Of a stretch of DNA of 64,000 nucleotides, positions 1 through 64,000 are shown piece by piece. Made by a program: the position numbers and the translations under genes. The stretch comes from Physcomitrium patens (Eukaryota; Streptophyta; Bryopsida; Funariales; Funariaceae): NCBI RefSeq assembly GCF_000002425.4, contig NC_037270.1:3503834-3567833 (forward strand), given 5' to 3'. The notes under the pieces are model-generated. The model did not search any database, was not told the DNA's origin, and saw nothing but the letters and a program-made list of their open reading frames with translations. Numbering within the stretch: the stretch's first letter is position 1; each line of letters opens with the position of its first letter.

Positions 1-3000
1 GGCAGTTATAACGACTTACCTTGTTAATAATTCTAAAGCGGTGTCTACATCGTCGGCGTACTCAATCAATGCTCCCACTCTTCGCAGATATGTCGCTGCC
101 ACTTCCTGCTCCATATCCAAAAAAGATCAGAACTCAAGCGTCAGATAATTCTAGCATCATTAAAGCTTCAAACTTTCAAATTTTATGTATGAAAATTCTT
201 TTACGAATATTTTTTATGAAAATAAGTGGGGTGTTTGAGACAGTACCTGCCGCACGGGATTAGCATCAACCAGAAGCACCCTGATTCCTCGGATACGCTC
301 GTCTCCTAAGCCAGATGGCGAGCGCTTCATAGCGAAGGCCAACTTCTGCAGATCGCCTCTTTGCCCAGACGTTGGCAACACTAGCGAAAACTTGAAGACA
401 CTGCCCTCTCCTGGTTCGCTTTCAACAACTATATCTCCTCCTGTAAACCTTACCAGTTTCTGCAGAATATCACAACAGATCTGTGGTTAGTGCAACATTC
501 TTCTAGTTCCGGCAGAATCTTCCGTCCTTTGAAATAAGAGGGTGTGAAGGACAAACCAAGATGATCGCTTACAAATGGCCATTGCCGCCGAAGTGAACGC
601 AAACCTGCCGTGTTGAAGAGAGCGAATAAATAGACCTCAAACATAGTTTGACTAACGCGCACAGCAATCAAATAGAAAAATGTAATGACTACTTAGAACC
701 AAGCCTTCGTGGATCTGGTTCAGTTTATAGAACCAACCTGGCAAATGGATAAGCCGATGCCAGTTCCGCCGTACTCCCTCGAGGTGCTGCTGTCCGCTTG
801 CACAAATGGTTCAAATAGCCGGTTCTGCATGAATTTAGGGATCCCTATTCCTGAATCTTCGATTGATATGACGCAAATCACTTCGTCGAAATCCAAACCA
901 CCGATAGGTTTCCAATTTCTCCATTCTGCTACACATGCTGATGTACTCGAAGGACCTGATTTCATGCTCAATCTGGGAGGAGCCATGTGAGGATGGCGCG
1001 GCCTGAATAAATTGCTACGAACAGCTATAACTCCTTTTAGACTAGCATCATGGTTGCCATCTGGAAGTTCTGCCTCTGGAATACGCCTTCGTCTTGTATC
1101 CACAAGGTCAAGAAACTGCTGGCTTGAGGGAGGAGAAACTGTTTCATAGAAGTAGGGATCCACAAGCCTCACGCACAGAAAGATGCTTCCTTGCTTAGTA
1201 AACTGCACAAAAGAAACAAGGAACTTGAGTAAAAGTTTTTCATAGTTCATCAGACAAGCTTCTGCACATCGTAAGTAACACATAACGCAATAAGCATGTC
1301 AATAGTGAATTGGACCCGCACCTTGATAGCATTTCCGACGAGATTGATTAAAACTTGACGCAATCTTCCAGGGTCACCGTACAACCACCTGGGAACAGAA
1401 TCATGTACCAAAGCTGAAATCTCGAGTTTCTTCTGATGCACTTTTTCTTCAAAAAGAGAGAGTATATTGTCCAACTCCTCTCGTATGTCAAAGGGCACTG
1501 TTTCTATCTCCATTCTTCCAGCTTCGATCTTGGAGAGGTCTAGAACATCGCTTATCAAGGCCCTGCACAAGCATACAGCCCCCACTCGTCAGGGACTGAA
1601 CAAGTTCTGAAGCAAATCTAAGACACTATTTACGGAAGATTTCAACATTCTATAAGTACACCACCAGTTTCAAAGATCGCAAAGACGGATACTTACACAA
1701 GAGCGTTGCCGCTGGCCTGTGCAATCTTTACATACTCAAGCTGCTGCGGTGTCAAATCCGTGCCCATCAATAAATTTGTCATCCCTGTGCAGAACGATCA
1801 GAACCTCAGATGTCGCCTTTTCATTTTTGGCTAGCACTCGCAACCAAAATCCCTTGTAGCATGATCAACGACAAGCCCCCCTTCCAAACTAGCAAGAAAA
1901 AATTTGAATTCTGAAGAAGCAACAGTATTACCTATTACGCCGTTCATGGGAGTCCTAATCTCATGCGAAACCGTGGCGAGAAAACTGGACTTGGCTGTAT
2001 CCGCAGCCTCCGCCTTCACTTTGGCAGCCCTCAATTGAGCATGTATCTTCTCCCTTTGGTAAGCATCTTTTTCAGCAGCGGACATTCTCTTCAACACAAG
2101 GTAGACTGCCACGGTGCAAAACACAACTACCGCCAACATAAGCAAGGGCCATGCAATCATCTCCCGCAACACATGCAATCGAATGTTGTAATTGTACCAA
2201 CACTCCAGCACAATATACTGCGTCCCATACGTGAATGGAACAGAAACCGCCTCAACCGACTTGGACCTCGTTCGGTTCCCGTAGAAGCGAACTTCACAAG
2301 GATTTGTGTTTGCACTGCAGTTGTAATAGGAGTTAAGGTCCAGTGCAGAATCCACTTTGGCAATGGCACTGATATATAGGTCTGCGTCCCTGAATCTGTC
2401 CAAATTATGAACTTCGTGAGAACAGGTCATAAAATGGCTGTGAGGCAATCAATGTATCAGAGACTATTTTCAGAGCATCTGTTTCTCTCGTTAAAGGTTA
2501 ACATTCCCTACGAAAGGCAGGCTTTACAGCTTCAACGATGCGAGGAGATACTACTTGTATTCTGACAACGCAGGCTTGAGAACAGAGCAGAGAACGAGGA
2601 TCCCACATACAAAGGCCACTAATTTGCCTACATCAAACAACGAGGCTGAGAATGTTTGCATACTGACCACTCATCTACCTGTCACCCTAATGAACGGCGA
2701 AGAGGAGCAATCAAATGGTTGACACCTCAGTATTCAGCAATTCGGTAAGAGAGAGGGAGAGAGATAGAAAGAATGCGGCATTGAAACAGGTTCTCTAGGC
2801 ACTTCCCCAAGGTTCAGAAAAACAAAACGAAAATGTACATCCAATAGAAGAAGCTAAATACCAACCTTGAAACAACGGAGCCAAACACCTCCTCAACATT
2901 GAGAACGGTCGCTACATAACCTACACATCTGGCTCTTCTGACTGCCTCATTTTTGAGAGTAAGTGGGTCGAAATCGCCATAGTTAGGCAAGAACGATCCC

Positions 3001-4115
3001 ATTCGCCAAAGACCACTCTGCAAGTAAGGTGCTGACAGGGAGAAGCTGCCCGTGTCCCTTGCCTGAATAATTGAACTCTTTAGAATGGGGTAACCGAACG
3101 TGTCCATCATGTATGAAGAAACACCGGCAGATTCGAGGATTACAGGTGCATACTCCACATCTGGTTTCCGAGGAAGTTTGATTCTATTCTGGTAGGTGTA
3201 CATGGTCGCATTGTATTTTTTCTCCACCGCCTGCCTCTGTTCTGGCAAGACGCGCAAACAGTACGCCAAGCTTCTCACATGGGGGCGCAGGAACAAAGTC
3301 TGATCTGTGAAAGCTAACCATGTCTGTGGGTCCACATCTGGAACGCTAGTTACCAAACCAAGAATCACAAAGGAGGCCCCTAGGTTGTTATCCACTTCCG
3401 ACTTGAATACCTGTCCAAGGTGAAAGGGAAACACATGAATACAATCTCGAACTAAAAGCTTTTCCAGCACAAACCTAGAAATGTTTTTGGAAGTACATTT
3501 TAGAAGAATTAAATACATAAAGTAGGACTCTCGCCTCATATGTGAATCACAACATTGCATTTGGCTTAATACACGTTCTGCCCCATGCCAGAACGGTCTT
3601 GAAGACTATGTGCATCTAGGCGACCAGATATCTAGTCCATTCAGCGTACGCACATTCAACATGCCGAGACGGACTGCGACGACATCTGATCCAGACGTTG
3701 AACGTAGATTTACTTTGTCCACCCTCGATGGCAAAATTGCACTGCTACTGCTCACGAGCAGTCACCTTCCTGTTACAAACGAATTCTGGTCCAACAAAAA
3801 GAAAGCGCCCCATGCTAGCTCCTGATTTTCCCTTTCAAACAAAATATCTGACACCATGGTTGCTCACAACCCTGGTCTAGAGAGGAGCAGCGTACTTACT
3901 TCTTTGCGGTTCTCGCACTTGAGCTGAATCTCCTGCCTCTTATTGGACAAACCATTCTTGTAAACCACCACCCCCACCACAATTACCAGCGTACATGCAC
4001 ACAAGATACACAATATTCTCATCCACCAGCATCGTAAAGGATTCAACCAACACCACCGCCCCAACAACCACATTCGCGGCCTCGTGATCAGGCTGGACTC
4101 CATCTCCGACCCCAT
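1..4115 (-). CDS. CHASE-domain hybrid histidine kinase HK1 (cytokinin-receptor-like), 5' eight exons, cut by window edge
   Basis: Receptor-type hybrid kinase that would sense a ligand outside its membrane-bound CHASE domain and pass phosphate His-Asp. Exons read on the minus strand: 4115-3900 (N-terminus and membrane helix [19 protein letters not shown]), 3410-2866 (CHASE, with VEYAPVI and a QARDTG motif), 2437-1932 (end of CHASE, second helix, coiled linker, H box [13 protein letters not shown]), 1784-1697, 1562-1322 ([12 protein letters not shown] box NLVGNAIK), 1202-738 (G1 box DSGIGIP, F box, G2 [10 protein letters not shown]), 459-247 and 105-20 (receiver-like domain). All junctions are GT-AG. 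The canonical receiver lies beyond base 1. The start at 4115 is chosen because it leaves about 33 residues before the helix, like the paralogue; an in-frame ATG at 4334 adds low-complexity residues. The CHASE domain lacks the usual VLTFPVY-like strand, so it belongs to a divergent group and cytokinin binding is doubtful. No lesion seen in the part present. Confidence 0.88.
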
Positions 4116-5600
4116 CGACTCCTGCTCATCCCTCTCTCTCACCGTGCTCATCACCATCGCCCTCGGCCTCGCTCTCCCCCTCCGAATCTCCACCATCGTT
4201 ACCTGTTGCACCCATGCCAGCGTCCTACTTCCACCAACCCCACTCCCAACCCCGCTCCGCCTCCTTCTTTCCACATCCCCGTCCTGCTGCAACTCCAACC
4301 AGACCACCAAACCGAAATTTACCTCACTCTTCACACCCTCTCCCGGCCTCCTCCCAACTCAAACACCTAAACTTCGTCGACAACACACCGCAGCCCAAAC
4401 AATCCTCGAACCCCGAAAAGTTGGAGATAAACTTCCAGCTAGTGGCCATTATCGCCTAAACAACTAGGTTTTCCGGTTTTCACCGTCTAATTAGACAGCG
4501 CAACCACCAAAATTGCAACGCCGAACCAGAATCTGACAGTTCTGCACACCCCACTGCGCAAAACAAGCACACGGCGTCAATGCCGACAAGACACGGCCCA
4601 CTCAACGATAATCCAACAGTAGATTCATCTAGACAACATCCATCGACCAGCAGCGTTTGCCCACGTCGCTGCCGATCACTTCCAATGGCCCAGATCTGTT
4701 GACTTTGAACCCATGGCAGCCTCCTATAACATCGAACTTGCTCGCCAACTCCTTGTACGGTAAAATCCAAGACGCACCCAAGTCCTTTTCGATCCATCTC
4801 CGACCCTAAAACACTTCTGGACGTTTCCTGCGTCGCATCTTGGGACAGAACGGGAACTGCTAGCAGAGTCGACCGCTGCCGATGCACACACGTCGCGGGA
4901 CAGTGCGAAGCTTCGCATACAGTCAACCCTTTACAGCGGCACTTTGCGTAATCAACCGATCACTCTCTGCAGGCAATCAGATATCCCCGGTGTAGGCCTC
5001 CATGGCCCGCGAATCAATGCACGCACAAGTTGCCTCCCATATTACAACTTTCCCCAGGTTACTTTAACGACCGCTTCGTAACTTTCCACCTTCACATCGC
5101 GCCAGTGGAGTAACCGAACAGATGGCGAATGATCCCAAACGGTGAGAAATACTTCGATGGAAAACGGCACAGATACCAGACAGCGCAATCTAAACCGCTA
5201 CCGATCTGCTTCCTATCCACAATATTCACACTCCACGATCAGCTTAATTGCAGTCACATTCTTACCACTAAGAGAGACAAACCCAAAGTCTACAGCAGGC
5301 GGCGTTAAAGCGTTTTATCCGGCTACAAAACACACGCGGTACCAGTCGAAGTGACTGAGCTCGATGAACACGGGAGAGTGGCCTGCAGGTCGCGGGAGCC
5401 TTTTGCAGGGGGTGGACATTTTCCCGGGGCTGGTCAGAACTTACACGGCTCGATAGAGGTGTCGCGGGTGGGGCTGTGCTAGTGTGTTGCTTGCAGGGGT
5501 TATTGTAACGCCACTGAAGCCACAGAGTGATCGACGCTCAGACAAGTGTCCGCGTTCAAAGAGTGCCCATTGGCGCACATTAGCTTTTGGTGACGTGGCG
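4116..5600 (-). promoter_or_regulatory. Upstream/leader region of HK1
   Basis: Balanced-GC DNA directly upstream of the HK1 start. Open frames exist here (for example 4926-4480 on the minus strand) but none shows a recognisable domain, and there is no sign that the strand, frame or composition is coding. It most likely holds the 5' untranslated leader and promoter. The long C-rich, T-rich tract on the plus strand (about 4110-4380) is a purine-rich tract on the transcribed strand. No clear TATA element was identified. Confidence 0.4.
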
Positions 5601-7384
5601 TGCCTCGTCCCCCTCTATTGGATTCCATGTGTAATGGTCGGGTAAAATATTATTCAATGACGTTTTTTTCAGTTCATGGGTTGTAAAGGCGAGACAAAAT
5701 GTCCCTGAAGCCCGTGTCCAGATAGGATGTAATTTGGATGAACGTTGCCGTGGTGGATTTTCATCCGATTGAGCAATTTGGGCAAGTCCAAATATTTTAG
5801 GGTTTTGGGTTTTAAAAAGAACAATACACAAACACAAACACATTAATTAATTTCTGAATGCAATATGGAAAGTGAATTATTATTACTCTTACTTCGCAAA
5901 ATGAATTCATTGTAACAAAAGCATATTTTGTGAAAGAAATTTAAAATAAAAAGTAGTGTGCACAAGTCTTGACCAAATGAAACATCATGAAGAAGTAAGG
6001 TATTTTTTACAAAAGAATAATTAAAAAACCCATAGCTCAAAAGTAATTATATCAATTGTATTCTATTGAAGGATAATTCAATTATTTTATGAGATTGAAA
6101 CTTGTTATATTCATTATTGGAGTTCTATCCATCCATGATGAACATTGAATTTGGCATCATTATATTTTGTTTTTGGTTTGATTGATGATTCAAAACATGG
6201 GTTAATTGATAGTTCACTTCACTTAACTCGTCCACATCAATTCTCATTCCAAATTCATCATTTATTTATTTATTTATTTATTTGTTATTATTATTATTCT
6301 CTTCTCTCTTTTCTATCTTCTATTGTTTGTATGTTTACACCACTTGACTATGTAACCATACAATGTTTTACAATATCTGTGTACACAAGACTTGATTCAA
6401 CATACATCATGCACAATAATGTGTTACAAGAGTTATTTTGAATGAAAAAAAAAAAAAGGAAAAAGGAAAGAAAAAAAAGGAACATGTTCCAGAAATTTAC
6501 GTTTACTTCCAGCTCTCCAAGTTTTGAATTCTTGGATTTCAAAGTGAATTAACAAACACTCATTTACAAAAAAATACAAGTACCTTCAAATTGTAGATTA
6601 AAATAGTTTAAAAAGTTAGTGTAGGTAACACACATTATTGTACATCAATAGATTTATGTTCCATTGTTATTCAATAGCAAGTTTTGTAATTGGCTCTCAA
6701 AAATGGTCAATTGGATCAACAAAAGACCCATCCAAAAGATTCCCAAAAACCCTAAAATGATGTGAGATGGAAGTAAACATAAGTGTTGCTCATCGATACA
6801 TCCAAATGGATTGTGCATGAGAATTGAAAGGTCCTCAAATTTTACATGAGTAAACAGATGCACGGCCTACAAAATATATTACAAAAATCCCATTGGATAA
6901 AGTTATGAATATTATGCAAGCTACAATTGATTGTGAATTCCATTCATGCATGATCCACACATTTCAAGTTTCGTAACAGTCTTCATGATACGTATTTGTA
7001 GGATAGTTATAAACAAACAGTTAAGAACAATTCTTATTTAAATCCTTATAAAATGTGTAAAGCAATGCAGTTGACCTATTTGAATGATAAGACATTGGCT
7101 GAATTATTAGCTACAATTTCTTAAGAAAACCACCTTAATTTGCATTCTCTTTTATTGAAACACGTAAAATTATGATAATATTAGAAAGATGTCAGTTTTC
7201 ATTTAAAAAAACATGTGAAATATGAAGAACCTCGGTTGCAAGGAGTTTGTCTTTTCCTTCCTTCCAAATTGTGCTTCTAAAGAATTTTTGCATTCTACTT
7301 CGTTTGAAAAAATCAGAAAAGGATGACAATGGAAGGTTCCACTTGGAATCAAGATATGAAAAACATAAATTGCCAAACAGTACG

Positions 7385-7446
<62 letters not shown>

Positions 7447-8900
7447 ATATAATATAAAATACAGCTTATGTTGAGGGAGAATCGTAAAAAAGTATATATG
7501 AGATTTGTTTGTTTTCTTAGCATATCATCAAATTAATTAAATAATTCTTATTGATTTAACTTCAGCCCATGCCACAAGGATCCAGATTTTATATATATAC
7601 ATATCTATATATATATATATATATATGTATATGGTATGGAAGTCCAAATTATCAAGTACTTAAATTAATAGTTATAGAATTACAGAATTCAGTAACAAAT
7701 GCAAATCAATACTACAACATTGATTTGTTTTTATAAACATCAAAACTGTAAAACATTCATTATAACTTTATTTGGCAATGCAATTAACGTTGTCAAATAC
7801 AAAGAGCTCAAAAAGATTTTATTTATTTATTTATTTCAACCTACATTCGGAACATAGAGAGGAATCCCCAAGATGTTTCTCGATTGAATTAATTTTATTT
7901 TAGGAACAACTGTAAACAAATTAGTTAAAAGCTTTTATTCATTTGGTAAGTGTGAATGGTACTTAAATAATAAACTCATAATCATGAATTTATGTTAGAC
8001 TTATCGTACTCTACAGAATTCTGACATAATTCAATGTTTAGTTGGTTATTTTCTTTAAATAGCACTTTAACGGATATGTATTAGAAAATACAGGGGATGG
8101 CATGTCAAGTCATTCAAATCCACAAAACCTTAGTTTAACATTCATTTTTCTGTGGAAAACTTATCAAAATGTGATGATTGGAAGATGATCATTGTTCACT
8201 GATTTAAATATTAACTTCAGTAGCCATTGAAAATTAAAAAATTACTATTCATTCAAATTATATTATGTAAAAACATTGCAGTGTAAGATTCTCAATTCAG
8301 ATATAATATTTATTCTTGCTACGATTTCAAAAACCAATGTAATGGGTTACCTGTTTTAAATTTGGTTTCGTGGTTATGTAAATGACCATCACAGAGAATT
8401 GATTATTAGATTTTAAACAGTCATTGTACAACTGTCGCAGGAGGTTTTTATTTTTCTAGTTTTATGTTGTAAACATACATATTTGTATACCGTACTGAAT
8501 TAATTTTGACATGCTTGCCTTGTTTGAAACGAACTTGAATTGTTAACCATGCTTTAACATGCAAACATTGAACAGTCTTTTAATGTAATAGGTTTGAAGC
8601 ACAAACACCTTACATTTACACACACACACACACACCTCTAGTATTCCATATTTTAAATATCATTTTTGATCGTGCTTGGTTTAATTGGTGTTTTTGTCAT
8701 GTAACTCATCAAATGAATCAATATGCATAGCAAACACAACTCTTAAAAAAAAGTTGTAATCAAATATTTGTTCTTGCTTTGTGTATACTGTATGAGTTCC
8801 TTCACGACTAAAACATATTACTTTCTGAAATTAGAGGATATTAAATGGAAAGAAACAAGTTTTTGAGAGAAAACACGTACAAAAAAGTTATGTAAGACAC
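5600..8900. other. AT-rich intergenic block between the two receptor genes
   Basis: No gene recognised. The block is AT-rich, changing abruptly from the gene-like composition on both sides. It carries simple repeats: a TTTA run (about 6261-6284), a purine tract (about 6443-6483), a CT run followed by a TA run (about 7386-7434), a second TA run (about 7608-7626) and a short CA run (about 8618-8635). Short open frames here are AT-driven and lack any domain. No terminal repeats or transposon motifs were found. Confidence 0.6.
7386..7434 (+). repeat. Compound CT/TA microsatellite
   Basis: A CT run (about 7386-7412) passes directly into a TA run (to about 7434), with more TA copies after a short break. 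Confidence 0.9.
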
Positions 8901-8904
8901 TGTA

Positions 8905-9750
8905 GATTAATTCAGAGCATAGTATCAAGCTGCAAGGATGCGAGTTCTAGAACCCCGCCACCGGAAAAATTCTCGCGGGTCCACCTGCGGAAGCGCAATC
9001 TAACTTCTTCGAAACGACGATCGGGTAACAGAAAGGGCGCCCCGGATTCCGAAATCACAGCCGCATCCCGACACCAAATAACGTTCGAAAATATCGCCAC
9101 GATCAATACGCTCCAGAGGTGCACGCGGGGAATCCAGAGTTAGTGGCTACGCAACATTGTTGGTCGATGTCGGACACGTACTCTCTAGAATCACTACCGC
9201 TCATCGCTCGAGGACGAACAACACCACATGGATTATCGGTTTTTTGTGTGTTTGAATCACTGCTAAGTTGTATGGGTGAATACCGCCGTGTCGTATGCGC
9301 AAGGGGTTCCAGGCTCGTTGATGCTCGTATGCGGTGGCGGGTTCCGATCCTATGACGGGTTACATGGTGATGGCGTGATGTGCTTGCGATGAGCTCCGGC
9401 TGACGAGCTCTATGACAGTGTTCATCGCGTGCGATTAGTGCAGCTGATGAAACGATACTGAGACGAGAGAGCAAGAGAGAGAGATGGAGCAGGCGAAGAG
9501 TTTGTTTGACAGTCAAGGGTGACGAAGGTGGAAGCCAAAGGAGGGTGCCGTGGCAGAATTTGCTGACTTGCGCCGTGGCCTCGTGAGGCTTTTCTAGGGT
9601 GGATGAAAAGTAGGGTCACCTCCAGAATCAGTCTTGATCTATTATTCGCCGAGTTGTGTGTACCAAGTAGAGCTCTATGGTGGGAAGCAGGCGTCTAGTT
9701 AGTCAATGGGACACGTGGAGTACTACTGCATTCAGTTGATGCTATTTGTG
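8905..9750. other. Isolated GC-rich, CpG-containing island, gene content uncertain
   Basis: A stretch of distinctly higher GC, with CG dinucleotides, sits between two AT-rich stretches. A minus-strand open frame at 9124-8912 and an overlapping one at 9516-9103 read through it, but neither shows a recognisable domain and neither has a convincing start. It could be an exon remnant, a CpG-rich promoter, or gene debris from an older insertion. No function is proposed. Confidence 0.35.
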
Positions 9751-12060
9751 TCGAGATTCAACTGGAGAATGGGACTTAAGGGCCCCGGAAACACACGCCC
9801 CCCCGACCTGTACATTGCATATGAATTTCATCTTATTGATGTTTATTATTCACGTGTTACATTTGGGAAAATAGTTTGCCAAACTAATGGCTTGTTTATT
9901 TATTGTTGAATATTTATTGAAGAATTTCGAGATAGTAAGAGAAGGAGAATATGGTGTTGTAGATCAGATTTATAGCACCTTATCTTTGGTATTATTTACC
10001 AAGTATGCTACACCAATTTGATGAGATGAGGTATTTTCAACTGTGTTCATCACTCTTGCCTCTCTTCACATGCCCAATTTCTTATCTTAGATTAACTTAC
10101 TACATATATTCATTCTAACTGGATACAAGTGAAAGGGTGGTATCACCAGGGCCACTCGGAGGTGTTGGAATTTTGCCGCCGGGGGTAGAAGGTGGCGTGA
10201 CAGAATGTGAGCTTCGCAACCGTCTTTGTACCTACTCCATCCAATCGATCCCCACACCGATCCACGAATGAAACGGGGGGAAGGGGGGACGAGTTATTTT
10301 ATTTGGTTGTCTTGAACAAGTGATGTAACGTTGGAATATCTTAAACCGTCAACTTAAGGTTTTTTTGCTATCTTGGGGGGGTTTTTCTTCTTGAAAAAAA
10401 ATTGAATCACCGCAGTGGTTGAATTGGTAAAAATGTTCAAAGTAGTTTTTTCGTTTTACCCCTGAATTGAGTCGTAGAATTGAGCAAAACCGTATGTAAA
10501 AACAGGTTAAACCACCACCTCCATCACAAAAAAACCACCGCCTTCGTCGTTGTAAAATCTGCCGATCATTGGTGGACTTGGAATCCATTCGGAATCTTTC
10601 TACTTTTTTCACAGCGATTTTGGGTTTGTACTGGCGCGGTTTCTGACAAGGTGTACGAGTTGGTTCAAGAGTCTGACACGGTTCAAGGTATTACTACGTT
10701 AAACATAAGTTCAAAAATTTCAGTCTTTTCAGCGATTCCGCAGAACAGGAACCCAGCTCTCACTCTGACCTTGTCACTTCGTTCTTTCCTCATCCATGCT
10801 TGTCTACAGACATAAATGTTGGTTAGCTGTCTCAGATGTTGTGAGCAACTGGACAGGGTTAGGATTCAGGGCGTGTTAAAATGTTCTGGTGCGAGGAGTT
10901 ATTTGAATTTTCTGTTCGTCCAGTACCAGGTTCCAGTTGAGTACCTATTCCGCCATGGCCGTTTTCCAGTGCATGCATTTTGAAATGACGTTCTGATTCT
11001 GTTTAATTGCATAGTAAAGAAACAACCGCACAGTTACTTGGAGGTGGATGAGCTGAAGTTTAGGATGAATATTTCTAAAAGATGATTGAGCGGAGCACGG
11101 GAGCGTTGCAAGATCTCGGGTAGCATTGGGAGAGAGCTGGGATGCCGTCACCGACACCTCGAGCAGCACTGTAGCATTCTCAACTCCACTTAATGCAAAG
11201 CCTATCGTTGATTCGTCAACTGGCGCAACTTAGAAAGGGAACGTTACGTGTGTCGGCTGATTTCGAATGAAGCTGGTGTTTCGCAGAAGCAGCTCCTTGC
11301 TAGCTTGAGCGTTTGGGGTGAGGTTTCTGCGAAGAGTGATCCAGTCGAGATGAAGCCCTGCGGATTTCAAGTCACCGAAAAGGACCCAAGATTTCGGAGC
11401 GATAGGTTTCGGTGGTAGATTATTTCGGAAGATCCCTGGAGCTTGGGAATTTTGAGCCAGGAAGGTTGTGGAGTGATGAATCAATTCCAGTGGTTCGCAA
11501 CAGGTTGCTGGAGCGCTTCGAATTGGCACCCTTCGTTGGGAGATTCAAGTAGGAAGATGTGTTCGAAGGCAAAAGTGGCATCCATTCAAGGCACACGTTG
11601 AAGTGCGTCTTCTAATGCTAACGTTCTTTGACGCTACAGTTTGATAGAATCGCTTTCAGAAAGACCAAGGGTCAGACTATCTTTACGATACAGCTGCGTA
11701 CCATTGCAATTCAGAAGGAGCGTGTGATTTGCCGAAATCCAGTGGGAAAAAGTGTTCTGCAGGTGGGAGCTAGGTCGCTTGTATGGCAGAATAAGTAAAC
11801 AACAGCCAGAATGTTGCACTGGCGTGATCCGAAGATAGCTTGGTTTTTTCGATTTCAAGCTTCAAAAGTAATCATGCATTCCGATCTATGACGTTTGAAC
11901 GAAACTGGTGCTGGTGTTACGAAAGTGCCACATTAGAGGCAACCATACAAATCCATTCTTCAGCTGGACAAGCCCTGACGCTCCACGCGCCATCCTGGAC
12001 CTGTATTTAGGTGGCGGATGGCGGTGAAGGACAAGAGATGGAGCGCAGCAAAACTAAGAG
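9751..12060 (+). promoter_or_regulatory. Region upstream of HK2
   Basis: About 2.3 kb before the HK2 start with gene-like composition from about 10.1 kb onward. Open frames such as 11529-11230 on the minus strand show no domain. By position it should contain the HK2 promoter and 5' leader, but no element was identified with confidence. Confidence 0.3.
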
Positions 12061-15000
12061 ATGGATTTCGAAGAAATTACTGCTCCCGTTGTGGCACCGG
12101 ACGTCATGCCCAACAAGCCGTTGCTAATACTATCCGTAGTGCTTGGGTGGTTACTTGCTTGCGGCGTCGTCGCAATACTATGGAAGTGCTCTCTGAAGTC
12201 TTTATAGGACGAGTTCTATCTAAAGTGTGAGAAGCGGAAGGAGGTGAGTCCCATTGAATTGCCGCATCAACGTCATGGATTTCTTCAGATTGTGCTGTTA
12301 ACGAACTCCTTAACAAATGTTTTAAACAAGTGTGATATTTCTTTGCTTGCCAGATTCTGAAGTCACAAGTAGAGAACAATCTGAACGCTTTGTTCGTAAT
12401 AATCGGCCTGGTGGCGAATCTGCCAGGTCTCAACGAGATCACATGGAACAAATTCACTTCACAAACGTTATTTCTCCTTCCTCATGTGAAGAGGCTGGTT
12501 TACATGGAGCGAGTGTTGCACAGCGACCGGCCAGCCTTCGAGAGGAAATGGAATGGTAGCATCTCTTACCTCGAAGGCAATGCTACATTTCCGAGGGGCA
12601 TCGACACAGAGTATGCCCCCATCTTGTTTGGAGCGTCAGATGTACCACATAGATTTCTGGATCCGTCAAATTATCCATTCCTCAAGTTTGCTATCCATGC
12701 TGCACGAGACACCGGTTTGTTCACGCTTTCGCCAGCAGCTGGAGGGCCACTGTCATGGCAGATGGGAGCTTATCTTGCATACTACGGGGCAGGTAGGGAA
12801 GGATCTTCGTTCGCTTCCGTAGTAGAGCGTACGCAGGCATGCCTCGGATACGTGGGAAGAGTGGTAAATATATCAGAAATCTTCTCGAGGGTCCTTTCAA
12901 TGTTAGCCACAGTCACCAGTGAAAGATAGTTCGTAGGGCTTAGAGTTAGACGTCGTTCTTTTCATACTGTTCGCATATGATGTGATGATTGACTTTGGTG
13001 ATGTGAATTAAGTGTGCATAGGGTCGTCCACAATGTGGAAATGGACATGGTGGCTGAGTATCTTGTGGATTCCTCAGCAGATAGAGACCCTAGTTACAAT
13101 TGCAGCGCAACGGGGACCGCTTGTGCAGTGGCCTCGTATGACCCAGCCCATAGAACCGTAAATGCCTCGGCTGTGGCAGAGGTCCGGTGGAGTTATGGGA
13201 CGCCGCAATTTGCGCTGCGCTGCGTACCCTATTCTTCTCCATCATCGTCTTTCTTGTATGTAAGTGAATACAAGCTATTGAGAGAGACGTCAGGGTTATA
13301 GAGAAGATGAATGTCGATCTCGAGGCTGCCAAACTTGCTGCGGAAGTGGCTGATAAAGCCAAGTCAAACTTTTTGGCAACAGTTTCTCATGAAATCAGGT
13401 ACGACGCCCTGGTTATTCCACTGCTTAGGTCAAATGATTCCGATGACACTCGATTGGCTGGCTTTTCTATCTCCATATCTGTCGTTCTCATTACAATTTG
13501 CGGTGTTACTAACCAGAGTCTGCATTTCTGACTGTTTGATGCAGGACGCCCATGAATGGAGTAATTGGTGAGTGTTTCCCAGTGTCCTGGCTTCTGCAGT
13601 GTCAAAATGTCCTTCGTTTATATCTCGATGTATGGAATATTTTTAACCATTTTAAAATATGATTTTAATTATTCTGTCTCCTATTTTGACTTTTTACAGG
13701 AATGGCCAATTCGCTGATGGGAACAAACTTGACACCTCAACAGCTAGATTATGTTAAATTTGCACAAGCAAGTGGAAATGCGCTTTTGTATTTCATCTTA
13801 ATCACTTTTGACATCAGGCGTAGTTCAGTTCTGAGCTTATCATTAATCGGAATATGCATATTAAACATCCTTGATAGACCCAGAAAGGAGAATTCAGTGT
13901 TAAGCACCTTGCTAGAGACCCCATCCTGTAAATTAAAGGTTTTTCTAAGTGGTTGCATGGTGCTTCTGTCAGTGCGATCATCAACGATGTTCTGGATTTG
14001 TCCAAGCTTGAGGCCGGGAAGATGGAGCTTGAAAGTGTTCCTTTTAACCTCCGGAAACAAGTGGATAGTGTTTTCACTTTGTTTGATGATAAATTGCATC
14101 AGAAGAAGCTTGAAGTCTTCATGCTCGTCCACGAGCCTGTTCCAAACTTAGTTGGTGATCTTGGTCGATTCCATCAGTTAATGGATTTTGTGGTTCCGCA
14201 TCTATTTTATTCGCAAATTCTTCTTATATTGTGATTGTGTAAGGGTAAACTCCATCAAAAGGCTACTGCTAACAGTTACCCTTCCATATCTGCGTATTTG
14301 CATATTTGACTTGATTAAACATTTGACGTTTGTGCAGATCCTGGTCAATCTTGTCAATAATGCCTTGAAGGTAAGCATGGCTCTGGCTTCGCCCTATCTC
14401 ATATTTGCTCCTCATCCGCGATTTCTGTAGATAAACCTCCTGTAGCGTTTGAGTAAGCTTTGTTCAAGCTCAAACTTCAGCCAAAAAACGGCAAAAAATG
14501 CCCTTGTCGATTGAACTGTTGACTCATGCTTTCCGGCTGTATATTAAATTTCAAGGTACTAATATTTTTTTCTTCATGCATTCAGTTTACAAAAGAAGGG
14601 AGCATCCTTGTTTCCGTTCGCGTGATGGACCCTTATTCGGAAAAGGACCACAATGGTTCGAGTTCTGAACCTGTCGGCTTGGTGAGCTCAGATCCAAAAG
14701 CGAAGGGGTCCATACAGCTGTCCCAGGTACTGCCTAACGCGAGCTATGGATTGGATTCCAGTAAAGTTTTAAGGGGCGGAGTTTTTAGAAGAGACGAAAC
14801 AGACTTAGCAAGAGGCAATACTGCTCCAAGGCTAAGCATGCATTCTGGAGACGAGGGGAATACTAGAGAAGCCGTAGAAGCATGGAGGGCCTGGAAATTA
14901 ACTACAATGTCAGGTAGAAACTGCAAGCCACCAAATAATTTCACGGTCATAGTTTCCGATACAGGTGATTGGCTTCGAAAGTCCACTTGATCATGCAGAG

Positions 15001-17097
15001 TATGGAACTCATTGTATGATCTTATTGAGTTTGTGAGGGGTCGCATTTTCAGACACTGACCTCTATGATTTTCCTGTAGGTATTGGTCTTCCTCGTCATC
15101 TGCAGGACCGTTTGTTCCAACCCTTTTCGCAAGCTGATAGCAGTACCTCCAGAGAGTATGGTGGGACTGGCATTGGCTTGTCAATATGTCAGGTAACTAT
15201 CTCTTTTTGTGAGGGTGAGCAGCCGAGCAGTGTAAGCAACTTCATGTTTTGTCTTTTCGCAAGACGTTTTTCCCACGTTTGGTTTGCTTAGCTCAATTTA
15301 CCCTTTGACAGGCGTTGGCATAACCTTTTTTTACAGAAATTAATCTACCTGATGAAGGGGGCTCTCATAGTGAAGAGCAACTCCGGGGAGGGGAGCGTTT
15401 TTGAGTTTACTCTTCCTTTGTCTGTTCCGGAGACGACCGATGGAAATTTATGCAGCTGCGTGAAAACCTCAATTGAGGAAATGACGAAGTTGAAAGGGAC
15501 ACGGGTGGCTCTTGTTGACAACAACGATGTCCGCCAGGTATTCATAATCACAATTTCAAGTTATCAACAACTTCCCGCGCAGCAACTAGTGTTCTCATCA
15601 TCCAGAAGTAATAACCGTCAACAGCTGTTATTCTAAAAACTATCTACTGTGGTGCAGGAAGTTACAGCTAGCTATTTGCGATGCTTAGGCATTGATGTTG
15701 TTAAGTTTTCTGAGGACGCGTCATCCACTTTGAACTTCTTACTAAAGTATGAACGCTTCCACAATGTTTTTGACTTGGATGATTGCCATGCTGATTGTGC
15801 GATAAGCTTATGAGGAGATTCAATCAAGATTTCAGCGTACAGTAAGACTTGTTCAAATATTTCAAGCTTGTGTTCGCAGGGATCAAAACCCAAAAGTGCA
15901 TGCAGTTATGGTTGATCTTAAAGGGCTGCTGCATGAATCTGCCGTGGAGTTGGCGTCTTCGATTCGCCAGGTTCTAGGTTTCAAGACTCTTCCTGTGCTA
16001 GCGCTTTCAACGGGCCTCAGGCCTGCTAATGAGAAGGAGCTCAAGGGTGCTGGGTTCCCCCACATCATCAACAAGCCACTTCGGTATAATACACTCGCTT
16101 CTGTTCTGTTGGAAACGGTCGGTGTACCAGCCAGAGCTCCCATGAAGAAGATGAACGTCGATTCTAAAATGATGAGCGGCAAAAGACTCCTAGTGGTAAG
16201 GCAGCAGTCTTTATGAAATTTATGTTAGCCAGCTCTTCTTCATTGTCACAAGGCTAAAGCGCATTGTTTTGTGAATTCTACCCAGATGGACAACAACATG
16301 GTGAATAGAAGAGTAGCATCCTCAATGCTTTTTCGAAATGGCGCAACAGTCAAAATTGTAAATTGCGGTTTGGATGCTGTGACAGCTGTGCAAAATGTAT
16401 AAAAAAAAAAAAAAAAAAAAAAGAAAAATAAGGCGAGGAGTTCGACTTGGTTTTGATGGATATCCAGATGCCGGAGGTAATTAAACTTTTTGCCACTATT
16501 TCCATTAACTGCCCTGAAGGTTGTTTTGGGGTCGGCATTATCTTAGTGCTAGTTCCGTTCGGAAAGGGGGAGATTAAAGCGTCCTGTCAGCTGAGTAACG
16601 GTGGGATTTGCAAAAACACGGGTGGATGGTTGGGAAGCCACACGGCGGATACGACGATGGGAAATGGAGACTTGTAGCTTGTGCCAGAATGCAGGCGGGG
16701 ATTTTTGTTCTCATCATCGGCTACCCACAGTTGCTGTGACAGCAGATGTGATTGTGAAGACACGATCCATGTGCTTTCCTTCGGGAATGGACGACTATAT
16801 AACGAAGGTAATGTTGCTTTTGACCTGAATTTGATGAAGCAAGTGTTTACAGCTGAGTTTTTTAGCTTGCATGTTTCCTTAAGCTGCATGATTGATTGTC
16901 ACATTCATGTCATCAACTCTTTTTGAGATTGTATTTGACTATAATAGTTCCTTCGCGTCTTTCCTCCGTGGCAGCCACTTGATCAGAAGAAATTACATGT
17001 TTTTCTAGAAAGGTTTCTTAGGAATGACTTTGTGAACGCACCCCTAGCGATGAAAACTGGAGCTCCTTCAGGTTGTAGCACACGCCATTTGTTGTAA
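12061..17097 (+). pseudogene. CHASE-domain hybrid histidine kinase HK2, paralogue of HK1, with several disabling lesions
   Basis: Readable exons: 12061-12243, 12354-12901 (CHASE), 13013-13398 (end of CHASE to SHEIR), 13545-13567 (23-nt exon, TPMNGVI), 13700-13787, 13973-14177 (DVLDLSKLEAG), 14338-14370 (NLVNNALK), 14586-14964, 15080-15192 (GIGLP and [10 protein letters not shown]), 15337-15537, 15658-15746, 15880-16195, 16286-16476 (DNNMVNRR and phospho-acceptor LMDIQMPE), about 16622-16807 (VDGWEATRRIR, GMDDYITK) and 16975-17097. The phosphorelay His, Asp and Lys are all kept. Lesions: an in-frame TAG at 12205, just before a conserved LKCExRKE segment; loss of about 24 codons plus a frame change near 13230 that removes half of the second membrane helix, followed by an in-frame TGA; a 22-A tract with a stop at 16397 in the receiver; and missing consensus splice bases at about 14177 and 16621. 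Divergent CHASE type like HK1. Sequencing error could explain one lesion, hardly all of them. Confidence 0.8.
16401..16422 (+). repeat. 22-base poly-A tract inside the HK2 receiver exon
   Basis: An uninterrupted run of 22 A lies between receiver motifs that should be joined by a short coding loop. It is immediately preceded by an in-frame TAA and is one of the HK2 lesions. Confidence 0.95.
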
Positions 17098-20000
17098 AAG
17101 GAATTAATAATTAATCCTGTCAAGCGGGGTGGGCTCCTTGATTTGCGGTCAGCGAATCCAACAGATTTGTTCGTGTAATTAATTCCAAACCCTTGTTTTG
17201 GGTGTTCAGTGCTAATGTCTCAAATTGCAGACTGGTTTATTGTTGCTGATAAAGGATCTCCTCGATTGTCATGAGCGAGAAACACCTCAAAGGTGTATGA
17301 AACGAACATTTTTATCCAGCTTGGACTTTCCAGTGTACTGTAATACTCAAATCTGTAGGAGAAATTTCGAAGAAAGACATGAGAAATACTGCAATGGGGT
17401 TTCGTGCGATCGAAGATGTACGAAGCTGTTTCCAGAATCTATGTGCAAATTATGTTTCCAGGATGGTAGATATGTGCACAGAGCTCATGCGTGGGTGGTT
17501 TAGAGATGCCACCCCCTGGTGTTGGAGGCTAACCCTAAACAGCTTCTGTATTAAGCATTACGCTTCCTAGAAAATTAGACAAATTAGACTATTTCTAAAT
17601 TGCGAAATTCCCTCCATCTTAAACAATGATAATAATGTCATCCATTATTATAAATTACAATCTGTTCATAACTATAACCCAGCCACAGCCTCTTTGCGGC
17701 ACTTGCCCATCCGAGGTTTCTCGCTGGACTCGTGCATCCCAGAGTGTGTAGTACTGCATAGATTTCAGAGCGAAGACGTTTTCGTGTTGTTGTGGGCAAG
17801 TGAAGACCTTAATCCATGCTTGACGCTATCGACTATGATGTGAGAGACGGTACAGCGGTGGCCTCATCGTGCCCAGTAGGGCCGAAGTCGAGTTCTGACT
17901 CAACGTCAAGCGTTTGTTCTCAATTGGATTGAATTCGTTTCGAAGGCAACAGTCGATGAGGCTACGCCTCAGAATAGATGCGAATCAGAAGGATTGGCGC
18001 CGTGCTCTCTTACATGTGCCAGTGAATCCCTGGCTACCGTCCTTGACCAATTCAACCATATTGAATACGTCAAAGTAATGAAATGTTTTTTTAGGGAGGG
18101 GATGCGTACTGTATTAGACAGTCCCAAAATTGTATTCTCGCGCCTGCATGGTTGGAGGCATAGAAGTTAATAAGTCAAATGTGGTATTGATGTCAAGAAG
18201 GATGTGGTGAGATTTGGCCTCCATTACAGGAGCTGTCGCGATAGCTCTTGGGGTGAGTTGCCGACAAAGAATGATGGATTTGCCGCTTGAGAATCAACTC
18301 CGAGCAGGTATTTTTCAACAATGTAGGGGCAGTCGCTGGGTAGAACGGGAACAACTTCATTGCCGAAGAGAGTTGCGAGAACCTCGCCTCCTCTCTTGCA
18401 TGTAACGAAAATGAAAATCGGGTTTTTGAGTGAAGAACTGAAGGTTGTTAGTAATGGCTACCAGGGGCCAATCATGCATTCAAGATGGCTGCAGCGCCAG
18501 ATAATAGTCTTGAATTGGTCGTCGAAAGGGTGACATTTAAAGGTCTCTAGATGGGTCAGACACTTCAGTAATTGACACCAGGATAACTGCAAGAATGATG
18601 CGGTGTTCCACTGCATACTGGTCGATCCAAGCTGCCTCCTCTTATTCGCTCAGTGAATTGTGAAGATTGTGGGAGGTAGGGATGATTTCTCGCAGTGCGA
18701 GGGAGGGTTCATTCACAACACATTGTAGTTGTGATTGCATGATAATAACTTGGAAACAAACAACTGCATTAAAGGAGTGGTTGCGAGTGGCGTTCGTTTC
18801 TATAGTTGATGGTTCGTGAAGCGGTCCTGTTTCGAATATGTCTTGGCAGAGCCGAAGTCAAAACCTTTACTAGTCGTCAATGTTTCGAGAGGTGTTGGCG
18901 CTGCATCTGTGTTAGTGGAGGTGGCCCCTGTGTGCACAGGCAACTACAGCAGTTACAATAGGCGGTGTCTCTTGTAACTAGTAGCTTGTTTGCACTACTA
19001 GTACCCGGGAGAGGATCTAGCACAATAATTCTGCGGAAAATTAAGAGGAGGGCCTTCGCTCTGAATTCTGTAGCTTTGGCTCTGTGGGAAAGAGTATCTT
19101 CAATCAAGAATTCCCAAATCCTGCGAAGGCATTCTTCGTTCCTGAAACAGTTGGGTACACTGGATATTGAAGTCGATTAAGTGCGTCTGTCTCCTCGGAA
19201 GAGAAAGCCGTGCCTGAGTGCGTGAACGGTACCTCACGGCGTTTGTAATAGTAGGCGCAGTTAAAGACTACCGACGTTGCTCCCGTCTTCTTGAAATTCA
19301 TCCTTAAAAAGCTGTTGGGTGTGAGTGCACACGTACTAATGCATCAGGCAATATTGCCATAACCCAACTTCGTAACGCTTGGTCACCGGGAATAAGTCGC
19401 AGAAAATCGTCAATGCCTGTAACGTTATTATGTTAGAGAGGATCTGTAGCTCTTGTGAAATGAGGTCTAATGTCAAAAACTTGTGTGTTAGAAAGCCTCT
19501 AAACTTGGAAAAAATGCTTCGTTTATGACCACTTGTGCTATTCTCGAGCTACTCAGGAGCTATTCTGGTACTATTATTCTTGAGCTACCTAAAAAAGCCT
19601 TGGCAAGTTTTATGGGTCGAATTGTCATTACTTGAACACTGGGCCAGTTAATTGACGAACTTAGTTGCGAACTTTTCAAAGAAACTTCTAAAGATTCTTT
19701 TTTATTTTATTTTAATAGACATGTATTTTCTGTTCTGTTAAACAACTAAAAAGACGCTCATGTATCTATTCTTTATAAAGCCAAAAGCCTCGAGACTTCC
19801 GAGCTGCAGAGATTCGTGAAAGACATGAGATAGAAAAACAGACTCCCGAAGAGGTTAGAGTCGTGAAGAGTCTGGCTATCAAACAAGCGGTTTACTCTAA
19901 GAGCCGAGGTAATATATGGGAAAAATCAAACCATACTACTAATCGTGCATTATCAAACTGAACTCCTTATCGATACTGAATTTCTAGAAGGCCACATCAA

Positions 20001-20900
20001 TCTGTTAGAGCACATTAAAAGAGCCAGTAATTTTTTGAAGGATAGCGTACTTTGAGAACGCTGGAAGTCTTAAATTAATCTCTTCCATCCAAGTGCATTC
20101 TTGGATGATGCACTTTGTCTTCCTATTTTCTATTCATTCGATACACTAGGGCCAACCAAACACAGGAGATGACAACTGAGCAGAAATATTTGCCACTATT
20201 AAATCGACATGGCGCTGTAGACGAATAGTCAAGATTGAGGACCACTGACATTGTGAACATTTTAATGATGCCAATTCTGATTTCTGAAGTAAATAACTGA
20301 ATCCTCTCTGAGAGAGGAAGCCTTAAAGAATACTTAGTCTGCAGAGCCAAGGTCAACGCAATTTAAAAGTAGTGTACGTCACAACCCGAACAGCTGTGAT
20401 GCTTTTAAACGACCGTGCGACTTCAGACTCATAATATGATGCTTCCAGTCAGTAGACATAGGTTAACACATTCTCACATATGGCTTCTTTAAACAGTAGT
20501 AGAGCATACTTTTGAGCTCGATCTTTGTTACTATACGAATCAACACATCCAATTTTGGCACTCTTTTTCAGCCAGATCTGACCAACCATCCAGCAAATAA
20601 AGTCAAACCCTCGCCTTCTTCGCCCTCCCTCCCCCAAACCTTTTCATGAAAGGGCTTACTGGCAGCGCTCATCATCACCATTTGAATCCCAAAAACTGGT
20701 AGGGCAGTTTAGGTTAACAAAGTCAAACTGACGTGGTGTTAGGTTTATACATGCTCTACGAATGGATTTCCGTTGTTTAAACGGAGCCTCCAATTCCAAG
20801 AACCTAAGTAATCCGAGAAGCTCGAGTGCGTTGAGGAATTCAATTACTGCAGAAACGTAGCAGTCACTACCAAGCTCATCCTAAGAAATTCCACACGAGC
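17098..20900. other. Intergenic DNA downstream of HK2
   Basis: The first part (to about 17.58 kb) is probably the old HK2 3' untranslated region. The rest has fairly gene-like composition but no open frame with a domain on either strand. Short frames near 18.2, 18.9 and 19.1 kb show no motif, and I found no terminal repeats. I see nothing further that can be supported. Confidence 0.4.
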
Positions 20901-21079
20901 CACTGAAATATGCACTAGGAGGTTAAAAGATGTACACAAATAACATAAGCATCACATGTATATAGTCACGAGCCATGTGTAAGAGTAACGTAAGGGGCTG
21001 CAAAGTTTAAATGACGGACTTTGTCCTTGAGCAGTGATTGCATGAGCCACAAATGGCAGCGGAAAGCTGAATTGCAAAC

Positions 21080-21898
21080 TCAAGAGTCGAGGTTGTCTGA
21101 ACCCAAACCGAACAAAACACCAGCATATTTTTCTGTGGAACCATTAAAGAAACCATCCTTCAACTTGCGAAAAGTGCGAGAAGTGAGCAAACTATCAGAC
21201 CCGGCCTGATGGCAAGGACCAATCCGCTCCACGTCCAATGTCTCAGCCAGGCGATTCAAACCGCCATGCAAATTGTCGCAAAACTTCATCAGGTACTTGA
21301 TATCATACAGGGTGGGAAAATACGTCCGCAGCAAGTTAAAGAATTCATCCTCACTTGTCGGAAGATTCTGGCAAGTAAGTAGCTTCAACAAGTAGCCAAA
21401 ATCGTATCCGCTATGGAAAGTGATCCAATGCACATTTTCATTCAACACAATTCCTGAAGACATCAAAAGCTCGCCGAATCTTTGTGAATCAATCCCTCGC
21501 TCCTCGTTTTGCTGGAAATCAATTCCGCTCTGTTTCAGCAGCTCAATTGAGTCATGTGCATACACATCTTCTCTGAGGTTAAACTCCCGGAAATTGAATT
21601 GCCACACGCACGAATCCCGAGAACCACACCGCGGTAGGACCCCGTTTTCGTCTGAAAACGTGAGCCCCAACTGAATAAGTTTGAGCATGTCCACATTCGC
21701 CCTAAGAGTTTGATAATGATACTCTGCACTGTTCTTAAACGTGCCGACGGGTCTCACCACCACTCCGGGAAACTCCGTGTCCATCGCAACGTAAGGATAC
21801 TCATCAACAATGTCTCGTATCAGCTCAAACTCGTCCTCCAGGTTATCGGCCCATACCTCCCGGATGCGGAGGGAACCTCCGTTTGCAACAATCGACAT
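21080..21898 (-). CDS. CAF1: CCR4-associated factor 1 (CAF1/POP2) poly(A)-shortening deadenylase, single exon
   Basis: A 272-residue, intronless protein matching the usual plant CAF1 length. It is a DEDD-type 3'-5' exoribonuclease that shortens mRNA poly(A) tails as a partner of CCR4 on the NOT1 scaffold, in the cytoplasm and nucleus. The catalytic acids are visible: D40 and E42 in AMDTEFPG, D166 in [12 protein letters not shown], and D235 in [10 protein letters not shown]. Other family signatures are the N-terminal [28 protein letters not shown], the WQFNFREFN segment and [12 protein letters not shown]. The ATG at 21898 fits the family N-terminus. It stands alone, convergent with HK2, and its upstream GC-rich leader probably occupies 21.9-22.5 kb. 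No defect is seen. Confidence 0.97.
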
Positions 21899-22800
21899 GT
21901 AGTTGGGGTTTCCTTCTTAGGATTCTTCGTCCTCCGCTCTCCAAACCGCTCCCCCTCCTCCACTGTAGTTGCATAAGCCGCTCGCCTTCTCTGCTCTGGC
22001 TAAGGCTGGCACCTATAGCCCTGCGAGTCTCCACCTCTATGCCTTCTACCCTCGAGATTCTCTTACACCACATAAGAAAGCGACCACACAAAACAAACCC
22101 AAAATATAACCAACACCACCAACAACCCGAACCAACAACATTCACTCTCTAAACACACACTCCTCTGCTCCGCTTCTCCATAGGCTCATCACCTTCTGTT
22201 GCAAGCTTCACAAACGCACTCACCCACCACTGCCCACTGTGGAAATCGCCAGAACACAGCAGAATCGACTCAGAAACTCCCGCATCACATATTCAAATCC
22301 CTATTCACCGCAACACCGTCCAAAGCACGCGAACAGGCATAACTACAAGGGGGACAAACTGAGCAGCGTGAACACAGCGAGGAATCCAGGAAAATGTAGA
22401 AAAGGCCAATAAGGGGGGAAAGGGTATCTTGCAAGCAAGACAGCTTTAATCGGAGACACAATCACGGCGGGAAGGGAAGAATAAGCTGTGCGAGGGAAGC
22501 GCAAGGGAGGAAGAAGAAGAAGAAGAAACGGGGTCTAGCGGGGGCACAGGATCAAAGCACCCGCACCACCATCACCACGACGAGGAGGAAGAGGACTTGG
22601 ACGGACGAACGGATGACGACAACGAAGAGGACGACGAGGCTCCCTTGGTAGTAGGCGACCTACGTCCCCCCGCAACCGCGGTTGGGCCACTGACCCGGCC
22701 TGATCAGACCTGCGGTCCAGACGCGGATTCACCGCCGCTGCCCACCTTTGGAAAAAGCAAAACACGACAAAAAAAAAAAGGAAACATCACATCCTCTTTT
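21899..22800 (-). promoter_or_regulatory. CAF1 upstream region, including an acidic/His-rich open frame without ATG
   Basis: GC-balanced DNA immediately upstream of CAF1, likely its 5' leader and promoter. On the plus strand a frame stays open through a GAA run (about 22509-22528), a CAC/CAT run and a GAC/GAG run up to about 22.77 kb, predicting Glu-, His- and Asp-rich peptide. It has no ATG before the repeat region, so it is not called as a gene. It could be an exon of an unseen gene or just trinucleotide-biased leader DNA. Confidence 0.35.
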
Positions 22801-22821
22801 GCGAAAATGTCTGCTATCCAA

Positions 22822-22826
<5 letters not shown>

Positions 22827-22852
<26 letters not shown>

Positions 22853-22876
22853 CATTTCATTTAATTCAATACTTCA

Positions 22877-22906
<30 letters not shown>
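22827..22906. repeat. Poly-T run and TA microsatellite
   Basis: A run of about 26 T at 22827-22852 is followed by a TA dinucleotide run ending near 22907. Together they mark the sharp edge between the CAF1 gene island and the long AT-rich repeat region. Confidence 0.9.
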
Positions 22907-22907
<1 letters not shown>

Positions 22908-22910
22908 AAG

Positions 22911-23087
22911 AGAGAATTGTTAAAATTACCAAAGAATTTACTAAATCAATCCATCTATCTTAACCATCGTTAATATATTCTCCATTGCCAAATCCACATT
23001 AGTCAAGAACCAATGAAAAAATTGTTGTATCCTCAACCAATGGATGGGTTGATTTAGTAATTTCTTGGATTAATTTAACAATTTCTT
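22911..23087. mobile_element. MITE-like element with long imperfect terminal inverted repeats
   Basis: The left arm (22911-22953) and the right arm (23041-23087) are near-perfect reverse complements over more than 40 bases, both built around a TTTAGTAAATT-type core. The 87-base centre is non-coding. Total length is about 177 bp. This structure (long inverted ends, no coding capacity, TA-rich flanks) is typical of non-autonomous DNA transposons. I cannot name the superfamily. The flanking TA runs make the target duplication unreadable. Confidence 0.65.
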
Positions 23088-23136
23088 ATATATCTATATA
23101 TTTCTAGAATTTATTTTTTATTTTTATATAAGTTTT

Positions 23137-23460
23137 TGTCATGGATATACATAGGTACTCTAATAAATATTTATATAATTAGGTAGAAGTAAGTAAAAGT
23201 AGATAAAAATATGTTAATTTCATAATACCTTCTAAAATAGCTTCTTAGAAGCTTTATAGATGTTATTTTGACTTTACATGTCTTTGTAGTTGATTGATAG
23301 GTTAGAAACTTGATCAACAAGCTAATCATGTGTTGATAGCTTGTAGAACAAGGTAACTATGTGGCGCACATATAGAAAACTTGCCTTGCAAGTTAAGATA
23401 TGTGTCTTGAAAAATCAACACATTTTAGAGGTCCTATGGGACTAATGACTAGAAAGGCAT
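23137..23460 (+). repeat. Left LTR of element A
   Basis: Matches the right LTR (27631-28165) from its first bases through the segment ending near 23449. The remaining LTR part is rearranged compared with the other copies: a short piece near 23450 reads in the opposite orientation. The outer end begins TGTCA. Confidence 0.8.
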
Positions 23461-26400
23461 TGACAATTTGAAAAGAGTACCAACTTATTGTTTTTATCTT
23501 ATTTTAGAAGTGAGTGGATTACTCTACTTCTATTGTTTTATTTTGAAGGTTGTAGATTATCCATCTTTAAACAAACAATCTTGTATTTTGATACTAATAT
23601 TTTCTTTAAAGAGAGTAGATTCTCCCTGTTTATGGAAATTTTTATTTAATATTAAAGTTTACAGATTATTCTCCTCTAATTTAATTTTTTGAACTTCTTT
23701 GAATTATCTATAGAAGAAAAGATTATCGATGTTATTCTCAAGGGAAGTGAGAATAGATTTGCAACTATTGCACATCTTCATGAATTTGTCAACACTTTAA
23801 GAATAGAAATTTTGCATATTTCCAACGTAAATTATAGAGGTACTATTCCTATGCATATGGAAGAAGTTTAGAGTGTACGACAATAAGTTGTGCAATTTAA
23901 GGAAGCGAGTAGATTGACCTCACAACCAAATTCAAAGAATTTTGCTTCTACAAGTATGACAAAAATAAGGATTAGTATGCTTAAGAAGTTTGATGGAACA
24001 AAATCAAAATTTTGAAGATTTTTGCAACAAGTTAAGCTCTATCTAAAATTGCATCCCTTCCATTACTCCGATGGATTTACTCAAGTCAGATTCATAGGTG
24101 CAGTTCTATCAGAAAGTACTCTCTTTTAGTTTACATTTTTGATAGAAAAGAATTCATAACTCCTTTATAATTTGAATTCATTCTTAGAAGTATTTACAGC
24201 CACATTTAGAAAAAGTGATCAAGAAAGAGTAGCAGAGATGAAGCTCTTATCTTTGCAATAAGGATCACGGTCATCCACCATATATATTGTTGAATTCCAA
24301 AACCTAGCTTGTAATGTGGACTAGAATGACAAAGCCCTTATCAATGAATTTTGATATGGATTGAAAGATAATGTCAATGATTTATTATTGACAATGTTAA
24401 AAATAAAATCTTTGAAATAATTTATTGCTTAAGCCATTGTATGTAATAATTCATTATTTAAAAGATATCAAGAACAAAGACTTGGCTAAAGAGGAACAAA
24501 TTAAATAATGATGGTAGCTCCCAAGTTTTCAAAAATACATTCATCAAGGCTAGAACCAATACAAACTGATATAATACATTTTAAATTCTTCATAGAATAT
24601 GAAAAGATTTGACAACATGAAGAGGACTTATGCTTATGTTATGGAGAAGCTAAATACATTGTTTAACATTGTCTAAAAAAGCAACTCAACCACAAAATAA
24701 AAAGCATGGTTGCCAAAGAAGATGATGTGTCAAAAAACAAGTTTCTCCAGCTACAATAGAGACCATAGAATTGGAATCTTATATAATTCCTAGTAAAGAT
24801 CTTATTCTCTCTTTAGATCCATCACCTTATTTTATAATAGAAGTTTATTTTGGACCAAAAATTCACAAAGTTGTAACTTTATTAGATTCAAGATCCTTAG
24901 TCTATTTTATAGATGAAGATTTTATCAAAAAATAAAAGATATCATTAATTTAAAAAAACTAAATCTATAAATATAGAAGTCATAGATGGTCATTTGCTAT
25001 CTTTTAGAGATGTCATGTATGAGACTGTTTTTTTAGATGTAGCAATTAAAGATCATAATAACATAGTAATATTTAATGTAATAAGATTTTTGTGGAATCT
25101 AATTATTTTAGGATTATCTTGGTTAGAAAAATATAATCCTCAAATAGATTGGATTTTTTGTAACCTTAATTTTTTTGATAATTTAATCCAAAATTTTATT
25201 AGTTAAGTAGAAATACATAAGTCTTAGTACATCCAAATTCTTACTAGTAGGTACAAGAGCTTTTATGCATACTACAAAAAAAGGCTTATCTTTTGCTTTA
25301 TATGCCACATCCATTTTTGATAGTGAAAAAGACATCAAGTGGTATTCCTAGTTAATATCAAGATTTTCGGGATATTTTTAAAAAGGAAAAATGCAGATAT
25401 TCTCCCAAAACATCATCTTTATGATTATTCCATTGATCTTCACAAAGGAGTTCAATCACTATTTGGACCAATCTATAGCCTATTACAATACAAGTTGGCT
25501 GTACTTAAGGAGTACATTGATGAAAACTTGGCTAAATATTTCATATATCATTCTAAATCCCAAGCGAAGGCTCCTATCTTATTTGTAAAGAAAAAAGATG
25601 GAACTTTGCGGATGTGTGTGGACTATCAAGGACTCAACATGATTACCAATAAGTATAAATATCCTCTACTTTTGATTTCAAAACTTCTTGATTAATTGAA
25701 TCAAACAATGATCTATACAAAAATAGATCTACAAAGAATAAATAATCTAGTATACATTAAAAAAATAAATAAATGGAAAATTATGTTTCGAACTAGGTAT
25801 GGATATTTTGAATATAATGTCATACCTTTTGGATTCACAAATACATCAATTACTTTTTAACATTTAATAAATATTACCTTTTATGAATTTCTTGACGATT
25901 CTATCATTTGTTTATTTAGACAACATCTTAATCTACTCTAAAAATATGAAAGAGCATGAAATTCATGTTTTTTTTATGTTACAAAAACTTAAAGTTGTAG
26001 GATTATATGCCAAATTAAAAAAAGTGTATATTCTACACTACTCAAGTTGACTTCCTAAGATATATCATTTTCAACAAAAGGCTAATGATGGATTCAAAAA
26101 AAGTCAAATAGAAAGAAATAACAAACTCCATCTAGTAGCTTTTTATTCCAAATTTTTTTTAGCAACCAAGATAAATTATGAGATCTATGACAAAGAGCTC
26201 CTTGCAATTGTAGATTCATTTCAAGAATGACATTATTATTTAGAAGGCGCCTTGAATCTAATTGTAATATATACCTATCACAAGAACCTCAAATATTTTA
26301 TGTTTGCATGTATTTTGAATCGTTGTTAAGTTCATTGGAATATGTCTTTATCAAGATTTGATTTTAAGATTATTTATTGATTCAAAAAAACAACAAGGTT

Positions 26401-26696
26401 TATTAGATGCTTTTTATAAACATTTTTATCTTGTACTAAAAAAAAAAAAAGATGCATCTTTTGATCAACAAAGAATAATTTTCTTGAAGTTGGAAAATTT
26501 TCACCTTTAAGCAAGAAAATCAACATTAATTGTTGATTCAACCTTTGTTAAGCAAATTCAATCAAATATGTCATTTGATCCTCTTATCTATGATATTAAG
26601 AATAATTCTTCTAAGTCTCATGATACTTCTAAGTTTGAGTTCAAGAACAACCTATTCTATTTTCACGGACAATTATATATTCTAGAAGGTGGGATA

Positions 26697-26792
26697 TTCT
26701 TCAAACTTGAATATGTATTCTTGTATTCAAACTTGAATATGTATTCTTGTATTCAAACTTGAATATGTATTCAAACTTGATTATATATTCTT
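26697..26792 (+). repeat. Short tandem repeat inside element A
   Basis: A unit of about 27 bases built on TTCAAACTTGAATATG is repeated about three times, with partial copies. It lies between the RNase H and integrase regions of the fossil element. Confidence 0.75.
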
Positions 26793-27630
26793 CAAACTTG
26801 TCATGACTTTCTAGTAGCTAGATATTTTGGATATAATAAGATTTTGGAATTAATATCAAGAGATTTTTAATGGCCTCAAATGTGGAAGGTAGTCAAAGAC
26901 TTTGTACAATCATGTGATATTTGTTGAAGATCTAAGTTAGAATATCTTATTCATTGGCATGGATATGCTATTAATAAATATATATAGCAGCAAGCAAAGA
27001 ATCTTGTAAATGCAGCAAAAAAAGTTGAAACTTTTCATCAATAACATCTATCAAAAGTAAGATGAAGATTAGCAAATCTTTGCTATAAAAGAAATAAGAT
27101 CAAAGAAGAATAACACTCAATCTTCTATCTTTTTTTGTAGCTTTAGTATATTTGTGACGTTGAGGAGATGAAAAATCAACAAATAGTAAATTCAACTCAA
27201 GAACTTTTATTTGCTGACTTATTAGATGAGATATTGTGATTGTGATAATCTTTAAGACAACGTAATTAAAATGAAGATCTTTAAGAATGACATATCCTTT
27301 CTTGAATAGATGGTGAGATACAATGTATTTGGTATTATAACCTTCGAAGAGAGTCTCAATGTTTGGTGATTTTATAAGAGGTAGGAACAACTCTTGACGA
27401 TATTTCAAATGTTTTATTTGAAGGAAGTTGCAAAGGCCTCACCAACAATCAAATAATAGGGTAGTCTTTTTATTCTGGTATAAGATAATATCGATGGCTG
27501 AGAAGACCTATCAACCATCTTCAAAGAGAACAAAGCTCTGAATATGTGACAAGTATAATTTATAATATTTTGAATTTTTTGAACATATGGAGATCGGTCC
27601 TTGTGAAACTCGTCCTTAGAAGGAGGATAA

Positions 27631-28165
27631 AGTCACAAATATACATGGGTATTTTAGTAAATTTCTATATAATTAAGTAGAAGTAAGTAAAAGTAGATAA
27701 AAATAAGTTAATTTCATAATATCTTCTAAAAAAGCTCTCTAAAAGCTTTCTAGAGGCTTTATAGACATTTCTTTGAATTTACATATATTTATAATTATTT
27801 GATAAGTTAGAAACTTGATCAACAAACTAACCATGTATTGATAGTTTGTGGAACAAGGTAACTATGTAGCACACATATAAAAAACTTACCTTGCAAGTTA
27901 AGATATGTGTCTTGAAAAATCAACACATTTTAGAGGTCCTATAGGACATTGCTAGATAGCTCTTAATTAAGAGTATATATGGAGGTAAGAGTGAAGCCTT
28001 CTTTGCTCTTGTTAATGCCTTTTTAGTCCTTAGTCTTGTTTCAAGACTTTTTAGTTTCCTTGTTTTTGGTAATAGCCATTTTAGTTCAATAATATATCAT
28101 CTTTGAGTGACTTTCTAATTCTTTTCAATGTCACAAGGGTATATTAAGGATTTCTTTCTTTGACA
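27631..28165 (+). repeat. Right LTR of element A
   Basis: About 535 bp, preceded by a purine-rich stretch (near 27616-27630) in the position of a polypurine tract and ending TGACA. It contains the full LTR sequence, of which element B carries a third copy at its outer end. Confidence 0.85.
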
Positions 28166-31100
28166 TTCATATCCTTGATTGATTTAAGATTTAGAATTTA
28201 GGATTTAAGATAGATACATGGAATATAATATGGATCTTTATAGACTCTAGTAGATGTAATTAATAAGTAATTCAATTGATTCCTTCACAAATAAGAAATG
28301 GTCTAACTTCATAGTAATCTAATTTGTTACAAAGTCAATTAGTCTTGATATTACAACAAAGTAATGACACCTTGTTGCCAACGTGGAATTGATGTTACTC
28401 TTTGTAATAAGCATACATATTGATTTTTTGTTGTTCTTGAATTTCTTTTAATTGTGCCTTCATTATTATATATAGCTTAAATAAATAATTCTTCAAATCT
28501 TTTGTCATAGGATTATCAACTTTTGACAAGTCAAAAATATTAAATTATAGATAATAACCATAATTAACAAAAAAAATTATTTTTTATATAGAAGAATATA
28601 TTATGTTATTCTAAGAAAATTTTGCCAATATTAAAAAATTTGTCTAATTATCTTAGTAGTAGTTGATGGTATACTTCAAATTTTGCTCCAAAACTTAATT
28701 TACATGTCTCATTTATTTATCAATTTGAAAATAAAAGCTAAAGATAGTTTTATATTTATTTTTAGAATTTAAAAAATAACTTTTTAAAATCTTAATACAA
28801 ATTGAATCCACCTATCTGATATAATATTCTTAGAGAATCTATGATAGCAATGAATATTTTTAAGAAAAAGCTTAGTTGTTTCTCCATTAGTGATAGTTTT
28901 TATACATAGTACAAAATATGCTACTTTGATAAAACGACCTATTATCACAAATATAGAATTATACAAACTTAAGATTAAAAAACTTGTGATAAAATCTATA
29001 GAAATAGAAGACCATAGTTGTTTTGAAATAGGTAATGGTTGAAGAAGTCTATAAAATTGATGACGAGAAATTTTTGATTTTGAAAGAATGTTACATGATT
29101 CTCTTAATCCTTTGAGTACCTTCTAAATTTGAGGTCAAAAAAAAATCTCTAGATTTTAATTCCAAATTCTTATTATATCTAAAATATCTGATTGCTAAAA
29201 AATCATGACAAGCTTGAAGAATACATAATTGCGCTTTGATTTTTGGAATATATAATTACTCTTTGATATAAATTAAATACTTTGACTTCAAAGAAATTAT
29301 TCTTTGTTGATCATAAATTACATCTCTTTCTTTGGATGTAAAATAAAAATATCTATAAAGATCATATGACAAATCTTATTATTTTTTAGATCAATAAATG
29401 ATCTTGAAATCAAATCTTGATAAAAAAACATATTTCTATGAGTATGAAACATAAAATTCATACTATTCTATATTTTTAGAGTAGGTTAAAATATTTTCTT
29501 AATAACAAATGACAAAATCATCAAAAAAAACTCACAAAAGACATCATTTATTAAATGTTGAAATGTAACTCTTGCATTTGTGAGTCTAAAAAGTATGATA
29601 TTATATTCAAAATACTCATACTTCGTTCAATATACAATCTTACATCCATCTCTTTTTTTGATACATACCAAGTTGTATACTCTTTATAGATCTATTTTAA
29701 TATAGATCTTTGTTTGATTGAGTTAATCAAAAAGTCTTGAAATCAAAGATAGAAGATGCCTATTTTTTATGGTGATTTTGTTGAGTCTTCAATAATCCAC
29801 ATACATTTGCAAAGATTTGTCTTTTTGTCACAAATAAGATAGAAGCTCTTGTTGGAGATTTAGAATGGTGTATGAAGTTTTTAGCCAAGCTCTTGTCAAT
29901 GTACTCCTTCAATATAATCAATTTGTTTTGCATTAAATTATAAATTGGTCCAAATGGTGATTGAGTTTTATCTTAAAGATCAATTAAAAAATCATATAAA
30001 CAATGCATTAGAAGAATATCTACATTTTTTTGTCAAAAATATCTTAATAATCTTGATATTAGCTTTAAATGCCATTTGAAGTCTATTCTCCATCAAAAAT
30101 AGGTATGGCATACATAATAAAAGTTGATCCTTCTTTTGTTGAATGCATGAAAGCTCTTGTACCTACAAATAAGGATTTGGTTGTATTGGACTTATATATT
30201 TCTACTTAATTAATAAGATCTTGGATTAAACTATGGAAAAAATCAAGGTTATAAGAAGTCTAGTCTATTTGAGGGTTATACTTCTTTAGCTACAATAATC
30301 CTAAAACAACTAAGTTGAATAGAGATCTAATGAAGTTGAATATCATCAAGCTATTATAATATTTAGTTGCTACATCTAAAAGAATTATTTCATTCATAAT
30401 ATTTCTTAAAGATAACAAATAACCATCTATGACTATTATATACATAAGTTTATTTTTTTGACTAAAGATATTTTTGTTTTTTAAAAAGACTTCATCTATA
30501 AAATAAGCAAAGATTCTTGAATCTAACAAAGTATGGACTTTGTGATTTTTTAGTTCCAAACAAACTTCTATTGTAAAACAAGGTAATGGATTTAAGAAGA
30601 AAATAGGACATTTATTAGATATTATATAAGATTTCAGTTGCATAGTTTCTATTGTAGCTAAAAAAAACTTGTTTTTCAATACATCATCCTCTTTGGCAAC
30701 CATGTTCTTCATTTTGTAGTTGCATTGCTTCTTTAGATAATATTGAATAATTTACTTAGATTTTTCATAATATAAGTATAAACCTTCTTGATGGCATTAA
30801 GTTTTTTTTTTTTTTATTCAATGGAAAGCTTAAAACATATCCTATCTATTTATATAGGTTCTAATTTTCACGAATAAGCTTCTATGAACTTAGAAACTAT
30901 TGCCATGGCTTAATTTATACCTCTTCAACCAAATCTTTGTTCTTATCTCTTTCAAAAAAATGATTGTCACATGCAATGGCTTGAATAATAAATTCTTCTA
31001 ATGAGCTTGCTATTAGTATCATCAATAATAAATCTTTGAAGTTATTTTTTAATCCATATTAAAATTGATTAATAAAGATTTTATCATTCAAATCTATATT

Positions 31101-32494
31101 ATAAGTAAGATTTTGGAATTATACAATATATATATATTGTAGTTGAATGTGATTTTTGTTGTAAAGGTATAAGTTTGATCTTTTCTACTCTTTGTTGAAT
31201 ATTTTCTTCAAAAGTAATCATAAACACTTTTAAGAATGAATTCAACTTATAAAAAAGATGTAAATCTTTTTTCTATCAAAGGTGCAAATTAAAAAAAAAA
31301 TACTTTCATAAAAAATTGTAATTATAAATCTAATTTAAGTAAATCTATCAAGATATTGAGAAAGATGCAATCTTAAATAGAGCTTTATTTATTGTAGAAA
31401 TCTTCAAAATTTTAATCTTATTCCATTGAATTTCTTAGACATACTTATTTTTATCTCTTTTATACTTAAAATAGTAAGTCTTCTTAAATTTACTTGTGGA
31501 CTTGATTTATTTTCTTCTCTTAATTGCACAACTTCTTGGTAAAGACTTTGAACTTTATTATTGACGTCTTCCATAAGTATCAAAATACTACCTTCATGGT
31601 TGACATTAGAGATAAGTGAGATTTTTATTCTCAAAGTGTTGACAAGCTTGTGAAGATTTATTATAGTTGTAAATCTTTTCTTACTTCCACCAAGAATAGC
31701 ATCCATAATTTTTCTTTTTGTAGACAACTCAAACAAAATTAAAAGTCAAATTACAAGAGGGTAAGCTACAATCTCTAATATCAAATAAAAGTTTCTACAA
31801 AAAAAATAATCTACTCTTTTTAAAGAAAAGAATTAGTGTAAAAAATTAAAAGTAAATTTGAAGGTGGATAGTCTGCAACCTTCAAAATAGAACAATACAA
31901 GTGGGATAATTCACTCATTTTTAACACAAAACAAGAACAATGAATTAGCACACTTGTCAAACTATCAAGGAGATGAATCTTAGAGAGCTAAAAAATCAAT
32001 ACAGTCTTGTGTCATTCAAAAAGACTAAAAAATCACTCAAAGATGGTATAATATTAAACTAGAATTTCTATTGCCAAAGACAAGAAGATTAGAAAGTCTT
32101 GAAACAAGACTAAGGACTAGAAAGGCATTGATAAGAGTGAAGAAGGCTTTACACTTGCTTCTATATATACTATCAACTAGGAGCTACTTAGCAACATTCT
32201 ATAGGACTTTTAATACATGTTTAATTTGCAATCCAAATGTCTTAACTTGCAAAAAAAAGTTTCTTATATGCACGCCACATTGTTAGCTTGTATCACAAGC
32301 TATCTACATGTGCGACACATGGCTAATTTGTTGGCTAAGTTTCTAATCTATAAATCAGCTATTAATATGTATTAAGTCAAATATGCAACTATGAAGCTTG
32401 TAAGAAGCTATGCCATAAGATAATAATAAATCTACCTATAATTATCTTTTATATATTATTTTTTATCTAGATAAATATATACGTCTATGATAAT
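28166..32494 (-). mobile_element. Element B: second copy of the same gypsy family, opposite strand (fossil)
   Basis: Read on the minus strand, the same family appears again: an LTR at 32010-32494, gag-like region (about 31.7-31.4 kb, clearly similar to element A), protease region (about 30.7-30.3 kb), reverse transcriptase (about 30.0-29.5 kb), integrase core (about 28.97-28.78 kb) and a post-integrase segment (about 28.5-28.2 kb). Its inner end abuts the right LTR of element A, so the two copies are joined tail to tail. It is very AT-rich, has many breaks and cannot be active. Confidence 0.85.
32010..32494 (-). repeat. LTR at the outer end of element B
   Basis: About 485 bp, reverse complement of the element A LTR, with a TGTCA-type inner edge at 32010 and a degraded outer edge near 32494. 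More diverged from the element A copies than those are from each other, as judged by eye. Confidence 0.8.
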
Positions 32495-34446
32495 ACTTCC
32501 TTTAGTACTAAAAATCTTTTATATGAATTATTTGCAAAAATTGATTATAAAAAAATTTTATAAGAAAAAATAAGTTATTCTACATTAATTTTTAAAGAAT
32601 ATTTTAAATAAAACATCTATATTTTATATTTCTATTTAATTATTTTTATTTTATAAAACCGTATTCTAACAAAATTTAATTAAATAATTTTTATTTTAAA
32701 TAAGCATAGGATGTATTTTTATTTTATTTAAATATTAAATTTATAGAATTATTTATTATTATAAAATTGAATTATTTACTATTATAAAATTTAATTATTT
32801 ACTATTACTAGAATTATAGATAAAAAAAAACCAAGACAACTAGATCTTATTAGCTATTTATTTTCACTATTAATGAAATATCTAAAAATTAAGAATCAAA
32901 ATTATTATACATTATAATTTATTTATTGTAAATTTTTTAAATTTCAATAATTTTTTCTCCTGAAATTGCTAATACTATCAAGATACTTGTTTTTTTTACT
33001 TCTAGGATAATCAGACTATCATCTAAATAAAAATTAATGCATAAGAAATAGATTTTTTGATTAAGTAAAAAACAAAAATACTCAAAAATACAAAAATTAC
33101 CAAGATAAAAACACTATTTTAAAAAATCTGCTATATCTAAAAATATAAGCAGTAATGCATATTTTTTAAAATAATTCATTGGTTTTGCTCTTATTTATCT
33201 TTTTAATTTTCAAAATTTGTGAATAAATACAGAAATTATATCTTCATAGATTTATTTTTATTTTTCTTAATAGTCACATTTTTTAACTTTTTCAACTTTA
33301 TCTTTAAATTTAATTTGACTATATATTTTTGAAAAAATAAAAATTTGGTGATATTTAAATCTTATTATTGAATTTGCTTAATATAAGATATAATATGATA
33401 TATTATAAATAAAGATAAAAATTAATACTTAAGAAATAGATTTTTTATTACCCTAAAAAATCTAAAAAATAAGTTTTAAAAATTAACTTTTTAAAAAAAT
33501 TTAAAATTTCTAAAATAAATATCATAATAAAAATATTTAATTTATGAAAGAAAATTTAGAAATAACTTTTAAGATAATATTAAGAATAAGAATTTATTTT
33601 TTTTAAAGATTTTATAATAAATTCATTATCATTAAATTCAATTGGATCTAATATAAATAATTTATAAAATCAATTAAAATTATATTTTTTTATGGATAAT
33701 AAATATCAAAAATAATAATTTCTTTAAATGAAAAAATAAAATTTATAAGTTTAAAAAAAATCATAGAAATATAATTTAAATTTTTGACGGACTTAAATAG
33801 TAAATACAACTATTAGAGCTTCAAAAACATCTTAATCTTTATTCTAACTGATCTCTCTTTTATTTTTATTTATTTATTTATTTAAAATTGTTTCTTTTTT
33901 AATTATTTAATGAGATTTATTATAATTTAATTATCTAATAAAATATATTAGAATAGTTGAAAGAAATATGTAAAGATATATATCTAAAAATTTACAAAAC
34001 TATTTTATTTTATTTTTAAAAAAAAATTATTACACTTATTAAAATTTAAAACACAAAAAATATAATAAAAAAATATTTCAAAAAATGGATAGTTTTTCTA
34101 TTTAATTACCAAATTTTATATTTCAATACTACTATTCTAATATAAGGCAATGTTTGATTTGTTTAATTAAGAAATAAACATGCTATTATAAAATTAAAGA
34201 TATCTAATAATATTAATATCTAATTTTAACTTATATTATATATAACAAAAATTCTATCATCAAGAATTTCTATATTTGTTTCATATCATCTAAATAGTTT
34301 TAATTTTTCTATCATCAAAACATTATCCTATTGAAAAGATATGTAATATTAAAAGTAGTTTTAAAGGACATACAAATCTATATTTAATAATTATTTTTCA
34401 TAAATACCAAATACATAAATTAGAATTGATTTTTCTTCTCATATCT

Positions 34447-34489
<43 letters not shown>

Positions 34490-35106
34490 TCTAATAAATA
34501 ATAAAATAAGCCAATAAAAATCTTGATAGGACTTCAAATACCAAAAAACTTAATAAATTATTTACATTAAAACAATAATGCAAAGGCCAAATAAATCTAT
34601 CACGTAAAGTAGGAAATTGATGTACATACGTAGATTTCTCAATTTGGTGCAAATTATGTAACAATACAAAAAATCCAAATAAAATTTTGAATAGAACTTA
34701 TTGTAAATAAAATACTTCTACAAACTACAAATACGATTTTGCAACATTTAAATCCTCTCAACAAGATAAATACCAAATTTATAAATCAGTACAATAGTGT
34801 CGGTTTTTGAAAGAAATAATTCTACCAACAATTTATAAAACATTGAATAAATTTCAAAAATATTGCATTACAATAAGGCTAGTAATTTTTTCTTTATAAA
34901 AATAGAAATTTTATTAAAATTATTAGAATTAATTTTTAATGGCTTGCATTTTTTTGCCAATTAATGACATTAAATTCTAATACTAGAATTAATATATTTA
35001 ATCTCTTTTATAAGTCAAAAGATAGGTAGAAAAGTGAATGTGAAGTCTTGGCTTATAGTTTAAAAATATTTTAAGAAATCTATTATAAAAGTTTCAAAAT
35101 CTTCAA

Positions 35107-35137
<31 letters not shown>

Positions 35138-36606
35138 TTATTTTATTTTTAATAATTTATAATAAATTTTAATTAAAAATTTTACATATTGTCAATAAAA
35201 CTTTTAGAAATTTTATTTCTTAAAATCTCATTGTAATCCTTTTAACTTAAAATTTTATGTAAAAATAAAAATATTATATTTTTTTATATATTTTTAATAT
35301 ATAAAAAATATATAAAAAATATATAAAAAGACATGTCTTTTTATATATATAAGAAGAAATAAAAGATTATTTATCTTACTAAATAATAAAAGATAATTTT
35401 TTTTGTTACAACAAATTTTGATTTTGAACTCAATTTGGCTTATAACTTCCACTACAAAATTGATATCAATTAATTTTATTTAATTTAAAATTTTATTTAT
35501 TAAAATTTTAAAAAAATACTTTATTTTAATCTCAAATTCTTTGATCTTTTATTATATTTTATATGTAAATATATCTAATTATAATTTTAATAAAACTATA
35601 TAAAATCTTCATATTACTTTTGATTTATAAGATATCTATTCAATATAGTATTATTATAGTGATAAAATATTTGCATATAAGAATAATCTTATAACAAAAA
35701 TTTCTTTGATTTTTTCTTCTTGTTTTATGTTTTATAACTTAAATTTATTATGTGGTATATTTACAAATATGATTATAAAATATTCCAATAGAAATATCTA
35801 AAACAATCACTGTTTAAATATGATTTTAAGATGTATATAAGCATAATTTTATTCTAATTATAACTATATATATTAAATAGTTATACAGCAAAAAGCATTA
35901 GAATTGCTTGATTTAAGGATTTTTTGTTACTAAAATGTATTTTTTAATTAATTATTTAGACTAAGTTTAACTATTATATATATATAGATAGATAGATAGA
36001 TATATTTGTGAAGTCAAGCTTCATTAATTTTAAAGATATTATATCAATAGTAATTTTTCTTAATATAGATTTAGTATTTATTATTTCTAAAGACTTAATG
36101 AAAATTTTAAAAAATCATGAAGTAATCAAAAAAAGTGCATGTTAAATGATTTCTGATTTTGTGGATGATTTTTATTCCAATCAAATACCAGCACTTATTT
36201 GCATCAGCATAATGATGACAGATGTATCAATCCATCCTTCAAAAAGAATCACAATTTTAAAAAATCTTTCTGTCAGACTTTCAAACATTGGTTTTCTTAT
36301 ATATATATATATATATATATATACTATTCTACTTTAAAGAATAAAACATGCTTGGTATCAACATTCTACAAAAGATTATATTTATCCCATAACACTATTA
36401 AAAATTTCTACTGCCCCATGTATGTATGTATATATGTTTCATCAAAACACTCAAAAGAATTATTTGAACATCGAAATTTCATTTGAAAATTATCCTTCAG
36501 AATATCAAATATTTATCAATATTTTCTAAAATGCATTTTTTACAATTTCCACTTTGGTAAAAGCTCGTATTTATAACAACCCATTTGAAAATATCAATAT
36601 TTTATA

Positions 36607-36643
<37 letters not shown>

Positions 36644-36660
36644 CTGTAAAACACTCATTC
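32495..36660. other. Extremely AT-rich non-coding desert
   Basis: Composition is overwhelmingly A and T with almost no CG. There is no open frame of note and no recognisable transposon motif. TA microsatellites lie at about 34449-34486, 35116-35138, 36299-36321 and 36611-36641, and a GATA run at about 35985-36001. It may be transposon DNA decayed past recognition. Confidence 0.7.
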
Positions 36661-37430
36661 ACAGAAAATTACAATTATATTGAATGTTATTGTTGGATTA
36701 TAAAACACTACAGTCATCGAAGTTCTGATCAACACTCTCCTCGATCGTTCACTCTTTGGCGAATGCAAAGTTTCCATTTAGTGTAATCTAAAGCTTCAAA
36801 CTTAAGTATTGGGTCCTTTCCTTCAGCGCCTGAAGATCCCCAACTTAGCCGCATCTATACGAAGAAAAATGTTTTGTAGCTGGTTACATGTTGAGAATGG
36901 TGGTAGTGTCCGAGCTGAGTGACAGTGGATTCTTCGATCTGATTAAATCTAGATGGGATCAGATCTTCGATGAAACTAGTAAGATTTCCAGGTACATGAT
37001 CCCTACCATCTTTCGTCTCCAAACAGGTCTTGTCTCAATTTCTCAGATCCTTGGCTACAAGAGGTCTGACTTGTTATGATTCACAATTTGGAGCCTGCCA
37101 CAAAATCAGTTAATGTGAATGCCAACTTTCGGCATTCCAACTGCATTTGAGTTTTGTAGCAGCGGTTGATGGTGGAATCGATGGCTACTGTGGAGAGCAT
37201 TAAAGGAAATAAAGGACTTATTCACAGTGTCTTTCGTTAACAACGTATGTAATATTGGGCCTGGTATTGATAGTTACATACATAAGAGATTCAATAATTT
37301 GGTAATATGGCACGTTGTCGTATTACATGGCGTTTGGCTTGAAAATGCACCGGGCACCAAGTTGTGGAAGATAAAAAGAAAATTACAACAACAAGTCCTA
37401 ACAAATCTAATAGAATTTTAAATAAATTAT
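36661..37430 (+). other. Island of ordinary composition inside the AT-rich region, possible gene debris
   Basis: Composition returns to gene-like values for about 750 bases. A 63-codon plus-strand frame (36888-37079) reads plausibly coding, with a DLIKSRWDQIFDETSKISRY segment, and another frame lies at 37227-37421. No domain recognised. The island is flanked by AT-rich DNA and the minisatellite, so it may be an exon or pseudogene stranded by insertions, perhaps once joined to the fragments at 43.8-45.5 kb. That link is only a guess. Confidence 0.35.
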
Positions 37431-37592
37431 AGTTAAAGATTAGCAAATATAATCAAACATCAATCAAATTCAACTAAAATTTCAAAGGAATTATATAAGA
37501 AACACAAAAAATTCCTAGAGACTTTTTAAAGAAATCGTAAAAAATAACATAGAAATTCAAAAAATATATATTAAAATAGAAATCTTAATTAA

Positions 37593-38330
37593 ATTCCAAT
37601 CAAAATTTAGTCAAATCTTAATCAAACCGTAGTCAAAACTTTGTCAAATCCTTGTCAAATCCTAATCAACTTCTAAATAAGTCCTAATCAAACTCTAATC
37701 AAATCCTTATCAAACTCTAAATAAATCCTAGTCAAATCCTAAATAAATCCTACTCGAATCCTAGACAAATCTTAAATAAGCTCTAATCAAACTCTAATCA
37801 AATCCTATTCAAATCCTAATCAAATCTTGAATAAATCCTAATAAAATCCTAATCAAATCTTAGACAAATCCTAAATAAGTCTTAACCAAATCTTGGACAA
37901 ATCTTAGTCAAATTCTAGTCAAATCCTAATCAAACTTTAAATAAATCCTATTAAAATTCTAGAAAAATCCTAAATATAGCCCTAACCAAATCTTATACAA
38001 ATCCTAGTCAAATTCTAATCAAATTTTATCAAAACTTAAACAAATCCTATTAAAAACCTAGTTAAATCTTATATAAGCCCTAACCAAACCCTAGACAAAT
38101 CCTATTCAAACTCTAATCAAATCCTAATCAAATCCTAATTAAATCCTAATAAAATCCTAGTCAAATTCTAAACAAATTCTAAATAAGTCCTAATCAAACC
38201 TTGGACAAATTCTAATCAAACTCTAGTCAAATCCTAATCAAATCCTAAACAAATCCTAACCAAACTCTAAACAAATCTTAGTGAAATCCTAGATAAATTA
38301 TAATCAAATCCTAACCTAAACTAAATCCTA
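37593..38330. repeat. 11-bp minisatellite with 99-bp higher-order period
   Basis: The region divides cleanly into about 67 monomers of 11 bases with consensus TCAAATCCTAA. A variant monomer beginning ATAAGTCCTAA or close to it starts at 37677, 37776, 37875, 37974, 38073 and 38183, giving spacings of 99, 99, 99, 99 and 110 bases. That is nine monomers per higher-order unit, with a tenth in the last. One 12-base and one 10-base monomer compensate each other. The array is non-coding, because 11 is not a multiple of three and stops recur. It blurs into related sequence to about 38400. Confidence 0.92.
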
Positions 38331-38399
38331 ACCTTAGCCAAACCTTAAATCAACCCAAAATCCTAATCCTATCCCTAAACTGAACTCTAATCAATTCCA

Positions 38400-39400
38400 A
38401 GTAATTCCTATAGTAGATTTAAACCTCAATAATTAATGAATGAACAACTGATTTTAATTCAAATATTTCATATCTCTTAAAAATTAAGTTGACAAAAAAT
38501 AAAAAAAATAAATGAAAAGAATCGGAATTACCAAATAGACGATAACTTCAAAATTGTGCTTGAGTGTCGGCTAGCCTCCTTCTTTGACCTTGATGCGAAT
38601 CTCCCAGAGCCAATTACTTTTGATTGAATTGTTATTTTGCTTTCAAAATTTACATATTTATTAGAAATAAAGCTAACTACCTTTTTTAAAAAAAATTGCT
38701 TCAATCTAATTGGCAAATTGATAGATATCTAAGAAAACTTCACTGGTCCTCAAAATCCTAAATTTTGAGACCATAACCTACAAAAACCTTTATGCCTTTC
38801 AATCTAACCATTCAATCAAATCTAAATTTAAAATATACATCAAGCACAATGACACCTACAAATCAAGAAATTTTTACTTATAGATCTACTGCCAAACTTA
38901 CAAAATTCTCCAAAAAGTATCACCCATTTTATTTCACAAATCGAGACTCACCCAAAACAAACCTCAATTTTGCAAAGCTCTTACAAAGTCAATGCACACT
39001 CAAATCACTTCAAATTAATGCTCAAAGAAATATCATCAATTCAACTCCTAGATCCTATTCTTTGATCTACAAAAGAACTCCAAAATCATCATCGAGGCTT
39101 GGTTTTGTGCCTCTGGGTCTGATTTCAATCCTAGTTGATAACCAATCCTCTCCGGGTATCAACTCTTGGATTTCTAAGGTAATTTTTGCTACAAACTACT
39201 CTTAACTTCTTTTTAAAGGTGCCTATATTGTTTATTTTTCTAATCTACCTTATTTTGCTCTATTTGTAGTCCTACAAAGTGAGTAGAAGCCTATTTTGTA
39301 AAAAGGCAATAATAGCACCTTTAATTTTTCTATCCCTTGACTATTATCTATTTTTCCAAGATAATTTGTTAAAATATATTTAAAATAAGATATTCAAAAA
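38400..39400. other. AT-rich spacer between the minisatellite and the copia element
   Basis: An open frame at 38792-39205 on the plus strand is Lys-, Ser- and Asn-rich and shows no domain. The interval near 39.08-39.18 kb has more balanced composition. No gene is called. It might contain flank or terminal repeat of the neighbouring copia element, but no matching second copy was found. Confidence 0.3.
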
Positions 39401-42400
39401 TATAATATTTTCTTCATCCTTTCACTTATTAGTTATTTACATCATGATAATGTGTACTTTGGAATTAGTAGGATCATTATTTTCCTATAACTTGGCATAT
39501 GTATTTGTTGGAGTAGATAATTTATGGACATCTTATAAGCCAAAATGAATGAGAACATTTTTGATGCAACGTGCTTAGTGGAGGAAGATTGAACCTATAA
39601 AGGAACCGCACTAAATTTTGAATCCAATAAAGTAGTTGATAGGACTAATGGTCACTTTGAAACTTGATTTCAAATACTTCAAAATATTGTCAATGTAATT
39701 TTGTTAGAAGGAGATAATTATTCCATTGTCAATATAAATATCAATTATTTTATAAATTTCTTAATGATTACAATAGATACAAGAATGTACTTCATTGGTA
39801 ATTATTTGGAATTATTTTAAGAAAGTAGAAATATAGATGTTTCATTGTCGGGCAAATTATTTCAAATCATATATGGTCTTTTTAAGTTGTTAAAAATGCA
39901 AAGGATAATGAGGATGCTCATAACCTTGTGGTTAAAATATGTAGATTTTCTTGATTAAGTCACCATTGAAAAAGATTGTACTAATATCAAACTGCTAAAG
40001 ATGCATTCTTTTAGCAACAACAATCGCAAATATAGCTCAAATGGAGTCATACTAAATGACAGGAGAATATATTTCATTAAAATCAATGCCTAATTTTTTT
40101 ATGAAGCCTTTTGCAACTAATCACATCTTATATTTGTCAATATTATCAATTGGTGAATATTTGACTTTATAAATCTATTTATTGTAAATAAATTTTTTGT
40201 TAGTAGGTTTTAGTAGCAATTTCTAAGTTTGGTTTTTGAAGAAGAAATTATATTCTCAATTTGTGGGTGACTTCCATAAAGTATAATTTGAAGATATTGT
40301 TGCTTCTTCAATAGTTTGTGGTTCTTGTATGAAAGTCATATAGATTGCTAATAATATCGTGGAAGGTGAATTGGTCATTTCAAAAGATATTAATGAAGTA
40401 GAGATAGTAGAAATAAGAGGCGTAATAAGTAATAGATGATGTATAGATTTGGTTTTGGATAGAACTTGTTATCAATGTTTACAAAATAGACTTCAATATT
40501 ATGATCTATAGTTGATTGCGTTAAATTTGGAGAAGATTGGACAGGTGGATATATTGGTGGAGAAGAGATCACTCATAAAGAAGTAAAGTATGAGTTGTCT
40601 CACTATGATTAGGCTCCCATTGTTTAGTTTAAAGAGTTACTCTTATTGTTGGATTTAATACAAAACTAGTTTGTTGTGGCATGGCTCTCACTATCAAAAT
40701 AGAGTGTTGTATGTCTAAAGTAGATGTTGGTATGGTCTTTAGAAGATTAAGATGGCAATAAATTCCTTGTTCTATATGATTGTTGATTGGAATGTAAACA
40801 TAATTATTGTAAGTGAGTTCATGAAGGAAGTATTTGGTGTATTTTTTTAAGGCTTCATTAGTCTTATAATCAAAGATTTTTATAATCTTATTAATAAAAG
40901 GATTTCAAAATTTGTATACATAGCTTGTTGTGGAATATCCTACAAAGATGGCTAAGGTACTTTTAGAATCCATCTTCATGCAATTTTTTTTATTAATAAA
41001 AATCTAGGATAAAGATCCAAAAATCTTATAGTATTGTAGAGAAGGTTTACTACCAAACCATGCTTTATAAGATATTTAATCACTGAGTTGCTTATTAATT
41101 GTGTAATTAAATAAATAAACTAAAGTATGTACTACTTTTGTCTATAGTTTTATTAGAAGTTCTTTTACATATAATAAACATTGTGCCATTTTAAAACTAA
41201 TTCAATTATTTCTTTTAATATAGTTGTTTTACTATAGTATATATGTAATGTTAGTTTGTTAAATAGTATGATTATTATTTAAAAAATTATCAAAAAAGAT
41301 ATTATAGAACTTGTACCTTTTGTTTATACATAAAACTTGTATAGCATAACCAATGTCAGATATAACAAGTTGAACAACTTCTTTAAAGAAATGAAAGCTT
41401 TTGATTTTTTTTAGCAAAATAAATAAAGCAATATGTGGTTGCATTGTTTTTGTACTATACATAATAAAAAGTTCCATATAATAAGGATGTAGTAGCTTTC
41501 TTGCCTAATACATTGTTGTGAATAAGTTGTCTAGGATATTTATTGTAGATTTTATGTAGATCATGTTTATAGATGGTTTTTTATTGTTTGTCTTTTATGT
41601 ATCTCTTACAAGGATGTAATAATGGTTGATAAAATTTAAGTTTGAAATTTAAGTTTGAAATCTTAAAGATTGTCATGCTGATTCATACAATGAATGGTAG
41701 TTACATTAACATGGCCTATTTTTTCATGCCAAAGTTGCATGTTAGAGTATAAACTTGATATAGAGAGAATAAGTGAATTTACAAATAAAACATTTGTTAA
41801 TACTAGGAGTACATTGTCAATGGGTGGTGAGAATCTCAAATCTTGATTTAAATGGTACAAAGGTATGTCTTGTTTAGAAAGTTGATAAAGTTTTTTAGAT
41901 CAAATTCTTTTAAGAACTTTCTTGCTTATCTTTGTTTAGATTTTAGATTAGATTAGAAACATTATAAAAAAATATATATATCTTTTTAAAATATGGCTGA
42001 TAGAAAAGAGGTTCTTCTTCAATTTTAGAATGTATAAAATATTTTGGAAGATGCCATGGTATTTTTGTCCATCAATGATGCATAATATTTTAATATTACC
42101 TTTGCTACTATCATTTATTGTGATTTTCTATCTAAAAATAAACTAAATTCCTAGCCATAGAAAATTTAGCTTTAACTTATTGGCCAAGCTCCAATAAGTA
42201 ATTTATTCTTATTATAAAAGATAAATAAACGTAGCAATATAAAAAGATATTCTAATAATAAAAACCTTTTATATTTAAGAAGGTTTGTATATATGGCTTT
42301 CTAATACATCTTAAAATGTTCTAACATCCTTTACTATACCAAATCATAACTAACTATTTGGTGGTAAGTTAGATTTTTCAAAAGTTCAAAGAAAATCCAT

Positions 42401-43560
42401 AATCTCCTTTTAAAAATTCATCTTTTTACTATGATTTTGCCATAGCTCTATATCTCCATTTTTAATGGATGTAGTTAAAGTCTTGACTCCCAAAAGCTTC
42501 TTACTTTTGCATAAAATACCTAAATTATAGCAAAATCCTTTTTAAATATTTTTCTCTCGCGAAGGATTTTTTCTCTCTGAACTTTAGAATATCATATTAC
42601 TTCATCCAACCATTCAATTTTTCTCAAATTTTTAAAAAATATAGAGGTTATCCTTAAACTTTATCACAAAAAAAATGAATTATAAATCTACTACAGATTG
42701 TTTGACATCTTAGAAATCCTAGCAAGTTCTCTAAATCCTAATTTACAAGCACTTGAATACTATTTTCTTTATATCTCAAAAATCCAAATTTTGAATGCCA
42801 CAAAATTTAATGTATAGCTTTAAAACATAGTAATACACATTTATGAAAAAATTAGCCAAAGATTTATCCAAATGCCTAAGATATAGTAAGAATCAAATCC
42901 CTCATGAAATTGATTTACAAACAAATCTCAATTTGAAAGCACTATCTTCAAGCAGTCATTGCTCTTCTAAATCAATCCTAAAACTTTTATTTTTTGTATG
43001 AAAAATATAATTCTTTAAACCAACTTTTCAACTAAACAATCTAATCTTTAAAAACTCGTTACATGCATGCGCTATTCCTCAAAGAGTGACAATAGGTACA
43101 AAATCAACACCTTAACCTTTGAGTGTCTATATCTTCTTCATAAAAACCCCAAATCCCACAAATGTTTTACCAAAATCATATCCAAAATTTTAAATTTGAT
43201 GACCCTAATCTTTGATGTTTAAATGGCATTGAAAGAATAACCTTAACTCCTAATAAGGCTTGAGACAACCTCCTTCATGAGATGTATTGAGGCTTTTAGC
43301 ATCGCTCATGCCACTATGAAATCTTCTTAAGTCTTTGCTAGAGGCTCTTTTCTTTTTCAGTTTTGTACAATCAATTGACCAATGTCCAACTATAAGGCAG
43401 TTATAGCATTTGGTTTAGTGACTTAAGATCTTTGATGTAATTAATATCCTTTTGCTGTTGTTCTCTTTTATTGAAAAGGTGTGTAAATAATATATTAGAT
43501 CTAAAGAATAAAACATGATCTTATTTCCATAATTGCAAATTTTTATGAGATGTATCTTTA
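39400..43560 (-). mobile_element. Broken Ty1/copia LTR retrotransposon (fossil)
   Basis: Read on the minus strand, parts appear in copia order: gag CCHC zinc knuckle near 43.41-43.36 kb (CYNCLIVGHWSIDC), GAG-pre-integrase motif near 41.75 kb (LWHEKIGHVN), integrase core (about 41.45-41.1 kb), integrase C-terminal region with IFVGYS-like motif (about 40.95 kb), and reverse transcriptase (about 40.2-39.5 kb, with DKYKMRLVAKGF and a YFIGFKI segment). Integrase before reverse transcriptase defines the copia class. Terminal repeats were not identified. AT-rich, many breaks, clearly old. Confidence 0.82.
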
Positions 43561-43829
43561 TTCAAGAAACCGAGTCCAGAAACAATTCTCTAGTGACTGA
43601 AAGATGATCACTCTCTAATTGATCTTTCTACGAACTAAACTACAATGATATGCTGGAACTCAAGATATAGGCTCTCCGAGGATCCCTGGATGGATGGATG
43701 TAGAATATCATGGATGTCTCATCCAACAAGCATAGAACTTCTTCATTACAATCGAGATGCGCTTTTGATGATAAACTAGATGGCGATTAAATTCTCAACA
43801 TGCATGAGTTTTCCTGCAAGGATACGTGA

Positions 43830-45490
43830 TTCGTTTGTTGGAGAGTAGGTGCCATCACTGGGCGTGCTGCTGTTTTGTTTCCATGCAAGGAGACTGAGTT
43901 TGTTGAGGTTGGAACGGCTGCTGCCCCACTATGTTCCTGGATGTTAATGTCGACTTGGCTGAGTTGGAAGCCAGTGTCATGCTGGTTTCCACCAAGTTCT
44001 ATGTGTAGTCATGTGCTGAGGATAAGGAATAGAAACGCTTGTCTGAATTGGCCTTGATTAGTCTTTCCTCTCGTTCGATAATTCCTGATTTCTTCCAAGA
44101 ACTGTTTAAGAATTGCAAGAGAAATAATCTGTCAAGGCGTGAGGGCAACAGAATTTTGTGTACCGGTTGAGGATCACTGCACTAGATAGTCGCCTGCAGG
44201 CATCAGCTTTAGTGTCTTCTCACTCAATTTTGCAGGGAAAAATGTGGAATTGCAGAACAATCAGCTGGTTAGCGCTTGCGGATTTCTCTGGTTCTTTTTA
44301 TTGTCTACAGTTTATGTTTATTGCAAAAAATTCTTTGAGAGATTTGAGCATCTATACATTTAGTTGTTAAATTTGTTGTTGTTGCTCTTTGGACAGATTG
44401 TTTTGAATCAACTTGCCGTTGTAAATTCCTATGGAGAATTCCTGGTAGCTCTCTCGAAATTGTACAAGAGGCTTGTGATCGACGTTAGCGAGTTACTGAC
44501 TGATATTATTCTACTTGTTGTAAAAGAATCTTGTCCATCCCAAGGATCAACATTTCTCTGTCACCACTGGGGTTTGCTATTTCAGAGAGCTTGAATGTCT
44601 ATATAATTTTTTGATCGTCACATTACAGGAAAAAGTTACGGGTTATTATGATTCAACGTCTTGCTGCAGTGGAACTTCTTGAACATAAGTTATTCAAGAG
44701 TCAGCAGTTTATGGGCATGCCAGTGCCTCAAGTGAAAAGGTACTTCACTCCTTGCGGGATTGTCAATGCAGTCGCTTCATTTTCACAATTGGAGAGCGAG
44801 CATCCTCCGTTTCTCACCCACCCGCTAATGTACTTCTTGTCTGATGTTTTTCCTATCAATTTGCATGCATTTAATTATGTATTTCTCCAGTTAACCCAAT
44901 CGCAAGCACATGCAACAATGAAGATGCGCGATGAAGACCCTGACCTGTTCCTTCACAGTTTGGTGGCTTGTAATTCAAGGGCTGCTCAGGGTCTGACGGG
45001 CGATCCATGCTGGCGACAGGTCAGACACATAGAACACTGAATGTCCTTTGTCCAAACTATACATGATGATTAACATCTGAATTCTAGGTGAAGGATTCAT
45101 TGAACTCAGTGCCCATCCTTTCCTACGTCCACATGAAGGATCTGACTTTTGAAATGGAGACAATGAGCGACATGAATAGATCCGTTCAAAGACATGGGTG
45201 ACTTACGTAACATAAGAGTAAGAATCAGAGACATGAGAGCCAGTCAGGTACGGAGAGGTTCAATCTGCTGCAGCTTCTGCTGCCGCAGGTCTTGATGAAC
45301 AAATCTCAGCATCGCCAGACTTGTCTGATGCAAAGCATGATTTCTGTCAGTGGAATCATCATGGTATATGTGCAACGGAGATACACATTTGTTCTCGCTC
45401 AGTGGTAGGAAGGAGGGCTTGTTGTGAAGTAGTTTCACCTCTACCTTCTGTTTTGAATAGGATAGCTAAGAGTCCCTCTGGGGTCTGAAG
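43830..45490 (+). pseudogene. Unrecognised plant gene, fragmentary and probably decayed
   Basis: Several pieces read as exons: about 43.92-44.11 kb (DVNVDLAELEASVMLVSTKF and LISLSSRSIIPDFFQELFKN), 44397-44519 (LAVVNSYGEFLVALSKLYKR, preceded by an AG acceptor), about 44.63-44.75 kb (MIQRLAAVELLEHKLFKSQQ), 44.89-45.0 kb, about 45.09-45.2 kb (VPILSYVHMKDLTFEMETMS) and about 45.25-45.48 kb (Ala-rich). The helical, Leu-rich style suggests a scaffold or repeat protein, but I do not recognise a family. The first piece contains two in-frame TAG codons where CAG would fit, so it looks decayed. It could instead be wrongly parsed introns. Confidence 0.4.
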
Positions 45491-47290
45491 GTGATTGATG
45501 CGGTCCGTTGTGATGTCAAAACAGCAACTATCGAGCTCCTTTGATTATCACTCATGCGGGACTGGTGGTTCACACCAGCCCTTTTTTTTTTTTCATCTTT
45601 TTGACAGGTGAAATTGGTCCTCTTCAGTCGATTGTGCACGTGTTGAGAGTGCAGTGAACGAAAGGCTGCACAATCATTATCTTGCTGGACTCGTGCAAGT
45701 TGAGCTCTCTGAAAGTATCCCGACCTGATCACTGAAGCAGTTCGAGACACAACCTGAAAAAGGGATCTTTGAACATGTAGAGGTATCATAAGGTAAATTA
45801 CTGTCCCATTTCTTTTTAAGACAGCATTATCGTAACTTTCGCTTGGCCAATGTGAACATTTGGAAAGATAGACGTCAGCCAACTTTATCTGAAATTGTTA
45901 CCGCAGGTGGGAGAAAAGAAGATTCCTACAATCCCGCGGTTTGGCTTGCCACTAACTCCACCAATAGGTTCTACTGGTCTTGATTTGTTGATAATATCCA
46001 CCATATTCTTCTCAGATGCAAATAGAAACCGAATCATGCTGGTTAGGACAACTGCACTCCACGCGTGGTGTGCCATTTAGGCTTCAAAAGTTCACCACAA
46101 AGTTAAGAATGTGAGTTTAGTGTACACTGTTCATCGCTTCATGTTCGACAAATCCAACATTCAGCGCAATCATACAGAGATTCGACAGTTATTGGGTGCA
46201 CGTCTCGCGTCCTGGTGATGGCACACTCCTGCTGCTTCCACGTGTGAGATCACTAGTGTTTCTGAGTTGCATGCGCGGAAGTTGAGGGCAACTGTGCACC
46301 ACTGAGCAGCTCCATCTTGTAAGGAATTTCCGTCAGCAAAATCAATTGGGATTTCCACCCACCATTCATGGAGGTCTTTGCGTCTCCCATTGTATTGACA
46401 ACGCATTGTGGGAGTTTTGAGCCATCTCTCGGCACTATAAGGAGGCATGTCTGATGACCTGTATCGTGATCAAAGCCAGCTAAATCTACTGCACTGCAAA
46501 GCAAGTACGCTTTGGGCAGCGGTTATGAGTAAGCTGTGGAGCACAGCATAGGCGCGCGACCAAGGAACCTACCACACTCGTGTAACCATATCTCATCTCT
46601 TGTGAGTACTGGCATGGAATCACGTGATCAAGGGCAAAGACCTAGTGATGTGGCCACTGTTGTCACAATCTCTCTTTCGATCTTCCAGCAATAGCCGTAA
46701 CCCTGAGCCAACACAGCACAGATACTTGGGCAAGGCAATGAAGATGGGGAGCCATGGTGATGTACATCCATTCCTAAGCTAGGACCTGCTTCTCCACAAC
46801 TCTACCACGAGGGCCTTATATGAGCTCAGGGTTAGTGGCTTTTCTGCCAAAGTTGGGTTTTATTGTCTTCTGACAGCCATATCATTATCTGAACGACACT
46901 TGCTGTGTCACTTGATTGCCAAATCTTGTACAACACACCACTCTGTGGGTCGCCTTACTTCCAGCTTCCGAAAAGATCACACCTCGAACCGTTTGCGCTC
47001 GACTTCGCTCCACTGGAAACTCCGATTACCCACGTCCTAGGAACTGGAGCCATTTCAGTTATCTGTATGCAACCCTCGGTGGGCAAGATTTGCAGAATTC
47101 ACCATCTCATACGCATAGCACTGAACTTCACATCCTAACCGCACTCAAAAGAATTTTCCTATATGCTTGACACTATTATCTCTTCTAGGATTTCCCGTTG
47201 TCTAGTCCACATATCATGCACCATAACGTCAGTTCCGTGGGGATAACGCTTCGAAACCCACTCAAGGCAACCTGCAGTGACAAGACCGAT
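45490..47290. other. Gene-like composition, no confident gene
   Basis: Two overlapping minus-strand frames at 46448-46170 and 46504-46253 look weakly coding, the first with a RRKDLHEWWVEIPIDFADG segment. Another lies at 45882-45466. None shows a known domain, and exon borders could not be fixed. Possibly an unrecognised minus-strand gene that includes the 47.5 kb frame. Confidence 0.25.
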
Positions 47291-47294
47291 TAAA

Positions 47295-47561
47295 TCAACT
47301 CCCAACTTTTATGTCCGGGTCTACAGCACCACCCATTACGCCTGTTGAAGAGGAAGTAGGAGACGAACTAGCACCACCACCACCACCACTAACACCACCA
47401 ACCAGCAGAGAAATCAGTTCCCTGGTCTCTGAGTTTAACTGGCACAGCGCACGATTTGCACGGCGTGGGGCAGCCAGATCGTAAGAGCCATGACACAACT
47501 CGTGGAGGCTTAGCTTGTCTGATCCCGAACAAAGCAGATCGTCCTCAGTTTCAGCTGCCAT
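47295..47561 (-). CDS. Hypothetical small protein, 88 residues
   Basis: An ATG-started frame on the minus strand with an acidic N-terminus (MAAETEDDLLCSG), a central segment LSLHELCHGSYDLAAPRRAN and a Gly/Ser-rich low-complexity tail encoded by a GGT-type repeat. No family recognised. It could be a complete small gene or a first exon running toward the coding-like fragments at 46.5-46.2 kb. Its composition is unlike the AT-rich repeats nearby. The low-complexity tail weakens the case. Confidence 0.35.
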   Translation of the reverse strand: MAAETEDDLLCSGSDKLSLHELCHGSYDLAAPRRANRALCQLNSETRELISLLVGGVSGGGGGASSSPTSSSTGVMGGAVDPDIKVGS

Positions 47562-47817
47562 TGTGCACCCAAACTTGCTTTTGGATGCCTACAAACCATG
47601 TTTCCACTGATATGGTCCTACAACCATATGGACAATGCATTGTGTTCACTCACAGAACTACATCTATACTCTGAAAACCCTGGAAAAGTTTGACTTAAGA
47701 AAACTCACCTCTTAGTTGCACTTCGTGATGCATGTTCCATACATGAGGGCAATGTTATCTATTCCTCAAGTGAAGGCATATATTGCAATGTATTTATGTG
47801 TTAATTGATAGTGGAAG

Positions 47818-48627
47818 TGTTGGTGGAACATTGCTTAGTGAGTTGCAACTGTATCAGTTTTTTTTAATATGAGTCTCAAACAACTAATTAATATATGTGT
47901 AGTGTGAAAATAAGTCCAAAATATGGTTGGATTTATGTATATATATAATGGCAACACAAAGATTTGTATTCTACTAGGATGTGTGTAGAATAAGTAGTTA
48001 TTTTCAAAATATAGATACCTAGTGTATAGTGTAAACAGGGATAGATAACTGCTGAAAAGGTGGTTCAGCAGGTAGAATGGATGAATAGTCAGAAAAAGTA
48101 GTTATCATCTGTAGTATAGGAGTTGGTATCTCGGGGTAGTATAAGGAGGATGGGAGAGGGGAAGAAAATGCCAAACTGCGATAATACTGAGTCGAGGATA
48201 AGCTTGGTGCTATCTCTTCTTCTTAGTTTTCTTGTTTCTTTTGTGTTAGTGTTGATTCTAGTGAAGAGAATCGATTTAATGAATTAATGTTTGATTTACG
48301 AAGTTGTTTATGGATCACTATTTATCAATTGTTGTGAAAGATTGAGGACGTATGGAAGTTTTCAGTCACTGTTTATCGCAAGGTTGTAAGTTTAGTGGAG
48401 AGGAATTGTAATTGAAGGAATTGTCTTGATTAGATTCTATGGATTGGAAGTTGTTCGTTCCAGGGTTTGGGATATGCTTGTGTGTTTGTGAATTACACAG
48501 GGTATTGAAATTGTTATCGTGGATGTTATTGTATTGATATGAGAGAGTGGACAGTAGGAGGAAAAGTTAAGTGTTTTTCGGTATGATAAGCATTCAGCAG
48601 TAGCAGTTAATTGTGTGATCCTAACAA
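47818..48627 (+). repeat. Possible solitary or truncated LTR (fossil)
   Basis: The segment begins TGTT and ends AACA, contains a TATA-like AGTATAAGGAGG near 48138, and is followed by sequence placed like a primer-binding region. No second copy exists in the window and no target duplication is visible, so the LTR call rests on structure only. Confidence 0.3.
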
Positions 48628-48639
48628 TTGGAGCTCATA

Positions 48640-49297
48640 TACATGGTCATTCTCTGTGTTCGAATCCCCCTATACGGGTTTATTCTGGGAGGTTTCTTCC
48701 GGAATAAGTAAAACGAGTAATCACAATGTGTCATATCATTATATTGTTACAAAATATATATATATATATATATAATTTTTTTTTTTATAGAACCAAAAAA
48801 ATCATAATATAGAATGCAAATTGAGAATATTATCTTATCAAATAATAATAAAAAAAAAAAAAATAGCACATTGAGGGGTTTTTAGAGCTAGATTGAAAGA
48901 TATTAACAAGTTATAAACAAAATTCATCATATTACATTACATAATACAAATGTATTATGAAATGATTATGTATATTACAAAAGATATTTGCAAGTGCCTA
49001 CAAAATAATATGTATGATACATAGCAAGCTTCAAGTGTATGAATCAGATGTTAACATTCAATTTTTAACAAATTATAATCTTTAGTCTTTTTTAGTTTTT
49101 TTCCATATTAAAAAATATCATTTAAATAAAGATTTGTATTATCATATTATATTTAAAGGGTTTTAACTATTGTCCATTTAATTCTAATGTTTCCACGGAA
49201 CCATAAATATAAGTAAAATCTAAGAACTACACCTAGTTTTTAAAATAATTTGATGAAATTAATGTTAATAATAATTGTGTTAAATAATGATACCAAA

Positions 49298-49328
<31 letters not shown>

Positions 49329-50078
49329 CTAAATGATTTGTATTGATATATGCCTATATGACTCTATATGGATGTATTCTTAAAAATTAGCAATTATTTG
49401 AGATATCAAGATTATATAATAACTTTGAAAAAACCAAATTTTTAGAAGTACATAATCTTTTACTAGTAGTTAATATTTTATTTTTAAAAATAATTTAATT
49501 ATTTAATAAGTATATGAAAGATTACTATATACATTGATAACAAGTTTTGTGGACACTTTTGCATAGTTTATATTATATCAATAAAAATTTGGAAATCATA
49601 ACATAATTTTTAAAACTGTTATAAAAAATTAATCAGTGGAAAATCAATGTTACTAAGTGCATTAAAATTAGAAATGTTACAATGTTATTTCAAACTTTTA
49701 AATAAAATTACACCTAGTTTGATTGAAATAATATAACAAACAATAGTTAATGAAATTCTTGCAATCAGTTGGGTATTAATTTGCATGACTCACCAAAAAA
49801 ATATGAATCTAAACAATAAATACTAAAGCACAAAAAATAGCATAGCATGCTTGTTACTCTTTGCATGAAAATGAGAGATAGAATGGATGAGTACAAAGAT
49901 ATTTTATTAGACGAGCAAGAGTGTAAAGATAGTTTATAAGTCGAAGATATTTTATCAGAGAATGGACAAGTAAAAAGATATTTTATAAGACAACCATGAG
50001 TGTGTAGCATGTCAAGCATGTTTTGTTTTTATTATTATTATTGTCATTGAAACATTTAAAACATATTACGTGCGTATG

Positions 50079-50100
<22 letters not shown>
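48640..50100. other. AT-rich intergenic block
   Basis: No gene seen. It contains TA runs (about 48757-48773 and 50085-50109), poly-A tracts (48850-48863 and a 26-28 base run near 49302-49328) and no transposon motif. A degenerate direct repeat about 60 bases apart (AAGATATTTTAT) occurs near 49.9-50.0 kb. Confidence 0.5.
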
Positions 50101-50113
<13 letters not shown>

Positions 50114-50129
50114 CTTTATTATGCAAAAG

Positions 50130-50810
50130 AAGCAGGCGTTAGGCGGTGAATGAGAGGCGGTGGCCCTCCGCATCCGCAGCGTCCGATCCGTGATCCCCAC
50201 TAGAATGTGAATCAAGGACGGCGCGACGGGCATCCAGCGGAGTCGCACGCTTACCGCGGTGGTCCTCGACGCCATGCCTGCAATGGAAAACGGAATCAAT
50301 TGATATCGAGGATGAGGACCCAATGATGTGGTTTTTGTTGTTGTTGTTGTTGTAGTCACAGGGGCAGCTGCAGGTTCTAGTGTGACAGCTTTTGCGTCGA
50401 TCCTGCAGTTTCTGTGAGTTTTTGTGTTGCTACAGATCGTCTTTGAAACTGTTGAGGCTACTGAAGCGACTGGTTTTTGTCGCTAGAGGGACGTGAGCTC
50501 CAAGGGTCCATGAATAAACTGCGCGGCAGCGTCAGGAGATGTGCAAACCGGGATCTCAGGTGCAGATTTTGAATTGGAAGATTTGGCCCGGGTGCCACGC
50601 TGCTAGATTCGCAACACGAGTCTGGAAATACATCTGAGAGGAAATCACCTCGTCTTAAAATATGAAAACCAACTTGGGTATCCATAAAAGAAAGCAATCG
50701 GTGTAGCAGGGTGGGCGGCTTCCGAGTGAAATTTGGAAGAAGTCCTGGGGAATCACGTGGGATCCACGTGGGCACAGGATCGTAGAATCCGGAGGGCACC
50801 TCGCATTGAA
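50130..50810 (-). CDS. Hypothetical gene, one or two exons
   Basis: A minus-strand frame at 50799-50458 (about 113 residues, Pro- and Leu-rich, with GFYDPVPTWIPRDSPGLLPN) is followed after a TTG-repeat stretch by a second coding-like piece from an AG acceptor near 50282 (LDARRAVLDSHSSGDHGSDA) ending in a stop near 50145. Composition is gene-like and differs sharply from the AT block beside it. No family recognised and no conserved motif seen. The opposite strand also has a frame (50733-50918), so the strand is not certain. Confidence 0.3.
50328..50356 (+). repeat. TTG trinucleotide repeat
   Basis: About eight TTG units. On the minus strand this reads ACA/CAA and falls in the putative intron or a Thr-rich frame of the hypothetical gene at 50.1-50.8 kb. 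Confidence 0.85.
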
Positions 50811-50899
50811 GGATCCGCTAGTAACTACGTGCCGTATAAGCGACTCGTTATCAATAGATCTGTTTGCGACAATAACACAAACTTACGCATCAGGCCTCC

Positions 50900-52759
50900 G
50901 TCCAAAATTTCCCTTTAGTCAGATTCTGTGGAACAAACATATTTCTGTATCTAAGGCGGAAATCATTCAATGCTGTCAACATGCTGGTGTTGGGTTATGA
51001 CGTTGAATTTGTTTGTCTCTTTTTCCTTCCTCGATATCGTCGTCCATAATGAGCTTAACTTCATCAACAGGTCTAATTTCTAGATGGAACAACACTAAGC
51101 CCTAGAGATTGCAAAGTTGACGTTTTATCTCCCTTTCCGTCGTTGTCCAGGATCCGTTGTGCATGGCTGTTGATTGAGCATTGCACCTGACAATAGTATC
51201 TTTGCCTGACCAGAAATGGCTATCATTTAATATAATTGTTGCCATGGAGGAATGGTGTGTATGAACTAGCACCTTGTTATCTCAAAAGTAACCATTGCAG
51301 AACTTCACCTGTTGATCTAGACTAAAGTGCATCTTCAGTTCGTTCCGATATTCATTCTGATGTAATGATCGAGCACATGATGATTTAATGATTTGAGCTT
51401 TCAATCGAGACTTAGGGTTCAGGAATTCTTTACGCAGTGAGTGTTCCATTATACCAGATCCTTGAATGATCATGAGCAAAATCTAAGCTCCAATAGGTGG
51501 TTAGTTTAATGGTCCTGTAGGAGCAAAAGTTTGAAGGCAATCAATTGCTGACCTTACATTGGTTGTCGCTTCTGAGGAGACTAGTGCCAGTAGACTTTGG
51601 AGAATGGGGGATTTTAATGTCGGTGGTGACGCAATTGGTCTGGAGTCAGTTGAGCGATAGAGTAGGCCCGCAGTCCAAGGTGCAGATAAATTAATAGCGC
51701 ACATCATGTTGTACTCGGCTTCTTAAGCTTCAACCAGTGGCAGCGATTGCATCGTGCTCTTCCAGGTTCATGATCAAGTAGTACGAACTTTTGTGAGGTG
51801 TCGGATTACTGTTGTGTCATTGATCGTAGATTCTAGAGTCTGATGAATGGAGTGTTTGATACTCTGAGCTTGTGTTGATGTCTAGTGTCCTCCAGGTAGT
51901 ATCTTGGAGACAGGATAATGTAGCCAGCTTGTGGAGGCAGTGACCACAGTCGTAGCCACCGAGGCGCTCCTCAAATGAGCTTTAGCGATGATGAAGCTCA
52001 TGCGTTGGTACCACTGTCGACCCAACCCTTGTCTTGCCTTGGTAATGTTCTTGTAGGAGTTTGTCATGGAAAGTTGCAGTCATTCGAGAAAGAGCGTTAG
52101 CTTGTTTTCTACAAGCAATTTTTGGGACGACCACAAGTGGCCCAAGTGAGCTAGGGTTTAGTTGGATCCTGTAGAAATTCACACCGATTAGAATATACGG
52201 GAACCTTATGTGAAATTCCCTCATTGAATACAAAACTCACCGATTCCCTTTAACACTCTAGGTTTTCGAGAGTAGATGTACTTTTTACAGTTTGTGCTAG
52301 AGATATGAAGGATTTTTGCAGGTTTTATAGTAGATTGAGGTAGAACGTGACAACATCGGAAATCCGGAAGGCTGAAGGTACCACAGCGGATAGATGTTTA
52401 ATGCAATTAGTTTGAATCGTTGTAACCGGCTCAGCTGGTAAGTCATCATTTGAGATGCAAGAAGCAGTAAATTAGAGTCGTAGGCCTTAGCGAAGATGAA
52501 CTACACAGTACTGGACGTCCAAGTTTCCCTTCATGAAATTATGCACTAATTCCTCTCTATCTGCCTAAGTGAACGAGCAGTAGTGGCGATATGTCAGTTT
52601 TTTTATGGTTTATTTGTGAAGGACACCAAGGTTCCGTTGAACTTATGTTTTTCTTGCTGAGCCTTCAGATAGCTATATTTTAGCATGTATTGCTGATACA
52701 GACCCTACCAGTTGATAATCATTCTACACACAGTTGACATCTTCCAATCTGTCTGATAG
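50900..52759. other. Interval upstream of the Deg-like gene
   Basis: Gene-like composition but no frame with a domain. Open frames at 51479-51282, 51707-51501 and 52233-51882 (minus) carry no motif. It probably holds introns and upstream exons of the plus-strand gene that starts to be readable at 52760. Confidence 0.3.
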
Positions 52760-55700
52760 GGAAAGGGATCTGGTAAGCAAAAAATTGGTGAGGTTGAACC
52801 GGAGTTGGCGATTACAGGTAGTAGTAGCTCGAAGCTTCTAGTCACCGTTGACAGCTTCGGCGCGGTAAATGTTCTCACCCCGGACAAGTTTGGTGCACTA
52901 CGAGAGCCGGAAGGTGAAAGGCCAAATGCCTGCTTTGATGTTCAAAACAAAGTAGAGTCCAGTACCAGATCTTCCAATCCATTTGAACATTACGCTCGAG
53001 GTAGCAAGTATTCTCAAGCGTGTCCTGAAGCGACGGGTTCTACAAATGATTCTACATGGACCAAGTACATGGAAGTCTTTGAAGACAAAGGAACAGGCGT
53101 TCTCAGCAGTAAGGAAACTGGTGCTCAAAACCCTGGATTGCAGTCTTCAACTCCTATCTTTTCCACTCTTCACGAGAGGACATCAACAAGAAGTGGTGGT
53201 GGACCACGAGTGCGACGTTTCTGCTCACCAACTGAATATGTGAGTGTTTTCAAAACTTTACGCCTAACAGAGGGTCAGAATTCCGGATACCGTGTACAAA
53301 TTGCTCAAAAGAATGTATGCAAGCACAGACTGTGGGAGAATGTAAAACAATTAAATTAGAGAACCTGGTGTTAAAAAACAACTTATGGTAGTTGGATGTC
53401 TCAAGGGACATGGTAGAGCATTGCTATGCAAGCCCTGGTAAAACCGCCGGCGTGGCCGTCCAGTTTTATCGCGAGAAGCTGATAAATGTCACAACACCAG
53501 TCGTTAGAGAACCAAGTCGCCGAGCTTCAGTTATTGAAAGATATGAGTTTCAAACGACGTTATGGATGAATCATCCAGTGTGAGCATCCCGGTTTCCGAA
53601 TATAGCTCCAAGTTTATGTAGTTTCATATTCTCAAGTTTTCATTAGGGCCCAAACTTGGTTTCTTAACTTAAATGTAGTGATTTCGCAAAAGGCTCGGCC
53701 TGCATTCTTGTGTAGCATTACAAATCGAGAAGAATGAAGGCGGTTGCTTTGGCTGAATTAGAAGATTTATACATATGATTTGTAACTCATGCAGACTGGT
53801 ATTTGTTTTGCGTATCTCCTTGATATCTTCGAACTTTGTAATCGTGACCAATATGAATGATTTGGGCTTGTAATGTAGCAGTTCTGACTGCAGCAGCTTT
53901 CTCCAAGGTTTTTACTCGGGATTGTTTATAGCTGATTATTACGCTGGAGATGTAGCAATCGGGCTGGTGCAGCAGAAAGGTTTTGACTGTCACTGGAGGG
54001 TACCAAAATTTAGCTGCGTCACTGTTCAAATGATAGTGAAATACTCCACCTTTGTTCCTTCGGGAACATGGACCACTCTTGTAGAACAACTAGCTGACAT
54101 TCACATTTTTGTTGCGTCGGAAACCAACTGATTTAATTGTGATTTTCAATTCTGGTCCACCATAGGTTGTGGGTGAAACGCTCAAACAGCAAGGATTCTC
54201 TAGAAAAGATCTCGTCGTAGCAGATCATAATGTGTCCCAGCCAGTTGCTGAAGATAGATCATTACCTACAGCTCACTCCAGGTGCTCCCAAGCTCCCATC
54301 ATTGTAACACCGACGCGTACTCCAACTGTGGGTTACAGTTTTGAAAGAACTTTACTGGTACAGGGCTCATCTCATTCGTCACTGCCGAACGAACAAATTT
54401 CGCTGGAGGTTCTCCCAAGGTTTCCGCTCATGGTTCCCGGAAGCTCGGGCGATGCAAGGCATTCTCGAGAGTCGACTGACCAGTATCCCCGGAGAATAGA
54501 GTACAAATTTGCTTCTGCAAGTCTGGAAGCGTCCTTACTTCAGTATATGGAAGAAAGAGAAAGAAAACAGGTAGAACGAGGCCTTCAACCTTGACAGATA
54601 ACTAGCAACGTGTTCAAATTTTATGTTGTGAGTCAATGCCTATCAATTTGAGTGCTAACCGAGAATGCCGCTGCCATCAGATCAATGAAGCATATGAAGA
54701 GAACCGAATGCGCGGGTATGTCACATCACCGGAGGTTGGTACCGCGGCATCCACTACAACCTATTTCTAATGTATCAAGTCGGTTCAGTCCTGGAGGTCT
54801 ATGTGCATTGTTTAACGTTGTGTTCTAGGCAAAGTGCTAGTGCAGCTGATTGGTTCGGTGAGCAAACTAACTATGATTATCTGGTGTGGTTTCCCTCGTT
54901 TTTGTAATTGTGCGAAGGATTTGATATGGGGAAGTGTAAAGCATTACTGCGGAATAGTACTAGACAGAGAAACCAGAACTCTTCTCGGCACTGCCGTGCT
55001 TTTTGTACCTCCTGATCCTTCAATGTCAGGATGTTCCACATTTTTCAAGTCTGCGTGGGTTACTTGCGTGAAAGTGGTGGAAGGTCGCACAGAGGTTCTT
55101 ATCAAGACTAGCAAGGGAGGTATCCATGTGGCGCAGCTCATGCTTACCAGCACAACCCTGGGATTAGCCCTTTTCAGCGTTCATGTTTGGCAGGGAACAT
55201 TTGCACTAGCCTTCCTCAGCAGAGTGACTGGGCCAGCAAGTCTTCCACACCGACTGTTTGTGGATGTAGCGCGTAATGACCGAGTTTATGTCATCGGGTA
55301 ACTATTCCGCTGCACTTCGAAGTTTCTTCATGGTTTACCGTTGTCATTAATATCAGGTTGTTATCATTAACTGAACCGTGTCTCTTAAAGTTCAGACCTG
55401 CCGAATATATAGATATGCACATTTGCTAAAGCTGCTGCACATGATTAGGCACGCCCTTTCAAAAAACTCGTGAGAATGACAATTCAAGTTACTGCAGATA
55501 TGAGGAGCCTTTGGGATCTGAGACCGGACTCCTCGCAGATGTGAGAGTCCGATCGGGAAGAGTAATAGATGCTGGGAGGCATGCAATTGTTGAAATTGAC
55601 TTCGAAACCGGTCGATTGGGTGGTTCCATCAATATTGCAGCAGGGTTTCGAGGCGGGCTGGTTGTTCGAGCGGATGGATTGCTGGCAGGGTTGGTGACTG

Positions 55701-55780
55701 GTGAGATCTTGGGCGGTCACCCAACTAATATTGATTTTTCTTATGCCATTAATATCTACTCCCTTCTTGCGGAGCTCTAA
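52760..55780 (+). CDS. Multi-exon protein with C-terminal trypsin/Deg-like domain lacking the catalytic triad
   Basis: Supported exons: 52760-53239 (Ser-rich, no domain), 54166-54570 (low-complexity, ending in a charged helix), 54681-54734, about 54830-55297 and 55498-55780, mostly with GT-AG borders; pieces at 53.39-53.58 and 53.92-54.13 kb are uncertain. The last two exons follow the order of a chymotrypsin-fold Deg/HtrA protease: a WVTCVKVVEGRTEV strand, a GLALFSV strand, DRVYVIGYEEP, then AAGFRGGLVVRADGLLAGLVTG. Against the family pattern (xHVVEG, DLALL, GNSGG) the His is Lys (55071), the Asp is Gly (55161) and the Ser is Arg (55649). So it should be a non-catalytic relative, perhaps a binding or scaffold protein. 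Peroxisomal DEG15 is the nearest plant family I can recall for the tail, but identity is unproven. The true start is not determined. Confidence 0.55.
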
Positions 55781-55784
55781 GTAG

Positions 55785-57485
55785 TACCACCCCAATAGTG
55801 GCGAATGCCATTAATTTGTGGATGGCTTCGTTCTTACAAATTCTGAGAAACACTTATATGTAGTCTGAAGCAAGTGCGGCTCCACAGAAAAGCTTGTTGA
55901 GGACTCGGTGCTCGTCTATGAGAATTCTCTGGATAATGCTAGTCTGAGTCAGTATCTACTTCAGAAGTAAGATAATATCCCAGAATTTTGTACTTACCAT
56001 CAGGTATTTATTACCTGGTAAAACAATTTTTGTCACAAAGTGCAAAATATCTACTTCGACCCTGATTCATAATTTTCCAGTTGAACAGTGATGTGAAAGT
56101 AACGTTCAAGTATTACATAACAGTGAAAATACCAGCTGAAAGCTCGTGTAAAAATAGAACCAACTAGAATAATGAACGCGGTATTGGCAATTAAACCGTC
56201 CACAATGTCGTCAGATACAGTCTAGCCATTTGAAAATTAATGTTCCATAAAAGACAATTTGCACTGAATCGGTTCTTCCGTGAACCAGAACTTCTGTAAA
56301 CCCCGTCTATTTCGTAAATTTCAACATCTGTACCAACCTCCACAGCCTCTCATATCTAGCGCACAGTGACCCAAGCAAGTCAGGAGCGTGTACATCAGGC
56401 ACATTATTAACGTTGGCGTGCTAGAATTTTTGAAGCAACTGGTACATTCAAAATGAGGAAAAGAAGAATGAAAACCTCTCTGCTCTGAACAAAATTTACA
56501 ATTTCACATAAACCAGAGCATGAATGGTCAGGCAGAAAATCAACTAGAACATGCAACAGAGAGTAAAACATGCCGTAAAAAGCGTGGAATAGTCCAAACT
56601 AATAAGTTGTGACAGAACGATACTGCTAATGTGTAATATTTTTTGTTCACAAAAGAGACTTTCCCTTTATCATTGGACAGAAATTAGCTTATAAACTGAA
56701 AAATATCAATTAGCAGTGAAAATAATCACAATACCAATCATCTTCATCCCAATCTAAATATGGCAATGTCTAGCGTTCGAAGAAGATACTTTTCTCAAAG
56801 TTAAAGATCTCCATTCGACAAAAGCTAAATTGAAAAGTGATACAAACTTAACTACAAAAGTTGTCGCAAAGACGAAGAAATGTTTTCACATTATCAATTG
56901 TGTGAATAAAAATTGTGCTGCTGCACATAAAATGTTTTCATTCAATCACACGAATGAAACAACAGACCCAAAACAAATTAGCAATATTTAGTGAAAAATT
57001 ACGGTCGCAAAGGTCAGAATGTTGCGATTTGTAAATAACTGCAACTTACATGATCGAAATAACTTTATCTGTCTCAACCGATACCAGGCGTTACACGTAA
57101 CAATATACTACGTCATCTACATCCTCGAAAGTCTCTACAGAGTTTTTCAGAAAACATCATACAGAGGTGTGATAAAATCTCTGTGATATGCAGTGAATCA
57201 CGATGGTTCGCTCTTCCTCATTCGAAGACAACCATGAACTAACCACTATTGTGACAAACTCATGCGTGTACAATTGAAAAACCGTGCGCAGTTCTACATT
57301 CTACGTTAGTATAATACAGGAGCGTTTCGCAAAATTCGAGAGTCTCTGAATTACAGGGGTCTGTTTTCTGTTGGTGACCTTAAAAGTTTCTCAGTGTGTC
57401 ACAGAGTCCAGCTTCATGTAAGGTCACAATATGATTGTAGATTTCAAGAGACGAAATTCCCCTCATTCAGCCCTCTCGTAACGCC
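55785..57485. other. Intergenic, between convergent gene ends
   Basis: No open frame of interest. This is the space between the 3' ends of the Deg-like gene (plus) and tRNase Z (minus), so it should contain both 3' untranslated regions. No repeat or transposon motif was found. Confidence 0.5.
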
Positions 57486-60400
57486 TCAAAAACCTTCGGT
57501 TAGTGCATGTACTCTGCCTTGAAGTGGCGCAGGAATGTTCTCGATTGCCTTGCAGATGTCCTGCAACAGAAAAAACACAAGAAGCAGAATGTCATGAGTC
57601 AGGATAATTAAGCTCTGTAGTCCTTGATAGTCCCAAAATTTATGACGTATGATAAGACTATATGCTGTAAATCTTCATGTACACATCCATAAAGTATACG
57701 TAAAATTCATTACAGCCATAGCATGTATCCAAGCAAACTGACTGACTTATGCTATTTTTAGGCCATTTGTCTGATTTATAAAGGGATATGAATACCTCTT
57801 GTTGATAGCGAGCAGAGAAGTGAATGAAAAGAATGTCCTTGTTCTTGAATTTATCCGCGTGGGCCAGAACCTTCACACATGAACACCACGTTCATAAATA
57901 AATGGGAATGACTGAAGAAAACTATCGACGTCATCCTTTCTATACAAAATTTATCCTCTGAAGGGAATCTTCTTCTTATTCTTTTATATTATTTTTTTCG
58001 TTTAAATTTTGTTGCACTCAATCAACGACGTACGCCCAACCTGCTTGCAATCCAAGATGAAAGCTGAAAACCATATTACGAATGTGCTACTCACAATCTG
58101 TAACATTAGAAAAAAAATACTCATGGAAATTTCAAATATTTAGAAACCAAGGGCAACAGGCAAAATACCTCGAACAAGTGCATATGACCGTACTTGTTGG
58201 CATCCTCAACGGAAGTAGAATCATCCAAGAATGTAGACTATAACCACACAATCGATACAAAACATAGGACGGTCAAAATTAGCCAAATAATCAGTGCAAT
58301 CCTCTGCAAGGCATTGGTGTACACTTCTTTAAATCTCGAGAGCAATTTTTAGTTCCTTTTTCGGAGAAAAACATAAACGTTTGCTCTATAAGGAATATAA
58401 ACAGTTCAAGGAATGGAAGTAAGCAATGGTAAAGCCAGACCTCTAATAGTTCTCTTCCCTGACATGGGCAGGTTTACCGGGAGAGGAACCTACCTCCATG
58501 ATTAGGAGTTTCGCATGAAGTACATCTTCGTTAGCTTCGTCCAGAAAAAAACCCGATGTCGTATCGCCCGTAAATGCAACCTCAGAAATTCGAACGGTTT
58601 CAGAAACCTATCCAAGGAGGTGCTATTTAGTGATCAGTGATGAGAACAGAATTAAAATTCAGTAATTTGAGACGAAATAATGGATTGTGTAATGAAAGGA
58701 AGTGGAAGAATAATGCACCTCAACGCCTGATTCTCTTAAAGCTTTGATCTCCTTCCCAGGAAGCCCAACATGTTCAGCCTTTAGCTTTTGCTTGACTGTG
58801 TAGATAACATAACCCTGCCAAACCACAGGAACTTGTCAGGTTGGCATCGCAATGCACGACCTTTTAAAACAGATTAAACAAGGAATTACTCTCAAAACTG
58901 GAACTGACATTATTTCACTTTGGGAACAGGCATTACTTCATGAAAATCTAGTGTCTTTAAGGATCATGCACCTGGCTAGGGACCACATGGTAAGTCTTGA
59001 AAGCCTTAACAATCAAGCCCTTACCCAGATCGAACTCCTCCCCAATCTACAAGTTGTCACAGGAAACCCATCATGCCCTTATGTCAATTCTCCGCAATCG
59101 CAACACCTTGTACGAAAGACATCTTTCTGATTCATGAGCGTCAAAGTCAGGTACACTTACGTCCATCCCAATAAGATTAACAGGCAATGGAGATTCATCG
59201 AGCTCCCTCTGAACTGCTAAGAGTTTCTCAACGGTGGCCTTGATACACTTGGGCACAATCACTGTCGGCACCTTCTTCTTCTTCAGCCCTCGAGATGCAA
59301 TGTACATGGTAAGTCCCCCCTACCAAGCACACCCCACCATGTCAGCATGTTTTTAGTCAAGGATACCTTATGGCATTGCTGAAATTAAGCTAATTCCCCA
59401 GCACAAGTTGGAATATAGGAGTCACAAAATCTAACCGAAAATAGAGCATTGAGTAACTTCGTTTTGCAGTTATATTGAACAGCAAGGCGCCATTGTACAG
59501 AAAAAAGTACGTACAATGTGATCCATGTGCGCGTGAGTAATAAAGACATAGTCCATATCGATGATACGTCCAGGGCATCGACCGCTATCGAATGCAACTT
59601 TCAACGCTGGAAGCATCACGCAGGTCTCTTGGCCTCCCACAGACACTCCTTCGATGGAGAAGCCACCCACCTCCAGCTCTCCGGTCGTGGGCCTCCCGAG
59701 CTTTGTTTGCCCATAGCCAGGTCCAGGTGCTACTTTTTTGCGAACTGAGACATTCGCAAATCATAAAAAGAAAACACCTTCAACCCTTGAGTAAGAAAAG
59801 CCATGAAGAGCTTAGGAAGCTGGAAAACCCGCTTAGACTGTTGTAGCTTAAATAACTACCCAGAAAGAGTTGGGATTTCTCGACACGCTGTAGCAACAGT
59901 GGACGTTTCCAAATACAACTTTAAAAAAAAGGTAGAAAAAGAAAAAAGCGTTGCCACTGAGATCCGTATCGAATATCATTGGTTGACGTTCTTTATCCGC
60001 AATCCGACGCAACGCAAGGCTCTGGATCACAACCAGCACTGAGATCTAAACACTGAACAACTTTTGCAGAGAATCTACCCAGAATTCACTATCACAACGA
60101 AACCATGGCTCTGATAGAAAGTTCGAAGTAACCAAACCACGCTGAAAGTCATAAGAATTCGTGAATTCCCAGTAAAACGCTCTCTGAGCAAACAACCCAG
60201 CCTGTCGCAAGCATATGCAAGAAAACTAAAACTAAAAAAAATAAAACGAATGAATACCTTGAGAATTGAGAATTGAACTCATGTAAACCTCCAAGGAAAA
60301 GCTCATGGAACAAAGAATTTACGACTCTGTAACACAGCGCTCCAAACAAAAACTACCACAATCACAACCCGCCCTGCAGAGTGAGAAAAGCGCAAGCCCA

Positions 60401-60563
60401 GGAATGAAAAAACATCGCAAAGTAGCGCAAGGCCAAGTAACAACTAACCGGGCTTGTCCTGGGGAGCTAAAAGGAACGAAGACGAAGAGACACGACACCC
60501 CACAGCGAATGTCACGTCGCTGTCAGGCTCAGTCTCAACCTGCACAGTGGCAATGGAGGCCAT
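57486..60563 (-). CDS. TRZ: Short-form tRNase Z (RNase Z), tRNA 3'-end processing endonuclease, nine exons
   Basis: Metallo-beta-lactamase enzyme that cuts the 3' trailer from pre-tRNA. Exons on the minus strand: 60563-60449, 59744-59515, 59319-59161, 59046-58972, 58814-58719, 58607-58494, 58237-58169, 57870-57796 and 57560-57486, all GT-AG and in phase, summing to 335 residues, slightly longer than the Arabidopsis short forms through its N-terminus. Visible motifs: FSIEGVSVGGQETC, the zinc-binding THAHMDHI, GGLTMYIASRG, AFKTYHVVPSQGYVIY (containing the flexible-arm neighbourhood), VAFTGDTTSGF (metal-binding Asp), MESTFLDD, YGHMHLFE and FIHFSARY with its conserved His. The start at 60563 (MASIATVQVE) is chosen because upstream frame residues are Gly-rich and GC-repetitive; an in-frame ATG at 60818 is possible. 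No lesion. Lack of a clear transit peptide suggests a cytosolic or nuclear form. Confidence 0.95.
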
Positions 60564-60960
60564 CGCCGCCACTCCCTCCGTGCTCGCGCGGGGAGCGAAA
60601 CGATCCACCGCCCCGCAACCAGTCACCCCTCCCCCTCCTCCTCCTCCTCTTCCCTGGAACTGCAACCGTCGGCCGAAGCAACACACGCTGGCGCAATTCG
60701 GGACGAATTCTCGCGCTGCGATCCGCGCGAGAGAGCACACCCTAACGTGCGACGTCATGTGCGAGCTGAGAGCTGCGCAGACTACAGTGGCGGTGCGCCA
60801 TTGCGGGAGTGAGTGCATTTCGAATGGCTAGTGTCGGACACGAGAGCAGCTAACTCGCTGTAAGAATGGTGCGGCGCGACAATGGCAAGCCAGCTCCAGG
60901 GCCCCCAACGAACCCAGACTCCGACGACGACGACACTGATAGATGGGGCGTGGTCTTAGG
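60564..60960. promoter_or_regulatory. tRNase Z promoter/leader region, GC-rich
   Basis: GC- and CpG-rich DNA upstream of the tRNase Z start, with a CTC/CCT run at about 60630-60650 (GGAGG on the transcribed strand). A 36-codon plus-strand frame at about 60866 (Asp-rich) reads away from it but has no recognised relative and is not called as a gene. Confidence 0.45.
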
Positions 60961-62350
60961 CCCTGCTTCTATGTGATCTTGCCTCCGTGTCTCGGTCGTA
61001 GGGTGGGTCATCGCGGGCTGGGCCCGGGTGGTGGGTCATACCGGGTCCAGTGGTGACGTCATTATCCCGCGGGATTCGGGTGTTTATTGATAATATACAT
61101 TATTTAGTGTGGAACGCCCCCCTTTAATTAGATGCAGATGGTATTAATGGGAATGCTTTGCGGTTAACCCATCGCTTTCTTTAATGCGTTATTGATTAGA
61201 CATAGTTAAGCAAATGTTTGAGTTGTGTGTATTTAGTTTTGATGAGTCATGGTCTTGTTGAAGTTGTGGTCTGCTTGAGGAATGTACAATTTTAATCTTG
61301 TTCATATACACATTTTTTGGGTGAAAAATTTAGAAAATAGAAAAGATTGGTACTTTTTACTATGACATTTCTGAAAGTTGAATTTGGTGTTTTTTGTTTT
61401 AAATAAAATTGATGAACAGCAAGCTTTCTTATATATTTTTTTTAAATCAAAATGGTAAAATAATCCACAGTATTTTACGCCTTTTAATAAAAATAAATAA
61501 AATATGATATCAAAAAAAATAGTTGTATTTTGAACACACTACAGTAAAAACAGTTTTACTTGATCTATAATGCAAGACAAGCTATCTACACATGAAAACA
61601 TCATTTGTATGATGTAATTTAAGACTAGTGTAATGAAAATATTTGAATCCTTAAGCTGGTGTGAATTTTGTATTGTAAGAAAACACTTTTAAGATATTAT
61701 TATTGAATCAGCATACCATTTTTCAATAAATGTCAATAAATGAGCTAATTAGAGTATGTATTTATTTGTCTTCAACAAAATCGAATCTATTTTTTAGAAA
61801 ACTTTAAATTTTAATTTTATTCTGGTTTATTTTTTTAAGATTTTAAAATTAATACATTGGGTAAAATTTGTCTCACATAATAATGCATGTTAAAAAAGAG
61901 AAACTTCACTTGGCATAGAAAAACTTTTAATCAAGTTATAAAAAACATATTGAACACATTAACACAAGTTTATTGTTTGTCACTACAATAGTTTTTAATA
62001 TTTTAATCTCATTGCAAATTGTTATTATGTGCAACAATCTCAAAAATCTCTTCTACTACTATCACCAATCAGATCTAATTGTTATATAAAATACAAAATA
62101 TGTAAGATATAATCTTGCTAAACAAACATAAGAACATTCATTCAATTCCATCAATACACAAATAAATAAATAAACAAATGCAAAAAAGTGAGAGTTTCAG
62201 CAAACTTTCTACAAAAACCAAAATCAATGCATCATTAGGGTGTGTAAAAAAAAAACCATTGTGGTGTATGCCATCGCTTGCAGTTAAGGAACTTACACTT
62301 CTTGGTTTAAAACTTGAACAAACATCAAGTAAATATCCAAGTGTGAATGA
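60961..62350. other. AT-rich intergenic block
   Basis: Composition drops sharply after about 61.08 kb and returns to balanced near 62.36 kb. No gene, transposon motif or long repeat was recognised; a few AAT/AAA runs only. It resembles the blocks at 5.6-8.9 and 48.6-50.1 kb. Confidence 0.55.
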
Positions 62351-62699
62351 GCGGTCTTAGGTGATCCCAAAGGTGGAGCATAGCGCGCCCAAATGCGAGA
62401 AAGAACGAGTGCCCAGATCTCACGGTAATAGCTTCACGTGCCCTAAAACCGCATCCTCCGAAGCCACCCCCTAACTCATACGAAGCTCGCCACGCCGTTG
62501 CCAAGTGGTGGGTGGAGCGTCGGTGCGATCCACTAGCGACCATTTTTCCACTTTACATGATCCTTCGAAGCAGACTGCGCTGCACTTATGTGGTCTTGAA
62601 TTGGCCCTTCCACTGACTGCTGTGAAGAAATCGCTTCTACAGAGCTTCTAAACGCTGTTTTCGACGTATTTTGCTTTCTCAATTGGAGGTTTGTTGTTT

Positions 62700-62857
62700 T
62701 GTGGGTTATATATATGAGGCCGAGAATTTTGAGGGTTTGTGTTGATGCGCTTGTGTTGGAATTGGGGATTTGAGAAAGCCTGCATGCAGTGTATTTCGCC
62801 GGAGTTGAAAAAATTCGGGTCGTAGGGGTGTGTGTTGGCAGCCTGGGGAGTTTTTAG

Positions 62858-62892
<35 letters not shown>

Positions 62893-62897
62893 GTGGG
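62700..62897 (+). promoter_or_regulatory. Acylphosphatase promoter and leader, with TATA-like site and poly-T tract
   Basis: A TTATATATATGAG stretch at about 62705-62717 is a possible TATA element. A run of 32 T (62860-62891) ends six bases before the ATG at 62898, so the T tract would sit in the untranslated leader right beside the start. Confidence 0.45.
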
Positions 62898-63912
62898 ATG
62901 ATTAGCGCTGCCGGGGTCGCAAGCAGGTCACTGGTTTTCTGGAGTGGAGATCAGGTTCGAGAGGTGACCCGTGTGTCTCAGCTTTCAAGGTTTGTTGTTT
63001 CCAACGGTAGGACACAAAACGTTGATCGAGGCAAGTTAGGGAGAACGGTTCTTATCGCCAGCATGTCGGATGCTTCACAGAGCACTGCATCTCAGATAAA
63101 AGCAGTATGTTCACCTTCCTTTCGGATTGCTTTACTGTTCTGAGCTCTTTTAGGCCTTTAGGAAGTTGATACACTTTTTCCAATTCTAGAATTCTCTCCG
63201 GGTGTAATTTTAAGAGTTCGGTCGTTGTTTCTGCATGCTTGGAGAATGTCTGCAAAATAAAGATCAAAGCATGCTCTACGTTTCATGCAAAGTGGAATGT
63301 TACTGTCAGTCGCCTTGAATGAATTTCGTGTGATCAATTTAGAAAACCACAATCAGCTTACACACAACAGCCTGGAGACTGTCATGTTTGAACATTGTTG
63401 ATCCTCTTAAGAAGCTTAAGCTTTTGTTTTCAGATAATATGGTTTGTGATGTATCTGGTTGCACAGTTTTGAAGTTCTTGTTATCGACTTGTATACTAGC
63501 AGTGGCCACCTTCTCATGCCTGGTTTGATAGTGTATTTGTTTGGTCTTCCATCGTGCTGGTTGAACAACAATTTTAGTTGACTTGTTTTTTTTCCAATTG
63601 ATGCAATTCTCATGGCGGTGCGTTTGCACCGGTCTGACGATGCAGGTAAATGTTGTCATCAAAGGCACTGTACAGGGTGTTTTCTACCGGAAGTGGACGG
63701 TCGATGCTGCTCGAAAGCTCGGCTTGAATGGATGGGTGCGCAACTGCCGAGATGGTTCTGTAGAGGCTGTCTTTGCAGGGCCACCTAGTGCTGTGGACTC
63801 TATGATTCAGCAATGCCATTCGGGGCCTTCATCTGCCAGAGTTTCGTCTGTTGACGTGTCTCAATGGGATAATGAAGTCCCACAAGGCTTTGAGAAAAAG
63901 CCGACATGGTGA
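62898..63912 (+). CDS. Acylphosphatase, two exons, with N-terminal extension
   Basis: Exons 62898-63104 and 63646-63912, joined GT-AG in phase zero, give 157 residues. Exon 2 is the whole acylphosphatase fold (about 90 residues): VIKGTVQGVFYRKWT holds the phosphate-binding loop with its catalytic Arg, and LNGWVRNCRDGSVEAVFAGP holds the catalytic Asn in GWVRN. The enzyme hydrolyses acyl phosphates such as carboxyl phosphates. Exon 1 adds about 55 residues rich in Arg, Ser and Val and poor in acids before a second ATG (SDASQSTASQIKA), which resembles an organelle targeting peptide, so plastid or mitochondrial import is possible and a shorter cytosolic form could start at the second ATG. The ending EKKPTW is complete. 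No defect seen. Confidence 0.93.
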
Positions 63913-64000
63913 TTGATTTACAACAAAAAAACGGAAATTTGTCACAATTGCTTTGTATTGGATCGAAGAGGCTCTCGTTATTAGTCATGCGCAAGGGACT

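Follow-up and report, generated by a model that had tools for sequence, protein, structure and literature searches.

A maintained family of HtrA-like pseudoproteases without a catalytic triad in the moss Physcomitrium patens

Why should a moss keep a Deg-like domain in which the catalytic residues have been replaced? The question is raised by a 64,000-nt stretch of the Physcomitrium patens genome (the window), in which an earlier note, made from the sequence alone, described two consecutive exons with the landmarks of the chymotrypsin fold and other residues at the positions of the His-Asp-Ser triad. Two genome searches (470 Mb, 101 contigs), one with the domain from the window and one with the C7 copy, returned the same five loci: C18 (the copy in the window), C21, C19, C11 and C7. 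Each locus was matched as two exons, and the count is a lower bound, so the family has at least five copies. Domain identity to C18 is 81% for C21, 75% for C19, 63% for C11 and 62% for C7. All five domains are open and have the same end point, with EL as the C terminus. In a tree of the family, C11 and C7 are joined with a support of 1.0, and the placement of C19 has a support of 0.32.

By comparison with the C21 paralogue, the C18 gene was modelled as six coding exons that encode 544 residues. The C21 copy has 536 residues, and its exons and phases match those of the C18 gene. The coding exons in the window are as follows.

51975..52007, + strand: coding exon 1, with the ATG (MSFSDDEAHAL); it aligns with MNLNDDEVAAV, encoded by an ATG exon that precedes the C21 paralogue, and both exons have a donor gt
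52760..53239, + strand: coding exon 2, Ser-rich N-terminal part, containing DSFGAVNVLTPDKFGAL; splice sites gatag/GGA and TAT/gtgagt
54166..54570, + strand: coding exon 3, N-terminal part, terminating in KFASASLEASLLQYMEERERKQ; 54% identity with C21
54681..54734, + strand: coding exon 4, INEAYEENRMRGYVTSPE; the C21 gene model has the same exon and phase-0 junction
54918..55297, + strand: coding exon 5, which codes for the first barrel of the HtrA-like domain; phase 2 at its junction with gtaact
55498..55780, + strand: coding exon 6, which by alignment codes for the second barrel; completes a Gly codon and ends with the stop codon

Exon 2 matches C21 with 48% identity (E 1.4e-34) and gives weaker matches in C19, C11 and C7. 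These three copies, whose N termini were modelled in part only, also carry the end portion of exon 3, and as a counterpart of exon 4 they show SPE-like codons followed by a visible gt. An early model with extra exons at 53392-53579, 53879-53999 and 54829-54857 was dropped, as these are absent from the paralogues, whose exons join directly. The domain had been reported to start at 54905, but the exon begins at 54918, and the gene is longer than was claimed, with its ATG about 2.9 kb further upstream. Exons 5 and 6 joined encode a 220-residue C-terminal domain. The preceding 324 residues contain 13% Ser, which bears out the description of a long Ser-rich N-terminal part.

When the 220-residue domain was compared with the Pfam family Trypsin_2 (PF13365), it matched with an E-value of 1.2e-5 and 26.5 bits over profile positions 12-144 of 144, though this is formally sub-threshold, as the curated cut-off is 27.6 bits. 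At E<=1, three of the five family members match Trypsin_2 and two do not. A 249-residue query that still held the later-dropped exon 54829-54857 gave an E-value of 1.7e-5 and 26 bits. A relationship of the domain to Trypsin_2 is likely on the basis of these profile matches. With the 249-residue query, a search of NCBIfam gave no match, and a search of PDB sequences found no protease; it gave an alpha/beta hydrolase (E 0.65). When PDB sequences were searched with a profile, 14 matches were returned, none of which was a protease and 13 of which were SETD8/KMT5A (best E 0.048), and no relative was found in viral contigs. An AF2 model, built with DegP rows as a guide, supports the first barrel, with residues 91-126 of the model being unreliable. 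The model of exon 6, the second barrel, is poor (pLDDT 47.7), and a Foldseek search with the AF2 model of the first barrel gave no match reaching E 1e-3. The protein was also inspected for a PDZ domain, which is present in most Deg/HtrA proteins and absent from clade IV and Deg5. None was found: the stop codon directly after the protease-like domain leaves no room for one, and a Pfam search of exons 2 and 3 gave no match.

The register of the triad was determined by alignment with bacterial DegP, using 30 homologues out of 80 loci that had been fetched with a DegP fragment. The three codons, with the residues in the order C18, C21, C19, C11 and C7, are listed here.

55071..55073, + strand: Lys codon AAA (domain K52) at the position of the catalytic His; column K/G/K/N/N
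55161..55163, + strand: Gly codon GGA (domain G82) at the position of the catalytic Asp; Gly in all five copies
55649..55651, + strand: Arg codon CGA (domain R178) at the position of the catalytic Ser, in GFRGGL; column R/R/R/S/S

In the MAFFT alignment of exon 5 with the 30 DegP sequences, SAWVTCVKVVEGRTEVLI...TLGLALFSV pairs with GYVVTNNHVVDNATKIQV...QSDIALIQL in the landmark stretch, so that Lys falls at the His position and Gly at that of Asp; the overall identity of the exon to DegP is 15-25%. For exon 6, IAAGFRGGLVVRADGLLAGLVTG pairs with AAINRGNSGGALVNLNGELIGINTA, and Arg falls on Ser. This exon shows 22-31% identity with the 30 DegP second halves and 60-77% with the four paralogues. 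A profile-profile alignment with hhalign of the family against 33 DegP sequences gave the identical three residue pairs over 144 columns, with a score of 20.4. By itself this score is not convincing. In shuffles of the columns it was reached by 5 of 200, and a length of 144 columns was reached by none (maximum 95). The residues that had been named at the triad positions, and the landmark register in which they were placed, are thus confirmed in the joined exons by both kinds of alignment.

The poorly modelled second barrel, the PDB profile search without a protease and the shuffles that can reach the DegP score would all fit a conserved coding family that does not have a trypsin fold, in which the landmark matches are convergent. 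We consider this improbable in view of the Pfam E-value, the register maintained over the His and Asp landmarks, the model of the first barrel, and a score against moss Deg15 that exceeds those of all shuffles (below). The Pfam match together with the DegP register supports the original assignment of the domain as Trypsin_2/HtrA-like and triad-less.

The Deg/HtrA triad is absent from the family, as His and Asp are missing from all five copies and Ser is missing from three. That the Lys, Gly and Arg set as such is the conserved feature is not supported: of the three columns, only that of Asp is uniform, with Gly throughout; the residue at the His position varies, and Ser is still present in two of the five copies. 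Among the 214 gap-free columns of the domain, 109 are invariant, and these include the neighbours of the triad positions Trp-47, Val-48, Thr-49, Val-51, Val-54, Glu-55, Gly-56, Arg-57, Gly-176, Phe-177, Gly-179, Gly-180, Leu-181 and Val-182. As these neighbours are invariant and the His and Ser columns are mixed, the surroundings of the active site have been preserved, with variation at two of its three catalytic positions. Because related proteases carry Ser, this residue is likely ancestral and Arg derived, provided that the two groups of copies lie on either side of the root. The Asp and His would have been lost before the copies separated, and Arg would have replaced Ser later, in one group.

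Since His and Asp occur in no copy and Ser is missing from three, proteolysis by the family members appears very unlikely from their sequences. The protein could be imagined to be an enzyme still, its active site having moved or been reduced, as C11 and C7 retain Ser at the position of the nucleophile and the family has invariant His residues (His-111 and His-201) as well as several invariant Asp and Ser residues. We give this very little credence, given the loss of the His and Asp positions in all copies and the change of Ser to Arg in three. From the exon 5 alignment, His-111 also appears to sit between the barrels, in the part of the model (residues 91-126) that is unreliable.

To measure selection, dN/dS was calculated by the Nei-Gojobori method for the domain alone in all 10 pairs of copies, 2 of which are saturated at synonymous sites. 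In the other 8 pairs the ratio is 0.105-0.166, with four of these being rough as their dS is above 1.7. The least saturated pairs are C18-C21, with a dS of 0.83 and a dN/dS of 0.143 (bootstrap 0.09-0.21), and C11-C7, with a dS of 0.72 and a dN/dS of 0.131 (bootstrap 0.08-0.19). For the N terminus of C18 and C21 (316 codons), dN/dS is 0.38. The constraint is therefore strong on the domain and moderate on the N terminus, and decay is clearly disfavoured. Copies that decay in unconstrained sequence might be suspected from the sub-threshold Pfam score and the missing catalytic residues, but the five open domains have exon boundaries that agree, and the ratio to the closest copy, with an upper bootstrap value of 0.21, largely refutes this notion, which we regard as scarcely credible. 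The view that the protein is maintained was right, and it holds between the copies within the P. patens genome: this is a real, maintained pseudoprotease family in moss.

Short motifs are also kept in the N-terminal part. The sequence DKFGA (window 52850-52900) is present in all five copies in diverged surroundings, and it is preceded by a variable FGAVNVL-like run, of which an FG[AV] run is found in four of the five. Near the end of exon 3, FAS followed by ME.R recurs in all five copies. DKFGA has the appearance of a docking motif.

The flanks of the paralogues were compared for microsynteny. Among the matches listed, 131 of 138 begin in window 22900-44000, which is repeat-rich and is the source of these matches. 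The other seven comprise four upstream of the C18 gene and its C21 copy, and three in a stretch near C18 and C19 that we take, from its sequence, to be cysteine-synthase-like. This stretch lies downstream of both C18 (L143, ~3.2-3.6 kb past the end of the window) and C19 (L136:9645-9758), in discordant orientation, and it is possibly a trace of a shared segment. The region at about 22900-44000 has a low GC content, and a frame at 25327-25692 resembles, on visual inspection, the reverse transcriptase of a retroelement; it had no Pfam match with an E-value of 0.01 or below. Elsewhere in the window, CHASE domain stretches are found at 723-3605 on the - strand (E 8e-11) and 12336-12926 on the + strand (E 1e-8). 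The former is followed by HisKA and HATPase_c frames on its strand, and the two, which are oppositely oriented and ~9 kb apart, probably belong to sensor kinase genes. A CAF1-family ribonuclease frame lies at 21083-21916 on the - strand (E 3.8e-23). Rfam and tRNA searches of the 64,000-nt window gave no match and no tRNA.

A PF13365 search of the P. patens genome gave 29 exon matches, none of which lies in the five-copy family, probably because the score is split by the intron. From these matches 16 moss Trypsin_2 fragments were assembled, several of them short or partly spliced. With the family profile in hmmsearch, Deg15 was the best of the 16 fragments (E 0.0017), the next best having an E-value of 0.18 among the 15 rows listed. 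With hhalign, Deg15 scored 28.6 over 153 columns at a probability of 15%, and the next fragment scored 20.4 over 24 columns. In a rerun the Deg15 score of 28.4 was higher than that of all 150 column shuffles (maximum 22.2), with the first barrel out of register. The several short fragments favour the longer Deg15 in scoring, and as the scores are weak, the link to Deg15 is a lead and not proven membership.

The layout of the C18 protein, PDZ-less and with the domain at the end of 324 + 220 residues, is that of the Deg15 clade: Deg15/TYSND1, the peroxisomal processing protease of clade IV, is likewise described as having no PDZ domain and a protease domain towards the C terminus after a long N-terminal part (PMC3473262). 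In contrast to the triad-less family, Deg15 of P. patens, on C24, keeps its His, Asp and Ser motifs (AHLLEPW, LDIALL and HPGGSGG). The N-terminal part of moss Deg15 holds a degenerate trypsin-like stretch (GMEGGPVFDERGNLVGM) besides the C-terminal domain with the triad motifs, whereas exons 2 and 3 of C18 are without a Pfam match. This degenerate domain was considered as a closer relative and rejected, as it aligned over 23 columns with a score of 20.6 (20.8 in the best shuffle), versus 28.4 over 153 for the C-terminal domain. Deg15 has an SKL-type end, unlike the five-copy family with its EL.

The family might act as a regulatory pseudoprotease, which would be a partner or competitor of an active Deg such as Deg15, or would shield the substrates of this Deg in a dead cleft. 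The nearest moss profile is indeed that of a Deg15 with intact triad motifs, and the Gly and loop residues by the former active site are conserved. We think this rather unlikely, as a PTS1-like C terminus is absent from all five copies and the Deg15 link is based on weak scores.

Triad-less Deg proteins as such are not new to plants: inactive ones are listed in PMC3473262 for Arabidopsis, poplar, rice and Chlamydomonas, as well as two in P. patens. This 2012 inventory omits the inactive Deg/HtrA proteins from its tree (PMC3473262). Those it names include AtDeg6, AtDeg16, PtDeg17, rice OsDeg-like 1, 2 and 4, and P. patens Pp1s176_111V6 and Pp1s67_44V6; like the family described here, they carry one or more changes in the triad, or else their domain is incomplete (PMC3473262). 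AtDeg6, AtDeg16 and OsDeg-like 4 are also without PDZ, like the family, but AtDeg6 and AtDeg16 have ~200 amino acids compared with 544 for the C18 protein (PMC3473262). Pp1s176_111V6, Pp1s67_44V6, PtDeg17 and OsDeg-like 1 are given as PDia-PDZ, unlike the PDZ-less family, and neither OsDeg-like 2 (NT-PDia-PDZ) nor OsDeg-like 4 (PDia-PDia) matches its layout (PMC3473262). An NT-PDia protein without PDZ has no row in the tables of PMC3473262, from which the family is set apart by architecture descriptions and not by sequences. Inactive plant Deg proteins are thus already known, and the PDZ-less form with a long N terminus is not in those tables. A literature search of open-licence papers on bryophyte pseudoproteases found none.

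A non-catalytic HtrA-type domain is likewise kept in Deg7, whose second, degenerate protease domain takes part in trimerisation in AtDeg7; unlike the family, Deg7 is a protein of ~1,000 residues that also contains four PDZ domains and an active protease domain (PMC3473262). MamO of Magnetospirillum, also unlike the family, is described as a bacterial protein that functions in magnetite biomineralisation and binds a transition metal. By analogy with Deg7, a binding or scaffold role rather than an enzymatic one is most likely for the moss proteins, and the constrained domain with a freer, motif-bearing N terminus fits a scaffold or adaptor. We somewhat favour a non-catalytic C18 protein in which a Ser-rich N terminus with conserved short motifs is joined to an HtrA/Deg double barrel, without triad or PDZ, as an interaction or oligomerisation module. 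The long and probably flexible N terminus would supply docking motifs, and the barrels, to judge from Deg7 and general knowledge of pseudoproteases, may mediate protein-protein interaction or oligomerisation. The ancestor of the family may have been a PDZ-less Deg, perhaps a Deg15-like one. A more speculative scheme, which we hold to be quite doubtful, is a Deg15-like-derived moss family that reached five copies after genome duplications and serves to regulate an active Deg or to trap its substrates, with sub-groups binding different partners and one of them having a basic ligand pocket. Such a pocket would be formed by the Arg that replaces Ser in three copies and the Lys that replaces His in two of those three.

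That one moss genome contains five copies without a triad, all with a strongly constrained domain, indicates that they are retained for a non-proteolytic job. Targeted knockouts are possible in moss, and this job could be found directly.
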